64,000 bases of DNA. Origin: Microbispora sp. NBC_01189 (GTDB lineage Bacteria; Actinomycetota; Actinomycetes; Streptosporangiales; Streptosporangiaceae). A program made the position numbers and the translations under genes. How positions within the stretch are numbered: position 1 is the first letter of the stretch; each line of letters opens with the position of its first letter. The stretch is taken from assembly GCF_036010665.1 (NCBI RefSeq), contig NZ_CP108581.1, positions 689,501 to 753,500 on the forward strand, written 5' to 3'. Under the pieces are notes generated by a model that saw only the letters and a list, made by a program, of their open reading frames with translations, made no database searches and was not told the origin of the DNA. Shown one piece after another: positions 1-64,000 of the stretch.

Positions 1-810
1 CATGACGCCGATCCGGTCCATCGCCTCCTGGACGCCGCAGCCGGTGTGCCCGGCGAGCACGCTGACGAGGTTGTTGCGGATGTTCGCCTGCCCCCGCTCC
101 TTGGCGTAGGAGATGAGGTCGTTGTCCCAGACGACCACGTCGTTGGCGTGCCCGGTCATCTCGTGGACAGCGGGGTGGAGCCACTCGTCCACCGTGAGGC
201 GCACCCCGGCGGCCACGTCGATCAGCGCGAAGACGGTGAGCATCGCGCCGGTCCTGCGGCGCATGAAGACGTAGTCGTCGATGGTGGGGAGCACGTCGTC
301 CTCCCGGTTGGCGGCCTCCCACACCTGGGCGAACAGGTAGTCCTTGGTCGTCGTACGCCAGCGGTCGAGCTGGTCGGGGGTGGCGTGGGCGGCGATGCGG
401 GTCCTGATGCCGAGCAGCGCCCGGGCGAAGACGTCTTCGACCGCACCACCTTCTTCGGCGTCCTCCACGACGGTGTAGAGCTGGGGCAGGGCCCGGGCGA
501 TCTCGGCCGCCCGCCGGTCCGACTCGCAGTAGGCGTCGTCGAACGCGAAGAGCCACACGCACCAGTCGGTGACGAGCTGGCACAGCTCCCGTGAGGCGTA
601 CGGGTAGGTGCGGGCGCCGAGCCATCCGTACCGGGCGAGCCGGAAACGCTCGAACTGGTCGCCGGTGATCATGCCGGAGGCGGCCAGCCAGGCCAGCGTG
701 TCCCGGTCCACCGCGTCCACGTGGGGGTTCACCGCGCGGGGGAAGGGGCAGGCGAGCTTGGGGATGCGGACGAGGTGCCCACTGGGGGAATCCGCTTTCG
801 CAGTAGCCAT
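1..810 (-). CDS. class I terpene synthase (3' end outside window)
   Basis: This is a class I terpene cyclase, which ionises a prenyl diphosphate with Mg2+ and folds the carbocation into a cyclic terpene. The 270 residues visible lack the C-terminus because the gene runs off the left edge. The Asp-rich metal motif DDAYCESD lies at about residues 91-98 and the NSE triad NDLISYAKE at about 230-238, each at the usual position for bacterial sesquiterpene or monoterpene synthases. The product cannot be predicted from the sequence. The ATG is chosen because it gives the typical N-terminus ending in the PFPRAVNPH block. The gene is divergent from the PAC2 gene. Family assignment is secure. Confidence 0.9.
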   Translation of the reverse strand, partial: MATAKADSPSGHLVRIPKLACPFPRAVNPHVDAVDRDTLAWLAASGMITGDQFERFRLARYGWLGARTYPYASRELCQLVTDWCVWLFAFDDAYCESDRRAAEIARALPQLYTVVEDAEEGGAVEDVFARALLGIRTRIAAHATPDQLDRWRTTTKDYLFAQVWEAANREDDVLPTIDDYVFMRRRTGAMLTVFALIDVAAGVRLTVDEWLHPAVHEMTGHANDVVVWDNDLISYAKERGQANIRNNLVSVLAGHTGCGVQEAMDRIGVM

Positions 811-1063
811 CCGACAAGGATGATCCTGCCGGGGAGACAGAGACCACCCTTGCCCCGATTAAGGACACATCGGTCAGCGATTCGGGGCAGCCGGTTCACG
901 CCGTTCAGACTGGGCCGGGGCGCCCGGCGCGCGGCCGGTCCGGCTCCGGGTCCGGATGCCCGTTGGACAGCGTCCACCGATAAGGTCGCCGCAACCGCCG
1001 CGGAATCGACCGGGCACCCCGTAGGTTCAGTAGGTAAAGGCTTCGTGAGAAAGGCTGGGACAC

Positions 1064-1969
1064 GTGTCCGACCCCACGGATCTCTATCGGCTCGACGGGG
1101 ACCTTCCCGAGCTGACCGATCCGGTGCTGATCTACCACTTCGAGGGGTTCGTCGACGCCGGCGCGACGGGGCGGCTGGCCCTGGGGCACCTCCTCGCCGA
1201 GCTGGAGCACCGGGTGATCGCGACGTTCGACGTCGACCGGCTGCTCGACTACCGGTCCCGCCGGCCGGTGATGACCTATGACACCGACCGCTGGACCGAC
1301 TACGAGACCCCGGAGCTGGCCGTCTACCTGACCCGTGACGTCACCGGCACCCCGTTCCTCATCATGAGCGGGCCCGAGCCCGACCGGGAGTGGGAGCTGG
1401 TCACCGAGGCCGTCGGCATGCTGGTGACCAGGCTCGGCATCCGTACGCTGGTCACCGTGCACGGCATCCCGATGGGCGTCCCGCACACCCGGCCGCTCGG
1501 ACTGACATCCCACGCCAGCCGCCCCGACCTCGTCAACGGGCAGGACAGCCCGTTCGGGAAGGTCCGGGTGCCGGGCAGTCTCGCCGGGCTCATCGAACTG
1601 CGTCTCGGGGCCAAGGGACACGACGCCCTCGGTTACGCGATCCACGTGCCGCACTACCTCGCCCAGGCGGAGTATCCGCAGGCCGCCGTCACGGCGCTGG
1701 AGGCGATCACCCGCGGCACCGGGCTGGTGTTCCCCACGGAGGCCCTCCGGGACGCGGCCGAGAAGACCACGGCCGAGATCGAGGAGCAGATCGCGGCCTC
1801 CGACGAGCTCGCGGGCGCGATCCACGGCCTGGAGCAGCAGTATGACGCGTTCCAGTCGGGCGCCACGCGGGACAGCCTCCTCGCGGAGGACACGCCCATG
1901 CCCACGGGTGAGGAGCTCGCCGCCCAGTTCGAGGCGTTCCTCGCCGAACGCGACGACCACGACGGTTAG
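1064..1969 (+). CDS. PAC2 family protein
   Basis: This 301-residue protein belongs to the PAC2 (proteasome-assembly-chaperone-like) family, which is widespread in actinobacteria and mostly uncharacterised. The family core is visible in the N-terminal block LIYHFEGFVDAGATG (about 23-37) and in the stretch TLVTVHGIPMGVPHTR in the middle. The C-terminal third is helical and charged, as in relatives. It starts at GTG and ends 16 bp before the next ORF on the same strand, so co-transcription with the Gfo/Idh oxidoreductase is likely. No catalytic residues are known for the family and no specific role is claimed here. Confidence 0.88.
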   Translation: MSDPTDLYRLDGDLPELTDPVLIYHFEGFVDAGATGRLALGHLLAELEHRVIATFDVDRLLDYRSRRPVMTYDTDRWTDYETPELAVYLTRDVTGTPFLIMSGPEPDREWELVTEAVGMLVTRLGIRTLVTVHGIPMGVPHTRPLGLTSHASRPDLVNGQDSPFGKVRVPGSLAGLIELRLGAKGHDALGYAIHVPHYLAQAEYPQAAVTALEAITRGTGLVFPTEALRDAAEKTTAEIEEQIAASDELAGAIHGLEQQYDAFQSGATRDSLLAEDTPMPTGEELAAQFEAFLAERDDHDG

Positions 1970-1985
1970 AATCGGCCCGCCACTC

Positions 1986-3134
1986 ATGCCTTCCCCGCTC
2001 ACTCCGCCTTCCGGCATCCGGGTCGGGCTCGCGGGCTTCGGCCCGGCCGGGTCCTTCTTCCACGCGCCGCTGATCGCCGCCACCCCCGGGCTGCGCCTGT
2101 CCGCCGTCGTCACCCGCGATCCCGGCAGGGCCGGGCGGGTACGCGCGGACCACCCCGGAGCCGAGGTCGTCGCGTCGGCGGAGGACCTGTGGGACGCCTG
2201 CGACCTCGTGGTGATCGCGACGCCGAACCGCACCCACGTGCCGCTGGCGGCCGAGGCGCTCAAGGCCGGTCTCCCCGTGGTGGTCGACAAGCCGCTGGCC
2301 GGCGCCGCCGACGAGGCCCGCGACCTCGTACGGCTGGCCCGTGACCGCGGCCTCATGCTGACGGTCTTCCAGAACAGGCGCTGGGACGGCGACTTCCTCA
2401 CGCTGCGCCGCCTGCTGCCCGAACTGGGCGAGGTCCGCCGCTTCGAGTCGCGGTTCGAGCGGTGGCGGCCGGTGCCCAAGGGCGGCTGGCGCGAGGCGGG
2501 CGGCCCCGAGGACGTCGGCGGCACGCTCTTCGACCTCGGCAGCCATCTGGTCGACCAGGCCCTGACGTTGTTCGGCCCGGTCGCCCACGTGTACGCGGAG
2601 ACCGATGTCAGGCGGGCCGGGATCCGCAACGACGACGACGCGTTCGTGGCGCTGACCCACCGGAGCGGGACCCGGTCGCATCTGTGGATGAGCGCGGTGG
2701 CCGGTCAACCGGGCCCGAGGCTGCGGGTGCTCGGCTCCCGCGCCTCCTACGTCAAGTGGGGCCTCGACCCGCAGGAGGAGCGCCTGCGCGCGGGCGAGCG
2801 CCCGGGGCCCGACGACTTCGGCCGTGGCGAGGGCCCGCGTGACGGCTGTGGCACGGAACGGCGCGAAGGCTGGGGCACGGAGCGGCACGAAGGCTGGGGC
2901 ACAGAGCCGCCCGAGCGCTGGGGCTTCCTCGGGGTCGAGGGCGACGTCCGCCCAGTCTCCACGGAGCCGGGCGCCTACCAGCGGTTCTACGAGGGCGTCG
3001 TGGCCTGCCTGCGCGACGGCGCGCCGCCGCCGGTGCCCGCGGAGGAGGCCGTCGCGACGATCGCCGTCCTCGAGGCGGCCCGGCTCTCCGCGTCCCTCGG
3101 CCAGGTGGTGCCCGCCCCCGCGCACGGGGAGTGA
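1986..3134 (+). CDS. Gfo/Idh/MocA family oxidoreductase with 8-residue tandem repeats
   Basis: This 382-residue NAD(P)-dependent dehydrogenase has an N-terminal Rossmann fold with the nucleotide loop GLAGFGPAGS (about residues 11-20), the EKP-like block VVVDKPLAGAA, and the C-terminal substrate-binding domain with DLGSHLVDQAL. The substrate is probably a sugar or inositol-type polyol, but it is not determinable. The ATG at 1986 is preferred over longer in-frame starts, whose extra residues overlap the PAC2 gene and look non-coding. Oddly, about residues 281-312 carry four tandem 8-residue units of the form GTExxEGW, encoded by 24-bp repeats, in a loop that relatives lack. The enzyme core looks intact. 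Confidence 0.88.
   Translation: MPSPLTPPSGIRVGLAGFGPAGSFFHAPLIAATPGLRLSAVVTRDPGRAGRVRADHPGAEVVASAEDLWDACDLVVIATPNRTHVPLAAEALKAGLPVVVDKPLAGAADEARDLVRLARDRGLMLTVFQNRRWDGDFLTLRRLLPELGEVRRFESRFERWRPVPKGGWREAGGPEDVGGTLFDLGSHLVDQALTLFGPVAHVYAETDVRRAGIRNDDDAFVALTHRSGTRSHLWMSAVAGQPGPRLRVLGSRASYVKWGLDPQEERLRAGERPGPDDFGRGEGPRDGCGTERREGWGTERHEGWGTEPPERWGFLGVEGDVRPVSTEPGAYQRFYEGVVACLRDGAPPPVPAEEAVATIAVLEAARLSASLGQVVPAPAHGE
2826..2921 (+). repeat. 24-bp in-frame tandem repeat, 4 units
   Basis: Units start at 2826 (degenerate), 2850, 2874 and 2898. They encode GEGPRDGC, GTERREGW, GTERHEGW and GTEPPERW inside the Gfo/Idh oxidoreductase. The phase matches codons exactly, so copy-number change would not shift the frame. 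Confidence 0.9.
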
Positions 3135-3172
3135 GCCCGCCCGCCCCAACGGCTCCTCTCCGGTCTCGCCGG

Positions 3173-3973
3173 TCAGCCGCGGAGGCGGCCGTACAACGCC
3201 TCGGTGTCGGCGCCGGTCCAGCCGTGGGCGTGCAGCCAGCCGAGAGGGCCGTCGAACCGGTCGTCCAGGGTGGACAGGAACTGGGCCATGTAATCGGGCC
3301 GCGGCAGGTGGCTGTCGACCGGCTTTCCGTCGAGGTCGGCGCGGTAGGTGGGGCTGGCCCGCAGGCGGGCGAGGATGCCCCCCAGCCGGTCCCCGGTCGC
3401 GACGTAGTCGCCGATGATCGCCTCCCGGGTGGCCCCGGCGACGGCCAGGGCCAGCGCACAGACCACCCCGGTGCGGTCCTTGCCCGCCGCGCAGTGCACC
3501 ACGGCCGCGCCGTCGTCACGGGCGAGCACCCGCAGCGCGGCCACCACCGAGTCGGGCCGGTCGCGCAGGTAGCCGTAGTAGTAGCCGGTCACCCGCAGTT
3601 CGGCGAGGTCCTCCTCGCTCCGCTCGTCCTGCCACGGCAGCGCCCTGTCGTCGATGGTGTCGGCCTCGACGTCGGTGAACCGCCCGCCCTCCGCGAACAG
3701 GCTGTGATGGTGTACGGCGACCTCCGGCAGGCGGGTCAGGGGTCCGGGCCCCTCCAGGCGCACCTCCGTGCCCGACCGCAGGTCGACGACGTGCCGCAGC
3801 TTGAGGTCGCCCACGAGCAGCGCGATGTCACGGGAGGTGAGGCCCTGCAGGTTGTCGGCCCGCAGGATCCGGCCGGGCGCCGTGGTCCCACCGTCCTCGG
3901 TGGGGAGCCCGCCGAGGTCCCGCACGTTCGCCGCGCCTTCGAGAACGATCCAACGCTTGTGTGCATTCATCAT
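3173..3973 (-). CDS. tyrosine/serine protein phosphatase (Y_phosphatase3 type)
   Basis: This 266-residue cysteine phosphatase carries the signature loop HCAAGKDRTG (HCX5R) in the middle of the chain. The N-terminal block ANVRDLGG is typical of the bacterial tyrosine-protein phosphatases related to IphP and mycobacterial PtpB-like enzymes. It probably dephosphorylates phosphotyrosine or phosphoserine, or possibly phosphoinositides; the substrate is unknown. No signal peptide or membrane segment is seen. It is convergent with the Gfo/Idh gene and divergent from the SGNH esterase. Two adjacent ATG codons make the first residue uncertain by one position. Confidence 0.9.
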   Translation of the reverse strand: MMNAHKRWIVLEGAANVRDLGGLPTEDGGTTAPGRILRADNLQGLTSRDIALLVGDLKLRHVVDLRSGTEVRLEGPGPLTRLPEVAVHHHSLFAEGGRFTDVEADTIDDRALPWQDERSEEDLAELRVTGYYYGYLRDRPDSVVAALRVLARDDGAAVVHCAAGKDRTGVVCALALAVAGATREAIIGDYVATGDRLGGILARLRASPTYRADLDGKPVDSHLPRPDYMAQFLSTLDDRFDGPLGWLHAHGWTGADTEALYGRLRG

Positions 3974-4209
3974 TCCGAGCCTATCCGCCCCTCTGTGACG
4001 GAAGAATGTGGGCAGAGTGAAAGGTCCGAAACCCCCTCGGGGCCGGGACCGCGCGGGTGATCACTCGTACCCGTCAAGTTCTTCCCCGGACTCCGGCAAA
4101 GACCCGTAATGTAGGGCGGCGCGCATGCTCTACGATCAACGGTTCCGGCGGCCGATCGCCCCGCCGCCGTCGACCCGCCCAGGCGGCCCGACCCACTTGG
4201 AGGACCCGG

Positions 4210-5535
4210 ATGGCACGGCCGGCTCACCGGTTGACCATGGCCGCTCTTGCCCTCGCCGTGACCGGCGCGACCACCGCGCTCCCCACGGCACCGGTCCAGG
4301 CGGCGTCTCCGGCGACCGCGAACGCGCCGGCGAACGCCCCAGCGAACGTCACGGCCGCGTCTCGCGCGGCGGCGTCGTCGTCGGCTTCGGCGGCCTCGTC
4401 GGCGGCCTCCCGGCGGAAGGGGGACACGCCCGCCCGGCAGCGCCTGGTGGGCGCCTGGACCACCTCGACCGACCGCGTGGTGGCGGCTCTCGGCGGGCAG
4501 ACCGTGCGGATGGTCGTGCGCGTGAGCGCCGGCGGAGGCGGAACGCGCCTGCGCCTGTCCAACGTGTTCGGGACGGCGCCGGTGACCTTCGCCCACGTCC
4601 ACGTGGGCGCCCAGGCGTACGGCGCGGAGATCCTCACCGGCACGAACCGGCAGGTCACCTTCGGCGGCCGGAAGTCGGTGCGGGTGCCGGCCGGGCGGGC
4701 CGTCTGGAGCGATCCGATCCCGGGCCGGATCGTCGCCGGCTCCGCCCTGGTCGTCAGCCTCTTTCTGCCGGGCACGGTCGGCGGCATCACCGGGCACGAG
4801 CGCGCCTACGCCACGACGTTCCTGTCCGACCCCGGCGACCACGCGGCGGAGGAGACCGCCGACGGCTTCACCTACACCAGCACGCAGTGGTACTTCCTGG
4901 ACCGCATCGCGGTCGAGACCACGTCGAAGGCGGGCTCGGTCGTCGCCTTCGGCGACTCGATCACCGACGGCGCGGGCCAGAACACCGACGCCAACCGCCG
5001 CTGGACCGACTATCTGCGGCAGCGCATGGTCCGGGTCTCGCCGTCGCGCAGAATGGCGGTGCTCAACGCGGGCATCGCCGGGAACCGGCTGCTGCGCTCC
5101 GGCATCGGCCCGAGCGGTCTCAGCCGGTTCTACCGCGACGCGCTCACCCAGCCCGGCGTACGGACCGTCGTCGTGTTCATGGGCATCAACGACATCTCCC
5201 GGGGTGAATACACCTCGATCAAACCCCTCGCGTACGGGTACAAGCGGCTGATAGCCCTCGCGCACGCCCGCAAGATCAAGGTGGTGGGCGCCACGCTCAC
5301 CCCGTTCTACGGGTTCGGCACCTGGACGCCGGAACGCGAGGACGTCAGGCTGCGGCTCAACCAGTGGATCCGCACGAGCAAGGCGTTCGACGGCGTCCTC
5401 GACTTCGACAGGGCCGTGCGCGACGCCGAGTTCCCCGAGCAGCTCGCCGCGTCGTACGACTCGGGCGACCATCTGCACCTGAGCGACGCCGGCCGGCGCA
5501 GGCTCGCCTACACGGTGAACCTCCGCGCCCTGTGA
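4210..5535 (+). CDS. secreted SGNH/GDSL hydrolase
   Basis: This 441-residue exported esterase or lipase-like hydrolase has an N-terminal signal peptide of about 33 residues (Arg-rich start, hydrophobic AALALAVTGATTAL, AxA-type site near VQAAS). A 45-residue Ala/Ser-rich linker follows. A beta-rich domain (about 80-220) precedes the SGNH catalytic domain. Block I is FGDSITDG, block II has the Gly of GIAGNRLL, block III has GIND, and block V is DHLHLSD with the Asp/His pair. Substrate may be an acylated polysaccharide or lipid. The ATG at 4210 follows GGAGG with good spacing and places the signal peptide at the N-terminus; longer upstream starts add a non-coding-like stretch. Confidence 0.88.
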   Translation: MARPAHRLTMAALALAVTGATTALPTAPVQAASPATANAPANAPANVTAASRAAASSSASAASSAASRRKGDTPARQRLVGAWTTSTDRVVAALGGQTVRMVVRVSAGGGGTRLRLSNVFGTAPVTFAHVHVGAQAYGAEILTGTNRQVTFGGRKSVRVPAGRAVWSDPIPGRIVAGSALVVSLFLPGTVGGITGHERAYATTFLSDPGDHAAEETADGFTYTSTQWYFLDRIAVETTSKAGSVVAFGDSITDGAGQNTDANRRWTDYLRQRMVRVSPSRRMAVLNAGIAGNRLLRSGIGPSGLSRFYRDALTQPGVRTVVVFMGINDISRGEYTSIKPLAYGYKRLIALAHARKIKVVGATLTPFYGFGTWTPEREDVRLRLNQWIRTSKAFDGVLDFDRAVRDAEFPEQLAASYDSGDHLHLSDAGRRRLAYTVNLRAL

Positions 5536-5569
5536 CCCGGATCGGCCCAGGGGTCGCTACCGTTTGTCC

Positions 5570-7240
5570 ATGGTTGCCCCCCTTGAGCCTGAAGACCCGC
5601 GCACGCTCGGCGGGTTCCGCCTCGGCGGCCGGCTCGGCGAGGGCGGCCAGGGCGTCGTCTACCTCGGCCACGGGCCGCACGGCGAGCGGGTCGCGGTCAA
5701 GGTGCTCAAGACCGGGCTCGACCCCATCGTGCGCGAACGGCTGGCCCGCGAGCTCGACGCCATGCGCGGCGTCGCCCCCTTCTGCACGGCCAAGGTGATC
5801 ACGGCGGTCGTGGAGGGGAGCCGGCCGTACATCGTCAGCGAGTTCGTCGACGGCCCCTCGCTCCAGCAGCGGGTGGCCGCCTCGGGCCCGCTGCGCGGCG
5901 GCGACCTCGACCGGCTCGCGGTGGGCACGGCGACCGCGCTCGCGGCGATCCACGCCGCGGGGATCGTGCACCGCGACTTCAAGCCGGGCAACGTGCTGCT
6001 GGGGCCGGACGGCCCGCGGGTGGTCGACTTCGGCATCGCCCGCCAGGGCGAGAGCCAGACGATCACGGCCGGGCCGGTGGGCACCCCTGCCTACCTGGCG
6101 CCCGAGCAGATCGCCGGGCAGCCGGCCACGCCCGCGTCCGACGTCTTCGCGTGGGGAGCCACGATCGTCTTCGCCGCCACCGGCCGCGCGGCCTTCGGCG
6201 CCGACAACGTCGCCGCCGTGCTGCACCGGATCATGACGGCCTCCCCCGACCTGACGCCGTTGCCGCCGTCGCTGCGGGCGCTGGTCGAGCGGTGCCTGGC
6301 GAAGGATCCGGCGGCCCGGCCGTCCGCCCGCGACCTGCTGCTCACACTGGTCGCCGGCGCGCCCGACCCGCTGCGCGCGGGTGCCGCCGTGAGCGGCGGA
6401 GCCGCCCCGGCCGCCGGCGGCGACCCGTACGGAACGCTCCCGCGCCAGCCGTACGGTGCGCCCGAGCCCCGGGCGGCAGAGCCTGGTACGGCAGAGCCTG
6501 GTACGGCAGAGCCTGGTACGGCAGGGTCCGGGGCGGCAGGGTCCGGGGCGGCAGGGTCCGGGGCGGCAGGGTCCGGGGCGGCAGGGTCCGGGGCGGCGGT
6601 CATCTCTCCCGGCGGCGCGGCCCGTGGGGGCTCGCGCGCCCGCCTCCTGGCCGGGGCGGGCACGGTCGTGGCGGCTCTCGGGATCAGCGCGGCGCTGCTG
6701 GTCCCGCGCCTTGCCGCCGCGCCTGACGGCACCTCCCCCGCTACGTCCACAAGCCCGGTGCCGACGGCCGACACGGCCGGCTCCTACCCCACCGGCACGG
6801 AGCCGACCGGCGCCCAGACGACCGGAACGGAGACGACCGGAAGGGAGACCGCTTCGCCCGGAGGCGGCTCCACGCCGTCCTCTCCCCCTGTCACGACCAC
6901 GACGGCGGCCGCGATTCCGGCCGCGTTCGCGGGCAGGTGGCAGGGTCACATCGCGCCCGACGTCCCACTGATGGGCGAGTACGACATCGAGATCGAACTG
7001 CGGCGAGGCGAGAAGACCGGCAGGTGGAAGGAGCCGGCGAGCTCCTGCGAGGGCACGCTGTGGCTGACGGGAGCACAGACGGGGGGCTCCGGCCCCACGC
7101 TCACCTTCCGCTTGGAGGACGTGGACGGCTGCGTACCGGGCGACGTGATGCTCACCCGGAAGGGCGACGCCCTCGCCTACCGCCACACCGACGACGCCAG
7201 GATCTTCGCCTACACCGGCGACCTGACCAGGGACTCCTAG
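5570..7240 (+). CDS. membrane serine/threonine protein kinase
   Basis: This 556-residue Hanks-type kinase has its glycine loop GEGGQGVVYLG at about 23-33, the catalytic Lys in VAVKVL near 44, HRDFKPGN at about 134-141 and DFG at about 153. A Pro/Ala/Gly-rich linker follows, with eight 5-residue repeats. One transmembrane segment (about 357-380) then leads to an extracellular Ser/Thr-rich stalk and a compact C-terminal domain (from about 445, AFAGRWQGHI) of unknown ligand. The layout is that of actinobacterial sensor kinases, but without PASTA repeats. ATG 5570 is chosen; a TTG two codons earlier is possible. The gene follows the esterase by 34 bp on the same strand and may be co-transcribed with it. 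Confidence 0.92.
   Translation: MVAPLEPEDPRTLGGFRLGGRLGEGGQGVVYLGHGPHGERVAVKVLKTGLDPIVRERLARELDAMRGVAPFCTAKVITAVVEGSRPYIVSEFVDGPSLQQRVAASGPLRGGDLDRLAVGTATALAAIHAAGIVHRDFKPGNVLLGPDGPRVVDFGIARQGESQTITAGPVGTPAYLAPEQIAGQPATPASDVFAWGATIVFAATGRAAFGADNVAAVLHRIMTASPDLTPLPPSLRALVERCLAKDPAARPSARDLLLTLVAGAPDPLRAGAAVSGGAAPAAGGDPYGTLPRQPYGAPEPRAAEPGTAEPGTAEPGTAGSGAAGSGAAGSGAAGSGAAGSGAAVISPGGAARGGSRARLLAGAGTVVAALGISAALLVPRLAAAPDGTSPATSTSPVPTADTAGSYPTGTEPTGAQTTGTETTGRETASPGGGSTPSSPPVTTTTAAAIPAAFAGRWQGHIAPDVPLMGEYDIEIELRRGEKTGRWKEPASSCEGTLWLTGAQTGGSGPTLTFRLEDVDGCVPGDVMLTRKGDALAYRHTDDARIFAYTGDLTRDS
6476..6595 (+). repeat. 15-bp in-frame tandem repeats (3 + 5 units)
   Basis: Three copies of a unit encoding AEPGT (6476-6520) are followed directly by five copies of a unit encoding AGSGA (6521-6595), in the juxtamembrane linker of the Ser/Thr kinase. 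Copies are identical or nearly so at the DNA level, which suggests recent expansion. Confidence 0.95.
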
Positions 7241-7322
7241 TCTCTGCTTGTTCTGGGGTGGTTGCGGTGTGAGTGGCGTTGCGCCGGGTAGTGCGAGCGC
7301 GTCCACGCACGGGAGGAAACCC

Positions 7323-7892
7323 ATGGCAACCGACGTCATCGGCCTGATCAAAGAAGATCACCGCGATGTGGAGTCGCTGTTCGAACGGCTCCAGAAGATG
7401 CCGGAGAACCGTCCGGCTCTGCTCGCGGAGCTGGCGGCGAAGTTCATCGCCCACAGCGAAGGCGAGGAGGACGTGGTCTACCCCCTGCTCGCCAGGCGGC
7501 GGCCGGAGGAGAAGGAAGAGGTCCACCACGGCGCCGAGGAGCACCACGAGGCCGAGGAGATGCTCTCGCGGCTGCTGGAGACCCACCCGGAGAGCACGGC
7601 GTTCGACACCCTGCTGCAGGAGCTCGTGAAGGCGGTCACCCACCACGTCGAGGAGGAGGAGAACGACATCCTCCCCGCCCTGGAGCAGGCCGTCTCCCTG
7701 GAGGAGCGGGTGCGCGCGGGCAAGTCCTTCAGCAGGCGGAAGGCCGAGGCGCTGGCCAAGCCGATCAAGCCGCGCTCGCGCACCAAGGAGGAGCTGCTGC
7801 ACCAGGCCAAGGAGCTGGAGCTCGAGGGAGCGTCCGGGATGAGCAAGGACGAGCTCGTCGCCGCGATCAGGCAGAAGAAGCAGCAGGGCTGA
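7323..7892 (+). CDS. hemerythrin domain protein
   Basis: This 189-residue cytoplasmic protein has an N-terminal hemerythrin-like four-helix bundle. Iron-ligand positions are suggested by H in KEDHRDVE, HSEGEEDVVYPLL, HHEAEEM and THHVEEEENDILP. The family binds a di-iron site and handles O2, NO or peroxide, or stores iron. The C-terminal 45 residues (TKEELLHQAKELELEG...) resemble a Rho-N/SAP-like helical module, so nucleic-acid binding is possible but unproved. ATG 7323 follows the strong ribosome site GGGAGGA. The gene ends at a bidirectional hairpin before the convergent HAD gene. Confidence 0.9.
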   Translation: MATDVIGLIKEDHRDVESLFERLQKMPENRPALLAELAAKFIAHSEGEEDVVYPLLARRRPEEKEEVHHGAEEHHEAEEMLSRLLETHPESTAFDTLLQELVKAVTHHVEEEENDILPALEQAVSLEERVRAGKSFSRRKAEALAKPIKPRSRTKEELLHQAKELELEGASGMSKDELVAAIRQKKQQG

Positions 7893-7910
7893 CCCCGGGC
7901 CGTGGTCGCG

Positions 7911-7945
7911 GCGCCGTACGCCGGGGGCGGGCAGGCGTACGGCGC
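7911..7945. terminator. bidirectional GC-rich hairpin
   Basis: A 12-bp perfect stem (GCGCCGTACGCC / GGCGTACGGCGC) with an 11-nt loop lies between the convergent hemerythrin and HAD genes. There is no T-tract, as is usual for actinobacterial terminators. Confidence 0.65.
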
Positions 7946-7955
7946 GGCGGCCGGG

Positions 7956-8615
7956 TCAGGTGAGCGCGGGGACCAGGTGGACGAGGTCGGCGAGGCCGTC
8001 GGCGACCAGGTCGGCGCGGGCGGCCTCGGGGCGGGCGGCGTGCAGGTGGCCCCAGGGGCCCCGGCGCAGCAGGGCCGTCCGCATCCCCGCCGCCGCGGCC
8101 GGCAGGACGTCGTTGTCGAGGCGGTCGCCCACGTAGAGGATCTCCCCCGGCTCGTGCCCGCACACGGCCGCGACCTTGGCGAAGAACGCGGGGTCGGGCT
8201 TCTCCACGTTCCAGGCGGCGGAGGTGTGGACCCCGTCGACCGGCAGGTCCATCGCGACCAGCGCGTCGTAGGCCTGGGGCGGCTGGTTGCCCGCGACGAC
8301 CAGGTCGTACCCCGCCGCGCGCAGCGCCGCGAGGCCGGGCCGGACGTCGGGGTAGAGGTCGTCGGCGTCGAAGTTCTCGCGCAGCCCGGCCGGGTCCTCA
8401 CGCCGCCACGCCTCGATCTCGGCCTCGACGTCGATCCCCGGGCTGACCAGCTCGAACGCCTCCCGGTGGCTTCGGTCGAGGGCCGCCATGCCGCCGAGGA
8501 CGCCCAGGAAGGTCAGGCGTGGCACACCCAGCCGGTCGGCCCACCGCGACCAGATCCGGGTCTCGTCGATGAGCGTCTCCCCCACGTCGAACACGAGCGC
8601 CCGGACCATGACCAT
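7956..8615 (-). CDS. HAD family hydrolase
   Basis: This 219-residue haloacid-dehalogenase superfamily phosphatase has motif I DVGETLI near the N-terminus (first Asp nucleophile, in the FDVGET form that lacks the usual second Asp), the cap domain in the middle, motif III Lys in VEKPDPAFF and motif IV YVGDRLDND. The DVGET variant at motif I is seen in a subset of HAD proteins; loss of the second Asp may lower or change phosphatase activity. Substrate unknown. Starts at 8615 or two codons later at 8609 are both possible. It is divergent from the gamma-glutamyltransferase with about 60 bp between them. Confidence 0.87.
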   Translation of the reverse strand: MVMVRALVFDVGETLIDETRIWSRWADRLGVPRLTFLGVLGGMAALDRSHREAFELVSPGIDVEAEIEAWRREDPAGLRENFDADDLYPDVRPGLAALRAAGYDLVVAGNQPPQAYDALVAMDLPVDGVHTSAAWNVEKPDPAFFAKVAAVCGHEPGEILYVGDRLDNDVLPAAAAGMRTALLRRGPWGHLHAARPEAARADLVADGLADLVHLVPALT

Positions 8616-8676
8616 CCCATCCCTTACGTCCCGATTCACGGCAGCCACTTTACGGTGTGCCGTACCATCACCGGTC

Positions 8677-10209
8677 GTGAGCGAGACGCGGTACGCCCTG
8701 AACGGCATGGTGTGCACGGCCGACCACCTGGCCTCCGCGGCGGGTGTCGCGATGCTCGACCGGGGCGGCAACGCGGTGGACGCCGCCGTCGCCGCGGCCG
8801 CCGTGCTGGCGGTCACCGCCCCGCACATGTGCGGTCTCGGCGGCGACCTGTTCGCGCTCGTCCACGACGGCGCCGTGTCCGCGCTCAACGCGTCCGGACG
8901 GGCGGGATCGGGCGCGGACCCCGTACGGTTGCGGGCGGAGGGCCGGGACCGCATGCCGCACCTGTTCGACGTCCGGTCGGTCCCGGTGCCGGGCTGCGCG
9001 GACGGCTGGCTGGCGCTGCACGAGCGGTACGCCCGCCTGCCGCTCGCCGACCTGCTGGCCCCGGCGATCCGCCACGCGGCCGGCGGCTTTCCCGCCTCGC
9101 CGCTGCTGGGGCCGACGGCCGACTTCGTCGGCACGCTCGCCGGGGCCGGCGACTTCGCGGCCGTACGGCGCGCCGGAGACGTGATCCATCGTCCCGGGGT
9201 CGCCAGGGCGCTGGCCGCCCTCGCCGAAGGCGGCCGGGACGCGTTCTACCAGGGCGAGTTCGGCGAGGGACTGCTGGCGCTGGGCGGCGGCGAGTACACC
9301 GCCGACGACCTGGCCCGGCCGAACGCCGACTGGGTGGAGCCGCTGGAGATCGAGGTGTTCGGGCACCGCGTCTGGACGACGCCGCCGAACTCGCAGGGCT
9401 ACCTGCTGCTGCTCGCGCTGGAGATCCTCGCCGGGCTCGGCCCGCCCGCCGATCCCGCCGACCCGGGCTGGGCGCACCTGATGGTGGAGTCGGCCAGGGC
9501 GGCCGGGCACGACCGCCTCGGCGTGCTGCACGAGACGGCCGTCGCGCCCCTGGAGACGGCGGCCGCCCGGGGGGCCCTGGTGGATCCCGGGCGCCGCTCG
9601 CCGCTGCCCGCCGCCCCCGCCGCGCCCGGCGACACGACGTACCTGTGCGCGGTGGACGGGGACGGCATGGGCGTCTCGCTCATCCAGTCGAACGCATCGG
9701 GCTTCGGCAGCCTGCTCTTCGAGCCGAACACCGGCATCAACCTGCACAACCGCGGCATCGGCTTCTCGCTCACGCCTGGTCATCCCGCGGAGTACGGCCC
9801 GGGCCGCCGGCCGCCCCACACTTTGTGCCCGGCGCTGGTCACCCGGCCGGACGGGACCCTGCGCGCGGTCCTCGGCACGATGGGCGGGGACGCCCAGCCG
9901 CAGATCCTGCTGCAGATCGTCACCCGTCTCCTCCTGCACCGGCAGACGCCGTCAGCGGCCGTCGGCGCCCCCCGGTGGCGGCTGAGCGGCGGCGACACCG
10001 GCTTCGACACCTGGCGGTCCGATCAGGGGGTCGAGGTCGAGGAGGGGGCACCGTGGGCGGACGGCCTGCGCGAGCGCGGCCATCCGGTCGGGACGGCCGC
10101 GTACGGCACGGACTTCGGGCACGCCCATCTGATCGACCTGCTCCCGTCGGGCATGCTCGCCGGAGCGGCCGACCCCCGCGCCCTCATCGGCGCCGCGCTG
10201 GGCCGCTGA
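8677..10209 (+). CDS. gamma-glutamyltransferase family protein
   Basis: This 510-residue Ntn-hydrolase of the gamma-glutamyltranspeptidase family cleaves itself before a Thr that becomes the nucleophile; members act on glutathione, gamma-glutamyl amides or acyl-drugs. The N-terminal block GGNAVDAAVAAAAVLAV and the PHMCGLGGDLFALV block are typical. The probable processing site is DTTYLCAVDGDGMGVS in the second half, and the C-terminal GTMGGDAQPQ loop is conserved. No signal peptide is present, so this is a cytoplasmic member rather than a periplasmic Ggt. The GTG at 8677 gives the usual N-terminus; earlier in-frame residues overlap the divergent HAD gene. Confidence 0.88.
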   Translation: MSETRYALNGMVCTADHLASAAGVAMLDRGGNAVDAAVAAAAVLAVTAPHMCGLGGDLFALVHDGAVSALNASGRAGSGADPVRLRAEGRDRMPHLFDVRSVPVPGCADGWLALHERYARLPLADLLAPAIRHAAGGFPASPLLGPTADFVGTLAGAGDFAAVRRAGDVIHRPGVARALAALAEGGRDAFYQGEFGEGLLALGGGEYTADDLARPNADWVEPLEIEVFGHRVWTTPPNSQGYLLLLALEILAGLGPPADPADPGWAHLMVESARAAGHDRLGVLHETAVAPLETAAARGALVDPGRRSPLPAAPAAPGDTTYLCAVDGDGMGVSLIQSNASGFGSLLFEPNTGINLHNRGIGFSLTPGHPAEYGPGRRPPHTLCPALVTRPDGTLRAVLGTMGGDAQPQILLQIVTRLLLHRQTPSAAVGAPRWRLSGGDTGFDTWRSDQGVEVEEGAPWADGLRERGHPVGTAAYGTDFGHAHLIDLLPSGMLAGAADPRALIGAALGR

Positions 10210-10217
10210 CGCCGGGG

Positions 10218-14318
<4,101 letters not shown>

Positions 14319-14573
14319 TCCAGGCTCAAGGATAGGCAACGACCCCGGCCGATCTGCCAGCCGTTTTCGATCCGCGCGGCGGGCGGCCCGCCGGAGGAGG
14401 CCGCCGAGGGCCGGCCGGGCACCCCCGCCACGGCCGGCCACAGTCTGCTCAGAGTGGGCTCACAATGGGCTCGCGGCCGGCTTACGGGCCGGTCAGGGCC
14501 GTGCCCGGTCGTCGCGGCGCCGATGACGGACGCCCCGGACGGCGGCCCCACACAGCGGCCTCAGACGGCGGCC

Positions 14574-15257
14574 TCAGTGGCGGCGCGGGGGCTGGTACTT
14601 GTATCCCACGTTCCGGACGGTGACGATCCGGCCCGCGTGCCTGCCGAGCTTGCGGCGCAGCCTCAGCACGTGTACGTCGACCGTGCGCCCGCCCTCCTCG
14701 TCGTACCGGTCCCAGACGGCCGCCATGAGCTGGCGGCGGTTGTAGACCCGGCCCGGCGCGGCGGTGAGATAGTCGAGGAGCTCGAACTCCCGGTAGGTGA
14801 GCTCGATCTCCTCGCCGCCGCTGCGGGCCACCCGCGCGGTCCGGTCCAGGACCAGGTCCTCCTCCGCGAAGGACGCGGCGGAAAGCTCGTGCCACGCCGG
14901 TCCGGATGGCCGCTCGCGCGTGGCCGGCGCCCCGGAGGAACCGGCGGACGGCGGCATGCCCGCGATGTCGGATCCGGTGGACGACGGGCTGCCCGCGATG
15001 GCGGACCCCGCGAACTCGACGGCCGCCCGGGCCGCCCCGCTCACCGCGTCACTCTCCTCGGCGGCGGCCGGACGGGGCGTCCGGGCCGGTACGTCCAGAG
15101 AGCTGTCCGCGGGCACGAGATAGCCCACGATCATCAGCGCGGCCCCGGTGCCCGGCACGGGAAGCACGCCGAGCACGGAGCCCTGCCCGGGGTCGGGGGG
15201 CTCGTGGCCGTGCTCGTACCCACGTACGCCGGATTCGATCACATTCTGGTGGGACAT
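14574..15257 (-). CDS. winged-helix (OmpR/PhoB-type) transcriptional regulator lacking a receiver domain
   Basis: This 227-residue regulator has a C-terminal OmpR/PhoB winged helix (about residues 135-225) with ELTYREFELLDYL, the recognition region GGRTVDVHVLRLRRKL and the wing VRNVGYKYQPP. There is no phosphoacceptor receiver domain. The N-terminal 120 residues are Ala/Ser/Gly-rich with a short conserved-looking hydrophobic patch GAALMIVGYLVPAD. The start is supported by GGAG seven bases before ATG. A leader peptide gene with Arg and Cys codons lies about 110 bp upstream on the same strand, so expression may be attenuated by translation of that leader. Target genes are unknown. It is an orphan with no histidine kinase beside it. 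Confidence 0.85.
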   Translation of the reverse strand: MSHQNVIESGVRGYEHGHEPPDPGQGSVLGVLPVPGTGAALMIVGYLVPADSSLDVPARTPRPAAAEESDAVSGAARAAVEFAGSAIAGSPSSTGSDIAGMPPSAGSSGAPATRERPSGPAWHELSAASFAEEDLVLDRTARVARSGGEEIELTYREFELLDYLTAAPGRVYNRRQLMAAVWDRYDEEGGRTVDVHVLRLRRKLGRHAGRIVTVRNVGYKYQPPRRH

Positions 15258-15369
15258 GTCGTTTCTCCTCGCCTGTCACGTAAGGGCCTGTCGCGTACGG
15301 AATGCCTGTCTTACGGGATGGTGGTGACCACGGTCGCCGGCCGGACGCCGGCGAGTCGCCGGCAGGTGG
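15258..15369 (-). promoter_or_regulatory. possible attenuator region between leader peptide and regulator
   Basis: This 112-bp untranslated stretch holds overlapping complementary GCCGGC/GCCGGCGAC blocks (around 15338-15365) that could pair in more than one way, as expected for leader-coupled attenuation. No classical U-tract follows. The structure has not been computed, so this is an inference from position. Confidence 0.35.
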
Positions 15370-15441
15370 TCAACAGGCGGCGGCGCAGACGCGCAGCAGG
15401 TCGATGTGCCGGCGCTGGGTCAACCCGCCCGAGGAGCTCAT
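15370..15441 (-). CDS. putative actinobacterial leader peptide (23 aa)
   Basis: A 23-codon reading frame encodes MSSSGGLTQ followed by RRHIDLLRVC and AAAC-stop. This matches the pattern of short actinobacterial leader peptides (a TQRRHxDLxRVxxxxC core with a terminal Cys) that are found upstream of sulfur, cysteine and regulator genes and are thought to act by ribosome stalling. The leader precedes the winged-helix regulator by 112 bp on the same strand. The intervening DNA holds GCCGGC-rich inverted repeats that could form alternative hairpins. The start is uncertain: no clear ribosome site precedes the ATG, and an internal TTG would give 17 residues. It is too short for standard gene callers. 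Confidence 0.7.
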   Translation of the reverse strand: MSSSGGLTQRRHIDLLRVCAAAC

Positions 15442-15535
15442 GAGTCAATCATGACAGCGAGATTACCCGCTGTCCAGGTAGGAATAAGGGAGATCTATCG
15501 TTCAGGATCAAGCCGGCACAGAGAAGGCCGACCCG

Positions 15536-15628
15536 GGGCAGGCGGACCCAAGACAGGCGAACTCGGGGCACGCCGAACTCGGGGCACGCCGAACTGGGGG
15601 CAGGCGGACCCAAGACAGGCGGACTCAG
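15536..15628. repeat. imperfect short tandem repeat (about 12-18 bp units)
   Basis: Five to six imperfect units built from GGGCACGCCGAACTC, GGCGGACCCAAGACA and related words lie downstream of ppgK, reaching its stop codon. No reading frame or hairpin is preferred. It is within the otherwise gene-free 15442-15624 stretch. Confidence 0.8.
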
Positions 15629-16362
15629 GGCAGGCGCGCGGCCCCCGCCGCGGCCATCGCGGCGCCGATGATCCCGGCCTCGTTCAGCAGCACGGCCGGC
15701 ACCACGGGGGTGTCCCCCAGGTGGACGTGCGGCAGGAACTTCTCCGCCTTCTTGCTCACGCCCCCTCCGACGACGATCAGGGTGGGAGACAGCAGGTCGC
15801 GCATGTGCGCGAGGTACTCCTCGACGCGCTCGGCCCACTTGCCCCAGTCGAGATCCTCCTCCTCGCGCACCCGGTCGGAGGCGCGGTGCTCGGCCTCCTT
15901 GCCGCGAATCTCGATGTGGCCGAACTCGGTGTTGGGCACCAGCCGGCCGTCCACGAACAGCGCGCTGCCGATCCCGGTGCCGAAGGTCAGCATCAGGACC
16001 ACCCCGGGCCTGCCCCGCCCCGCGCCGAACGTCATCTCGGCGACCCCGGCCGCGTCGGCGTCGTTGAGAACGACCGATTGGTCGCCGAACAGGTCGGCGC
16101 CCTTCACTCCGATCCACGACTTGTCCACGTTGGCGGCCGTACGAATGACGCCGTCGAGGACCACCCCGGGGAAGGTGACGCCGATCGGGCCGGTCCAGGA
16201 GAAGTGGTCCACGATCACCTGCACCGCCGCGGCGACGGCCCCCGGCGAGGAGGGGCGCGGTGTCGGGACGCGCAGGCGCTCGCGGGTGAGCGTCCCGGTG
16301 AGCGTGTCCACAGTGGCGCCCTTGATGCCCGAGCCGCCGATGTCGATGCCCAGAACTTCCAT
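15625..16362 (-). CDS. ppgK: polyphosphate glucokinase
   Basis: This 245-residue ROK-family kinase phosphorylates glucose with inorganic polyphosphate (and usually ATP) as donor, feeding glycolysis; the strict form is an actinobacterial hallmark. The N-terminal phosphate loop GIDIGGSGIKGA, the glucose site with catalytic Asp in VVLNDADAAGVAE, LTFGTGIGSALF and the EFGHIEIRGKEAEHRASD block match PpgK rather than ordinary ROK glucokinases, which carry a zinc CxCGxxGC motif that is absent here. The length is typical (about 250-260). Regulation is not evident. It is divergent from a small membrane protein. Confidence 0.93.
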   Translation of the reverse strand: MEVLGIDIGGSGIKGATVDTLTGTLTRERLRVPTPRPSSPGAVAAAVQVIVDHFSWTGPIGVTFPGVVLDGVIRTAANVDKSWIGVKGADLFGDQSVVLNDADAAGVAEMTFGAGRGRPGVVLMLTFGTGIGSALFVDGRLVPNTEFGHIEIRGKEAEHRASDRVREEEDLDWGKWAERVEEYLAHMRDLLSPTLIVVGGGVSKKAEKFLPHVHLGDTPVVPAVLLNEAGIIGAAMAAAGAARLP

Positions 16363-16513
16363 GACTTCCCTCCCGGTCCGGCTTCACGGCTACCCCGCCG
16401 GCCTCTCCTCATGCGCGGTCGCGAGTATCGCACGCCGTCGCGGGTGCGGCGGGTTACGTCAGAAGAGGCCGGGTAGCCCACAAAGAGGGGCAAATCACCA
16501 CAAGGGGGACACC

Positions 16514-16804
16514 ATGATCAAGACGCTTCACAAAATAGGGCTCCGCTCCAACATGATGTACGGCGCGGCGTTCGGGTCGATCGGCATGTCGATCGCCTCC
16601 TGGATCATCTCGAACAAATACGAGCAGGCGGGCATCGAACGCGCGGACCGCTGGGCGCTGTTCGTCGGCGAGTGGGCCCCGACCTTCTTCGCGATGGGCA
16701 TCGCCCTGCAGCTTGAGGAGATGTCCGAGGAGAAGGGGCGCGAGACCCCCGAGTGGCAGGAGCAGAGCAGCGACATCCGCCGCCCCACCCGCGCAGGCGT
16801 CTAG
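16514..16804 (+). CDS. small actinobacterial membrane protein, function unknown
   Basis: This 96-residue protein has two probable transmembrane helices (about 14-34, YGAAFGSIGMSIASWIIS, and about 46-64, ALFVGEWAPTFFAMGIAL), followed by an acidic/charged cytoplasmic tail ending QSSDIRRPTRAGV. It resembles short conserved actinobacterial membrane proteins with no assigned function. ATG 16514 follows GGGGGA with good spacing and gives a clean N-terminus; longer upstream reading is antisense to ppgK. It stands alone and ends before a strong terminator hairpin. Confidence 0.82.
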   Translation: MIKTLHKIGLRSNMMYGAAFGSIGMSIASWIISNKYEQAGIERADRWALFVGEWAPTFFAMGIALQLEEMSEEKGRETPEWQEQSSDIRRPTRAGV

Positions 16805-16831
16805 CGCTCGGCAGGGCCGGGCGCTCCACGA

Positions 16832-16867
16832 GCGGCCCGGAGGGACCGGACGGCCCCTCCGGGCCGC
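16832..16867. terminator. strong GC hairpin between convergent genes
   Basis: A perfect 13-bp stem (GCGGCCCGGAGGG / CCCTCCGGGCCGC) with a 10-nt loop lies 27 bp after the small membrane protein gene and before the convergent NmrA gene. Confidence 0.7.
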
Positions 16868-16869
16868 CC

Positions 16870-16975
16870 CGTGTCCACCCCGGGTCCACCCCGGGTCCAC
16901 CCCCGGGCCGCTTCGGCGCCCGCCCCGTGCTCGACCCGTGTCGCCCCGTGCCCGACCCGTGTCGCCCTGGGCCCA
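16870..16975. repeat. short tandem repeats in intergenic DNA
   Basis: About three copies of an 11-bp word CCGGGTCCACC near 16878-16906 are followed by two to three copies of an approximately 21-bp word containing GACCCGTGTCGCCC near 16924-16970. No gene is supported in 16868-17025. Confidence 0.75.
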
Positions 16976-17025
16976 CCCGCGTCCGCCCGCCCCGCCGCGG
17001 CCGTTCCCCCTGTCGCCGGGAAGGG

Positions 17026-17952
17026 TCAGGCCTCGGCCCGGAAGTGTTCACGCGCCCATTCCTCGAAGGTGGTGAGCGGGATGCCGAAGGCCCGCGCGTA
17101 CTCCGGGCGGGCGCGCTGACCGACCGTGTCGATGTACTCGTGTGACGTGACGCCCGCTCCCGGCATTCCGGCGGCGACCGCCTCCTCCATGGTCATGTCG
17201 GGCGCGGCCAGCTCCCTGCCCAGAGCGCGGGAGAGAACCCCGGCGATCTCCGTCATCGAGAGGTGGTCGCCGGCCAGTTCCAGCTCGACCTCGTGGAACC
17301 GGTCCGGTGCGGCGAAGGCGGCGGCGGCCGCCGCGCCGATGTCACCGGCCGCGACGAGGGAGAGCCGGGTGCCGGGCCTCAGCACGGTCACGATCCCCCC
17401 TTCGACACCGCGGGGAAGCAGGTAGGCCGTCGACGGCAGGAAGTTCTCCATGAAGAAGCCGGGCTTGATGATCGTCCAGCGTGCGAAGCCCGCCTTCCGT
17501 ACCCTCTCCTGGGCCTCGGCCTTGGCGGTGAGGGCTGGCTCTATCGACGCCCAGCGGCCTTCGGCCCAGCCGGGGGCCTCGACGTGCGACCCCGCACCGG
17601 AGACGGACGTGTGCACGAACTGCGGCACGCCCGCGGCCAGAGCGCCCTCGACCAGGTTGACGGCCTGGGTCACCTCGCCCTCGAAGTCGTAGGCGTCTCC
17701 CTTGATCGGGGGCATCTGCACCGAGAAGGCGGCCCGGGCCCCCCGCGCGGCCCGGACCACGGAGTCGCGGTCGTTCAGGTCGCCGGTGACCAGTTCGGCG
17801 CCGAGCGCCTCGACCGCCCTCGCCCGGGCGGTCGAGGGGTCGCGGACCAGCGCCCGGACGGGAACGCCGTTCGCCAGCAGGGCGCGGGCGGTGGCGCCAC
17901 CCTGCCGTCCGGTGGCCCCGGTGACCAGAACGGGTGCGGATTCGGTGGACAT
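17026..17952 (-). CDS. NmrA family NAD(P)-binding protein
   Basis: This 308-residue protein is an atypical short-chain-dehydrogenase-fold protein. It has the N-terminal nucleotide loop VTGATGRQGGATARAL (about 9-24) and the NmrA block KPGFFMENFLP in the middle. Members sense NADP(H) redox state or reduce quinones and isoprenoid-like substrates; which applies here is unknown. ATG 17952 follows GGAGGGG. It is divergent from a TetR regulator over a 104-bp region with two matching dyads, so TetR-controlled expression is likely. Confidence 0.9.
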   Translation of the reverse strand: MSTESAPVLVTGATGRQGGATARALLANGVPVRALVRDPSTARARAVEALGAELVTGDLNDRDSVVRAARGARAAFSVQMPPIKGDAYDFEGEVTQAVNLVEGALAAGVPQFVHTSVSGAGSHVEAPGWAEGRWASIEPALTAKAEAQERVRKAGFARWTIIKPGFFMENFLPSTAYLLPRGVEGGIVTVLRPGTRLSLVAAGDIGAAAAAAFAAPDRFHEVELELAGDHLSMTEIAGVLSRALGRELAAPDMTMEEAVAAGMPGAGVTSHEYIDTVGQRARPEYARAFGIPLTTFEEWAREHFRAEA

Positions 17953-17981
17953 GAGTCCCCTCCTACAGGTGAGCATGAGCT

Positions 17982-18002
17982 AAGTGGCGGGCCCCGCCAC
18001 TT
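17982..18002. promoter_or_regulatory. TetR-type operator, perfect dyad
   Basis: A perfect inverted repeat AAGTGGCGGG-C-CCCGCCACTT lies midway between the divergent NmrA and TetR genes. Perfect 10-bp arms around a single base are typical of TetR-family operators. Confidence 0.8.
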
Positions 18003-18015
18003 ATGCTTCGGTAAG

Positions 18016-18036
18016 ATACGGCGGACCCCGCCATTT
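18016..18036. promoter_or_regulatory. second, imperfect TetR-type operator
   Basis: This 21-bp site shares 16 of 21 positions with the perfect dyad at 17982-18002, including the whole core GGCGG and CCCCGCCA. It sits 21 bp before the TetR start, so it could mediate autorepression. Confidence 0.65.
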
Positions 18037-18056
18037 AGCAACCACGAGGTGACGCG

Positions 18057-18626
18057 ATGCCCGCCCAGCGTGCGGACGCCCGGCGCAACTACGGCCTCCT
18101 GCTCGCCGTGGCCAAGGAGGAGATCGCCGCGTACGGCCCCGACGCCTCCCTGGAACAGATCGCCCGGACCGCCGGGGTCGGCTCCGCCACGCTGCGCCGG
18201 CACTTCCCCAGCCGTCGCGCGCTGCTGGAGGCCGTCTTCCGCGAACGGGTCGAGTCTCTCTGCGCCCACGCCCGCGAGCTCACGGCCAGGTCCGACACCC
18301 GGGCCGCGCTGCTGGAGTGGCTGCGCGCCGTCGTGGCGGACGTCGCGACCATCCGGGGGCTGGCCACGGCGCTGACCCTCGACCCCACGCTCGACGGCGA
18401 CGCGGCGCACGAGTACTGCTGCTCGGCGCAGCTCACCGAGGCGGGCGAGCCACTGGTGCGCCGCGTCGCGGACGACGGCGCGCTGGCACCGGGCGTGACC
18501 ATCGCCGATCTCCTCACCCTGATCACCGGCATCGCCCTGGCCACGGAACACCGTCCGGACGCCGCCGTCGAGGCCGACCGGCTGCTCGGCCTGGCCCTGG
18601 CGGGGGTCAGCCCCCTCCGTGGCTGA
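18057..18626 (+). CDS. TetR/AcrR family transcriptional regulator
   Basis: This 189-residue regulator has an N-terminal helix-turn-helix (about 25-50: SLEQIARTAGVGSATLRRHF) followed by the FPSR.ALLEAVF linker helix and an all-helical ligand-binding domain. It most likely represses the divergent NmrA gene and itself through the two dyads between them. The ligand is unknown. ATG 18057 follows GAGGTG. Its 3' end overlaps the start of the P-loop kinase gene by 8 bp, which suggests translational coupling. Confidence 0.92.
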   Translation: MPAQRADARRNYGLLLAVAKEEIAAYGPDASLEQIARTAGVGSATLRRHFPSRRALLEAVFRERVESLCAHARELTARSDTRAALLEWLRAVVADVATIRGLATALTLDPTLDGDAAHEYCCSAQLTEAGEPLVRRVADDGALAPGVTIADLLTLITGIALATEHRPDAAVEADRLLGLALAGVSPLRG

Positions 18627-19218
18627 GCGGAGGGAGCGCCGCCCATACGCGGCGGCTCCGCCGGGTTCGGCGCGTGTGACACCGGACCCCGCCACCCTCG
18701 CGCGCCGGCTGCGCGCGCTGCCCGCCCGCGCGGGCGGCACCCGCGTCCTGGCCGTCGAGGGACGCTCTGGTGCGGGCAAGTCGACGCTGGCCGCCGCCGT
18801 GGCCGCAGCGCTCACCGCGCCGGTCGTCCGCATGGACGACCTGTACGACGGCTGGGACGGCCTGCAGGCCGGCGTGGACGCCCTGCTGGAGTGGGTGCTG
18901 CGGCCGCTCGGCCTCGGCCGCCCGGCACGCTGGCGCCGCTACGACTGGGCACGTGGCGAGTACGCGGAATGGCACGAGATCGCCGAGGCGGACACCCTCG
19001 TGATCGAAGGCGTGGGCTGCGGCGCCCGCGAGGCCGGGCCGTACCTCAGCGGGCTGGTCTGGCTGGAGGCCGCCGAGGAGGTCCGCCGGGCGCGGGCGCT
19101 CGCCCGCGACGGCGAAACGTACGCGCCGCACTGGCGGCGCTGGGCCGAGCAGGAGGATCGGTACTACGCCCGCCACGACGTGCGCTCCCAGGCCTGCCTC
19201 GTCATCGTCACCGGCTGA
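18619..19218 (+). CDS. uridine kinase-like P-loop NTPase
   Basis: This 199-residue P-loop protein has Walker A EGRSGAGKST at about 47-56 and the block APVVRMDDLYDGWDGL, which resembles the acceptor-binding loop of uridine kinase and phosphoribulokinase-like enzymes. It probably transfers phosphate from ATP to a small hydroxylated metabolite; the acceptor is unknown. It starts with GTG overlapping the TetR stop; a GTG at 18676 is an alternative that would trim 19 unconserved-looking residues. It forms a two-gene operon with the TetR regulator. Confidence 0.82.
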   Translation: MAERRERRPYAAAPPGSARVTPDPATLARRLRALPARAGGTRVLAVEGRSGAGKSTLAAAVAAALTAPVVRMDDLYDGWDGLQAGVDALLEWVLRPLGLGRPARWRRYDWARGEYAEWHEIAEADTLVIEGVGCGAREAGPYLSGLVWLEAAEEVRRARALARDGETYAPHWRRWAEQEDRYYARHDVRSQACLVIVTG

Positions 19219-19249
19219 GGGCGTCGTGGCCGGGCGGCCCGGTCGCCGA

Positions 19250-19648
19250 TCAGCCCAGGCCGGCGTGGTACTCCTCGTCGGTCACCGGGCCGTGCCAGTG
19301 GGTCTTGCCGCTCGCCGTGACGGCGATGTGCACCAGCGTGTCGTCGGCGGCCGCGCCGTGCCAGTGCTTCTCCCCCGGCTGCACGTGGACCCAGTCGCCC
19401 GGCCCGATGGGCGTGCCCTCGGTCTCGCCCCAGCGCACCACCACCCCGCGTCCCGACAGCACGTGCAGCGCCTGCTCCCCCTCGTGGGTGTGCCAGCCCG
19501 AGCGGGCCCGCGGGGCGTAGGAGAAGCGCTGGGCGCTCAGGCCGTCCGGCCGCACCGTCTCCAGCGCCTCCGCCTCCCACACGCCGTCGGTGAACCTGTC
19601 CGGTCCCGGCCGGGTGGCCTTCATGTCGCCTTCCCGTACGAACCTCAA
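19250..19648 (-). CDS. cupin domain protein
   Basis: This 132-residue single-domain cupin has motif 1 in GWHTHEGEQALHVLSGRG (metal His/His/Glu) and motif 2 in PGEKHWHGA, so a mononuclear metal site is likely. Members of this kind include small quercetinase- or carboxymuconolactone-like proteins; no reaction can be assigned. A TTG start at 19648 is chosen because GGGAG sits at the right distance upstream and gives the family-type N-terminus MRFVREGD; ATG 19624 is the fallback. It is divergent from hsp20 and convergent with the kinase gene. Confidence 0.82.
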   Translation of the reverse strand: MRFVREGDMKATRPGPDRFTDGVWEAEALETVRPDGLSAQRFSYAPRARSGWHTHEGEQALHVLSGRGVVVRWGETEGTPIGPGDWVHVQPGEKHWHGAAADDTLVHIAVTASGKTHWHGPVTDEEYHAGLG

Positions 19649-19821
19649 CGCGCACTCCCTTCGCCGCGGGCCGGTCGAGCCATGCCGAAGCCGTGCCTCG
19701 GCCCTGCCGGCATCACGATCACCATCCTGCATCAGGCGGCACCACCCAGCCATGGCGATTTGTCCGATTCATGCCTGGGTACGTCTTTCTTGATGAGTTC
19801 TGCCGGATGGAGGTGACAGCC

Positions 19822-20256
19822 ATGAGCGTTCCGATGCGGCGGGAGTCCCGGGGCCTCGTGCCCGACCTGTTCGACCTGCTGGAGGCGCCGCTGGCCGCGA
19901 TGAGGCCGATGGCCGGCCAGCAGATGCGGCTGGAGGACTACGTCAGGGACGGCCGGTACGTGCTGCGGGCGGAACTGCCCGGCATCGACCCGGAGAAGGA
20001 CGTCGAGATCAGTGTGTCGAGCGGAGTCCTGACCATCCACGCCGAAAGGCGCCACGAGGAGCGGCAGGGGCACCGGACCGAGTTCCGGTACGGGACCTTC
20101 ACCCGGTCCATCGTGCTGCCCCCGAACGTGGATGAGAACGACGTGAAGGCCACCTATGACAAGGGCATCCTTGAGGTGAGCGTACGGCTCGCCGAGGAGC
20201 GGGAGGAGCGCAGGCGCATCCCGATCGAGCGGCCGGAAGGACAGGGGAAAGACTGA
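19822..20256 (+). CDS. Hsp20/alpha-crystallin family small heat-shock protein
   Basis: This 144-residue holdase has the alpha-crystallin domain from about 40 to 130: LEDYVRDGRYVLRAELPGID, DVEISVSSGVLTIHAERR and the FTRSIVLP strand. The C-terminal I-x-I-like RIPIE completes the usual oligomer contact. It prevents aggregation of unfolded proteins. ATG 19822 follows GGAGGTGA. Its neighbours, a universal stress protein remnant and DUF1876, suggest a stress cluster of the type seen near DosR-like regulons, but no regulator site was identified. Confidence 0.92.
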   Translation: MSVPMRRESRGLVPDLFDLLEAPLAAMRPMAGQQMRLEDYVRDGRYVLRAELPGIDPEKDVEISVSSGVLTIHAERRHEERQGHRTEFRYGTFTRSIVLPPNVDENDVKATYDKGILEVSVRLAEEREERRRIPIERPEGQGKD

Positions 20257-20290
20257 CCCGTCCGGGTGTGTCAGGCCCGCGGGACACGGT

Positions 20291-20934
20291 TCAGCCCGGC
20301 GGCCGTACGACGGCGACGGGGCAGTCGGCATGGTGCAGGACGCCCCGGCTGACCGAGCCGAGCATCGCCGACCCCAGCGCGCCACGGCCGCGCGAGCCGA
20401 CCACGAGCAGGTCGGCGGTGCGCGACGCCTGAATGAGCGCGTCGACGGGGTGGCCGTAGACGCTCTCCTCGTGCATGGCCACGTCCGGATACTTGCGGCG
20501 CGGGCCCGCCAGCTTCTCCTCGGGCACGCGCCTGCCGGCCTCGCGTACCGCCCGGCGACATGGGAGCTGACCGACCCGACGACGATGCCGGCGAAGCCGC
20601 CGAGCCCCCTGCTGCCCAGGACGATCTCGGTGGCCTCCTTCCCCCTGTCCCGCAGCGTGCGGGCGGGGATGCCTTCGACGATCTCCGCGCTGATCGGCAC
20701 GTCCGGCCGGTGCTCGCGCACCACGGCCGCGGCGGCGGCGAGCGCCCGCTCGGCGTGCCGGATCAGCGGATCGCCGCCCGAGGTGGGGAACTTCGCTATC
20801 CCGTACGCCCAGTGGTCCACGACCGAGACGAGGCGGAGCGGGCAGCCGCGGCGGGCGGCGTCGTCCGCGCCCCACCGCACGGCGGCCGTCGCGGCGGGCG
20901 AGCCGTCGGTGCCGACGACGATCTGGCCGGGCAT
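20291..20934 (-). pseudogene. universal stress protein, internally deleted and frameshifted
   Basis: The 5' part encodes a normal first USP domain: IVVGTDGSPAATAAVRWG, the ATP loop GSRGLGGFAGIVVGSVSS. At about 20548 the frame stops making sense; the other minus frame continues with VREAGRRVPEEKL, then YGHPVDALIQAS, VVGSRGRGALGSAMLGSVSR and HADCPVAVVRPPG, which is the second half of a second USP domain. The C-terminal half of domain one after SSHVAG and the first half of domain two (about 70-75 residues) are missing. The simplest reading is an internal deletion that also shifted the frame in a tandem-domain USP of about 290 residues. A sequencing error alone would not explain the missing residues. 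Confidence 0.8.
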
Positions 20935-21076
20935 GGGCGCTCCTTCCTCGGCCGCCTCCTCGACGGTGGGACCACCGCCGGGGGAGGCGCTTCAGGGCCG
21001 CGTGGTCCCCACGACGGGGTGGGTGCCGGGGCCGTACGGGCACAGAGGGATGCTGGACTCCTGGGAGGTGGTCCGC

Positions 21077-21346
21077 ATGGAATCGAAGCGCTGGACCGTC
21101 GAGATATTCGTGAACGAGGACGACGAGGACGACGTCACCACGGCGACCGCCGTGCTCTACACGCCCTCCGGGCGGCGGCACGAGAGCGTGGGCCGGGCCC
21201 GCCGCAACCCGGCCGACAGGCCGGTGCCGGAGATCGGCGACGAGCTGGCGGCCGGGCGCGCGCTGGCCGACCTGGGGTCAAAACTGATCGGCGACGGAGC
21301 CGAGGACGTAGCCCAGCTGGCCGGGCCCGCGTACGAGTCCTACTGA
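21077..21346 (+). CDS. DUF1876 domain protein
   Basis: This 89-residue protein matches the DUF1876 family of small actinobacterial proteins with a predicted dsRBD-like fold. Signature pieces are KRWTVEIFVNEDD at the start, GRARRNPADRPVPEIGDELA in the middle and ALADLGSKLI. The family often sits with universal stress proteins and other hypoxia/dormancy genes, as here. No molecular function is established. ATG 21077 follows GGGAGGTGG. Convergent with the subtilase gene across a hairpin. Confidence 0.88.
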   Translation: MESKRWTVEIFVNEDDEDDVTTATAVLYTPSGRRHESVGRARRNPADRPVPEIGDELAAGRALADLGSKLIGDGAEDVAQLAGPAYESY

Positions 21347-21385
21347 GGTCCCGCCAGGCCCTGCTGAGGCGGGTCGCCGCCGGCG

Positions 21386-21410
21386 CCCCGGCCCCGCGCC
21401 CGGGCCGGGG
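21386..21410. terminator. GC-rich hairpin between DUF1876 and subtilase genes
   Basis: A 9-bp perfect stem CCCCGGCCC / GGGCCGGGG with a 7-nt loop lies between two convergent genes. Confidence 0.6.
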
Positions 21411-21488
21411 TCTCCTCACCTGCCGTCCCCCAGCAGTCCCGCCAAACCACGGTCAGCCCGCTCGACCCACGGTAAGATCGGGTCACGG

Positions 21489-23852
21489 TCAGCCCAGGAT
21501 CAGCCCGGCGGCGCGCATCTCCTCGGTCAGCCAGGCCAGGGCGGCCTGCTCGTACGGCGCGGCGCCGACCGGCGTGCCCGTCCCCGGGATCACCGATGGC
21601 CCCATCGGCGGGCCAGTCGGTGAACCGATCGGTGAGCCGATCGATGAGCCCGTCGCGGCCGCGGGCGAGCCGTTCGCCGTCCGCGCGCCGCCGCCGGTCG
21701 TGACGTCCACCGCCGGCGCCGCCTCACCGGCCCCGCCGCGGGCGCCCTGCGCCCGGCCCGATCCCGTCGAACCGGTGGCGTACGACCGGGTGGCGGACTG
21801 ACCACCGGACGGGCCACCGGACGGAGCACCGGAGGGGCCACCGGACGGACCATCGGACGAGCCGCTCCCGCGCCTGCCCCGGGAGCCTCCCCCTCCGGCT
21901 CCGCCGCGCGGGTCCAAGCCGGAGACGCCGCCTTTGGCGTCCCCGCGGGTGCTGCCGGGGATGAGCCCGCCCGGAAGGGAGCCTCCGGACATGGGCCCGT
22001 TCGCCGTGCCGCCCACGGCGTACGCGGCCTGCCCCGTGAGGCCGTGCTGCGCCCCCGGACCCGCCTGACCGGTCTGCCCTGGATAAGCGGGATGCCCGGA
22101 TCGGCCGCCCTGTCCGGCGGGCGCGAGCAGCCCGGCCTCCGTCATCTCGGCGGCGAGACGACCGAGCAGCGGGTCCGCCCCGGCCGGCTCTGGGGTGATC
22201 TGCGCGAGAGCGGGCGCGAGGGCGCGCAGGGCGTTCGGCATCCCGGCGCCGGTGCGGTGGACGTCCCCGAGGTTCAGCGGCACGCAACTCGACCTGATGA
22301 TCTGGAAGAGGCGGTCGACCCGCCGCGCGTCCCGACCGGCGTAGGCGGCGCGGAAGTCGCCGTGATGGGCGAGCACGAGCGCCGCGAGGCCGGCGACGTG
22401 CGGCGCGGCCATCGAGGTGCCGTCCAGGACGGCGTACGCGTCCGGAGGCACGGCCGACAGGACGGCGACGCCCGGAGCGCAGACGTCGATCTCGGGCCCA
22501 CGGCAGGTGAAGCGGGGTGAGAAGTAACCGTCACCGGTGACGGGACCGTCGATCTCGGCCTCGTGCGCGGTGCCGGGCGGGAACGCGTCGGCCTTGCCGA
22601 CGGCGGCGACGGTCAGCACGCCGGGCAGGGTGCCGGGGAAGGCGACCGGTCCCCCGTCGTTGCCCGCGGCCACCACGCAGGCCACCCCCGCCTCCCGGGC
22701 TTGCTCGATCTTGGCGGCGACCAGCGGGGAGTGGTGCCTGCTCGCGAGGCTCAGGTTGACGACGTCGACGCCCTGCTCGACGCAGTAGTCGAGCGCCTCG
22801 ATGAGGTCGCTGAACCGCCCGCCCGGGAATATCTTGCACGCGTGCACCTCGGCCTCGACGGCGAAGCCCACGATGCCCCGGCCGTCGTCCGCGCCCGAGA
22901 TGACGGCCGCGCAGTGGGAGCCGTGGTGGGCCGTGTCGGCCGTCCATCCCTCGGGCTCGGCGTCGACCAGGTCGATCCCGGCGCGTACGCGCTCGCGCAG
23001 GTCCGGGTGGCGGATGTCGGCCCCGGAGTCGACGATGGCGATCCTGATCCCCGCGCCCCGCAGCGTGGGGGGCAGCCGGTCGAGGTTCATCGCCTGCTGG
23101 CCCCAGCCGAAGACCTGCCGGTCCGGGAAGCCGCCGAAGGTCTCGGCCAGGCGCACCGGCTCGACGAGGTTGTCCCGGGTGGTCGACAGGGCGGGGCGCT
23201 CGACGTGCACGCTCCAGTAGCCCGAGCGCGGCCGGACCGTCAGCCCGATGATCGACTCGGGCGTCTCCCCCGCCATCGTGACCACGGCGCGCCCGTCGGC
23301 TCCCGTGACCGCCTGGCCCGGCCAGCCGTGCCCGGTCACCAGGACGCTCGCGCCCGGCAGCGGCGTGCCGTCCGCGTCCCTGACCAGGACGGCGAACGTG
23401 CTCTCCAGGCCGGGCGGCGCCACCACCGGGGCGGGCCGCCGCCGGCGCGGTGGCCGCGGCACCTCGCTGTAGGTCAGCAGCCGGTCGCGCTCGACGTGCA
23501 GCTGCGGATACTGGCGGCGCAACGCCTCGACGTGCTCCGGGGTCGTCTCCGCCACGACCACGGCGGGGAACCCCGGGACCGCGGCCCCCGGGTATCCCGC
23601 CGCCCGTCCTCGTACGCGGCGCAGCACGCGCACCTCGGGGTCGTCCTCCAGCAGCCTGCGCACCGTGTCGTCGTCGTACGCCGGCGCGGCGGCTCCCGGC
23701 GCCGCCGGGTCCGGCTGCGGCAACGCCGCCACCATGTAGCGCCGCGGCCGGGGCTCCACCGGCCGCGGCGCCTGGCGCGACGCCTGCCGCCCCCGTGGGG
23801 TCGCCGGGCGCGGCTCCCCGATTGCGTCCTTGGGCTTGTCGTTAGTGGTCAC
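21489..23852 (-). CDS. cytoplasmic S8 subtilisin-family peptidase with long Gly/Ser-rich tail
   Basis: This 787-residue serine peptidase has the complete S8 triad: Asp275 in IVDSGAD, His310 in HHGSHCA, Ser480 in DGTSMAAPHVAG, with oxyanion Asn398 in AAGNDGG. There is no signal peptide. The N-terminus is Arg/Pro-rich, followed by a propeptide-like segment (about 39-130) and a small beta domain (about 150-235) resembling a carboxypeptidase-regulatory fold. After the catalytic domain a helical motif PLLGRLAAEMTEAGLL (about 561-576) is followed by about 190 residues of Gly/Ser/Pro/Gln linker. A second copy of that motif, ALAWLTEEMRAAGLILG, closes the protein. It is the last gene of a three-gene operon with a small helical protein and a Q-rich protein, which suggests they are its substrates or partners. 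Confidence 0.88.
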   Translation of the reverse strand: MTTNDKPKDAIGEPRPATPRGRQASRQAPRPVEPRPRRYMVAALPQPDPAAPGAAAPAYDDDTVRRLLEDDPEVRVLRRVRGRAAGYPGAAVPGFPAVVVAETTPEHVEALRRQYPQLHVERDRLLTYSEVPRPPRRRRPAPVVAPPGLESTFAVLVRDADGTPLPGASVLVTGHGWPGQAVTGADGRAVVTMAGETPESIIGLTVRPRSGYWSVHVERPALSTTRDNLVEPVRLAETFGGFPDRQVFGWGQQAMNLDRLPPTLRGAGIRIAIVDSGADIRHPDLRERVRAGIDLVDAEPEGWTADTAHHGSHCAAVISGADDGRGIVGFAVEAEVHACKIFPGGRFSDLIEALDYCVEQGVDVVNLSLASRHHSPLVAAKIEQAREAGVACVVAAGNDGGPVAFPGTLPGVLTVAAVGKADAFPPGTAHEAEIDGPVTGDGYFSPRFTCRGPEIDVCAPGVAVLSAVPPDAYAVLDGTSMAAPHVAGLAALVLAHHGDFRAAYAGRDARRVDRLFQIIRSSCVPLNLGDVHRTGAGMPNALRALAPALAQITPEPAGADPLLGRLAAEMTEAGLLAPAGQGGRSGHPAYPGQTGQAGPGAQHGLTGQAAYAVGGTANGPMSGGSLPGGLIPGSTRGDAKGGVSGLDPRGGAGGGGSRGRRGSGSSDGPSGGPSGAPSGGPSGGQSATRSYATGSTGSGRAQGARGGAGEAAPAVDVTTGGGARTANGSPAAATGSSIGSPIGSPTGPPMGPSVIPGTGTPVGAAPYEQAALAWLTEEMRAAGLILG

Positions 23853-24009
23853 AACGGCTCGACTCTCCCCAGCTCAGACTGGTGTCACCGGCCGCGCGCG
23901 GCGTGGCCGGCAGTTCAGGCTCTGTCATCACGCATCACGGTTCGCCGGTCTCGGGACGGCGGGGGCCCGGACCGGCCGCCGACCGGTCCGGGCCACCGAG
24001 GTGATCACG

Positions 24010-24354
24010 TCACAGCAGTGGAACCATGGGCCGTCCGGGGGCGACGACGCCGAGCGCGTACTGGATCTGTGCCAGGCACGCCTCGTACCGCCCGGCCCGG
24101 TACAGCTGCACCGCCTGCACCAGCAGCGGGATGACCCCCGCGACCTGAGGCGCCTGCGGGATCGACGTCTGCAGCCATTCGTACAGCCGCTGGAGCGTCA
24201 CGGCACAGTGCGCCTGCAGGTGCGCCTGCAGGTGCGCCGCCGGCGCCGGCTGCCCCGCCGTCACTCCCGTGGCCGGGGGCGTCGGCGAACCCGTCCCGGG
24301 ACCCACGCCGGGACCCATTCCGGGGACACCCATCCCGGGACCCATCGACTCCAC
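24010..24354 (-). CDS. small helical protein of the S8 operon, function unknown
   Basis: This protein of about 114 residues has a Gly/Pro/Met-rich N-terminal 40 residues (MGPGMGVPGMGPG...) and a helical C-terminal half with LQRLYEWLQTSIPQAPQVAG, then VIPLLVQAVQLYRAGRYEA and CLAQIQYALG, reminiscent of a short TPR-like hairpin. I do not recognise a family. GTG 24354 is chosen because GGAGG lies six bases upstream; a longer GTG start at 24381 would overlap the Q-rich gene. It lies 13 bp after the Q-rich gene and 157 bp before the subtilase gene on the same strand. Confidence 0.7.
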   Translation of the reverse strand: MESMGPGMGVPGMGPGVGPGTGSPTPPATGVTAGQPAPAAHLQAHLQAHCAVTLQRLYEWLQTSIPQAPQVAGVIPLLVQAVQLYRAGRYEACLAQIQYALGVVAPGRPMVPLL

Positions 24355-24367
24355 GGTGTTCCTCCGC

Positions 24368-25087
24368 TCAGAGTCCGGCACCGGCCGGGGCCGGGACCTG
24401 CGCCGGGACCTGCTGTGCGGCCTGCTGGTGGAGCTGGCCGTACGCCTGGTTCAGCGGCTGCATCGTCAGCGGGCCCTGCTGCCCGTACGCCGCCTGGACG
24501 TGCTGGGGCAGGACGGCCTGGCCACCGAGCTGCGGGACCTGCTGGCCGGGCTGCTGCGCGTACGCCTGGGCCGCGTAGGGCTGGGCGTACGCCTGGGCCG
24601 CGTACGCCTGCGCGTACGGGTGAGCGTAGGCGGCCTGCGGGACCTGCGGGACCTGCAGGGCCTGGGCCTGGATGGCCTGCAGCGCCTGCAGCACCTGAGG
24701 CGGCAGAGCCTGCTGCTGGATCTGCTGCTGAAGCTGCTGCTGGATCTGGGCCTGGATCTGCTGCTGCACCTGCTGCTGCTGGATCTGGGCCTGGATCTGC
24801 TGCTGCGCCTGGTGCTGGTAGAGCACGCTCTCCAGCATCTGGCGGGCGGCGGGAGCGCCGTAGCGGACGCTGTGCCTGGCGACCTTGGTCCAGAAGGTCA
24901 CCGGGCTCACCAGGTGCTCCTGCGGGAGGATCTGCTCCTCCTGCTGGATCAGCGCCAGGGGCGACACCTGCTGCTGCAGCCCCGGAACCTGCTGGGCGAG
25001 CTGCAGCGGCGTGATCTGGTGCTGGGAGCCGTAGCCCAGCGTGGTCGCCATGGACGCGGGGTGCATAGCTGTGAACGTCATAGTCAC
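24368..25087 (-). CDS. glutamine-rich prion-like protein of the S8 operon
   Basis: This 239-residue protein is unlike its neighbours. Residues about 1-95 are moderately ordered (ITPLQLAQQVPGLQQQ, EHLVSPVTFWTKVARHSV, RYGAPAARQMLESVLYQ). About 96-145 is almost pure Gln with Ile/Leu/Ala spacers in a QQQIQAQIQ register. About 150-200 is built from AQAYAQPYA-type Tyr/Ala/Gln repeats. The composition is that of a prion-like or coiled-coil aggregation domain, rare in GC-rich actinomycetes. No signal peptide or membrane segment is seen. It is the first gene of the operon. A plausible role is a scaffold or substrate for the downstream subtilase; this is inference. Confidence 0.78.
   Translation of the reverse strand: MTMTFTAMHPASMATTLGYGSQHQITPLQLAQQVPGLQQQVSPLALIQQEEQILPQEHLVSPVTFWTKVARHSVRYGAPAARQMLESVLYQHQAQQQIQAQIQQQQVQQQIQAQIQQQLQQQIQQQALPPQVLQALQAIQAQALQVPQVPQAAYAHPYAQAYAAQAYAQPYAAQAYAQQPGQQVPQLGGQAVLPQHVQAAYGQQGPLTMQPLNQAYGQLHQQAAQQVPAQVPAPAGAGL
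24710..24815 (-). repeat. CAG/CTG-rich codon repeat (poly-Gln coding)
   Basis: CTGCTGCTG-, CTGGATCTG- and CTGGGCCTG-type words on the + strand encode the Gln-rich core of the protein. DNA-level identity among units is high, especially two copies of a word around GGATCTGGGCCTGGATCTGC at 24742-24761 and 24780-24799. Confidence 0.8.
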
Positions 25088-25118
25088 TCCTTCGGAGCCA
25101 GTAGGTCCGGCCCATCGC

Positions 25119-25134
25119 CGATGTGATTACATCG
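25119..25134. promoter_or_regulatory. 16-bp palindrome CGATGT-GATT-ACATCG, likely operator
   Basis: A perfect 6-bp-arm palindrome lies 31 bp upstream of the Q-rich gene in the region divergent from the Crp-family regulator. It overlaps the proposed -10 box of the Q-rich operon, which fits repression. The half-site resembles a shortened Crp site (TGTGA-like), so the neighbouring regulator is the obvious candidate. Confidence 0.55.
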
Positions 25135-25155
25135 CGTGACGGATCGGCTTCACAA
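25126..25155 (-). promoter_or_regulatory. candidate promoter of the Q-rich/S8 operon
   Basis: On the minus strand TTGTGA (25150-25155) and TGTAAT (25126-25131) are separated by 18 bp. This is close to a vegetative consensus and is one of the few such pairs in this GC-rich window. Confidence 0.45.
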
Positions 25156-25260
25156 CGTTAGGAGCGTAATGACTGACTAAGGGCGTCTTGGCGTTCGGCC
25201 CGGCCGGGACCCGGTGACATGGAGCCCCCCGCCGGTCATACTTCGCTTGGGGGTGCCCAC

Positions 25261-25971
25261 GTGACTCGGAGGAGCGGGCGACGGCCGTGGTCGCCCGGAT
25301 CGTTGCTCGACCGGCTCCCGGAGGCCGCGCGGGAGGATCTCCTCCGCCTCGGCTCTCCGGTGACCTGTCCGGGCCGGCACGTCCTCGTCCGCGAGGGCGA
25401 CCCGGGCCACGCGGTCTACCTGCTGCTCGACGCGTTGGTGAAGGTCACGGCTCTCGCCGAGAACGGGTCCCGGACGCTGCTGTCGATCCGGGCGTCCGGT
25501 GACGTCGTCGGCGAGACGGCCGCCTTCGACGACTGCCCGCGCACGGCGACGGTGACGACCTGCGGACGATCACTCATCTGTGTCGTGAAGGGGCCCGTCT
25601 TCACGGCTCATCTCGCCCGCGCTCCCGAGGTCGCGGCCGCCCTCAGCCGGGTCACGATGGACCGGCTGCGCTTCGCCAACCGCCGGCGGCTCGACTTCGC
25701 CGGATACGAGGCCGACGTCCGCCTGGCCCGCGTCCTGGTCGACCTGGCCGTACGGCACGGGAGACCCCACCGGGAGGGCGTCGACGTCGGCGTGCCCGTC
25801 ACCCAGGCCGAGCTGGGAGAGCTGGTCGGGATCAGGGAACGTACGGTGCAGAAGGCGATGCACGACCTGACCGCCCGGGAGCTCGTCCTGCAGCGCCACC
25901 GCGGCGTGGTCGTCCGGGACATGGAAGGCCTGACCGCGTTCGCCGGCCTGAGCCTCCGGCCGGCCGGCTGA
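25261..25971 (+). CDS. Crp/Fnr family transcriptional regulator
   Basis: This regulator of about 236 residues (250 if the upstream ATG at 25219 is used) has a cyclic-nucleotide-binding-like beta barrel with VREGDPGHAVYLLLDALVKV and GDVVGETAAFDD, then a C-terminal winged helix with the recognition helix in TQAELGELVGIRERTVQKAM. The Arg usually contacting cAMP phosphate is not evident, so the effector is uncertain. GTG 25261 has the better-spaced GGGGGTG upstream. It is divergent from the Q-rich/small/S8 operon over about 170 bp that contains a palindrome, so it probably controls that operon. Confidence 0.88.
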   Translation: MTRRSGRRPWSPGSLLDRLPEAAREDLLRLGSPVTCPGRHVLVREGDPGHAVYLLLDALVKVTALAENGSRTLLSIRASGDVVGETAAFDDCPRTATVTTCGRSLICVVKGPVFTAHLARAPEVAAALSRVTMDRLRFANRRRLDFAGYEADVRLARVLVDLAVRHGRPHREGVDVGVPVTQAELGELVGIRERTVQKAMHDLTARELVLQRHRGVVVRDMEGLTAFAGLSLRPAG

Positions 25972-26204
25972 AAGACGCTGCCGGCAATCCCGCGGGACGC
26001 GTGCCGGTGAAGGTGCGAGCCGGCTTCGTCGGAGCCCGCGATGAGTCTTTCACCCCAAACCGCTGCGAGGCTTCACGAACGGGCCAGGCCACCTTGTCGA
26101 AGAACAGGCGAAACGCATATCCGAAAGGGCCCGGGACCCCGTTCCGGACGCCCCGTGAACGCGGCCCCATGCCCCGAGAGAGCGCTTTCTCTTATTCTTG
26201 CGCA

Positions 26205-27113
26205 ATGGAACTCGCGGAGATCCGCACCTACCCCATCAAGTCCGGCAAGGGCGTTCCCCGCCTCTCCGCCGGCGTCCTCCCCTGGGGTCTGGAAGGCGAC
26301 CGCCGCTGGGGCGTGGTGGACCCGCTGGGTGAACTGATCTGGGTGGGCGAGCACCCCCGGCTCCTCTCCGTCTCGGCCGCCGAGACCCCCGAAGGCGGCC
26401 TCCGCCTCTCGGCGCGGGGCATGGGCGAACTCACGGTTCCCCCCGCCGCCGGCGACACGATCGCGCTGGGTTGCTCCGCCCTCGACCGGGCCGTGCTCGC
26501 CCACGCCGACGCCCACGAATGGTTCACCCGCCTGCTCGGCAGGCCCGCCCGCCTGGTCTGGCTGGACGACCCCGGACGCCGGACGGTCACCGAGGTGTCC
26601 GGCGGCCTCTGGGATGGACCCCTCCATCTCGTCTCCACCGGTTCGCTCCGGCGCCTGGACGACTGGATCGCCGAAGGCGCCGTGGAACGCGGGGAGCATC
26701 CTCCGGCCCCCCTCGACGTCGCCCGCTTCCGGCCCAACCTCGTCGTCGACGGCGCGGAGCCCTTCGCGGAGGACGCCTGGACGTCGGTCCGCATCGGCGA
26801 GATCGACTTCCGCGTCTCGGTGTCGTGCGACCGCTGCGCCGCCACCATCTGGGACCCGGCCACTCAGGAGCGCGGCAAGGAACCCCTGAGAACCCTGGCC
26901 AGACACCGCCGCTGGGACGGGAAGACCTGGTTCGGCATCCGCCTGGTGCCCAGGAACCTCGGCGAGCTGAGAGTCGGCGACGAAGTCCGGCCGGTCCAGG
27001 GCGGGCGCCTCAGGCCCTCCTTCGCCGCCGCGGGGCCGGTGAGCGGCCGGCGAGGGGGGAGCGAGCCGATCGGGAAGGCCGGGTCGCCGCCGGGTGGCTC
27101 CGGTCAGCCGTAA
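26205..27113 (+). CDS. MOSC domain protein
   Basis: This 302-residue protein has an N-terminal beta-barrel (MOSC_N: AEIRTYPIKSGKGVPRLSA, GLEGDRRWGVVDPLGELI) and a MOSC sulfur-carrier domain, with the conserved Cys in VSVSCDRCAATIWDP. This arrangement is shared with mARC-type and molybdenum-cofactor-dependent reductases and sulfurases, so it probably binds molybdenum cofactor and reduces N-hydroxylated compounds or transfers sulfur. The C-terminal 30 residues are a Gly/Pro/Ser-rich extension that overlaps the convergent Pycsar-effector-like gene by 10 bp. ATG 26205 starts the domain exactly. Confidence 0.9.
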   Translation: MELAEIRTYPIKSGKGVPRLSAGVLPWGLEGDRRWGVVDPLGELIWVGEHPRLLSVSAAETPEGGLRLSARGMGELTVPPAAGDTIALGCSALDRAVLAHADAHEWFTRLLGRPARLVWLDDPGRRTVTEVSGGLWDGPLHLVSTGSLRRLDDWIAEGAVERGEHPPAPLDVARFRPNLVVDGAEPFAEDAWTSVRIGEIDFRVSVSCDRCAATIWDPATQERGKEPLRTLARHRRWDGKTWFGIRLVPRNLGELRVGDEVRPVQGGRLRPSFAAAGPVSGRRGGSEPIGKAGSPPGGSGQP

Positions 27114-27622
27114 AGACCTCCGAGCGCCAGCCACAGCAGGGTGGCGACGAGCATGAGCGCCGTCCAGGGCAGTGCCCGTCCCACCCTGAGGTGCTTGTCC
27201 CGGCTCAGCTCGGCGAGCCTGCCCGCCAGCAGCCAGGCCTCCTGTTCCTGCCGCGTCACGTTCGCCGGCGGCGCCGAGCCGGGCTCGCCGCCCGCCAGGC
27301 CGAACCTGTTCGGGCCCGCCGGCCCGCCGAGCCTCGGCCGCAGGCCCTGGACGAGGTGGTAACCCGCGACGAAGAACCCCGCCGCGTAGAGCGCGAGAAG
27401 GACCACTGCGGCGACGCCGAGCAGCACCGGCCTGCCGGGTGCCCGGAGACCGGCGAGCACCCCGATCTGCGTGGCCGCCACCGCCGCCGCACCGAGGTGC
27501 ACGGTGGTCACCGTGGCCACCTTGGAGTCGGCGTGCTGCACGTAGCCCTGGAAGGCGCCGACAGCCGTCAGCGCCACCTGGAGTGCCTCGCCCGGAGTGA
27601 GCCGGTCCCTGTGCCCGCGCAT
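27104..27622 (-). CDS. Pycsar effector-like (PycTM-type) membrane protein
   Basis: This 172-residue membrane protein has three likely helices: TTVHLGAAAVAATQIGVLAG, VLLGVAAVVLLALYAAGFFV and ALPWTALMLVATLLWLALG. The N-terminal AFQGYVQHADSKVATVTT and the linker WLLAGRLAELSRDKHLRVG resemble the transmembrane Pycsar effector family, whose members damage the membrane after binding cyclic UMP or CMP made by a PycC cyclase. No cyclase lies nearby, so if this is a defence effector it is an orphan; it may instead be a domesticated membrane protein. ATG 27622 follows GGGGGG. Confidence 0.65.
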   Translation of the reverse strand: MRGHRDRLTPGEALQVALTAVGAFQGYVQHADSKVATVTTVHLGAAAVAATQIGVLAGLRAPGRPVLLGVAAVVLLALYAAGFFVAGYHLVQGLRPRLGGPAGPNRFGLAGGEPGSAPPANVTRQEQEAWLLAGRLAELSRDKHLRVGRALPWTALMLVATLLWLALGGLYG

Positions 27623-27729
27623 CGGTGTCCCCCTCGTCGTTTCCCTCCAGTCAAGGGCCGTCGAGCGGGCGTACGGCCGCACTGATGCGGCTTCTCGCCA
27701 AGAGGCGGGAGGCGGCCGTACGGACGTGG

Positions 27730-29106
27730 TCAGCCCTCGCGGGGAACGACGTGGCCGAAGCGGAACAGGTTCGCCGGGTCGTAGACCTCCCGCAGCTTCG
27801 CCAGCCGCCGCAGCGTCTCCGCCGGCCAGGCCCGCGAGATCTCCTCGGGAGCCAGTGCGCCGCCCTGGAAGTTGATCTGCGTGCCGCCGGTGCCCCAGGG
27901 CGCGGCGGCCTCGGTCACCGCCCGTACGGCGGCGGGGACGGCCGTCTCCATGAGCTCGGGCACCGGCGCGCCGATCGCCAGCAGCGAGAAGCCGGCGTCC
28001 CGCCCGCCCACGGCGTTCGGCAACCTGGGCTCCCGGGCGAGCGCACCGCCGAGCTGGCGGATCTCGACGAGGGCGAGCGGCGCGGGCACGTCCGGCCCGG
28101 CCGCCGCCAGCAGCGCCTCCACGGTCTCCCCGGTCAGCTCGCGCAGGAGCACCCCCCGATCCGCGACCGGCATCGGCCCGGCGGGGTCCTGGTGGATGGA
28201 GTCGATCGCCGCGTACGGCAGGGGCCCGACGGCCTGGAGCACCGGCTCGGCCACGGCCCGCATGGGCGCGAGCAGGTCCTCGGCCTCCTGCCCCTCCCCC
28301 ACGTGGGCGACTCGCAGGTGGACGACGAACTTGCCGCTGAGCTGCGGCGGCAGCTCGGGCAGCGGAGGCAGGCGAAGCAGCGCGACCGAGGTCGTGGTGG
28401 CCTCGGGCAGCGTGCCCACCCAGGTGCGGTAGGCGTGCAGGACCCGCCCGGCGTCCTCGGCCGCGTAGAACAGGCCGCCGCCGTAGAGGTGGGTGAGCGG
28501 CAGCAGGTCCACGGTGATCGAGGTGACGACGCCGAAGCCGGCCTTGCCGCCGCGCAGCGCCCAGAAGAGGTCCGGCTCGCTTTCGGGGCCGGCCGTGCGG
28601 GCCACGCCGTCGCCGGTCACCACGGTGATCTCCCGCACGTGGTCGGCGGCGAAGCCGAAGGTCCGCGCGATCGGCCCGATGCCGCCCCCGAGCGTGAAGC
28701 CCACCACGCCGACGCCGGTCGCCGAGCCGCACAGCGGGGCCAGCCCGTACGGCGCGGCGGCGGCGATCACCTCGCCCCAGGTGCAGCCCGCCGCGATCAC
28801 GGCGGTGCGGGCGGAGGCGTCCACCGTGATCTCCCGCATCGCGCGGGTGCTGATCAGCAGCGCGCGGTCGGCCGCCTGCACGGCTCCGTGGCCGGTCGAC
28901 TGGACCGCCACCGGCAGTCCGTGCGCGGCGGCGAACCGTACGGCCGCGGCCACGTCGCCGGCGCCCTCCGCCGCCACGATCACCGCGGGCCGGTGCCGTA
29001 CGGCGAGGTTGAACCCCGCGGCCTCCTCGGCGTACCCGTCCTGCCCCGGGACCAGGACCCGCCCGGTGACCTGCCCGCGGAGCGCGTCCTCGATGGTGCT
29101 GTCCAT
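27730..29106 (-). CDS. FAD-binding oxidoreductase (BBE-type)
   Basis: This flavoprotein of about 458 residues has an FAD_binding_4 domain and a C-terminal BBE segment. Near the N-terminus VAVQSTGHGAVQAADRALLIS is followed by GCTWGEVIAAAAPYGLAPL and the GVVGFTLGGGIGPIARTFG loop. C-terminal YDPANLFRFGHVVP is the typical BBE end. The Cys usually linked to FAD in bicovalent members is not evident in the expected place, so a single 8-alpha-histidyl link (His in TGHG) is likely. Substrate may be a sugar or secondary metabolite. ATG 29106 has GAGG upstream; ATG 29130 is the alternative. Confidence 0.9.
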   Translation of the reverse strand: MDSTIEDALRGQVTGRVLVPGQDGYAEEAAGFNLAVRHRPAVIVAAEGAGDVAAAVRFAAAHGLPVAVQSTGHGAVQAADRALLISTRAMREITVDASARTAVIAAGCTWGEVIAAAAPYGLAPLCGSATGVGVVGFTLGGGIGPIARTFGFAADHVREITVVTGDGVARTAGPESEPDLFWALRGGKAGFGVVTSITVDLLPLTHLYGGGLFYAAEDAGRVLHAYRTWVGTLPEATTTSVALLRLPPLPELPPQLSGKFVVHLRVAHVGEGQEAEDLLAPMRAVAEPVLQAVGPLPYAAIDSIHQDPAGPMPVADRGVLLRELTGETVEALLAAAGPDVPAPLALVEIRQLGGALAREPRLPNAVGGRDAGFSLLAIGAPVPELMETAVPAAVRAVTEAAAPWGTGGTQINFQGGALAPEEISRAWPAETLRRLAKLREVYDPANLFRFGHVVPREG

Positions 29107-29252
29107 GTCCGTCCTCGATGTCGCTGTCATTGACGGTCACATTTGTCGCAGCCACCGCTTGGGATGTTCTTGCGCCGCCCGCGCGGCCGGCCGGTGGGAC
29201 GGACCAAGCGAACTCCTAGAGACGTCCAAGAGCCCCCGCACACGCTGGGGCG

Positions 29253-29990
29253 ATGTCGTCGCCAACGAACGAGCGGCCGCCGTACGCCGGCGAACCGGGT
29301 CCCGGCGAGCTGTGCCCCGGCGAGCTGTGGCCCGGCGAGCAGGGGGGCCCTCCGCCGCCGAGCACGCTGCTGCTGCGCGAGGTGCCCGCGCACGCGGGCG
29401 CGCCGGGCGCCGAGATCCTCGGCCCGGCGCTGCCGCTCGCCCTGCGGGAGGTCCCGCCCGCGCGCTGCCGCCTCTACGTGCTGGCCGACCTCGCCGGCCC
29501 GGCCGCCGCCGCGCCCCTCGCCGCCGCGCTGCTGGAGACGGCGGAGCCCCCGCGCGCCCGGACCGGCGGGAGCGACACGGCGGGCAACGCTGTGGGAGAC
29601 GCGGCGGGCGACGCTGTGGGCGACACGGCGGGCGACGGGCGCTGGGCCCTGTTGCGCGCCCTCACCGTCGCCCCGCCGGACCGCGATGGCGCGTTGGGCG
29701 GAGGGCTCGTCCGCCGCCTGCTCGACGACCTGCTGATGGAACTGCGCGCGGACGGGATCCGGGCCGTCGTCTTCCACGCCGGCACTGGAGACGGCACTGG
29801 AGACGGCACTGGGGACGGACCCGGGTCCGGCTTCGGGGACGCCGCGATGCGGGCCCTGTTGGAGGACGCCGGTTTCGCCGAGCGAATCGAGCGGACCGGC
29901 CATGTGTTCGCTGGCGAGGATCACCGGACATCTGAGTATGATGAGCCCGAAATCCGACTTAGGGCCGTGTGGCTTGTTCGGGAGTTGTGA
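29253..29990 (+). CDS. GNAT-like acetyltransferase domain protein with internal repeats
   Basis: This 245-residue protein of unsure family is Ala/Gly/Pro-rich. The second half has the layout of a GNAT acetyltransferase: a beta strand RALTVAPPDRDGALGGGLVRRLL followed by a helix and LRADGIRAVVF, then AMRALLEDAGF. The Arg/Gln-x-x-Gly loop that binds acetyl-CoA is replaced by DGALGGGL, which may still serve. Two in-frame 12-bp repeats (near 29574-29636 and 29780-29817) interrupt the domain. Its stop overlaps the ATG of the AfsR-type regulator, so the two are translationally coupled and probably act together. Confidence in a real gene is good; in the function, modest. Confidence 0.65.
   Translation: MSSPTNERPPYAGEPGPGELCPGELWPGEQGGPPPPSTLLLREVPAHAGAPGAEILGPALPLALREVPPARCRLYVLADLAGPAAAAPLAAALLETAEPPRARTGGSDTAGNAVGDAAGDAVGDTAGDGRWALLRALTVAPPDRDGALGGGLVRRLLDDLLMELRADGIRAVVFHAGTGDGTGDGTGDGPGSGFGDAAMRALLEDAGFAERIERTGHVFAGEDHRTSEYDEPEIRLRAVWLVREL
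29574..29817 (+). repeat. two clusters of 12-bp in-frame tandem repeats
   Basis: About five units encode GDAA/GDAV/GDTA (29574-29636), and three units encode GDGT (29780-29817), both in the acetyltransferase-like gene. Confidence 0.8.
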
Positions 29991-32900
29991 TGCGGACGAG
30001 CGTCGACGGCGGGCGATTACCGGCACCTCGCCCGGGCCGGGCCGACCGGTGGAACTCCGCTCTGGACTTCCGCCTTCTCGGCACCGTGGAGGTGGCCGAC
30101 GCCGCGGGAACCGTCCTCGACCTCGGCTCGCGCAAGCAACGCGCCGTGCTGGCGCTGCTGCTGCTGAACGCGCCCCACGTCGTGCCGCTCGACCAGCTCA
30201 TCGACCGGCTGTGGAGCGACGAGCCGCCCTCCAGCGCCACGGGAACGCTCCAGGCGTACGTCTCGCATCTGCGCAGGACGCTCGAACCGCGGCGCAGCCC
30301 GCGCTCGCCCGCCCAGGTGCTGCGCACCAGGGAACCCGGCTACCTGCTCGACGTTGAGCCTGACCAGATCGACGCCGAGCGGTTCACCCGGGCCGCCGAG
30401 GCCGCGCACGCCGCCCTCGCCGCCGGCCGCCCCGAGGAGGCCGACCGGATCCTCCGGCCCGCGCTGGCCCTGTGGCGCGGCGAGCCGCTGGCCGACCTCG
30501 CCGACGAGCCGTTCGCCCGGTCCACGATCTCGCGGCTGACCGAGACCCGACTCTCCGCGCTGACCGTGCGGGCGGAGGCGTGGCTCGCGGTGGGCCGGGC
30601 GGCCGAGGTGGCGGTCGAAGCCGAGCGCCTGCTGGAGCGGGACCCCTACCGCGAGGGGCTGTGGGCGCTGCTCATGCGCGCCCTGTACCGGGAACGCCGG
30701 CAGGCCGAGGCCCTGGCGGCCTACCAGCGCTGCCGTACGCTGCTGGACGACGAACTGGGGCTCGATCCGAGCCCGGAGCTGCGGCGGCTGGAGCAGGCGA
30801 TCCTGCACCAGGACGAGTCGCCGGCGGGCCCGTGGCCGCCCGCGGCCTCGGGCCCGGCACCGCTCGCCGGGCTCGCAGCGGACATCCCGGACACGCCGGT
30901 CTCTTCGGGCAGGGACGACGCCGCGCTCGGCGCCCCCGACGCGTCCGCCCTCGGAACGCCGGGCTCCGGAACGCCGGGCCTCGGAACGCCGGGCCTCGTG
31001 GGGCGGGAGCCGTACCTGCGCCGGATCGCCGAACGGCTCGGCGACCTGCGCCGGGGCGTGGGCGGAGTGTTCCTGGTCAGCGGGGAGTCCGGCATCGGCA
31101 AGACCCGGCTCGCGGAGGCCGCCGCGGAGATGGCGGCCGGGCGCGGAGCCGTGGTCGCATGGAGCAGATGCGTCGAGGGAAGCGGCGCTCCCGCGTTCTG
31201 GCCCTGGATCCAGGCGCTGCACGCCCTTGAGACGGACGGCGAGACCGGCGGCGAGGCAGCCGGCGACCTCACCCGCCTCGCCCATCGCCTGTCGGACGGC
31301 GACCACACGGACGGCGACCGGACGACCACGGCCGACCCCGACACCGCCCGGTTCCTGCTGCACGACGCCGTGGCGCGGGCGCTGGCACGGCGGGCCGCCG
31401 CCACCCCGCTCCTGGTCGTGGTGGAGGACCTCCACTGGGCCGACGCGGCGTCGCTGAAGCTGCTCACCTTCCTCGGCGCCGACCTGCACCGCCTTCCGCT
31501 GCTGGTGCTCGCGACCGTACGGCCCGAGCCCGCGACGGGCAGGCAGGCGCTGACCGAGGCGCTCGGCGAGCTGACCCGCCAGCGCGGCACCGAGCGGATG
31601 AGCGTCGCGCCGTTCACTCCCGAGCAGATCGCCGACTACCTGCGTGAGGCGGGCCGGGCCGGCTCCGGGCCCGAGCTCGCCCGCGCGCTGCACGACAGGA
31701 CCGGCGGGAACCCGTTCTTCCTCGGCGAGCTGCTGCGCCTGCTGACCAGCACCCACACCGGCGGCCGGGTCGGCGCGGCGGACGTGCTGGCGCTCGCGGT
31801 GCCCGACGGCGTACGCGACGTGATCAACCAGCGGGTGTCGCGGCTGCCGGAGGACTCCCAGACCCTGCTGCGCGCCGCCGCCGTCATCGGCCGGGACGTC
31901 GACGCCGACGTGCTGGAGACCGCGACCGGCATCGGCGGCTCCCGGGTGATGATGCTGCTCGAACCCGCCGTCGCGACCGGGCTGCTGGTCGAGGTGGACG
32001 GCGGCTGGGACTACCGCTTCTCGCACGCGCTGGTGCAGGAGGCGCTGTACTCCGGGCTCAGCCGGAGGCAGCGGGCCCAGCTCCACGGCCGTGTCGGCGA
32101 GGCGATCGAGAGCCTGCGATGGGGCGAGGCCGCCTCGCGGCTGCCCGCGCTGGCCCACCACTTCGCGCTGGCCGCCAGGGTCGGCCACGCCGGCAAGGCG
32201 GTCGCGTACGCCGTGCAGGCGGCCGGGCAGGCGACCGCGCGGCTCGCCTACGACGAGGCCGTCCTCTACTGGGAGCAGGCGCTCGACGCCTGCGCCGCCG
32301 GGCCCCCTGCCACCCGCTGCTCGCTGCTGATCGGCCTGGGCCGGGCCCGGCGGGTGACCGGTGACGTGGACGGCGCGCGGAGCGCGCTCGACGAGGCCGT
32401 GACGCTCGCCACCGCCCTCGGCGACGACGCGGCCGTCATCGAGGCGGCCACGGTCTTCGGCGGCGTCACGCTGTGGAACTGGCGCTCGTACGGCGTCGTG
32501 GACGAACGCATGGTGACCGTGCTGGAGGACCAGCTCTCCCGGCTGGACCCGGAGGCCGCCGCGACCCGGGCGGAGCTGCTCGGCACGCTCGCCGTCGAGC
32601 TGTACTACGGCGAGCGGCGCGGGGAGGGCCGCCGGCACGCCCTGGAGGCCGTGGAGCTGGCCCGCCGTACGGGTGACACCCGGCTGCTGGCACGCACGCT
32701 GAACAACTTCGTCATCGCGGCCTGGACACCGGAGAACGAGGAGGAGCGCTACCGCGCGGCCGAGGAGACGCTGAGCCTTCCGGGCCTCCCCCGGGCCACC
32801 GAGATCATCGCCCGCCTGCACCGCATGCCCGGGTTCCTGAAGGCGGGCCTGCTCGCCGACTACGACGCGGAGCTGGCCCGCTGTCTGCAGCTCACCGCCG

Positions 32901-33544
32901 AAGTGCGGATGCCGGAGATCGAGACGCAGGTCGCGTACGCCGCGGCCGGGCGAGCGATGCTGGCGGGCGACTGGGCGGAGGCGAAGCGCCTCGCGGACCT
33001 CGGCACCGGGAGCTACCGGCGTACCAGCCTCTGGGGGCCGGACGTCCTGAAGCGGATCAACTCGTTCTTCGTGGAATGGGGTCAGGGCCGGGGCGGTGAG
33101 CTCCTCGCCGAGCTCGTCGACACCGCGGACGACGAGTCCAACCTGATCGCGCGCCCCACGGCCGTGCTCGCGGCGATCGAGGCGGGGGACCACGACCTGG
33201 CCCACCGGCTGATCGACCGCTGGGGAACCGTGGCGCCGCGGGACTGGGCGTGGCAGTTCGTCGCCTGGCAGTGGGGTCTGGTCGCCGCGCGGCTCGGCCG
33301 TCCCGATCCCCACGCCATGCTCACGGAGCTGCGGCCCACCGCCCACGAGCTGGTGATCATGGGCACCGGCTGCGTCACCTGGGGAACACTCCACGACGTG
33401 GTCGCCGGGCTGCTGCACCGGACCGGCGACGCCTCCGCCGCGCTCGCGCACGCCGAGGCGGCGCGCGAGGCCCACCGCCGGCTCGGCCTGCCCCATCTCG
33501 TCCGCCGCAGCGAGGCCCTCGTACGGGAGATCTCGGGCGGCTGA
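29990..33544 (+). CDS. AfsR/SARP family transcriptional regulator with ATPase and TPR region
   Basis: This 1184-residue regulator has a SARP winged-helix DNA-binding domain (about 12-100, FRLLGTVEVADAAG... PLDQLIDRLWSDEPP), a bacterial transcriptional activation domain (about 110-255), a linker with three GTPGL-type repeats, an AAA/NB-ARC-like ATPase with Walker A GESGIGKTRLAEA and Walker B LVVVEDLHWADA, and a long C-terminal helical/TPR region. Such proteins switch on secondary-metabolite or stress genes in response to an unknown ligand or phosphorylation. Its ATG overlaps the stop of the upstream gene (TGATG). The nearest candidate targets are unknown. Confidence 0.92.
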   Translation: MRTSVDGGRLPAPRPGRADRWNSALDFRLLGTVEVADAAGTVLDLGSRKQRAVLALLLLNAPHVVPLDQLIDRLWSDEPPSSATGTLQAYVSHLRRTLEPRRSPRSPAQVLRTREPGYLLDVEPDQIDAERFTRAAEAAHAALAAGRPEEADRILRPALALWRGEPLADLADEPFARSTISRLTETRLSALTVRAEAWLAVGRAAEVAVEAERLLERDPYREGLWALLMRALYRERRQAEALAAYQRCRTLLDDELGLDPSPELRRLEQAILHQDESPAGPWPPAASGPAPLAGLAADIPDTPVSSGRDDAALGAPDASALGTPGSGTPGLGTPGLVGREPYLRRIAERLGDLRRGVGGVFLVSGESGIGKTRLAEAAAEMAAGRGAVVAWSRCVEGSGAPAFWPWIQALHALETDGETGGEAAGDLTRLAHRLSDGDHTDGDRTTTADPDTARFLLHDAVARALARRAAATPLLVVVEDLHWADAASLKLLTFLGADLHRLPLLVLATVRPEPATGRQALTEALGELTRQRGTERMSVAPFTPEQIADYLREAGRAGSGPELARALHDRTGGNPFFLGELLRLLTSTHTGGRVGAADVLALAVPDGVRDVINQRVSRLPEDSQTLLRAAAVIGRDVDADVLETATGIGGSRVMMLLEPAVATGLLVEVDGGWDYRFSHALVQEALYSGLSRRQRAQLHGRVGEAIESLRWGEAASRLPALAHHFALAARVGHAGKAVAYAVQAAGQATARLAYDEAVLYWEQALDACAAGPPATRCSLLIGLGRARRVTGDVDGARSALDEAVTLATALGDDAAVIEAATVFGGVTLWNWRSYGVVDERMVTVLEDQLSRLDPEAAATRAELLGTLAVELYYGERRGEGRRHALEAVELARRTGDTRLLARTLNNFVIAAWTPENEEERYRAAEETLSLPGLPRATEIIARLHRMPGFLKAGLLADYDAELARCLQLTAEVRMPEIETQVAYAAAGRAMLAGDWAEAKRLADLGTGSYRRTSLWGPDVLKRINSFFVEWGQGRGGELLAELVDTADDESNLIARPTAVLAAIEAGDHDLAHRLIDRWGTVAPRDWAWQFVAWQWGLVAARLGRPDPHAMLTELRPTAHELVIMGTGCVTWGTLHDVVAGLLHRTGDASAALAHAEAAREAHRRLGLPHLVRRSEALVREISGG

Positions 33545-33666
33545 TCCCGGCTGGTTCCCAGTTCAGGGGCCGCCGCGGACGGGGTGCCGCTGCGGGACGC
33601 TCGCAACTGCGCCGGGCACGCTGTTGTCGAGATGCCGCGACGGCTTTTCCGGGGCATGGTTGTGCC

Positions 33667-34800
33667 ATGAGCCAGGAACAGGCCGGTCCTGAGCACGGTC
33701 ACGGTCACGGCAGTGGGCACGGACACGGGCACCGTGGGGGCGGGTGGCGGGGGCGGGTCGCGCACCTGCTGCGACCGCACTCGCACGAGGCCGCCGACAA
33801 GGTCGACCCGGCGATGGAGTCCTCCGCGCGGGGCATGCGGGCGCTGTGGGTGTCGCTGGCCGGTCTCGGCGCGACGACGCTGGTCCAGGCGGTGGTCGTG
33901 GCGCTGTCGGGGTCGGTGGCGCTGCTCGGCGACACGCTGCACAACGCGGCCGACGCCCTGACCGCAGTGCCGCTCGGGATCGCGTTCCTGCTCGGCCGCC
34001 GCCCGCCGACCCGCCGCTACACGTACGGCTACGGACGGGCCGAGGACCTCGCCGGCGTGGTCATCGTCCTGACGATCGCCGCCTCCTCGGCCGCCGCCGC
34101 GTACGCCGCGATCGTACGGCTCCTGGAGCCGCGGGAGGTCACCCATCTCGGGGCCGTCGCGGCGGCGGCCCTGGTCGGCTTCGCCGGCAACGAACTGGTC
34201 GCCCGGCACCGCATCCGGGTCGGCCGGGAGATCGGCTCGGCGGCGCTCGTCGCCGACGGCCTGCACGCCCGCACCGACGGTTTCACCTCACTGGCCGTGC
34301 TGGCCGGGGCGGGCGGGGCCGCGCTGGGGTGGACCTGGGCCGACCCCGCCGTGGGCCTGCTGATCACGGTCGCGATCCTGATGGTGCTGCGGCAGGCCGC
34401 GCGTGAGGTCTACCGGCGGCTGATGGACGCCGTCGACCCCGCCCTCGTGGACCTCGCCGAGGCGACCCTCCGCCGCACGCCGGGCGTGCTGGACGTCGGC
34501 CAGGTGCGGCTGCGCTGGATCGGGCACCGGCTGAGGGCCGAGTGCGAGGTGATCGTCGACGCGGGGTCGACCGTGGTGGAGGCCCACCGGGTCGCGGTCG
34601 AGGCCGAGCACAACCTTATCCACACCGTGCCCCGCCTGACCGCCGCGATCGTGCACCCCGACCCGCTGCCGGATGACGGTGTGGACCACCACGCCGTCCT
34701 CGACGGCCACCGTCAGGACCACCGCCGGACCGACCGTCGCGATGCCTGCACCTTTCAGGCAGCCTGGGCCTTTCCGGAGACAAGCGATACTGTGCTGTAG
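33667..34800 (+). CDS. cation diffusion facilitator family transporter
   Basis: This CDF exporter of 377 residues removes Zn2+ or a related divalent metal using the proton gradient. A His-rich N-terminus (HGHGHGSGHGHGH) is followed by about six membrane helices. The metal-site residues lie in GDTLHNAADALTA (TM2, HxxxD) and ADGLHARTDGFTS (TM5, HxxxD). A cytoplasmic domain follows (about 255-335). The last 40 residues after VHPDPLPDDGVDHH are unusual (Arg/Asp/His-rich, then FQAAWAFPETSDTVL) and look like read-through of formerly untranslated DNA. ATG 33667 puts the His-rich segment at the N-terminus. Confidence 0.9.
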   Translation: MSQEQAGPEHGHGHGSGHGHGHRGGGWRGRVAHLLRPHSHEAADKVDPAMESSARGMRALWVSLAGLGATTLVQAVVVALSGSVALLGDTLHNAADALTAVPLGIAFLLGRRPPTRRYTYGYGRAEDLAGVVIVLTIAASSAAAAYAAIVRLLEPREVTHLGAVAAAALVGFAGNELVARHRIRVGREIGSAALVADGLHARTDGFTSLAVLAGAGGAALGWTWADPAVGLLITVAILMVLRQAAREVYRRLMDAVDPALVDLAEATLRRTPGVLDVGQVRLRWIGHRLRAECEVIVDAGSTVVEAHRVAVEAEHNLIHTVPRLTAAIVHPDPLPDDGVDHHAVLDGHRQDHRRTDRRDACTFQAAWAFPETSDTVL

Positions 34801-34878
34801 ATCATGAGACCCCTCCGGCCGGAGCGTGGAGGCTCTCGGAGAGGGTCCTCCGCCCCGCGCACTCCCTGGAGGCCGCCC

Positions 34879-36171
34879 ATGTCGTCGCGCTCCGCCTTCG
34901 ACCCCTCCGGCTTCGACCCCTCCTCCTCCGACCTCGACCCGCTGATCAGGAAGCACCGCACCGCGGACGCCACGCTGACCGTGACGGCGCAGGGCGCGCC
35001 GCTGGCCGGTCAGGAGGTGGTCGTCGCGCAGCGGCGGCACAAGTTCCTCTTCGGCTGCATCGGCGTCGACTTCATCCCGCTGGCGAACGGCGAGCCCCCC
35101 GCGCCGGACCAGCCGGCCGCCACCGGTTCACAGGAGGTCGCCGACCTGTGGCTCGACGTGTTCAACTTCGCCACGCTGCCCTTCTACTGGAGATGGTTCG
35201 AGCCCGAACGCGGCCGTCCGGACACCGAGCGGATACTCACCGCGGCGCGGTGGTTCGCCGACCGGGGGTGCGTGGTGAAGGGGCACCCGCTGGCCTGGCA
35301 CACCGAGACGGCCGACTGGCTGATGGACCTGCCGAACGCCGAGATCGCCAAGGCGCAGGCGGACCGCATCCGGCGCGAGGTGACCGAGTTCGCCGGCGTG
35401 ATCGACATGTGGGACGTCGTCAACGAGGTCGTGATCATGCCGATCTTCGACAAGTACGACAACGGCATCACCCGGATCTGCCGCGAGATGGGCCGCATCC
35501 CGATGGTCCGGATGGTCTTCGACGCGGCCCGCGAGGCCAGCCCCCACGCCACGCTGCTGCTCAACGACTTCGACATGTCCGCGGCGTACGAGTGCCTGAT
35601 CGAGGGCGTGCTGGAGGCGGGCGTCCAGATCGACGTGCTCGGCCTGCAGAGCCACATGCACCAGGGCTACTGGGGCGAGGAGAAGACGCTCGCCACCATC
35701 GACCGCTTCGCGCGGTACGGCCTGCCCATCCACTTCACCGAGACGACGATCGTCTCCGGCCACATCATGCCGGAGGAGATCGTCGACCTGAACGACTACC
35801 AGATCCTCGAGTGGCCGACGACCCCCGAGGGTGAGGCCCGCCAGGCCGACGAGGTCGTGCGCCACTACAAGACGCTGCTGTCGCACCCGTCGGTCGAGGC
35901 GATGACCTACTGGGGACTGTCGGACGGCGGCTGGCTCGGCGCGCCGGGCGGCTTCGTCCGGGTCGACGGCACGCCCAAGCCGTCGTACGAGGCGCTGCGC
36001 TCGCTCGTCAAGGACGAGTGGTGGCTGCCGCCCACGACGATGGTCACCGACGACGACGGCCGGGTGCGCTTCACCGGCTTCCTCGGCGAGTACGAGGTGT
36101 CGTCCGGCGGGCGGACGGCCGTGTTCACCCTGGACGAGCCCGGCGCGGGCACCGCCCAGGTGAATCTCTGA
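34879..36171 (+). CDS. endo-1,4-beta-xylanase, GH10 family, intracellular
   Basis: This 430-residue GH10 enzyme has the acid/base Glu183 in WDVVNE and the nucleophile Glu288 in HFTET, both in place. A short N-terminal beta segment (about 25-65, TVTAQGAPLAGQEVVVAQ) precedes the barrel, and a C-terminal beta domain follows (from about 375). There is no signal peptide, so it acts inside the cell, probably trimming imported xylooligosaccharides. Many GH10 enzymes are exported, which makes this one notable. ATG 34879 follows GGAGG. It stands alone after the CDF gene with 78 bp between them. Confidence 0.88.
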   Translation: MSSRSAFDPSGFDPSSSDLDPLIRKHRTADATLTVTAQGAPLAGQEVVVAQRRHKFLFGCIGVDFIPLANGEPPAPDQPAATGSQEVADLWLDVFNFATLPFYWRWFEPERGRPDTERILTAARWFADRGCVVKGHPLAWHTETADWLMDLPNAEIAKAQADRIRREVTEFAGVIDMWDVVNEVVIMPIFDKYDNGITRICREMGRIPMVRMVFDAAREASPHATLLLNDFDMSAAYECLIEGVLEAGVQIDVLGLQSHMHQGYWGEEKTLATIDRFARYGLPIHFTETTIVSGHIMPEEIVDLNDYQILEWPTTPEGEARQADEVVRHYKTLLSHPSVEAMTYWGLSDGGWLGAPGGFVRVDGTPKPSYEALRSLVKDEWWLPPTTMVTDDDGRVRFTGFLGEYEVSSGGRTAVFTLDEPGAGTAQVNL

Positions 36172-36274
36172 CCGTGGCCCGGCCCGCGCCGGTGGAGGGG
36201 TAGTCGCGCCTCCTGCGGCCGCAACGGGAACACGACCCACCCCCGCGCGTACGGTTGATCACTCTGCGCGCGGG

Positions 36275-37450
36275 TCAGTCCAGGAGGCCGGTCTCCTTGA
36301 GGAAGACGATGCCGTCGATCAGGTGGAGCTGAGCGGGGTCGAGGGGGAAGTAGGCGAAGTCCCGCGAGACGCGCGGGCTCGGCTCGGCGACGGTTTCGGC
36401 CAGGCGGCGGGCATCCACAATTGAGCGGCCCGGCGGGGCCTCCGACAGCAGGCCCTCGACGGTGTCCGGGGGCGGGGTGTCGCCGCCGACCGTGCCGAAG
36501 GCCGAGGCCAGGAAGGCGTACCGGTCGCCCAGACCCATGCCCGCGATGGCCCCCGCGCTCCACCACTCCACCGGCGCGTCGCCCAGCAGCAGGAAGCTCT
36601 TGTCCCGCTGCAGGTGACGGTTGTGCGCGAAGACCAGGGCCGGGCCGTGCCCGGCGACGGCCCGCAGGTTCTCGGCCATCATCTGGTCGCGCAGGCTCAT
36701 CAGCCAGGTGAGCCGGGCCGGCGACGTGTCGGCGATCCAGTGGTGGTAGCGCAGCAGGCCGGTGGCGGTGCGTCCGTAAAGTGCCGCCAGGTCCTCGTCC
36801 GTCCCGGCGAGCTGCGGGGCGTGCGCGTCGAGGAACGCCACCAGGTCGTCGGCGATCAGTCGCAACCGCTGGGCGTCGGCCGATCGGCCGATCGACTGGG
36901 ACGGATCCATGGCGGCGGCGGGGTTCGCCCACCGGTCGTCCGGGCCGAGAAGCTCGTCCAGGGTCTCGGGGGTGCAGGGGAGCGACGAGGGGTCCAGCCG
37001 CTCGGCGAGATAGCCGTAGAGGCCGGTGAGCGCCTGGCGCGGGCTCGCCGCGCCGCTGATCTCCAGCGGGGCGTCGACGCCGAAGAACCGGAGCGTCTCG
37101 CCGTGCTCCTCGTTGTACGCGCGCATCCAGCGGACGAGTTCGCGGTTGGCCGGGTAGGCGCCGAAGCCGTGGCTGAAGCCGCAGTCCATCACGTCGTCGA
37201 GGCTGCCCGCGCCCGTCGCGACGTAGCCGTCCACCACCAGGCCCATGAGGCAGTCGCTCTCGATGGCGAACGACCGGTAGCCCTCGTGCTCGACCAGATG
37301 CCGGAAGATCTCGTTGCGTAGTTCGAGCAACGCCTCCACCCCGTGTCTGGCCTCGCCCAGGCCGAGCAACAGGGGCTGCGTCGGCAGCGACCGGAGGAAC
37401 GCCGAGACGGCCGCGCCGTCGAGCGGCCGGGCTAACTCATCGATTTTCAT
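36275..37450 (-). CDS. erythromycin esterase family protein
   Basis: This 391-residue protein belongs to the Ere/succinoglycan-biosynthesis-like hydrolase family. Signature parts are LLLGLGEARHGVEAL (catalytic Glu/His region) near the N-terminus, SFAIESDC, GFGAYPANRELVRWMR and the central FAHNRHLQRD (His of the second site). True EreA/EreB enzymes hydrolyse the macrolide lactone; many chromosomal homologues do not, so resistance is only possible. It is followed upstream by a scar of gene fragments, and no resistance partner genes are next to it. Confidence 0.85.
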   Translation of the reverse strand: MKIDELARPLDGAAVSAFLRSLPTQPLLLGLGEARHGVEALLELRNEIFRHLVEHEGYRSFAIESDCLMGLVVDGYVATGAGSLDDVMDCGFSHGFGAYPANRELVRWMRAYNEEHGETLRFFGVDAPLEISGAASPRQALTGLYGYLAERLDPSSLPCTPETLDELLGPDDRWANPAAAMDPSQSIGRSADAQRLRLIADDLVAFLDAHAPQLAGTDEDLAALYGRTATGLLRYHHWIADTSPARLTWLMSLRDQMMAENLRAVAGHGPALVFAHNRHLQRDKSFLLLGDAPVEWWSAGAIAGMGLGDRYAFLASAFGTVGGDTPPPDTVEGLLSEAPPGRSIVDARRLAETVAEPSPRVSRDFAYFPLDPAQLHLIDGIVFLKETGLLD

Positions 37451-37508
37451 GATCTCGACGGTATCGTTGAACTCTCTGTTGAGGCTTCTCCAACGACATT
37501 CCTCGCCG

Positions 37509-37645
37509 GCCGGTCGGAACTCTCAATCCGCAGTGTCCCCCAGGAGGCCCGCGTCGCACGCACACCTTCATCGCGACCCGCACGCGGTTCTCGGCGCCGA
37601 TCTTGGCGAAGATCCCGGTGATGTTCGCCTTCACGGTGGCGACGC
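37509..37645 (-). pseudogene. fragment duplicated from the adjacent response regulator gene
   Basis: 137 bp match 38117-38249 (the 3' end of the NarL-type response regulator and 14 bp beyond its stop) with few mismatches and one 4-bp insertion. The insertion shifts the frame after AENRVRVAMKV, so it cannot encode a useful product. Orientation is the same as that of the intact copy. Confidence 0.9.
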
Positions 37646-37849
37646 ACCACCAAGATCGTCGGGACGTAGCACCTCGTACGCGATATAGCCGTGGCCGTCG
37701 CAGTCCTTACACTTCTGCTCGACACCGACAGTGCCCATACGGCCATTGACGACACCCGCCCGACCAACGACGATGCGCCCCGACCCGTAGCAGACCTGGC
37801 ACATCATCCTGTCTTCTTTGCCCCCCGCGTTCCCGTCGATCTCGTCCAT
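37631..37849 (-). CDS. small DnaJ-type zinc-finger (CxxCxGxG) protein, 3' end replaced
   Basis: A 72-residue frame carries two CxxCxGxG motifs, CQVCYGSG and CKDCDGHG, the zinc-ligand pattern of DnaJ and related small proteins. The start ATG overlaps the stop of the preceding frame (TGATG). The last four residues (ASPP) come from the duplicated response-regulator fragment, so the original C-terminus is lost. The function is unknown; it may be a binding module for disulfide-handling. Whether the fused product is expressed is unclear. Confidence 0.5.
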   Translation of the reverse strand: MDEIDGNAGGKEDRMMCQVCYGSGRIVVGRAGVVNGRMGTVGVEQKCKDCDGHGYIAYEVLRPDDLGGASPP

Positions 37850-38008
37850 CACTTGGCCGCTCCCGTCCCGCCGCACCGCTCACAGACCACATAGACCGTC
37901 TCTGTCACGATCTCATCCTTCTTCTGGTCGGCGGTCTGACCATTCGGAATGCGCCGCTGCACCTGGGTCTCAATGCTCCCGCCGCCGCTACATCCCGGAC
38001 AAGACTCG
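37849..38008 (-). pseudogene. 5'-truncated CxxCxGxG zinc-finger gene
   Basis: The 3' part of a second small gene encodes CPGCSGGG, a linker with QTADQKKDEIVTETVYVV, and CERCGGTG, ending GAAK-stop. Its 5' end is replaced at 38009 by an out-of-frame piece of the AAA ATPase gene, so no start remains before the first CxxC. It is coupled to the downstream frame by TGATG. Confidence 0.65.
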
Positions 38009-38067
38009 GGGCGGGCCGTGCAGCAGCAGGCCGCGCTTGAGGTGCTGCCCGTGCGCACACAGCCGGT
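38009..38067 (-). pseudogene. 59-bp fragment of the AAA ATPase gene
   Basis: It matches 42467-42525 (the Walker A-adjacent region of the AAA ATPase gene) at 57 of 59 positions, in the same orientation. It is too short to encode anything and sits out of frame with the zinc-finger remnant. Confidence 0.85.
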
Positions 38068-38130
38068 GGGGGCGAACCGCTCCCGGCGGAGCGCCGCCGG
38101 ATCACCGGGGACGGGAGCCGGTCGGAACTC

Positions 38131-38793
38131 TCAATCCGCGGTGTCCCCCAGGAGGCCCGCGTCGCGCACCTTCATCGCGACCTGCACGCGGTTCTCGGCG
38201 CCGAGCTTGGCGAAGATCCTGGTGATGTTCGCCTTCACGGTGGCGACGCTCATGTGGAGGCGCTCGGCGATCTCGGTGTTGGAGCGGCCCCGCGCGACCT
38301 CGGCCGCGACCTCCAGTTCCCGCTCGGTGAGCCTGCCGAGTTCCGTGCTCGCCTGCGGACGGGCCGGTTCCCGTCCGGCGGTGGCCGCGGCGATCACCTG
38401 CCTGGCGACGCTCGGGGACAGCACGGGCTCACCCTTCGCGACAGCGCGGACCGCCTCGACCATCCGGGGTGGCGGGGTGTCCTTCAGCAGGAAACCGTCC
38501 GCGCCGAGCCGCAGCGCCCGCAGCACCATCTCGTCGGCGTCGAACGTGGTGAGCACGAGGATCCGCGGCGGCTCCGGCCAGGCGCGCAGCATCTCGGTGG
38601 TGGTCAGCCCGTCCTGGCCGGGCATCCGGATGTCCAGCAGCACGAGGTCGGGGCGCAGGTCGCGGATCACCTCCATGGCCCGCCGCCCGTCCTCCGCCTC
38701 GCCGACGATGTCCAGGTCGGGTTCCCCGCCGAGGATGAGGTGCAGGCCGGTCCGCACCATCGGGTCGTCATCCACCAGCACCAGTCGGGTCAC
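38131..38793 (-). CDS. NarL/LuxR-family response regulator
   Basis: This 220-residue response regulator has a receiver domain with Asp pair DDD near residue 8, phosphoacceptor Asp in LVLLDIRMPG, Thr in VLTTFD and Lys in LLKDTPP, followed by a LuxR-type helix-turn-helix (LTERELEVAAEVARGRSNTEIAERLHMS...). It receives phosphate from the histidine kinase whose 3' end it overlaps by 26 bp. The pair is divergent from an ABC exporter, a common arrangement for envelope-stress or antibiotic-export control. GTG 38793 gives the canonical TRLVLVDDDPM start. Confidence 0.92.
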   Translation of the reverse strand: MTRLVLVDDDPMVRTGLHLILGGEPDLDIVGEAEDGRRAMEVIRDLRPDLVLLDIRMPGQDGLTTTEMLRAWPEPPRILVLTTFDADEMVLRALRLGADGFLLKDTPPPRMVEAVRAVAKGEPVLSPSVARQVIAAATAGREPARPQASTELGRLTERELEVAAEVARGRSNTEIAERLHMSVATVKANITRIFAKLGAENRVQVAMKVRDAGLLGDTAD

Positions 38794-39946
38794 GATCCGC
38801 AGTCTCCCATGGCAATCGGACATCGAGGATGAAACAGCCATCCCGAATCGTGTGGCTGAGGGTTCCGCCGGCCATCCGGGTCCGTTCCGCCAAACCCACC
38901 AGACCCAGCCTGCCGCCGGGCCCGGGGGACGAGCCGGGCCCTGCCGGGTTCGTCACCCGGATCCGCAGGCCCTCCCCCGGCCGGCCGCCGAGTTCCGCGG
39001 TGACCAGGCTGCCCGGCGCGTGCTTGCGCGCGTTGGTGAGGGCCTCCTGCACGATCCGGTACGCGTGCCGGCCCGTCGGCGCGGGAAGCCGGTCCCGGCC
39101 GTCGACGCTGTCGTCCACCTCCACCCGCTGACCGGCGGCGCGGACCTCGCCGAACAGCGCGTCCAGGTGATCCAGGCCCGGCTGCGGCGCCTCCAGCGCG
39201 CCGTCGTCGCGGAGCGTGCCCAGCACCGTGCGCAACTCGTTGAGCGACTGGTGCGCGTTCTCCTGGATGGCCAGCGCGGCCTCGCGCGTCTGCTCGGGAG
39301 TGAGGTCCGTCCGGTACGCCAGTCCCCCGGCCAGCATCGCCAGCAGGGAGATCCGGTGCGCGAGCACGTCGTGCATCTCCTGCGCGATCTTGACGCGCTC
39401 CGCCAGCCGCGCCCGCTCGATCCGCTGCCGCTGCTCGCGCTCGGCGGCCAGCGCCCGCTCCCGCAGCGAAAGCTCCAGGTCGCGGCGTCCGCGCAGGTAG
39501 AGACCGAAGATCGTGAGCGCGCCGAGGATCGTCACCCCCGACACCGTGGAGACGTACGTGGCCTGGGTGACCCCGTCCTGGACGGCGCCGGCCAGCAGGC
39601 ACAGCACCGACACGACCGCGACGGGGATCGTCCGGCTCCACCGGCGATGGGTCACCAGCGACACGTACGCGACCAGCGCGGGACCGGTCGCCGTGGCGGA
39701 GACGGCGGTCAGCAGGACGGTCGCCACCGCGATCTGCCACGGCCACCGGCGCCGCCACCCCATCAGGACCAGACCGAGGACGCCCAGCCCCACGTCGATC
39801 AGCGCCTGGGCGAGGCGGCTCCCGTCCTGCGCGACGAGCCAGGCCAGCACCACCCCGTGGAACAGCATGGGCACCGCGGCGCACAGGTAGCGCAGCGCGA
39901 CGCCCCGCCTGTCCAGGGGCGGCTGGTACTCCGGTCGGACACGCAC
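38768..39946 (-). CDS. sensor histidine kinase (HisKA_3/NarX type)
   Basis: This 392-residue membrane kinase has four to six hydrophobic segments in the first 150 residues, a coiled linker (RRDLELSLRERALAAEREQRQ) and the dimerisation box with phosphoacceptor His in EMHDVLAHRISLLAML. The ATP-binding domain has the N box EALTNARKHA and G box GLVGLAERTRMAGG. It phosphorylates the downstream response regulator, whose start lies inside its 3' end. GTG 39946 is chosen because longer N-termini overlap the divergent ABC gene's leader region. Confidence 0.9.
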   Translation of the reverse strand: MRVRPEYQPPLDRRGVALRYLCAAVPMLFHGVVLAWLVAQDGSRLAQALIDVGLGVLGLVLMGWRRRWPWQIAVATVLLTAVSATATGPALVAYVSLVTHRRWSRTIPVAVVSVLCLLAGAVQDGVTQATYVSTVSGVTILGALTIFGLYLRGRRDLELSLRERALAAEREQRQRIERARLAERVKIAQEMHDVLAHRISLLAMLAGGLAYRTDLTPEQTREAALAIQENAHQSLNELRTVLGTLRDDGALEAPQPGLDHLDALFGEVRAAGQRVEVDDSVDGRDRLPAPTGRHAYRIVQEALTNARKHAPGSLVTAELGGRPGEGLRIRVTNPAGPGSSPGPGGRLGLVGLAERTRMAGGTLSHTIRDGCFILDVRLPWETADRDPTGAGG

Positions 39947-40109
39947 AGCCCCACAGCCTAGAGACCGCGCTGACCTGCTCTTAGCGACCTGGGTCCACCT
40001 GTGGGCAGCCGAAGGTATCGATCGCCGAGGTGGAAGTGCCACCCAAAGTCCGGCGCCGGCGGCCTCCGGTCTGATGCGACGGCCTACCGGCCCGCGATGA
40101 ACTGGCACC

Positions 40110-40829
40110 GTGATCGAGTTCAGGCACGTCAGCAAGGACTACGGCACGGTGAAGGCGCTTGACGACGTGTCCTTCACCGTCGAGCCCGGGAGCGTCACCG
40201 GCTTCCTCGGCCCCAACGGCGCCGGGAAGTCGACGGCCCTGCGCATCCTGGTCGGGCTCGCCCGCCCCTCCTCGGGCACGGCGACCGTCTTGGGCCGCCC
40301 GTACGCCGAGATGGCCTGTCCGGGGCTGCGGGTCGGCACGCTGCTCGACGCCGGGGCCCGGCACCCGGGCCGCACCGGCCGGGAGGTGCTGACGCTCGGC
40401 GCGCTCACCCTCGGTCTGCCGCGCGCACGGGTCGGCGAGGTGCTCGGCCTGGTGGGGCTGACGGAGCAGGAGAGCAGGCGCAGGGTCGGCGGCTACTCAC
40501 TCGGGATGCGGCAGCGGCTCGGGATCGCGCACGCGCTCCTCGGCCGTCCGGAGGCGCTCGTCCTGGACGAGCCCGTCAACGGTCTCGATCCGCAGGGCAT
40601 CCACTGGATGCGCCGCCTGCTGCGCGACCTCGCCGGCGCCGGGTGCGCGGTGCTGCTCAGCTCACATCTGCTGCACGAGGTGGAGCAGGTGGCGGACCAC
40701 ATCGTCGTGATCGGCCGGGGCCGCGTGCTCGCCCGGGGCACGGCCGCCGAACTCGGCCGGGGCGGCGGCCTCGAACGGACCTTCCTCGAACTGACCGCGA
40801 CCATCGCCCGCACGGTGCCCCCCAAATGA
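40110..40829 (+). CDS. ABC transporter ATP-binding protein
   Basis: This 239-residue ATPase subunit has Walker A GPNGAGKST, signature YSLGMRQRL (replacing LSGGQ, typical of antibiotic-type exporters), Walker B ALVLDEPVNGLDP and the switch His in LLSSHLLHEVEQ. With the following membrane subunit it forms an export-type ABC transporter, probably for a peptide or envelope-active compound. Its promoter faces the two-component system. It starts at GTG. Its stop overlaps an alternative ATG of the permease gene. Confidence 0.93.
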   Translation: MIEFRHVSKDYGTVKALDDVSFTVEPGSVTGFLGPNGAGKSTALRILVGLARPSSGTATVLGRPYAEMACPGLRVGTLLDAGARHPGRTGREVLTLGALTLGLPRARVGEVLGLVGLTEQESRRRVGGYSLGMRQRLGIAHALLGRPEALVLDEPVNGLDPQGIHWMRRLLRDLAGAGCAVLLSSHLLHEVEQVADHIVVIGRGRVLARGTAAELGRGGGLERTFLELTATIARTVPPK

Positions 40830-40858
40830 CCCACGGCCCGGTTACGGAGGACCGCAGG

Positions 40859-41659
40859 ATGACCACCCGCACACACCGCCCCGAAGGCCCGCGCGACGCG
40901 GTCGCGGAGGACGGCACGACGACCGAGGACACGCCCATCCCCTTTCACAGGCTGCTGCGGGTCGAGACCCGCAAGCTCGCCGACACCCGCAGCGGGAAGA
41001 TCATCGCGGTGCTCCTGGTCGCGCTGGTGATCGCGTCCGTCGCCGCACGCGCCACCGTGGCCGGCCCGGAACCGCAGAGGCTGATCTTCACTGCCGGGAT
41101 CGCCCTCGGCACCCTGCTCCCGGTGCTCGGCATCCTCACGATGACCGGCGAGTGGACGCACCGCACCGCGTTGACCACCTTCGTGCTCGAACCACGGCGT
41201 CATCGCGTCCTCGCGGCCAAGTGCGTTCCGCCTCTGGTCGCGACGGTGGCGCTCTCGCTGCTGGCCATGCTGATCGCAATGCCAGTGACGGCCGTCGCGG
41301 CGGGCGTCCGGAACGTGCCCGCCGCCTGGGAGGTCGATCCCGCCGCGCTGCTCGGCTGGACCGGGGCGAACGTCCTGGTCACCGCGATGGGCCTCGCCCT
41401 CGGCGCCCTGCTCCTGAACGCGCCGGCCGCGATCGTGATCTGTCTGTCGGCTCCGATGCTGTGGAGCGCGGCCGCCCGGCTCGGCCCGGTCGGCGCGGCC
41501 CTCGCCGGATGGCTCGACCTCGGCACCACGTCCGCGCCTCTCATGACCGGCGACCTGACCTGGAGCGACGGCGCCCGGCTCGCGGCGTCGGCCGCATTGT
41601 GGATCGTCGTCCCGATGACCGCCGGCCTGATCCGCCTGCTCCGCAAGGAAGTGACGTGA
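40859..41659 (+). CDS. ABC transporter permease (ABC-2 type)
   Basis: This 266-residue membrane subunit has about six helices (IIAVLLVALVIASVAA, LIFTAGIALGTLLPVLGIL, ATVALSLLAMLIAMPVTAVA, LVTAMGLALGALLLNAPAAI and a C-terminal pair). The N-terminal FHRLLRVETRKLADTRSG is the usual cytoplasmic block of ABC-2 permeases. It partners the upstream ATPase. ATG 40859 is preferred because GGAGG sits 8 bp upstream; an ATG at 40826 overlaps the ATPase stop and would couple the two genes. Its 3' end is convergent with the AAA ATPase gene. Confidence 0.88.
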   Translation: MTTRTHRPEGPRDAVAEDGTTTEDTPIPFHRLLRVETRKLADTRSGKIIAVLLVALVIASVAARATVAGPEPQRLIFTAGIALGTLLPVLGILTMTGEWTHRTALTTFVLEPRRHRVLAAKCVPPLVATVALSLLAMLIAMPVTAVAAGVRNVPAAWEVDPAALLGWTGANVLVTAMGLALGALLLNAPAAIVICLSAPMLWSAAARLGPVGAALAGWLDLGTTSAPLMTGDLTWSDGARLAASAALWIVVPMTAGLIRLLRKEVT

Positions 41660-41748
41660 CCGGCGGCCTTCTCACGGGTGGTCCAGTCTGGCCCGGCCGG
41701 CGCCCGTGGCCGGAGGCGCGGGCGGCATGGGCGTGGGTGCCGCCGTCG

Positions 41749-43242
<1,494 letters not shown>

Positions 43243-43436
43243 GCCGTCCACAGTGACAGGCTTCGCGGCATTTCACCGGTGATTATCGATGACGGAACTA
43301 CTGCGGCGATGCCTTGATCCCAAAGGGGGAAACTGGGGACACTTCCTCCGTACGTCGCATCACACCGCATTCGCCCCTTCATGGCTGTCCGGCCGGCCAC
43401 CCGGCGACCCGCGTGACAGGAAGGACCATTGCCGCG

Positions 43437-44999
43437 ATGAGTCATCCAGCTCAGCGCCTGGGCGTCGTCGCCGAATCGGCGCCGGGTGAGACCCGGGTGG
43501 CGGCCACCCCGGCCACCATCCCGCAACTGCTCTCACTCGGCTACGAAGTGATCGTCGAATCGGGCGCCGGCGAGAGGTCGGGCTTCACCGACGACGCGTA
43601 CGTCCGGGCGGGCGCGCGGATCGGCGGCCGGGAGGAGACGTGGGGCGCCGGCGTTGTGCTGAAGGTGAACGCCCCGGCGGAGGAGGAGATCGCGGCGCTG
43701 CCCGACGGCGCGACGCTCGTCTCCCTGATCGGCCCGGCGGCGAACCCGGGCCTGCTGGACTCGCTCGCGCGGCGGCCGGTGACCGTGCTGGCGATGGACG
43801 CCGTGCCGCGCATCTCCCGCGCGCAGTCGCTCGACGTGCTGAGCTCGATGGCGAACATCGCCGGATATCGCGCGGTGATCGAGGCGGCGCACGCGTTCGG
43901 GCGGTTCTTCACCGGCCAGGTGACCGCGGCCGGGAAGATCCCGCCGGCGAAGGTCCTCGTGGCGGGGGCGGGCGTGGCAGGGCTGGCAGCGACGGCCACG
44001 GCGGTCAGCCTGGGAGCGATCGTGCGGGCCACCGACCCCCGGCCCGAGGTGGCCGAACAGGTGCGGTCGCTCGGCGCGGAGTTCCTCGACGTCGGGGTCG
44101 CCCAGCGGTCGGGCGCGGACGGGTACGCCAGGGAGACCTCGCAGGACTACGACCTGCGTGCCGCCGAGATGTACGCCGAGCAGGCCGCGGACGTGGACAT
44201 CGTCGTCACCACGGCGCTCATCCCCGGGCGTCCGGCCCCCACGCTGCTCACGGCCGAGCACGTGGCGCTGATGCGCCCGGGCAGCGTCATCGTGGACATG
44301 GCCGCCGCGCAGGGCGGGAACGTCGCCGGCACCCGGGCCGGGGAGGTGGTCGTCACCGGCAACGGCGTGACGATCATCGGATACACCGACCTCGCCGGGC
44401 GGCTCCCCGCGCAGTCCTCGCAGCTGTACGGCACCAACCTCGTCAACCTGATGAAGCTGCTCACGCCGGACCCGGACGGCCACCTGAGACTGGACTTCGA
44501 CGACCCCGTGCAGCGGGCGATGACCGTCGTCCGCGACGGCGAGAAGACCTGGCCGCCCCCGCCGATCGCGGTCAGCGCGGCCCCCGCCGCCCCCGCCGCA
44601 CCCGCCGCGGCCCCGGCGGCGCCTCCGGCGCCCGCGGTGACGCCGTCCCCCCCGCCGGGCCGGCGACGGCACCTGCTCGTCGCCGCCGTCGCCGTCGCGC
44701 TGTTCCTGCTGACCGCCCTCTCTCCGAACGCGCTGATCGAGCACCTCACCGTCTTCGTCCTGTCGATCGTGATCGGCTACTACGTCATCGGGAACGTCCA
44801 CCACGCGCTGCACACGCCGCTGATGTCGATCACCAACGCCGTCTCCGGGATCATCGTCGTCGGCGCCCTGCTGCAGATCGGACAGGGGGGCGGGGTGGTC
44901 ACCGCCCTGGCGTTCGTCGCGATCCTGCTGGCGAGCATCAACATCTTCGGCGGCTTCGCCGTGACCCGGCGCATGCTCGGCATGTTCACGAGGAGCTGA
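43437..44999 (+). CDS. pntA: NAD(P) transhydrogenase subunit alpha
   Basis: This 520-residue protein includes the NAD(H)-binding domain I ([36 protein letters not shown], the [11 protein letters not shown] block) and, after a Pro/Ala linker (about 380-420), the membrane part usually called PntAB: three or four helices with [19 protein letters not shown] and [16 protein letters not shown]. With PntB it uses the proton gradient to reduce NADP+ from NADH, supplying NADPH for biosynthesis and redox defence. It is the first gene of a two-gene operon; pntB follows after 2 bp. ATG 43437 fits the family start; earlier residues are unlike homologues. Confidence 0.93.
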
Positions 45000-45001
45000 C
45001 C

Positions 45002-46408
45002 ATGACCCTCACCACCGCCGCGCAGGCCGCCTACATCGTCGCGGCCCTGCTGTTCATCCTCAGCCTCGCCGGCCTGTCCAGGCACGAGACCGCGCGCTCC
45101 GGTGTCGTGTCCGGCGTCGCCGGCATGGTCGTCGCCCTCGCCGCGACGGTCGCCCTCGCCGCGGACGGCGGTCACACCCTCGCGGTCGCCCTGCTCGTGG
45201 CCGCGATGGCGATCGGCGCCGCCGTCGGGCTCTGGCGGGCCCGGGTCGTCGAGATGACCGCCATGCCGGAACTGATCGCCATCCTGCACAGCTTCGTCGG
45301 CCTCGCCGCCGTCCTGGTGGGGTGGAACGGCTTCCTCCAGGTCGAGGAGGGCGGCGCGGCGCGGCCGGAGGCCGCCGGCTCGCTCCTGGGCATCCATCAC
45401 GCCGAGGTGTCCGTCGGGGTGTTCATCGGGGCGCTGACCTTCACCGGGTCGGTCGTCGCGTTCCTCAAGCTGTCGGCCCGGATCGACGCCAGGCCGATGA
45501 CGCTGCCCGGCAAGAACCACCTGAACCTGGGCGCGCTCGCCGCGTTCGCGGTCCTGACCGTTTTCTTCGTGGCCTCCCCCAGCCTCGGGCTGCTCGTCGC
45601 GCTGACCGTGGTGGCGCTGTCGCTCGGCTGGCACCTCGTCGCCTCCATCGGCGGCGGCGACATGCCCGTCGTGGTCTCGATGCTCAACAGCTACTCCGGC
45701 TGGGCGGCCGCGGCGTCCGGCTTCCTACTCGACAACAACCTGCTGATCGTCACCGGCGCGCTGGTGGGCTCGTCCGGCGCCTACCTGTCGTACATCATGT
45801 GCCAGGCGATGAACCGCTCGTTCCTGTCGGTGATCGCCGGGGGCTTCGGCGTCGAGGCGGGGCACGCCGCCGAGGCCGACTACGGGGAGCACCAGGAGAT
45901 CACGGCCGGCGACACCGCCGAACTGCTCAAGGACGCCAAGTCGGTGGTCATCGCTCCCGGGTACGGCATGGCGGTCGCCCAGGCGCAGTATCCCGTGGCC
46001 GAGCTCACCCGGAGGCTCCGCGACCGCGGGGTGGAGGTCCGCTTCGGCATCCATCCCGTCGCCGGCCGCCTGCCGGGCCACATGAACGTCCTGCTCGCCG
46101 AGGCCAAGGTGCCGTACGACGTGGTGCTGGAGATGGACGAGATCAACGACGACTTCGCCGGGACGTCCGTCGTCCTGGTCATCGGCGCCAACGACACCGT
46201 CAACCCGGCGGCCGTCGACGACCCCGGTAGCCCCATCGCCGGCATGCCCGTCCTGCGTGTGTGGGAGGCCGACCGGGTCGTCGTCTTCAAACGGTCGATG
46301 GCCACCGGCTACGCGGGCGTGCAGAACCCCCTGTTCTTCCGCGACAACACCCGGATGCTCTTCGGCGACGCCCGGAAGCGCGTCGAGGAGATCGTCGCCG
46401 CGCTCTGA
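45002..46408 (+). CDS. pntB: NAD(P) transhydrogenase subunit beta
   Basis: This 468-residue partner subunit has about nine N-terminal membrane helices (domain II, with the proton-path His/Asn region [15 protein letters not shown]) and a C-terminal soluble NADP(H)-binding domain [43 protein letters not shown] and [12 protein letters not shown], then the [18 protein letters not shown] end. All the expected conserved blocks are present. Translation is probably coupled to pntA. Confidence 0.95.
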
Positions 46409-46462
46409 CCGCCGGATCGCCCCAGCCGGCCATCCCGCTGACCGCCGGGTCGCGCCGGCCGG

Positions 46463-47074
46463 TCAGCCCAGCCGGCGTAGGAGGTGACCTCGGGCGGCCT
46501 CGTCCCCGGGGCCGCCGCGCTCCGCGAGCCGTTCGGCGACGTACCGGCGGTGGGCCTCGTCCACGTTCCCGCCGTACTTGAACTTGCCGTCGATCTTCTG
46601 GATCGAGAGCCGCAGGCCGCGGATCCCGGGCAGGGACCTGCGGTGCTCCGCGGGATCGGCGAGCCCGTGGTCGAGCCGGGCGAGCTGGGCGCGGAGGATC
46701 TCCGCCTTGCCCTCGGCGTCGTCGACGATCTCCGCGTGGCAGACCAGCTGCACGGCGGCGTAGTAGGTGGTCGGGATGCCGAGCCGGGGGTCCTCACCGG
46801 TGCCCGGCAGCGCCTTCCACGCACCCCTGACGTACGCCCAGTCTCCGGCCAGGGACAGCAGGACCGCAGGGTTCTCCGCGATCGCGGCCCAGACGGGGTT
46901 GGGCCGGGCCAGATGCAGCAGGACCGTCGAGGCGTCGGCGAGGAGAAACTGGGTCGGCACGACGACCGGAACGTCGCGGCCGCGTCCCGACGCGACGAGG
47001 TGGCCGAACTCACTCGCCCGGACGAAGGCCAGCGCCTCCTCCTCCGACGCGGCGTCCCACGGGTGGATCAGCAT
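46463..47074 (-). CDS. FMN-binding, PaiB-like negative regulator
   Basis: This 203-residue protein has the PaiB/FMN-binding split-barrel fold: MLIHPWDAASEEEALAFV, VPTQFLLADASTVLLHLARPNP, the WAYVRGAWKALP strand and PTTYYAAVQLVCHAEIVDD. The Bacillus protein is linked to protease and sporulation control; in actinobacteria the role is unknown, and an FMN- or F420-dependent reductase is also possible. It is convergent with pntB with 54 bp between. Confidence 0.88.
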   Translation of the reverse strand: MLIHPWDAASEEEALAFVRASEFGHLVASGRGRDVPVVVPTQFLLADASTVLLHLARPNPVWAAIAENPAVLLSLAGDWAYVRGAWKALPGTGEDPRLGIPTTYYAAVQLVCHAEIVDDAEGKAEILRAQLARLDHGLADPAEHRRSLPGIRGLRLSIQKIDGKFKYGGNVDEAHRRYVAERLAERGGPGDEAARGHLLRRLG

Positions 47075-47109
47075 CCCCCCACTTTAGGCCGAGCCCGCCC
47101 GGGCGGTGG

Positions 47110-48357
47110 TCAGCCGGTCCAGGAGCTGTTCATGAAGGAGATGACCATCGGCACCGTGAGCGGCCCTATCACCGTGGCGTAGAGGATGATCACCCATCGG
47201 CGCCGGGCGGCCGTGCGGCCGACGAGCACCCACAGCGGCCACCACAGCAGCGCTCCCCGGGGCATCGACATGTAGAACGTCGACGTGGTCAGCACCGCCA
47301 CCTGGAGCCCGACGTAGACGAACTCGGCCCAGCGGCGGGTGACCAGGAGCCAGACGAGCAGGAGAAGCCCCACGATCGCCACCGCGAGCTCCAGGCGGAA
47401 CATCGGCCCGAACGTGGCGTCTCCGGTCATGTCCCAGGTCGAGCGGAACGACTCCCAGGGCCAGACCATCCGACGGCCCCAGCCGGCCTCCTGGGCGTGG
47501 TTCCAGGCCAGCCAGTCACCCGTACGGGAGCGCTGGTAGGCGGAGTAGGCGACGATCGGCGCGAACGGCAGCAGCAGCCAGGGCGCGTCCCGCCAGCCGG
47601 TCCAGCCGTCCCTGCGGATCCTGCTGACGACGAACTCCGTCACCAGCGCCGCGGCCAGGAACAGGCCGGTCACCCGTACGCAGGACGCTCCGGCGGCCAG
47701 TGCGCAGGCCACCGGCCACCGGCGGCGCCGTACGGCCAGCCAGGCGGGCAGCGCGAAGGCGAGGAAGAGCGCCTCGGAGTAACCGGCGAACAGGAAGACG
47801 GCGGGCGGGCACAGCAACAGGGCCAGCACCGCCCAGCGCCCGGCGCCGACGGGCCTTTCCAGGTCGGCGAGCTTGGCCAGCGCCACCATCGCCACCGCGC
47901 CGGCCACGAACGAGATGATCAGTCCGGCCAGGGTCCAGTCCTGGACCACCAGGTGGACCAGGCGAAGCGCCAGCGGCAGGCCGGGGAAGAAGGCGGGCAG
48001 CCCGGGGTCGGGGTCCTGGCTCGGGTCGCCGCCGTAGCCGAACTCCGCGATCTCCCGGAACAGGTCGACGTCCCAGTAGTGCCACCGCTCCAGCAGCGGG
48101 GCCCGGTTGGTGCCGGAGACGGCCAGGATGCCGTAGACCGCCATGAGGATGATCCCGGCCCTGGTCCCGACCCACAGCAGCAGCGCGTCGCGGACCGTGG
48201 CGTTCCGCTCCGCCGCCTCGGCGGAGGCGCCCTCCGGCGGAGGACTCTCGTCGCCGCGCCCGGGCTCCTCCGCGTCCGGCCCGCGCTCCTCCGGGTCCGT
48301 CCCGGCCCGCTCCCCGTGCTCCGGGTCGCGGCCGGTCTCCTGGACAGAAGCCGTCAC
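47110..48357 (-). CDS. PIG-V type mannosyltransferase, integral membrane
   Basis: This 415-residue GT-C glycosyltransferase has eight or more helices and the PIG-V pattern: the first loop with RWHYWDVDLFREIAEFGY, the LPAFFPGLPLALRLVH block and LFLAFALPAWLA. It probably transfers mannose from polyprenyl-phospho-mannose to a lipid or glycan on the outer face of the membrane. The N-terminal 40 residues are acidic and cytoplasmic. GTG 48357 is set by a strong GGAGGGG six bases upstream. It lies 781 bp from the TPR glycosyltransferase, a second GT-C protein. Confidence 0.87.
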   Translation of the reverse strand: MTASVQETGRDPEHGERAGTDPEERGPDAEEPGRGDESPPPEGASAEAAERNATVRDALLLWVGTRAGIILMAVYGILAVSGTNRAPLLERWHYWDVDLFREIAEFGYGGDPSQDPDPGLPAFFPGLPLALRLVHLVVQDWTLAGLIISFVAGAVAMVALAKLADLERPVGAGRWAVLALLLCPPAVFLFAGYSEALFLAFALPAWLAVRRRRWPVACALAAGASCVRVTGLFLAAALVTEFVVSRIRRDGWTGWRDAPWLLLPFAPIVAYSAYQRSRTGDWLAWNHAQEAGWGRRMVWPWESFRSTWDMTGDATFGPMFRLELAVAIVGLLLLVWLLVTRRWAEFVYVGLQVAVLTTSTFYMSMPRGALLWWPLWVLVGRTAARRRWVIILYATVIGPLTVPMVISFMNSSWTG

Positions 48358-49138
48358 GTGCCGCCCCTCCACTCGCACCTGCCGGCACCGCCGTGCGTGC
48401 GCGGTGGCCGTACGTCCTTCCGCCTCCGGCGGAGTCCGCCGCCGGACCGGTCGTGCTCCGCGCGGCCGCGGGCGCGCCGGGGGTCCTGCCGCACCGGGGG
48501 CCGTACGGGCGAGCGCGGACGCGCCCATGATCGGAGATGATGTCAAGGTCCGCAGGCCGCGCGCCAGTCCGAATCCGCACGAAAGCCACTCCCCGCGCCT
48601 TCCATGTCCGGTGGCCACCGCTGACGTCGGGGTTCGCTCCCTCGCCGTACGGGCCGGCCGGTGCCCGGCCTGAAAATTCCATCGCCGGAGATCGCGGGCC
48701 GGTTCGGCGCCCGCGGCCGGACCGGCCGGATGAACACTCCGCCGCGCCGGGGACCACCGGGGTCGCGCCAGACGGCGGCGCAGGTGAAATTTTCATCGGA
48801 ACCGCTCAGGCGGGGCCGCGCCGGATCCCTGGTCAGGAACAGAAGCGCCCCGGTCCTCGCCTGCGGGCGGTCCGCGCGGAGAAGGGCCGGGTCCTTGACA
48901 CGTCTCACGGCGTCGTATTTGCTCCGCTGCACATCGCGTATGACAGGCGCGTGCGCCGCGGCCGGTTTCCCATCCGCGTAGGCCCCATGTGCAATGACAC
49001 AGGAAGTTGCGTGATGTCGAGAAAACCGCGCACCAGGGGCGGAGTCCGGTCGGCCTCCATCGCCCTGCCCTCACCCGACAGGGCAGCGGGCCCGCCGTCC
49101 GGACGGGCCCGGTGCCCATCCGCCGCTGGAGAGGTGCG
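48358..49138. other. 781-bp gene-free region between two divergent GT-C genes
   Basis: No frame here has coherent codon use or a recognisable protein. A TTGACA word at 48895-48900 (+) lacks a good -10 partner. Two AT-rich 8-mers, TGAAAATT (48671-48678) and AATTTTCA (48789-48796), form an inverted pair about 110 bp apart in otherwise GC-rich DNA and may mark regulatory sites. Confidence 0.5.
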
Positions 49139-50968
49139 ATGACGCCCGCTCGCCCCGCCGCCCGCCCGGCCGCCCGCCGAAACGCTCGCACCGCGGTCGC
49201 GCGCGGGGACTCAGACGATCCGCAGGAGCGGACCCTGCGACGGCAGATCCTGTTCGCGATCGTCGCGGTGGCCTTCGCCGTGCACGCCAACGGCATCGGC
49301 AACGGCTTCGTCTACTTCGACGATCCCGAGGGCGTGATCGACAACCTCTCCATCCGGGAGTTCAGCGCGGCCAACATCGGCCACTGGTTCACTACTCCGC
49401 TCCAGTTCATGTACACACCGCTGGTGTACGTGTCGTACGCGGTGGACTACCTGTTCGGGCAGGGCGCGGCGGGCGTCTATCACTTCACCAACGTGTTGCT
49501 GCACCTGGTCAACGTGGTCCTGGTGTTCCTGCTGATCCGCCGGCTGACCGAGCGCCTCTTCCCGGCCGCCTTCGTGGCGGCGGTGTTCGCGATCCATCCG
49601 GTGAACGTGGACACGGTCGCCTGGATCTCCACCCGCAGCAACCTGCTGGCCACGCTCTTCTCGCTGGCCGCGCTGCTGGCGTACCTGCGTCATCTGGAGT
49701 CGGAGCGGTGGCCGCCGCTGGTCTGGTCGATGCTCCTTTTCGGGCTGGCCGTGCTCTCCAAGTCGACCGCGGTCGTGCTGCCCCTCCTGTTGTTCCTGGT
49801 GGACTTCTACCGGGGCCGCCGGCCGTCCCGGCGCCTGCTGTTGGAGAAGACTCCCTTTCTCGCCGTCTCCGCGGTCGCGGTTCTCGTCGCGCTGAACGTG
49901 CGGGAGGACGTGGTCCCGCCGCAGGGGTACACGATCCTCGATCGGTTCCTCCTGGCCTGCTCGGCGGTGGGCAACCACCTGGTGCAGCTGGTCTATCCGC
50001 TGCACCTGTCCCTCGCCTACGAGTACCCCCACACACCGCTGTCCTGGCCCTATTTCCTCTGCCCGCTCGCCCTCGTGGCCGGAGCCGCCGTTCTCCTGCT
50101 GGTCAAGCGGGCCCGCAGGGTCGTGGTCTTCGGGCTCGGGTTCTTCCTGGCCGGCGTCGCCCCGGCCCAGGCCGTGCTCCTCATCGACGGCTACCACGCG
50201 AACAGGTACGCGTACCTGCCCTATCTCGGCCTGTTCCTGATCGCGGCCTGTTTCGCCGAGAAGGCGATCCGGCACCGTGACCGCTGGCTGCGGGTCTCCG
50301 TGATCGGGGCGATGGCGGCGTTCGTCGCGTTCTTCGCCACGCTGACGGTCATCCGGAACACCGCCTGGCGGAACACGGAGACCATCATGAGCGACGCCAT
50401 CGCCAAGGAACCCGGCGTGGCGTTCACGTACAACGCGCGGGGCATCGCCAGGTTCCGCGACGGCGTGTACGACGGCGCCACCGCGGACTTCGAGCGCACC
50501 GTCGCACTCGACCCCGACTTCATGCTCGCGCACCATTACCTGGGCATGACGAAGTATCACAACGGCGACTACTCGGGGGCGCTCACCGAACTCGACGACG
50601 TGGTGTCGCGCCTGCCGACCTTCGCCGCCGGCTACAACGAGCGCGGGAAGACCAGGATCGCCCTGCGCGACTACCGGGGGGCGTACGCGGACCTCTCCAC
50701 CGCCGTTCAGTACGACCCGCAACTGGCGGAGGCGTACTACCTTCGGGGTGTCGCCGGGACCGAGCTGGGCAACCCGCAGGGGGCCATATCCGATCTGAAC
50801 ACGGCGATCGGGCTTTTTCCCGGATACGCCGACGCCTATCACCAGCGCGGCACGGCCGAATCCCGCCTGGGCGACACCCGCGCCGCCTGCGCCGACTGGA
50901 ACACGGCGGCGTCCCTCGGCAGCACCGCCGGGAACACGGCCATGACCGAGAACCACTGCACCGGTTAG
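49139..50968 (+). CDS. TMTC-like GT-C glycosyltransferase with C-terminal TPR repeats
   Basis: This 609-residue membrane protein has about ten helices, with the first luminal-type loop carrying FVYFDDPEGVIDN (acidic pair typical of GT-C O-mannosyltransferases) and IHPVNVDTVAWISTRSNLLA, the hallmark of the TMTC/DUF1736 family. Four to five TPR units follow from about residue 420 (FTYNARGIARFRDGVYDGA, AHHYLGMTKYHNGDYSGAL, GYNERGKTRIALRDYRGAY, AYYLRGVAGTELGNPQGA). By analogy with eukaryotic TMTC proteins it may mannosylate exported proteins. This architecture is commoner in deltaproteobacteria and planctomycetes than in actinomycetes. ATG 49139 follows GAGAGG. Confidence 0.87.
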   Translation: MTPARPAARPAARRNARTAVARGDSDDPQERTLRRQILFAIVAVAFAVHANGIGNGFVYFDDPEGVIDNLSIREFSAANIGHWFTTPLQFMYTPLVYVSYAVDYLFGQGAAGVYHFTNVLLHLVNVVLVFLLIRRLTERLFPAAFVAAVFAIHPVNVDTVAWISTRSNLLATLFSLAALLAYLRHLESERWPPLVWSMLLFGLAVLSKSTAVVLPLLLFLVDFYRGRRPSRRLLLEKTPFLAVSAVAVLVALNVREDVVPPQGYTILDRFLLACSAVGNHLVQLVYPLHLSLAYEYPHTPLSWPYFLCPLALVAGAAVLLLVKRARRVVVFGLGFFLAGVAPAQAVLLIDGYHANRYAYLPYLGLFLIAACFAEKAIRHRDRWLRVSVIGAMAAFVAFFATLTVIRNTAWRNTETIMSDAIAKEPGVAFTYNARGIARFRDGVYDGATADFERTVALDPDFMLAHHYLGMTKYHNGDYSGALTELDDVVSRLPTFAAGYNERGKTRIALRDYRGAYADLSTAVQYDPQLAEAYYLRGVAGTELGNPQGAISDLNTAIGLFPGYADAYHQRGTAESRLGDTRAACADWNTAASLGSTAGNTAMTENHCTG

Positions 50969-50973
50969 CCGCC

Positions 50974-51024
50974 AGCCGGGTCAGCCGGGTCAGCCGGGCC
51001 GCGGGTCAGCCGGATCGGCCGGTT
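50974..51024. repeat. short tandem repeat GGGTCAGCC
   Basis: Three near-perfect 9-bp units GCCGGGTCA, then two diverged ones, lie between the TPR glycosyltransferase stop and an oxidoreductase remnant. Confidence 0.75.
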
Positions 51025-51032
51025 AGCGCACA

Positions 51033-51200
51033 ATGGCCCCGGCGGCGGTTGGGCCAGGTTCCGCCGGGGTAGCAGCGCGGCGCATGACGGAAGACGCCCG
51101 CCTGCGCGAGTGCGTGGACGTCATCCGCGACCTGCTCGACGGAAAGACGGTCACCCTTGACGGCCCGGTGACCGGGCGCGGGGGCGCGAAGCGACACCGC
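51033..51200 (+). pseudogene. remnant of an LLM-class flavin-dependent oxidoreductase
   Basis: About 50 codons encode RMTEDARLRECVDVIRDLL followed by DGKTVTLDGPVT, the helix-loop typical of luciferase-like F420/FMN monooxygenases (xxARLRExxEVIRxLLxGExVTxxGPVT). Both flanks are missing and the frame runs into antisense of the MerR-HEAT gene. It is therefore a gene fragment, presumably left by a deletion. The match is by pattern only. Confidence 0.55.
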
Positions 51201-51205
51201 CGCTG

Positions 51206-52216
51206 TCAGCGGTGCCCCTCGTCGCGCAGCGTGAGAATGTACGTCGCGGTGAGCGCGACGGCACGGTCCTCGTCACGGGACAGGTCCGCGAGTGCGCGTG
51301 ACGTCGTGGGCCCGGGGACGTCCGCGAGCGCCTGTGCCAGCCGCAGACGTGCGGACGGGTCGCCGGCGCCGTGGGCGAGGCGGCCGGCGAGCCCGGCGGC
51401 GATCTGATCGGCCAGCGCGGGATCACTCGCCAGCGCGCCCAGCGCGTCGGCCGCGTCGACGTCGTTCGCCCCCACGACGATCATGTCGATGAGTGTCGGG
51501 ACCGCGTCGGCCACTCCACGTGCCCCGAGCGCCAGAGCCGCGCACCTGCGGACCACGACGTCGCGGTTCGTGAGGGCGTCCCGCAGCGATGCGGTCGCCT
51601 CGTCGTCCGGGATCTCGGCGATGGACTGGACGGCCCGTTTCCGCACTTCGGCCACCGGTGAGCCGAGACCCTCCGCCAGGAGTTCCACCGCGCCGTCGCC
51701 TGATCGCGCCAGCGCCCATCGAAGGGCTCCGGCGACGTTCGGGTCCGGCTCGCTCAACGCCGCCTCGACCAGGGCCTCCACCGGCACCGTGACCTCTTCG
51801 GCCGAGGACAGGGCCGCGCGCTGGCGCTTTCCGGCGCTGTCCGACCCCAGGGCCTGGAGGAGCGCCACGATTCGGAGGACGTCCTCCCAGTCGGCGGGAG
51901 ACGCGGCGCCGATCTGACGCAGTCGCGTGAGCAGCTCCGTCTCGGCCGCGATACGTTCTCGCGACTGGCGGATGAGGTCGTCGACGAGCCCCGAGGGCGT
52001 GAAGCCGGGATCGTCCAGCGCGCGCCCGACATCACGCAGCGACAACCCCAATGACCGCAGGCTCTCGATATGGAAAATCCGCCGGATGTCCGCGCTGGAG
52101 TACTCCCGATAGCCGGACTCGGTGCGGCCCGTCGGCCGCACCAGGCCGAGCGATTCGTAATGCCTGAGCATCCGGGCGCTGACCCCGGACCGTCGTGCCA
52201 CGTCACCGATCAGCAT
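51206..52216 (-). CDS. MerR family regulator with C-terminal HEAT-like repeats
   Basis: This 336-residue regulator has a MerR winged helix (about 1-70: LIGDVARRSGVSARMLRHYESLGLV, GYREYSSADI), a helical linker to about 125, and then about 200 residues of HEAT-like repeats (VEALVEAALSEPDPNVAGALRWAL, VAEVRKRAVQSIAEIPDDEA, VVVRRCAALALGARGVADAVPTLI). No metal-binding Cys set is seen. The HEAT part probably binds a protein or large ligand. It follows a stand-alone HEAT protein by 6 bp, so the two form an operon, and the operon is divergent from rph. A dyad in the promoter suggests autoregulation. Confidence 0.88.
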   Translation of the reverse strand: MLIGDVARRSGVSARMLRHYESLGLVRPTGRTESGYREYSSADIRRIFHIESLRSLGLSLRDVGRALDDPGFTPSGLVDDLIRQSRERIAAETELLTRLRQIGAASPADWEDVLRIVALLQALGSDSAGKRQRAALSSAEEVTVPVEALVEAALSEPDPNVAGALRWALARSGDGAVELLAEGLGSPVAEVRKRAVQSIAEIPDDEATASLRDALTNRDVVVRRCAALALGARGVADAVPTLIDMIVVGANDVDAADALGALASDPALADQIAAGLAGRLAHGAGDPSARLRLAQALADVPGPTTSRALADLSRDEDRAVALTATYILTLRDEGHR

Positions 52217-52222
52217 CGCCTG

Positions 52223-52891
52223 TCACCCCTCCTGGCCCCCCGTGCCGAGGACCGAGACGCGCTTCGCCTCCTCGATCGCGAACGCGAACCCCGCCTCCGG
52301 GTCGCGCAGCAGCCGTTCCGTGGCGTTCGCGTGCTGACGCACGCGAGGGTCGCGACTCGTCGTCGCAGCGTGCAGGGCCGGCGTGATCACCTCACCGAGC
52401 GCGATCAGCGCCCGGCTGAGGCTCAACCACGTCTCGCGCTCGCCGCGTCCGAGCTGTGTCGCCAGCACGCCGGCCAGTTCGGATTCCGCGCCTTCGGGCA
52501 CGAGTACGACCGCTGCCCGCCAGGCGCTCCGCGCCACCTCGTCGTCGCCGTCGGTCAGCAGCTCCCGCGTGATCGCCGGCCATGCCCGCCGATCCCCGAT
52601 CTTGGACAGCGTGTGCAACGCCTGACTCCGCGCCTGCGCACGTTCCGAACGCAGTTCGCCGATGAGCTTCGGCACCGTCACCGTTGACGGGTGGCGGGTG
52701 AGCGCCCATGTGAGCATGTCGCGTACGTAGAAATCGGGCTCGATCCCGCATCGCTCGACGAGCCTGCCGACGAACCGCGGGTCCGGGGTCGTACCGACCG
52801 CGAGCACCGCCCGCAGCCGTACCGAGGAGCTGCTGCTGTCCAATCCCTGCAGAGCTCGCGTCGGGTTCGTGTCCTCTTCCGGCGTGGTCAC
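52223..52891 (-). CDS. HEAT repeat protein
   Basis: This 222-residue all-helical protein carries about four HEAT/PBS-lyase-type repeats (SVRLRAVLAVGTTPDPRFVGRLVE, FYVRDMLTWALTRHPSTVTVPKLI, AQARSQALHTLSKIGDRRAWPAI, EVARSAWRAAVVLVPEGAESELAG). The repeats are close in style to those of the MerR protein encoded next, so the two may bind each other. GTG 52891 is fixed by the full anti-16S sequence AAGGAGGTGATC just upstream; the longer start would lie within it. The gene is first in the operon. Confidence 0.88.
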   Translation of the reverse strand: MTTPEEDTNPTRALQGLDSSSSSVRLRAVLAVGTTPDPRFVGRLVERCGIEPDFYVRDMLTWALTRHPSTVTVPKLIGELRSERAQARSQALHTLSKIGDRRAWPAITRELLTDGDDEVARSAWRAAVVLVPEGAESELAGVLATQLGRGERETWLSLSRALIALGEVITPALHAATTSRDPRVRQHANATERLLRDPEAGFAFAIEEAKRVSVLGTGGQEG

Positions 52892-52894
52892 CGG

Positions 52895-52906
52895 GATCAC
52901 CTCCTT
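52895..52906 (-). promoter_or_regulatory. near-perfect extended Shine-Dalgarno sequence
   Basis: AAGGAGGTGATC on the minus strand matches the 16S rRNA 3' end over 12 bases, with 3 bases before the GTG of the HEAT gene. This decides the start and suggests very strong initiation. Confidence 0.8.
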
Positions 52907-52939
52907 GACCACAGTGAAGGCCTTGTCACTGTGTCAAGG
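52903..52939. promoter_or_regulatory. long dyad, likely MerR operator
   Basis: Arms CCTTGACcACAGTGA and TCACTGTGTCAAGG (one extra base in the left arm) flank the 8-bp centre AGGCCTTG. The dyad lies just upstream of the HEAT/MerR operon and overlaps its ribosome site; it contains a TTGACA word on the minus strand (52932-52937). Such long dyads are typical MerR-family operators. Confidence 0.7.
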
Positions 52940-53151
52940 TCAAGCGGGGCCAGGCCAGGAGATGTCCGCGGGTCGACGCCGGCGGTTCGGTCAGGGGGCC
53001 GGGAGAGGTGGTCGGGGTCGAACCGTGCGCGAGGCGCACACGACTCCCCTCCAGTTTCACTGTATATCAGATCGGCGAACTTCATGAGGCTAAAAGAATC
53101 GCTTCATACTGCCCGTCGCGAACCGATCCGACGAGCGATGGAGCAACGGAA

Positions 53152-55758
53152 TTGCGCTACGTGATGGGTTTCGAGCAAATCGACTCGACGAATGTCGCGG
53201 ACGTCGGCGGAAAGGGGGTGCACCTGGGCGAACTCGCGCGAATCGACGGCATCAGCGTGCCGGACGGCTTCTGCGTCACGACGGACGCCTTTCAGCGGAT
53301 CGTGGCCGATGCGCCGTCGATCGACGCTCAGCTTGACCTGCTGTCCCGCGTACGACCGGACGACCGCGCGGCGATCCGCGCCCTCAGCGCGGATGTCCGC
53401 CGCGTCGTCGAAGGCGTCATCATGCCCGACGATCTGGTGGCGGAGATCGGCGAATCGCTCACCCGGCTCGGGGAGCACGCCTCCTACGCGGTGCGCTCCA
53501 GCGCGACGGCCGAGGACCTGCCGACCGCGTCCTTCGCCGGCCAGCAGGACTCGTACCTGAACATCGTGGGCCTGGCGGAGATTCTCCGGCACGTCCGGCG
53601 GTGCTGGGCCTCGCTGTTCACCGAGCGGGCGGTCACCTACCGGCGCCGTAACGGCTTCGACCACCGGAAGGTGCGGATGGCCGTGGTCGTCCAGCGGATG
53701 GTGTTCCCGGACGCGGCCGGGATCCTGTTCACCGCGGACCCCGTGACCTCGAACCGGAAGATCGCCACCGTGGAGGCCGGTTGGGGGCTCGGCGAGGCGC
53801 TCGTCTCCGGTCTGGTCTCGGGCGACGTCCACACGGTGCGCGACGACCAGGTCGTGACCACGACCATCGCCGCCAAGCAGCGGTCCGTCCAGGCGTCTCC
53901 GGGAGGCGGCACCCAGGAGGTGCCGGTCGAGCCGCGGCGGCAGACGCGGCCGGCTCTGACCGATGCGCAGGTCGTGCGCCTGGTGCGGCTGGGCCGGCGG
54001 ATCGAGGCGCACTTCGGCCGCCCCCAGGACATTGAATGGTGCCTGGCCGGCGACGAGTTCCACATCGTCCAGAGCAGGCCGATCACCACCCTGTTCCCCA
54101 TCCCCGCGACCGACGACCAGGACAACCACGTCTACGTCTCCGTCGGTCACCAGCAGATGATGACCGACGCGATGAAGCCGCTGGGGCTCTCCCTGTGGCA
54201 GCTGACGACCCCCCGGCCGATGCACGAGGCGGGCGGGCGGTTGTTCGTCGACGTCGCTCCCATGCTGGCGACACCCGCGGGTCGCGCGAACCTCATCGGG
54301 ACCCTGGGGAGGTCCGACCCGCTCATCCGGGACGCGCTGCAGACCGTCGTCGACCGCGGCGACTTCCTCCGCTCACTTCCGGACGACGACTCCGGCGGCG
54401 CGCCCGCCGCCGGCCCACCCGCCCCGATCGAGACCGATCCCGCCGTCGTCACCGAGCTGATCCGGCACAGTCAGGCGTCCGTCGCCACCCTGCGGCGCGA
54501 GATCCAGGGCCTCTCCGGACCGGCGCTGCTCGACTTCATCCTGGCCGACATCGCGGAGCTGAAGCGCGTCCTGTTCGACCCGCGGAGCTTCCAGGTGATC
54601 ATGACGGGGATGGAGGCGGCCTGGTGGCTCAACGACCACCTCGAGACATGGCTGGGCGAGAAGAACGCGGCCGACGTGCTCACGCAGTCCGTCCCCCACA
54701 ACGTCACGTCGGAGATGGGGCTGGCGCTCCTCGACGTCGCGGACGCGATCCGGCCGCACGCGGACGTCGTGGCGTTCCTGCAGCGCGTCGCGGACGAGGG
54801 CCGGGAGGGAGACGGCTTCCTGGACGGGCTGCCCGGGCTGCCCGGCGGACGGGAAGCACGTGACGCCATCCGGGGCTACCTCGACAAGTACGGCATGCGC
54901 TGCGCGGGCGAGATCGACATCACCAGGACGCGCTGGAGCGAGCGACCCGCCATGCTCGTGCCCGGCATCCTCGGCAACGTCAGGAACTTCGAGCCGGGCG
55001 CCGGCAAGCGGCGCTTCGAACAAGGACGCCGGGAGGCGCGACGGAAGGAGCAGGAACTGCTGGCGCGCTTGCGCGCCCTCCCCGACGGAGAGCGGAAGGC
55101 CGAGGAGACCAAGCGGATGATCGACCGCGTCCGCACCTTCGCCGGATACCGGGAGTACCCCAAGTACGGCATGGTCAGCCGCTACTTCGTCTACAAGCAG
55201 GCGTTGCTGCGGGAGGCCGACCGCCTGGTCCGGTCAGGCGTCCTGCGGGAGCAGGACGACCTCTTCTTCCTCCGGCTGGAGGAACTGCGTGAGGTCGTGC
55301 GCACCGGCGACGTGGACGCCGAACTCATCCTGGAAAGACGGGAGGCGTTCCGGTCGTACGAGGCGCTCACACCGCCCCGGGTCCTCACGTCGGACGGCGA
55401 GGCCGTCACCGGCCGGTATCCGCGTGACGACGCCCCGCCCGGCGCACTGGTGGGCCTCCCGGTCTCGGCCGGGACTGTCGAAGGCCGTGCCCGTGTCGTC
55501 CTGGACATGGCGCAGGCCGACCTCGATGCGGGCGACATCCTGGTCACCACCTACACCGACCCCAGCTGGACCCCCCTGTTCGTCTCCGTCGCCGGACTGG
55601 TGACGGAGGTGGGCGGCCTCATGACGCACGGGGCGGTGATCGCGCGCGAGTACGGCCTGCCGGCCGTCGTGGGAGTGGAGCAGGCCACCCGGTTGATCCG
55701 CGACGGGCAGCGGATCCGCGTCCACGGGACCGACGGATACGTCCAGATCCTCGACTGA
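53152..55758 (+). CDS. rph: rifamycin-inactivating phosphotransferase
   Basis: This 868-residue dikinase-type enzyme phosphorylates rifamycins using ATP, giving AMP and Pi. The N-terminal ATP-binding domain (DVGGKGVHLGELARI, YAVRSSATAEDLPTASFAGQ, ILFTADPVTSNR, IEWCLAGDEFHIVQSRP) is followed by the rifamycin-binding domain (YVSVGHQQMMTDAMKPLGLS, TRTRWSERPAML) and the swivelling His domain with catalytic His826 in GGLMTHGAVIAREYGLP. Length and His position match known Rph. TTG 53152 is chosen because GGAG precedes it by 8 bp and the result reads MRYVMGFEQID, as in homologues; ATG 53164 is the alternative. It is divergent from the HEAT/MerR operon. Confidence 0.94.
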   Translation: MRYVMGFEQIDSTNVADVGGKGVHLGELARIDGISVPDGFCVTTDAFQRIVADAPSIDAQLDLLSRVRPDDRAAIRALSADVRRVVEGVIMPDDLVAEIGESLTRLGEHASYAVRSSATAEDLPTASFAGQQDSYLNIVGLAEILRHVRRCWASLFTERAVTYRRRNGFDHRKVRMAVVVQRMVFPDAAGILFTADPVTSNRKIATVEAGWGLGEALVSGLVSGDVHTVRDDQVVTTTIAAKQRSVQASPGGGTQEVPVEPRRQTRPALTDAQVVRLVRLGRRIEAHFGRPQDIEWCLAGDEFHIVQSRPITTLFPIPATDDQDNHVYVSVGHQQMMTDAMKPLGLSLWQLTTPRPMHEAGGRLFVDVAPMLATPAGRANLIGTLGRSDPLIRDALQTVVDRGDFLRSLPDDDSGGAPAAGPPAPIETDPAVVTELIRHSQASVATLRREIQGLSGPALLDFILADIAELKRVLFDPRSFQVIMTGMEAAWWLNDHLETWLGEKNAADVLTQSVPHNVTSEMGLALLDVADAIRPHADVVAFLQRVADEGREGDGFLDGLPGLPGGREARDAIRGYLDKYGMRCAGEIDITRTRWSERPAMLVPGILGNVRNFEPGAGKRRFEQGRREARRKEQELLARLRALPDGERKAEETKRMIDRVRTFAGYREYPKYGMVSRYFVYKQALLREADRLVRSGVLREQDDLFFLRLEELREVVRTGDVDAELILERREAFRSYEALTPPRVLTSDGEAVTGRYPRDDAPPGALVGLPVSAGTVEGRARVVLDMAQADLDAGDILVTTYTDPSWTPLFVSVAGLVTEVGGLMTHGAVIAREYGLPAVVGVEQATRLIRDGQRIRVHGTDGYVQILD

Positions 55759-55892
55759 GCCGTCACATCAGGCCGACGATTCACCACGAGCCGGAAAACT
55801 CCACCCGGGCCGCCTGGCCGCCCTCGCCAGCAAGCCGGCCCGGGAAGGGGCGGGACCGGCACCGGCGCCCGCCCTGACCCGGACGTTCCAAC

Positions 55893-55935
55893 CACCGTTG
55901 TCCAGGCCGTTCAGGCTCGTCCAGGGCGGTTGTCG
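55893..55935. repeat. dispersed 43-bp repeat, copy A
   Basis: It shares the 12-bp left end CCACCGTTGTCC and a 22-bp right end (19 of 22) with 59587-59630, in the same orientation and 3.7 kb away; the centres differ. It lies between rph and a membrane protein gene. Confidence 0.7.
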
Positions 55936-55939
55936 AAGC

Positions 55940-56572
55940 TCACCCCTGGGCGCTGACAACCGCCTGCCCGACCGTCGCGGGCGTACCGTCCGGCCGCCCC
56001 CGCAGGGCGAGGACGCCGATGGCGAACAGCGCCGCGAAGAAGACGCCGTCGGGCACCAGGAACCAGGCCCCGGGCAGCCCGAGGGCGCCGATGAGGCATG
56101 AGGCGATCAGCGCGACCCCGATCCACCGGGGCAGCATCCGTGCCCTCAGCACCGCGATGCCGAGGCAGATCGAGCCGACCACCAATGCCAGCAGCGCGAC
56201 GCCCTCAAAGACCGCGAAGCCCGCCGGTTCCTCTGCGGGAATGCCGCCGTGGCCGACCAGATAGGGCTTGACGAACGCCTCAGTGGTGCCCTCCCCGATG
56301 TTGAGCATCACCAGCGCGGCGAACACACAGGCGTAGCCGACGATGTGCAGCTTCGGCGCACGCCCGGCGAAGGTCAGGATCACCGGCAGCCCCAGCGCGA
56401 TGACGACGTCCCCGGCCAGCGCGATGCCCTCGAACAGCGGCCAGTTCTGGTAGCGGAACACCTCCTCGCCGCTGCCCGGCGCGAGCAGGTTGGCGGCGAG
56501 GTAGCCCACCGCCGCGACGATCGTGCCGACGATGAGCGCCCATCCGGCAAGGCGCCTCACGTTAACGGTCAT
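55940..56572 (-). CDS. integral membrane protein, function unknown
   Basis: This 210-residue protein has six likely helices (LAGWALIVGTIVAAVGYLA, IALAGDVVIALGLPVILTFA, GYACVFAALVMLNIGE, GVALLALVVGSICLGIAVL, WIGVALIASCLIGALGLP, GVFFAALFAIGVLAL). It resembles DUF4386-like actinobacterial membrane proteins but I cannot name it. ATG 56572 is chosen because GGAGGAG lies just upstream (the longer ATG is within that site). It is divergent from a two-component system that may control it. Confidence 0.75.
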   Translation of the reverse strand: MTVNVRRLAGWALIVGTIVAAVGYLAANLLAPGSGEEVFRYQNWPLFEGIALAGDVVIALGLPVILTFAGRAPKLHIVGYACVFAALVMLNIGEGTTEAFVKPYLVGHGGIPAEEPAGFAVFEGVALLALVVGSICLGIAVLRARMLPRWIGVALIASCLIGALGLPGAWFLVPDGVFFAALFAIGVLALRGRPDGTPATVGQAVVSAQG

Positions 56573-56775
56573 GGTCTCCTCCATGGTTCGCAGCGCCAGG
56601 CACTGTGCGCCCTGCCGTCCCTCGGCGGCGCGTCCTCAGCGTCGGCCCTGCGCACCCGCGGCGTCGTCGTTCCGGGGTCGGCACCGGTTCATCCCCCGGT
56701 CGCGAACCACGCTGCCGGAAATACGACCTGCGGATGACGCCACCCGAGCGCGCCCGCCGGTAACTTGCGGGTGTG

Positions 56776-57999
56776 ATGGACGTGACGAACCCGGCCCAGG
56801 TCCGGGTCGAGTCGCCGGCGCGTGCGTGGCTGCGGCACAGGCCGGCCGGGCTGTTCCCCGACGCGCTGCTCGCCCTTGCGATCACCGGCTTCGCCCAGGC
56901 CGACCTCGCGTTCCATCTCGACAACTCGACGCCGTACGGCCCAATGCGGGCCGTGGTCGCCTCCACGCTGGTGGCGACCTCGATCCTGGCGCTGCGCCGG
57001 GTGACACCACTCGCCACCGCCGTGATCCTCGCGGTCGCGATCGCCGGGCCGATGCTGGCGACGCCGCTGACGGTCACCCTGTGGGGCGACTTCCTGCCCA
57101 TCCTGGTCGCCACCTACTCGGTGGCCCGGCACAGCGTGCCGGCGCGGGCCTTCATCGGTGTGGCGGCCATCGGTGTCTGCCTGGTCGTGGTGTTCCTGCG
57201 CAACCCGGAGTCCGGCACCGTCGGCAACGTCCCGTTCGTCGCGGTGCCGTTGGCCGTGTGCTTCGTCGCCGGCCGGGTGCTGCGTGCCCGCAGCCGCAGC
57301 CACTCCGACGACCGCGCCCGGGCCCGGCGACTGGAGGCCGAGCGCGAGGAAGCGATCCGGGTCGCGATCGCCGACGAGCGCGCCCGCATCGCGCGTGAGC
57401 TGCACGACATCGTGGCCCACTGCGTCAGCGTCATGGTCATCCAGGCGGGCGCCGCCGAAGACCTGCTCGACCGCGACCCGCAGAAGGCGCGAGCGCCGCT
57501 GCGCTCGATCCAGGAGACCGGACGGCAGGCCGTCGGCGAACTCGGGCGCATGCTCGGCCTGCTGCGCGGGGAACGAGCCCAGCTCGCGCTCAAGCCGCAG
57601 CCGGGCACGGCCGACCTGGCCGAACTGGTCGACCACATGGCCGCGGTCGGCCTGCCGGTCGAGCTCACCGTGGAGGGTCCGGGCCGTCCGCTCCCACCCG
57701 GCGTGGACCTCACCGTCTACCGGATCGTGCAGGAGGCGCTCACCAACGTGCTGAAACACGCCGCGCCGACCACCGCGCAGGTCGGATTGCACTACGACGA
57801 CCAGTCCGTACGGGTGATCGTCCGCGACACCGGGCGGACCGGCGGATCGGGCGGAGCAGACGCCGACCGCGTCGGGCACGGCCTGATCGGGATGCGCGAA
57901 CGGGTCGGGCTCTACGGTGGCTCGCTTGAGACAGTGGGCGCACCCGGCGGTGGCTTCACCGTCACGGCACAGTTGCCGCTGGAGGCGGGCCAGCGATGA
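56776..57999 (+). CDS. sensor histidine kinase (HisKA_3 type)
   Basis: This 407-residue kinase has four or five N-terminal membrane helices (to about 165), a coiled linker (RARARRLEAEREEAIRVAIA) and a phosphoacceptor His in RELHDIVAHCVSVMVIQAG. The ATP-binding domain has YRIVQEALTNVLKHA and the G box GLIGMRERVGLYGG. Signal unknown. Its stop overlaps the start of the response regulator by 4 bp (ATGA). It is divergent from the membrane protein. Confidence 0.92.
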   Translation: MDVTNPAQVRVESPARAWLRHRPAGLFPDALLALAITGFAQADLAFHLDNSTPYGPMRAVVASTLVATSILALRRVTPLATAVILAVAIAGPMLATPLTVTLWGDFLPILVATYSVARHSVPARAFIGVAAIGVCLVVVFLRNPESGTVGNVPFVAVPLAVCFVAGRVLRARSRSHSDDRARARRLEAEREEAIRVAIADERARIARELHDIVAHCVSVMVIQAGAAEDLLDRDPQKARAPLRSIQETGRQAVGELGRMLGLLRGERAQLALKPQPGTADLAELVDHMAAVGLPVELTVEGPGRPLPPGVDLTVYRIVQEALTNVLKHAAPTTAQVGLHYDDQSVRVIVRDTGRTGGSGGADADRVGHGLIGMRERVGLYGGSLETVGAPGGGFTVTAQLPLEAGQR

Positions 58000-58655
58000 T
58001 CAGGGTCCTGCTCGTCGACGACCAAGCCCTCGTACGCGGCGGTTTCCGCTCGATCCTGGAGGGTCAGCACGATATCGAGGTGGTCGGCGAGGCGGTCGAC
58101 GGCATCGAGGCCGTCGACCGGGGGTCCGTGCTGCAGCCCGACGTCATCCTCATGGACATCCGCATGCCGCGCCGTGACGGCATCGAGGCGACCCGCCACC
58201 TGCTGAACGGCGGCTCCTGCCGGGCGCGCATCCTCATGCTCACGACGTTCGACGAGGACGAGTACGTCTACCAGGCGCTGCGGGCCGGGGCGAGCGGCTT
58301 CCTGCTCAAGAGCGCCCCGCCGCGCGAGCTGGCCGGTGCCGTCCGTACGGTCGCCGCGGGCGAGGCACTGCTGGCACCGGAGATCACCCGGCGAATGATC
58401 GAGGACTACGTCCGCCGCCCACGGCCGGGCTCTGACCGTCCGGCCGGGCTCGAAAGGCTGACCCCGCGCGAACTGGAGGTACTGATGCTCATCGCCCGAG
58501 GCCGCTCCAACGCGGAGATCGCCGCGGAGCTCTACCTCAGCGAGCCGACGGTCAAAACCCACATCACCCGCATCCTCGCCAAGCTGGGTCTCCGCGACCG
58601 GGTCCAGGCCGTCGTCTTCGCCTACGAATGCGGCCTCGTCCACCCCGGCCACTGA
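57996..58655 (+). CDS. NarL/LuxR-family response regulator
   Basis: This 219-residue regulator has the receiver features DDQ near residue 8, Asp in VILMDIRMPR, Thr in MLTTFDEDE and Lys in LLKSAPP, and a C-terminal LuxR helix-turn-helix (LTPRELEVLMLIARGRSNAEIAAELYLS). It is phosphorylated by the overlapping kinase. Likely targets include its own operon and the divergent membrane protein gene, by position only. Confidence 0.93.
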   Translation: MIRVLLVDDQALVRGGFRSILEGQHDIEVVGEAVDGIEAVDRGSVLQPDVILMDIRMPRRDGIEATRHLLNGGSCRARILMLTTFDEDEYVYQALRAGASGFLLKSAPPRELAGAVRTVAAGEALLAPEITRRMIEDYVRRPRPGSDRPAGLERLTPRELEVLMLIARGRSNAEIAAELYLSEPTVKTHITRILAKLGLRDRVQAVVFAYECGLVHPGH

Positions 58656-58886
58656 CCTCGGCCGCGCATCAGCCGGGCGATCGTGCAGCCGCCACCTCGA
58701 TCCCTTCACGGTGCGGTCACCGCCAGGCGGTGACGATGCCACGCCACTGCTTGCACGCCATGAACACCGTTATGCCCCCTCGCCCAAGACGTTCGCGCGA
58801 GCGTTCTTCGCCTCCTCCCCTACGAGGTAATGCACGGTCGTGCCCGGCAGAGTGGGCAGCTCGGCCCAGTGGCTGATCGGGTCGTC

Positions 58887-59162
58887 TCAGTCCTGGTGGT
58901 CGTCACGGTCCCGGCCGTAGGGCAGGCGGACGACCCCGTCAGAGTCGACGAAGCAGTCGTGGTATTCACGCCCGTCCTCAGCGAAGTGACGCGTGGTGAA
59001 GTACATCGGCCTCACCAGCCAGAACTCCTGCCCGGCGATCGGATCACGCTCGTCCGCATCGTCGGGCGCGAAGCGGCCCGTGATCGCGGCGGCCACGGGC
59101 ATTCCGTCCCCCGGCAACCTCTGCCGCGAGTCCACCCACTCCACCTCCGCGCGCATGTGCAT
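58887..59162 (-). CDS. hypothetical protein (91 aa)
   Basis: A 91-residue frame has strong G/C third-position bias throughout (for example the run encoding RLPYGRDRDDHQD), which marks it as a real gene rather than a shadow. It contains a mixed alpha/beta pattern: EVEWVDSRQRLPG, PIAGQEFWLVRPMYF and EYHDCFVDSDGVVRLP. I do not recognise a family. GGAG precedes the ATG closely; ATG 59156 is an alternative start. It is isolated between the second two-component system and the tRNA fragment. Confidence 0.6.
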   Translation of the reverse strand: MHMRAEVEWVDSRQRLPGDGMPVAAAITGRFAPDDADERDPIAGQEFWLVRPMYFTTRHFAEDGREYHDCFVDSDGVVRLPYGRDRDDHQD

Positions 59163-59447
59163 CCCAGCTCCGATCTTCTGTCAGGTACGGCCATTTTCGC
59201 TATCCCGCGTGTTCCCGATGTTCCTCGACCCATCAGCGCGTTGGCGATTACGGCTTTGCCGTACCCGCCGGCTCCGTCTTCGACGCGCTTCTCCTCCGCT
59301 CCCCGGTGGGTGGCGGAGCGCGGGTATCGATCGCGTCGGGGGACGTCCAGGCTGCACGTTGCGCTCGTCAACGCTGAGCGGACGGGACAAGGGATCGCGG
59401 CCAGTACCGGCGCGTCACTCCGAGACCTGAGACACATTGATGGCACG
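59163..59447. other. 285-bp stretch without a supported gene
   Basis: Frames are open on both strands but show no recognisable domain or ribosome site. The DNA is adjacent to the hairpin and tRNA fragment and may be junction DNA of the integrated element. Confidence 0.4.
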
Positions 59448-59482
59448 AAGGCCCGTGATGTGATCGCTACGGGCCTTGTTTT
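59448..59482. terminator. hairpin with T-run, original tRNA-side terminator
   Basis: AAGGCCCGT / ACGGGCCTT (9-bp perfect stem, 12-nt loop) is followed on the + strand by GTTTT. It lies directly beyond the tRNA 3' fragment, the place where a tRNA terminator would have been before insertion. Confidence 0.75.
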
Positions 59483-59488
59483 GGCTGT

Positions 59489-59530
59489 TGGGCGGTACTG
59501 GGTTCGAACCAGTGACCCCTCGTTTGTAAG
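59489..59530 (-). repeat. 3'-half copy of tRNA-Val (probable attachment site)
   Basis: These 42 bp match 60601-60642, the 3' half of tRNA-Val (anticodon 3' side, variable loop, T-arm and acceptor 3' strand), at 41 of 42 positions. Beyond position 59530 similarity stops abruptly. A displaced tRNA 3' end is the classic mark of site-specific integration at a tRNA gene. Confidence 0.85.
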
Positions 59531-59586
59531 TCAACCCAGGAACGGGCGAGACCTGCACCTACACCCGCCCTGATCTGGGCATAAAG

Positions 59587-59630
59587 CCACCGTTGTCCGC
59601 CGCGGTCCGGGCTCGTCCACGGCGATTGTC
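59587..59630. repeat. dispersed 43-bp repeat, copy B
   Basis: This is the second copy of the repeat at 55893-55935 (identical left 12 bp, similar right 22 bp). It sits inside the tRNA-bounded segment next to the toxin remnant. Confidence 0.7.
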
Positions 59631-59664
59631 ACCCAGCGCGCCGCGCCTGCCATCAAGCCAGAAA

Positions 59665-59913
59665 CTAAATCCACTGCACGCGAACGATATACACCTCGCG
59701 TTGGGGCTCCATGACGAGATAGGTCACCAGCCCACGCTCTCCAAACGGCATGACCCGCATGTTGCCGTCCGGCTTGCTTGGCGATTGCGGTCCACCGGCC
59801 TAGGGCTCCAGCTCAACCAGGTCCAGTACCCCTGCCAGATACCGCAAGGCATACTCGGGAAGGGCAGCGATCTGTTCTTGAGCGACGGGATCGGGCTCGA
59901 CGATCGAGTACAC
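59665..59913 (-). pseudogene. toxin gene inactivated by an amber codon
   Basis: The frame reads VYSIVEPDPVAQEQIAALP, YALRYLAGVLDLVELEP, then TAG at 59800-59802, then AGGPQSPSKPDGNMRVMPFG and ERGLVTYLVMEPQREVYIV, ending VQWI-stop. Relatives (small toxin-like proteins that follow DUF6247 genes) have a Trp in the motif EL.PW.G at the stop position, so a TGG to TAG change is the obvious cause. The rest is intact (83 codons). Its GTG start follows the antitoxin stop directly. Confidence 0.75.
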
Positions 59914-60258
59914 CTACCGCTCGCCCCCGCGCTCCGCCAGCAGTTGGCGCCACGTCTTGTCGCCTCGAGGGATCGGCTTGCCGACGTCAGCCAGTTCCTG
60001 GACGCGGGCAGCCCGTTCGTAGACGTCTCTGCGGCCCTGCTGATCTTTGGCCGAGTCACACGCGATCAGCCACCAGGTGTGGATGAACTCGCTCAACCGA
60101 CCGAGGTCCAAGCTGGCGCGGACCTCAGCCAGGACGACGTCAAGACCTGCATCGAACCCATCTCGGTCCTGTGGCACGACCAATGCTCTACGGATGGCAC
60201 GCAGGTTCTTCTCCGGCAGGGGACCTTCGGGGGTGAACTCCTGCGGTTGGGCGCTCAT
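59914..60258 (-). CDS. DUF6247 family protein, probable antitoxin
   Basis: This 114-residue protein matches DUF6247, a family found in actinobacteria next to small toxin-like genes. Typical parts are LPEKNLRAIRRALVVPQDRDGFDAG, LDLGRLSEFIHTWWLIACDSAK and a Lys/Arg-rich end. It would be expected to bind and neutralise the adjacent toxin, here broken by a stop codon. ATG 60258 is used. It lies in the tRNA-bounded segment and probably arrived with it. Confidence 0.75.
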   Translation of the reverse strand: MSAQPQEFTPEGPLPEKNLRAIRRALVVPQDRDGFDAGLDVVLAEVRASLDLGRLSEFIHTWWLIACDSAKDQQGRRDVYERAARVQELADVGKPIPRGDKTWRQLLAERGGER

Positions 60259-60600
60259 GCCGTCAGTGTATGTACACGCACTCGATGCGGCCCAGGCAAA
60301 CTCGCGACTTGAGAAGGTGACTTGGCCCGCGGGCCGACGCGCGGCTCCAGGACGTGACTCACCGACCACTGGCGCGGCACGAGCAGCGGCCGCTGCCTGG
60401 CGGAGATCGAGATGAAGACCAGTGCCGTAGGGGTTGTGTCAGCGCCCCCTCTCGGGGCGCGGGATCTCATGCCGCGCGGCAAGGTCCGGCTCGGCCTCGA
60501 ACGACGCGAAGAACGGGAGGTCGCGCTCCCCGACATGCTCCCCGAAATGATAGTCACTCGGTCCGCGAAAACAAGATCGGCAATACGCCGTTTCACCTGG
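60259..60600. other. 342-bp stretch without a supported gene
   Basis: No coherent gene is seen. The open + strand frames that end in the tRNA (reading GTGFEPVTP or AVLGSNQ) are artefacts of translating the tRNA. It lies between the antitoxin gene and tRNA-Val and may hold its promoter. Confidence 0.5.
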
Positions 60601-60672
60601 TGGGCGGTACTGGGTTCGAACCAGTGACCCCTCGCTTGTAAGGCGAGTGCTCTACCGCTGAGCTAACCGCCC
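60601..60672 (-). tRNA. tRNA-Val (anticodon TAC)
   Basis: A full 72-nt cloverleaf is present: acceptor GGGCGGT/ACCGCCC, D-stem GCTC/GAGC, anticodon stem CTCGC/GCGAG with loop CTTACAA (anticodon TAC), T-arm ACTGG-TTCGAAC-CCAGT, discriminator A. CCA is not encoded. Its 3' half is duplicated at 59489-59530. Confidence 0.97.
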
Positions 60673-60687
60673 GGACCGGTCTACACC

Positions 60688-61659
60688 TTACGACACGGAC
60701 CCGCCTCTGAGCACATCGATAGGCCAGTCCGCTCCCGCGTCATGCTCTCCCGCCGCCTGCCAGCCCAGCAGCGCCGCGCCGAGCATGCCCGCCCGGGTCC
60801 CGAGGGCGGCCGTACGCAGGGGCGGAGGCTCCTGGAAGGTCAGCCGTCCTGCCAGCCGTTCCCTCAGGGGGCCGAGCAGCGCCGCGCCGGCCTCCGACAG
60901 GCCGCCGCCGAGGACGATCAACGCGGGGTCGAGCAGCAGTACGTACGACGCGAGGGCGATGGCCAGGGCCTCGATCGCCTCGCCGAACACCTCGGCGGCC
61001 GCCGCGTCCCCCGCGACCGCGAGTTCCACCACCTCCTTGGCGGTGGCCGTACTCCCCGAACGGGCCGTGAAGCGGCGGGCCAGGGCCGAGGCGGAGGCGT
61101 AGGTCTCCAGGCAGCCGATCTGCCCGCAGGCGCACTTCTCCCCCGCGGGCCAGACGGGCGCGTGCCCGATCTCGCCGCCCCAGCCGTGCGCCCCGCCGTA
61201 CGGCTCGCCGCGCAGCACGAGCGCGCCGGCGATGCCGGTGCCGATGGGCAGGAACAGGAAGTCGGCGACGCTGCGCCCGGCGCCGAACACACTTTCGGCC
61301 AGCCCGCCCGTACGGACGTCGTGACCGAGACGCACGGGGACGCCGGCGGGCACGAACGCCTCGGCCGGCACGTCCCGCCAGCCGATGTTGGCCGAGTAGA
61401 CGGCTGTGGCGGAGGTGACGATGCCGGGGACGGCGAGCCCGACCCCGGCGGGGGGACCCGCGTACCGCGACCGCCCGAGTGCGGCGATCTCGCCGACGTA
61501 GGCGCGTACCGCTTCGACCACCGCCTCCGGGCCGTTCTCCCGGCATGTGGGACGACCGGCGAGGACGGTGACCTCGCCGGCCCGGGTGACGAGCCCGCCC
61601 TTCATCGAGGTGCCGCCCACATCGAGCGCGACCACATACGTCACGGACAGATGCGTCAC
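60688..61659 (-). CDS. ROK family sugar kinase
   Basis: This 323-residue kinase probably phosphorylates glucose or a related sugar with ATP. It has the N-terminal phosphate loop ALDVGGTSMKGGLV, the catalytic Asp in VRLGHDVRTGGLAE (ROK enzymes usually have NDA; here HD), FLPIGTGIAGALVL and the zinc-binding motif CACGQIGCLE, which the polyphosphate-type enzyme at 15.6 kb lacks. The C-terminal LIVLGGGLSEAG is intact. GTG 61659 overlaps the stop of the zinc-ribbon gene (GTGA), so the two are translated in tandem. Confidence 0.9.
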   Translation of the reverse strand: MTHLSVTYVVALDVGGTSMKGGLVTRAGEVTVLAGRPTCRENGPEAVVEAVRAYVGEIAALGRSRYAGPPAGVGLAVPGIVTSATAVYSANIGWRDVPAEAFVPAGVPVRLGHDVRTGGLAESVFGAGRSVADFLFLPIGTGIAGALVLRGEPYGGAHGWGGEIGHAPVWPAGEKCACGQIGCLETYASASALARRFTARSGSTATAKEVVELAVAGDAAAAEVFGEAIEALAIALASYVLLLDPALIVLGGGLSEAGAALLGPLRERLAGRLTFQEPPPLRTAALGTRAGMLGAALLGWQAAGEHDAGADWPIDVLRGGSVS

Positions 61660-62009
61660 GGGCGCCCGAGCACGCGGCTGAGCGCGGCCTCCACCTCCGC
61701 CGCCAGGCCGGACAGGCCGGACGAGCCCGAAGGCCCGGCGGACCCCGCCGAGCCGGAGGAGCCCGCCGCGACGAGCGGCTCACCCGCGCGGGCGAGCCGT
61801 ATCTCCCCGCAGGAGCGGCACTCGATCTCCCCCAGGCGGCAGATCAACGCGATCGAGCCGCAAGAGGCGCACGTGTCGAGGTCGAGGTCGTGCACACGCT
61901 GGCAGTCCGGGCAGACGAGGACCTGCGCCTCGCGGCGTACGGCGCGCTTCCAGGGGCTTGAGCCGCGTACAGGGTCGATCTGCCGGGCCCCGCACCTGTA
62001 GCAGGGCAT
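61656..62009 (-). CDS. zinc-ribbon-like protein
   Basis: This 117-residue protein has four Cys pairs (CYRCG, CPDC, CASCG, CRSCG) in the first 65 residues, fitting two zinc ribbons, then a Ser/Gly/Ala-rich linker (GSSGSAGSAGPSGSSG) and a short helix AAEVEAALSRVLG. It could bind nucleic acid or a partner protein; no function can be given. ATG 62009 follows GGAGG. Its stop overlaps the ROK kinase start. Confidence 0.75.
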   Translation of the reverse strand: MPCYRCGARQIDPVRGSSPWKRAVRREAQVLVCPDCQRVHDLDLDTCASCGSIALICRLGEIECRSCGEIRLARAGEPLVAAGSSGSAGSAGPSGSSGLSGLAAEVEAALSRVLGRP

Positions 62010-62083
62010 CGTGGCCTCCAAATGGGGCGAGCGAGGGGACGAAAACCGTATATGTCAATGCCCGGAGTCAGGCGATGAAACGA

Positions 62084-62539
62084 TCAGACCGCCGCGAGCG
62101 CCTTGCGGTACTCGTCGAGGTCGCGTGCGGAGCCGATCGGGTTGACGACCTTCCAGCGCACGACTCCCTCGGCGTCGATGACGAACGTGCCCCTGAGGGC
62201 GAGCCCCCTGTCCTCATCGAGGACACCGTACGCCCGTGCGACCTCACCATGGGGCCAGAAATCCGACAACAGAGGAAACGTGAAGTTTTCCTGGTCGGCC
62301 CAGGCGCGCTGGCTGAACATCGAGTCGACCGAGACCGCCAGCACCTGGACGTCCGCGGGCAGTGAGCCGGCGAACCCGTCGCGGATCGCCGCGAGCTCGC
62401 CGTGGCAGACGGGGCTGAACGACAGAGGGTAGAAGACGAGCACCACTCGCCTGCCTCGCAGGTCGGAGAGCCGCACGGGCACACCGTGCTGGTCCTTCAG
62501 CGCGAAGTCCGGAGCCCGCTGCCCGACCTCAACCGTCAT
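62084..62539 (-). CDS. ahpE: AhpE-type peroxiredoxin
   Basis: This 151-residue 1-Cys peroxiredoxin reduces peroxides and peroxynitrite; the peroxidatic Cys lies in PLSFSPVCHGEL (the Thr/Ser-x-x-Cys box), with the Arg partner in LRDGF-type block IRDGFAGSL and the later WKVVNPIGSARDLDEY. Unlike most AhpE the box has Ser in place of Thr. It is separated from DUF3052 by a hairpin, so it has its own promoter. The Streptomyces layout places DUF3052 and AhpE near aceE; aceE is not in this window. Confidence 0.9.
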   Translation of the reverse strand: MTVEVGQRAPDFALKDQHGVPVRLSDLRGRRVVLVFYPLSFSPVCHGELAAIRDGFAGSLPADVQVLAVSVDSMFSQRAWADQENFTFPLLSDFWPHGEVARAYGVLDEDRGLALRGTFVIDAEGVVRWKVVNPIGSARDLDEYRKALAAV

Positions 62540-62571
62540 GAGCAGTCCCTCCCAGGTGTCCGCCCATCAGC

Positions 62572-62603
62572 CTGCCGTACGGCATCCCCGGGCCGTACGG
62601 CAG
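62572..62603. terminator. GC-rich hairpin between ahpE and DUF3052 genes
   Basis: CTGCCGTACGG / CCGTACGGCAG (11-bp perfect stem, 10-nt loop) lies just after the DUF3052 stop on the minus strand, so it probably ends DUF3052 transcripts before ahpE. Confidence 0.65.
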
Positions 62604-62611
62604 GGCGACGA

Positions 62612-63046
62612 TCAGCGGCGGGCCTTCGGGGCGACCAGCCTCGTGCCCGACCAGTCCCTCGCGGCGCTCACGCTGCTCGTCTGGGAAAGCCCGGCGGTCG
62701 TCGCGTCCTCACCGATGTCGCTGGGCTCCACGTGGCCGTCGCGCCCCGCCTTCGGGGTGAGCAGCCAGATCTGGCCGCCGTCGGCGAGTGCCGTCATGGC
62801 GTCGCTCAGTGCGTCGAAGAGGTCTCCGTCCCCGTCACGCCACCACAGCAGCACGACGTCGACGACGTCCTCGTAGTCCTCTTCCACCAGCTCGTTGCCG
62901 GTCAGGTTCTCGATGGACTGGCGCAGCGCCTCGTCACAGTCCTCGTCCCAGCCGACCTCCTGCACCACCTGACCGGCTTTGAGGCCGAGTCTTTCGGCCA
63001 GGCCGCGCTCGCCTTGCGCCTGACCCGCGGTCGCGCTCACGTTCAT
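62612..63046 (-). CDS. DUF3052 domain protein
   Basis: This 144-residue protein matches actinobacterial DUF3052. Signature parts are ERLGLKAGQVVQEVGWDED, CDEALRQSIENLTGNELV, DVVDVVLLWWRDGDGDLFD and GQIWLLTPKAGRDGHVEPSDI. The family lies next to pyruvate dehydrogenase E1 (aceE) and AhpE in streptomycetes, but its role is unknown. The Ser/Ala-rich N-terminus varies among relatives. Confidence 0.9.
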   Translation of the reverse strand: MNVSATAGQAQGERGLAERLGLKAGQVVQEVGWDEDCDEALRQSIENLTGNELVEEDYEDVVDVVLLWWRDGDGDLFDALSDAMTALADGGQIWLLTPKAGRDGHVEPSDIGEDATTAGLSQTSSVSAARDWSGTRLVAPKARR

Positions 63047-63180
63047 CCCTCCTGCTTGGGGTGACCCCGCCCATGTTGCGGTTGTCGCGGCTCATTGAGA
63101 GCCATGCTTCGGCACAGTCCACACGCTGCGACCGGTCGTCGTCAACGGTCGCCACGACGGGTGACCCGCACCGTTATCTC

Positions 63181-63588
63181 TTAATCGGTCAAAAACGACA
63201 AACGGACCCGCCTGTCGGGGTTGTCGACGTTGAGGTCGACCAGGGCGACCGACTGCCAGGTCCCCAGCGCGAGACGGCCCCCCAGGACGGGAACCGTGGC
63301 GTACGGCGGAATGAGTGCGGGCATGACATGCGACCTTCCATGCCCCCTGGAGCCGTGGGCATGCCGCCACCGGTCATCCGCGGGGAGCAGGTCGCCGAGA
63401 GCGGCCAGCAGGTCCTCGTCGCTTCCGGAGCCGAGCTCCAGCAGCGCCACGCCCGCGGTCGCGTGCGGGACGAAGACGTGCAGCAGCCCGTCTCCCCCGC
63501 AGTCGCGGGCGAAGTCCGCGCATTCCCGGGTGATGTCGTGTACGCGCTCCCGCGCGCCGGTCCGCACCTCGATCACCGTCGATTTCAC
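63181..63588 (-). CDS. YjbQ/UPF0047 family protein
   Basis: This 135-residue protein is of the YjbQ/UPF0047 family; some members can substitute weakly for thiamine-phosphate synthase. The His/Asp set is in LLHVFVPHATAGVALLE, WRHAHGSRGHGRSHVMPALI and the C-terminal QSVALVDLNVDNPDRRV strand. It follows the DUF1918 gene by 9 bp on the same strand and forms an operon with it. Its true physiological role is unknown. Confidence 0.92.
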   Translation of the reverse strand: MKSTVIEVRTGARERVHDITRECADFARDCGGDGLLHVFVPHATAGVALLELGSGSDEDLLAALGDLLPADDRWRHAHGSRGHGRSHVMPALIPPYATVPVLGGRLALGTWQSVALVDLNVDNPDRRVRLSFLTD

Positions 63589-63597
63589 ACCGTGATA

Positions 63598-63792
63598 TTA
63601 CGATCCGCGCTGAGCTGCGACGACGACGGCGTCCGGCCCGGGGAAGACGAGCGCCTCGTGCCCGTCCTCGAACCGCACCAGGAACGGCGGACCGCCCTCT
63701 GGACCGCGGACCTCGATGATCTCACCGTGCTTCTCGTGCTCGCCCACGACGGCGCTGTGCACCACGAGCCGGTCTCCTACCGCTGCGTGCAT
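63598..63792 (-). CDS. DUF1918 domain protein
   Basis: This 64-residue protein matches DUF1918 (small SH3-like beta barrel): HAAVGDRLVVHSAVVGEHEK, GEIIEVRGPEGGPPFLVRFE and DGHEALVFPGPDAVVV. The family often acts as a small single domain of unknown function in actinobacteria. ATG 63792 follows a strong GGAGGAG. It is first in a two-gene operon with yjbQ. Confidence 0.88.
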   Translation of the reverse strand: MHAAVGDRLVVHSAVVGEHEKHGEIIEVRGPEGGPPFLVRFEDGHEALVFPGPDAVVVAAQRGS

Positions 63793-64000
63793 CCCACTCC
63801 TCCCCCTCTTCCAGAGCCTGGTACGGCTATCGCCACCTGGAAAGGGGAGAAACCCTGCCCTCCACAGAGGGAGGGACAACTCATACCAAAACGTTACGTA
63901 AGCCCACAGACCTGCTGGGGTCTTCTCGGTGACCGTGGCGAACGCCCGGAGCACCGCCCGTCCACCCCTCGCCGGGGCCGTACGGAACGGCCCGGGTGAA

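Follow-up and report, generated by a model that had tools for sequence, protein, structure and literature searches.

The low-complexity protein, the small helical protein and the subtilase encoded by three adjacent minus-strand genes of Microbispora sp. NBC_01189, which we call A, B and C, lie side by side in many actinobacteria and, judging by sequence comparisons, are inherited together as a conserved operon. Within the 64,000-nucleotide stretch that we analyzed (the window), gene A (24368-25081) encodes a 237-amino-acid protein rich in Gln, Ala, Tyr, and Pro; gene B (24010-24354) encodes 114 amino acids, with a Gly-, Pro-, and Met-rich N-terminus and then a helical core; and gene C (21489-23852) encodes a subtilase of 787 amino acids. 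With a little less than even confidence, we propose that C is a latent intracellular subtilase which B holds on a self-associating, multivalent A, and that, when a signal arrives, C cleaves or remodels A.

All three reading frames, and a divergent Crp-type gene, are present in the window, as the first-pass annotation had described, with one correction. The start of A is most likely ATG 25081 rather than GTG 25087, because AAGGAG precedes it and because MTFT begins 23 of 28 A proteins at the equivalent place (these starts were picked by pattern). B starts at GTG 24354, 13 bases behind A, and C starts at GTG 23852, 157 bases behind B.

We found C in 24 of 150 genomes of the window's family. B adjoins C in 23 of these 24 genomes, and a low-complexity A is present in 22, plus one whose A is truncated at the end of a contig. 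(Two of 25 family matches for B, in G050 and G133, look spurious and were excluded, as were two of 15 class matches, in G350 and G464.) C is present in all 15 Microbispora genomes, and its presence is patchy between genera (10/68). Relatives are also present in other families of actinobacteria, in Oxalobacteraceae, and on plasmids of Streptomyces. In the class and order searches, the first-look filter limited scoring to 7 and 15 candidates per genome, so the counts from them are lower bounds. By a scripted check, the order and strand of A-B-C are the same at 27 of 29 loci, which is more than chance would give. The exceptions are L079, where the script's pattern missed a B that a separate search found, and L088, where the contig ends within A. 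One more locus, the 30th (L092, in G160), lies outside this count; its C is broken, and A and B are both absent. The S8 homologs thus usually adjoin the other two genes, which is the opposite of the refuting condition set by the first-pass annotation, and the earlier suggestion of a conserved set with constantly placed Q-rich and small partners is borne out by the family and locus counts.

We also considered that A, B, and C might be co-inherited neighbors without a joint function. In Microbispora, the flanks of the locus are conserved too, and the same gene lies downstream at 11/11 loci examined. But the set persists where the flanks differ (L081, L084-L091, L122, L124, and L164), and a motif in the tail of C tracks the presence of B (described below). 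We put the chance of mere neighborhood close to negligible.

C matches Pfam Peptidase_S8 at 126 bits (cut-off 21.8), and its structural model (pLDDT 81) has pro-subtilisin E as its best Foldseek match (3whi; 525 columns, TM by target 0.84). On the minus strand, C encodes a prodomain (residues 37-122; 23487-23744), which is beta-alpha-beta-beta-alpha-beta in the model, with the fold and the place of the propeptide in pro-subtilisin E; an Ig-like or carboxypeptidase-regulatory-like beta domain (residues 150-230; 23163-23405), with strands in the model and weak matches, both below cut-off, to Pfam Big_1 (22.5 bits) and CarboxypepD_reg (19.8 bits); and the S8 domain (residues 265-550; 22203-23060), with the triad D275-H310-S480 intact and N398 at the oxyanion position. 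The N-terminus is not hydrophobic: over the first 60 residues, the 19-residue Kyte-Doolittle means reach at most 0.47 (0.34 for A and 0.44 for B). So the first-pass view of C as a cytoplasmic S8 peptidase stands as to the intact triad and, by hydropathy, as to the missing signal peptide. As modelled, C would be a subtilisin-type zymogen, with its prodomain on the S8 domain, that lacks an export signal.

Among NCBIfam models, the S8 domain matches mycosin (TIGR03921) best, at 115.7 bits, which is below the cut-off of 278.75. Mycosins are exported and membrane-anchored, whereas C has no hydrophobic N-terminus. Another likeness is to PopC of Myxococcus xanthus, a subtilisin-like protease without a signal peptide that starving cells secrete and that a dedicated partner, PopD, holds and keeps in check (PMC6434023). 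C, too, is an S8 protease without a signal peptide and with operon partners, and might be exported by a non-classical route, with A and B as retention factors. However, PopC has no N-terminal domain that can be recognized (PMC6434023), while C has a prodomain, an Ig-like domain, a tail motif, and a low-complexity partner, and nothing in our data points to export. We consider an exported C very unlikely.

Catalytic residues are kept in 39 of 44 C proteins. In the other five, the triad is altered (His to Arg in L169, both His and Ser in L091, and Ser to Ala or Thr in L123, L171, and L176), so the function is not cleavage in every case. Furthermore, the oxyanion Asn is replaced by Ser in Planotetraspora-type loci (L076-L079 and L094). 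These substitutions would fit a C whose main role in an A assembly is structural or sensory, with catalysis used for self-processing only, as in the clostridial Csp pseudoproteases. The Csp proteins, including CspB and CspC, are soluble subtilases whose prodomain can remain in place, and some have lost the triad (PMC6636752). But the S8 domain of the Csp proteins carries a jelly-roll insertion, C has no spore-coat setting, and C stays far below the threshold for the Csp family (23.2 bits to CspBA of NCBIfam vs. a cut-off of 1250). Retention of the triad in most C proteins also argues against a mainly structural role, as does a dN/dS of 0.14-0.22 for the S8 domain (here and below, from our own script for the NG86 method, comparing the window to four relatives). 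This role seems quite unlikely to us.

Seventeen of 36 named loci, none of them in the window's clade, have an additional gene, I, which is a stand-alone copy of the prodomain. A profile built from gene I matches the prodomain of the window's C, and in many loci it hits the prodomain inside C with values of about 1e-4 to 1e-5. Searched against Pfam up to E = 1, two I proteins matched nothing, so gene I cannot be recognized as belonging to the described inhibitor family (I9). As a free relative of the prodomain of C, gene I resembles the free propeptide-type inhibitors, and differs from them in having no Pfam family; its inhibition of C is a prediction.

B has no matching family in Pfam or NCBIfam. 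AlphaFold2 predicts three helices at residues 38-104 (24043-24243, minus strand), with block pLDDT of 88-95 at residues 41-100. A search with this fold found no match in the PDB (best Foldseek E = 2.3), and on the question of a TPR, a profile of B matches SRP72 (E = 0.0037, over 26 positions). The dN/dS is 0.43-0.57 for the core and 0.80-1.11 for the whole of B, so B alone shows little constraint at this distance.

The tail of C carries two copies of a motif, LAAEMTEAGL (residues 566-575; 22128-22157, minus strand) and LTEEMRAAGL (residues 775-784, 4 residues from the end; 21501-21530, minus strand; dN/dS 0.09-0.21). Of 69 C rows with B, 67 have the strict form, LxxEMxxAGL, and none of the 8 rows without B has it (the rows are partly redundant, and this contrast reflects one or two events in evolution rather than eight). 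Because the motif tracks the presence of B, B may dock the tail of C. B is not essential, since Oxalobacteraceae and three Streptomyces-type loci do without it.

With 29% Gln (vs. a mean of 2.9% over the 52 genes called in the window), 0% Asn, and 3.4% charged residues, A has the Q/N-rich composition of a prion-like or amyloid protein. Pfam and NCBIfam contain no family that it matches above cut-off. Residues 50-86 (24824-24934, minus strand; QILPQEHLVSPVTFWTKVARHSVRYGAPAARQMLESV) form a conserved FW module, which is found in 23 of 28 A proteins, the window's included, and is doubled in L075, L082, and L083. The dN/dS is 0.13-0.26 for the module and 0.37-0.75 for the rest of A. Across loci, A proteins keep a low charge, a composition rich in Gln, Gly, Ala, Met, and Pro, and repeated modules. 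Sequence conservation of A is confined to the main clade (23 of 28); at the other five loci, nothing in A matches the module of the window's protein by sequence, only position and composition persist, and a common mechanism for A would rest on these. The A proteins of Duganella and Acrocarpospora match each other at 25.0 and 28.5 bits, vs. a best of 23.5 in 300 shuffles, which makes their common ancestry marginal (uncorrected tblastn values for A are inflated by low complexity). The Duganella A protein P0002 passes the Pfam cut-offs for PE (43.3 vs. 22) and DUF5832 (32.9 vs. 26.7), which we tentatively take for Gly/Ala-rich low-complexity matches. As the first-pass annotation proposed, A may be prion-like and may be a scaffold or a substrate, and C might act in a cell-fate switch.

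Alternatively, A might be a precursor of membrane-active peptides that C excises on infection or stress, leading to lysis or growth arrest (altruistic death, with a gasdermin-like logic). The modules of A are short, amphipathic or Gly-zipper-like, and repeated, with 2-5 copies in L087, L089, L090, L133, L134, and Duganella, and A of L085 has two weak, sub-threshold Gly-zipper matches. However, the A proteins of Microbispora and Planotetraspora have one weakly hydrophobic module (the largest 19-residue mean in the window's A is 0.61). Also, most defence systems are patchy within a genus and variable in place, unlike this set, which is fixed in Microbispora with a constant downstream neighbor. 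PADLOC reported only its generic subtilase model and a weak match to IetS (22 bits), and no specific anti-phage system. The predicted S8 conflict systems (IetS; NucA-trypsin-S8, PMC7159879) do resemble the operon in joining an S8 peptidase to bacterial operon partners, but we found no nuclease, ATPase, or EAD partner in the operon. We consider the peptide-precursor idea unlikely. Among open-access articles, judged by their titles, we found no description of an A-B-C operon.

The first-pass annotation had also proposed that the divergent Crp-type regulator controls the operon. This part of its interpretation fails, while the conserved set and the S8 protein without a signal peptide hold. The Crp gene is at 5 of 30 loci (5 of 11 in Microbispora and 0 of 19 elsewhere), and we rejected it both as controller and as member. 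An alignment of 28 upstream regions instead showed promoter-like conserved DNA before A (25122-25171, minus strand; CATTAC, CGTTGTG, and TGTAATCACA), which is kept at 20 of 28 loci, whatever lies upstream. Between B and C is a perfect GC-rich hairpin (23966-23992, minus strand), which occurs at one place in the whole genome and has a related hairpin at 13 of 28 loci; it is possibly an attenuator or a terminator. Rfam gave no match.

We also rejected a phage origin and spread by plasmids. Among 50,697 phage records, no relative of C turned up beyond the shared S8 domain; the best match has about 36% identity over 28% of C. None of 59 pattern matches in viral contigs was confirmed as a relative of C. 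C matches PHROG 3677 at 192 bits, and the matches in phage records suggest that this is ordinary S8 kinship. C also matches 535 plasmid records, mostly via the S8 domain, and only two Streptomyces plasmids come near it (43-44% over about half). S8 genes on Paracoccus and Rhizobium plasmids are without A and B as annotated. The Duganella A protein had no match in the phage or plasmid records.

Returning to our proposal, A-B-(I)-C would be a module that keeps a latent cytoplasmic subtilase beside a self-associating low-complexity protein. C would be synthesized as a zymogen, with its active site covered by the prodomain, and gene I, where present, would supply a second, free prodomain that inhibits in trans. 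The LxxEMxxAGL helix in the tail of C would dock on the three helices of B, and B would hold C on A. Short amphipathic or hydrophobic modules of A (stickers), set in low-charge spacers rich in Gln, Gly, Ala, and Met, would drive its self-assembly. A signal would then free C from inhibition, and C would cut or remodel the A assembly. In some lineages, C may now be a pseudoprotease that serves for binding only. This proposal is favored by the linkage of A, B, and C across genera, the modelled zymogen, gene I, the tail motif, the missing export signal, the low-charge, repeat-module A, and the presence in every Microbispora genome. The unmatched A proteins at five loci, the dispensability of B, the few events behind the motif contrast, and the triad losses speak against it. 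More speculatively, these could be a new class of protease-governed condensates, with A as a sticker-spacer scaffold, B as a three-helix adaptor that reads a 10-residue tail code on the zymogen, and the free prodomain as a brake; parts would have been swapped or lost by lineage, and pseudoproteases would have arisen more than once.

If our proposal is right, it would link regulated intracellular proteolysis in bacteria to control over how a low-complexity protein assembles. It would also provide a tail motif that is short and transferable, along with a natural prodomain that acts in trans, and the natural pseudoprotease variants could separate cutting from scaffolding. Even without the mechanism, A and B, two families without a Pfam or NCBIfam match that are fixed in a genus, gain a name and a test.

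Three minus-strand genes lie in a row in the window: A (24368-25081), which encodes a glutamine-rich low-complexity protein; B (24010-24354), which encodes a small helical protein; and C (21489-23852), which encodes an S8 peptidase (subtilase). A gene for a Crp-type regulator (25219-25971) is divergent to them. Glutamine makes up 29% of protein A, versus a mean of 2.9% for the 52 genes called in the window; A has no asparagine, and just 3.4% of its residues are charged. For A and B, no Pfam or NCBIfam family scored above its cut-off. The structure model of B has three predicted helices and found no match in a fold search of PDB, and B's profile gave a weak TPR-like match. One rival reading is that C might be an exported protease, like PopC. 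None of A, B, or C has a hydrophobic N-terminus.

A, B, and C occur together. We searched 150 genomes from the family, using the N-terminal 260 residues of C and the N-terminal part of A as queries. C was present in 24 genomes, the A query matched in 17, and B matched in 25 (two unlinked matches look spurious). B adjoins C in 23 of the 24 C loci. A was recognised by sequence in 17 of these loci, is represented in five more (L084, L087, L089, L090, and L091) by a low-complexity frame in the corresponding position, and is truncated by the contig's end in another. L092 (in genome G160), where C is broken into two frames and neither partner gene is present, is a decayed locus. By script, the order and strand of A-B-C were uniform in 27 of 29 loci.

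C was found in all 15 genomes searched from Microbispora, whose members are the nearest named genomes to the window's. Because few candidates were scored, the wider counts are lower bounds: B in at least 39 of 297 genomes from the order, and C in at least 15 of 394 from the class (two of them weak partial matches), including two further families (G267, G286, and G460; G331). Among named genomes, one scan found 36 loci, 31 from Actinobacteria and five from Oxalobacteraceae or an uncultured relative. All 31 of the former have B next to C, versus 0/5 of the latter. A-like reading frames lie upstream of C in 35 named loci (tblastn without low-complexity correction); in L164 the frame was found by direct reading, and L160 has a fragment only. 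In Streptomyces sulfonofaciens (L164:36-2379), a second B-I-C set lies immediately upstream of A-B-I-C, which makes two copies in tandem. (I is a free-standing copy of C's prodomain.)

The system was present in 10 of 68 genera in the family sample. The same gene is downstream at all 11 Microbispora loci examined; in Duganella, efp and earP are upstream in 3/3 loci and gltX is downstream in 2/3 (names by eye). With such constant neighbours, the system appears to be inherited stably on the chromosome within a genus, although its distribution among genera is patchy. Searches of phage and viral sequences found no close relative. In L075, L079, L082, and L083, an ATP-dependent DNA ligase gene (by eye; cluster c27) follows C on the same strand. 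Plasmids of Paracoccus and Rhizobium (L172:5731-7533, L173:5788-7402) carry a different S8 gene with a beta domain, then a small gene; the Paracoccus S8 gene adjoins minCDE.

Three blocks in front of A (CATTAC, CGTTGTG, and TGTAATC) are kept in 20 of 28 loci, independent of which gene is divergent to A; 5 of 30 loci have the Crp gene. After B is a perfect GC-rich hairpin that occurs once in the 7.37-Mb genome. Related hairpins follow B in 13 of 28 loci, and none was found in the short B-C gap of Planotetraspora mira and its kin. The hairpin, at which no T-run terminator was called, may reduce C relative to A and B.

A conserved 37-residue stretch of A, the FW module, is present in 23 of the 28 A proteins examined, and in two copies in L075, L082, and L083. 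It was not found in the A proteins of L084, L087, L089, L090, and L091, which have other short repeated modules (PAxLVS... and YPLLxQLV...). Duganella A has Gly-zipper-like repeats of 60-70 residues, and its sequence suggests a marginal relationship to Acrocarpospora A. Streptomyces-type loci keep A and lack B and I. A rival reading is that A and C form a peptide-precursor death system.

In the model of C, a six-element prodomain (37-122) and a beta domain (150-230) precede the S8 domain; of the PDB structures, unprocessed pro-subtilisin E matches the model best. Gene I was found in 17 of 36 named loci with a profile made from 11 free-standing I proteins. In many loci this profile also matches the prodomain within C, at about 1e-4 to 1e-5, and in others more weakly. 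It found no I in the well-supported 20-row clade that includes the window or in L122, L123, L125, L171, L176, and L091, so loss or gain of I happened at least twice.

The motif LxxEMxxAGL, a putative docking site for B, occurs once or twice in C, behind the S8 domain. The strict motif was present in 67 of the 69 C rows with B in the locus versus 0 of 8 without B; some genomes were entered twice, and because the B-less rows form two tree groups, these are two contrasts at most. Both exceptions (L090 and L163) are one genome, with Met replaced by Val. For L164, the script took the second C copy; the first has the variant LGRDLARAGI. The count leaves out L079, L092, L128, and L162, whose C the script did not recognise, although C of L079 and L162 does have the motif. 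All five Oxalobacteraceae-type C proteins (L165-L168 and L170) end in tryptophan in place of the motif. C of Microbispora corallina (L126 / L145) is lengthened to 935 residues by a tail of about 409 behind the S8 domain.

Among the 44 C proteins in the tree, five are pseudoproteases that have lost triad residues: His→Arg in L169, His and Ser in L091, Ser→Ala in L123 and L176, and Ser→Thr in L171. L091 joins the three Streptomyces-type rows, but this join carries a warning that it may be a long-branch artefact; the number of losses is therefore two or three. Alternatively, the role of C might be mainly structural. In L076-L079 and L094, the oxyanion-hole Asn is Ser and the triad is intact.

The nearest functional comparisons are PopC/PopD (PMC6434023) and the Csp proteins (PMC6636752), offered as likenesses of function. 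The architecture and the co-occurrence of the genes are established here; docking, assembly, cleavage, and purpose we infer as follows. The most economical reading is that A-B-C is a latent intracellular subtilase system: C would be kept latent inside the cell and tethered by B to A, which would be multivalent and self-associating, and on a signal, C would cut or remodel A.
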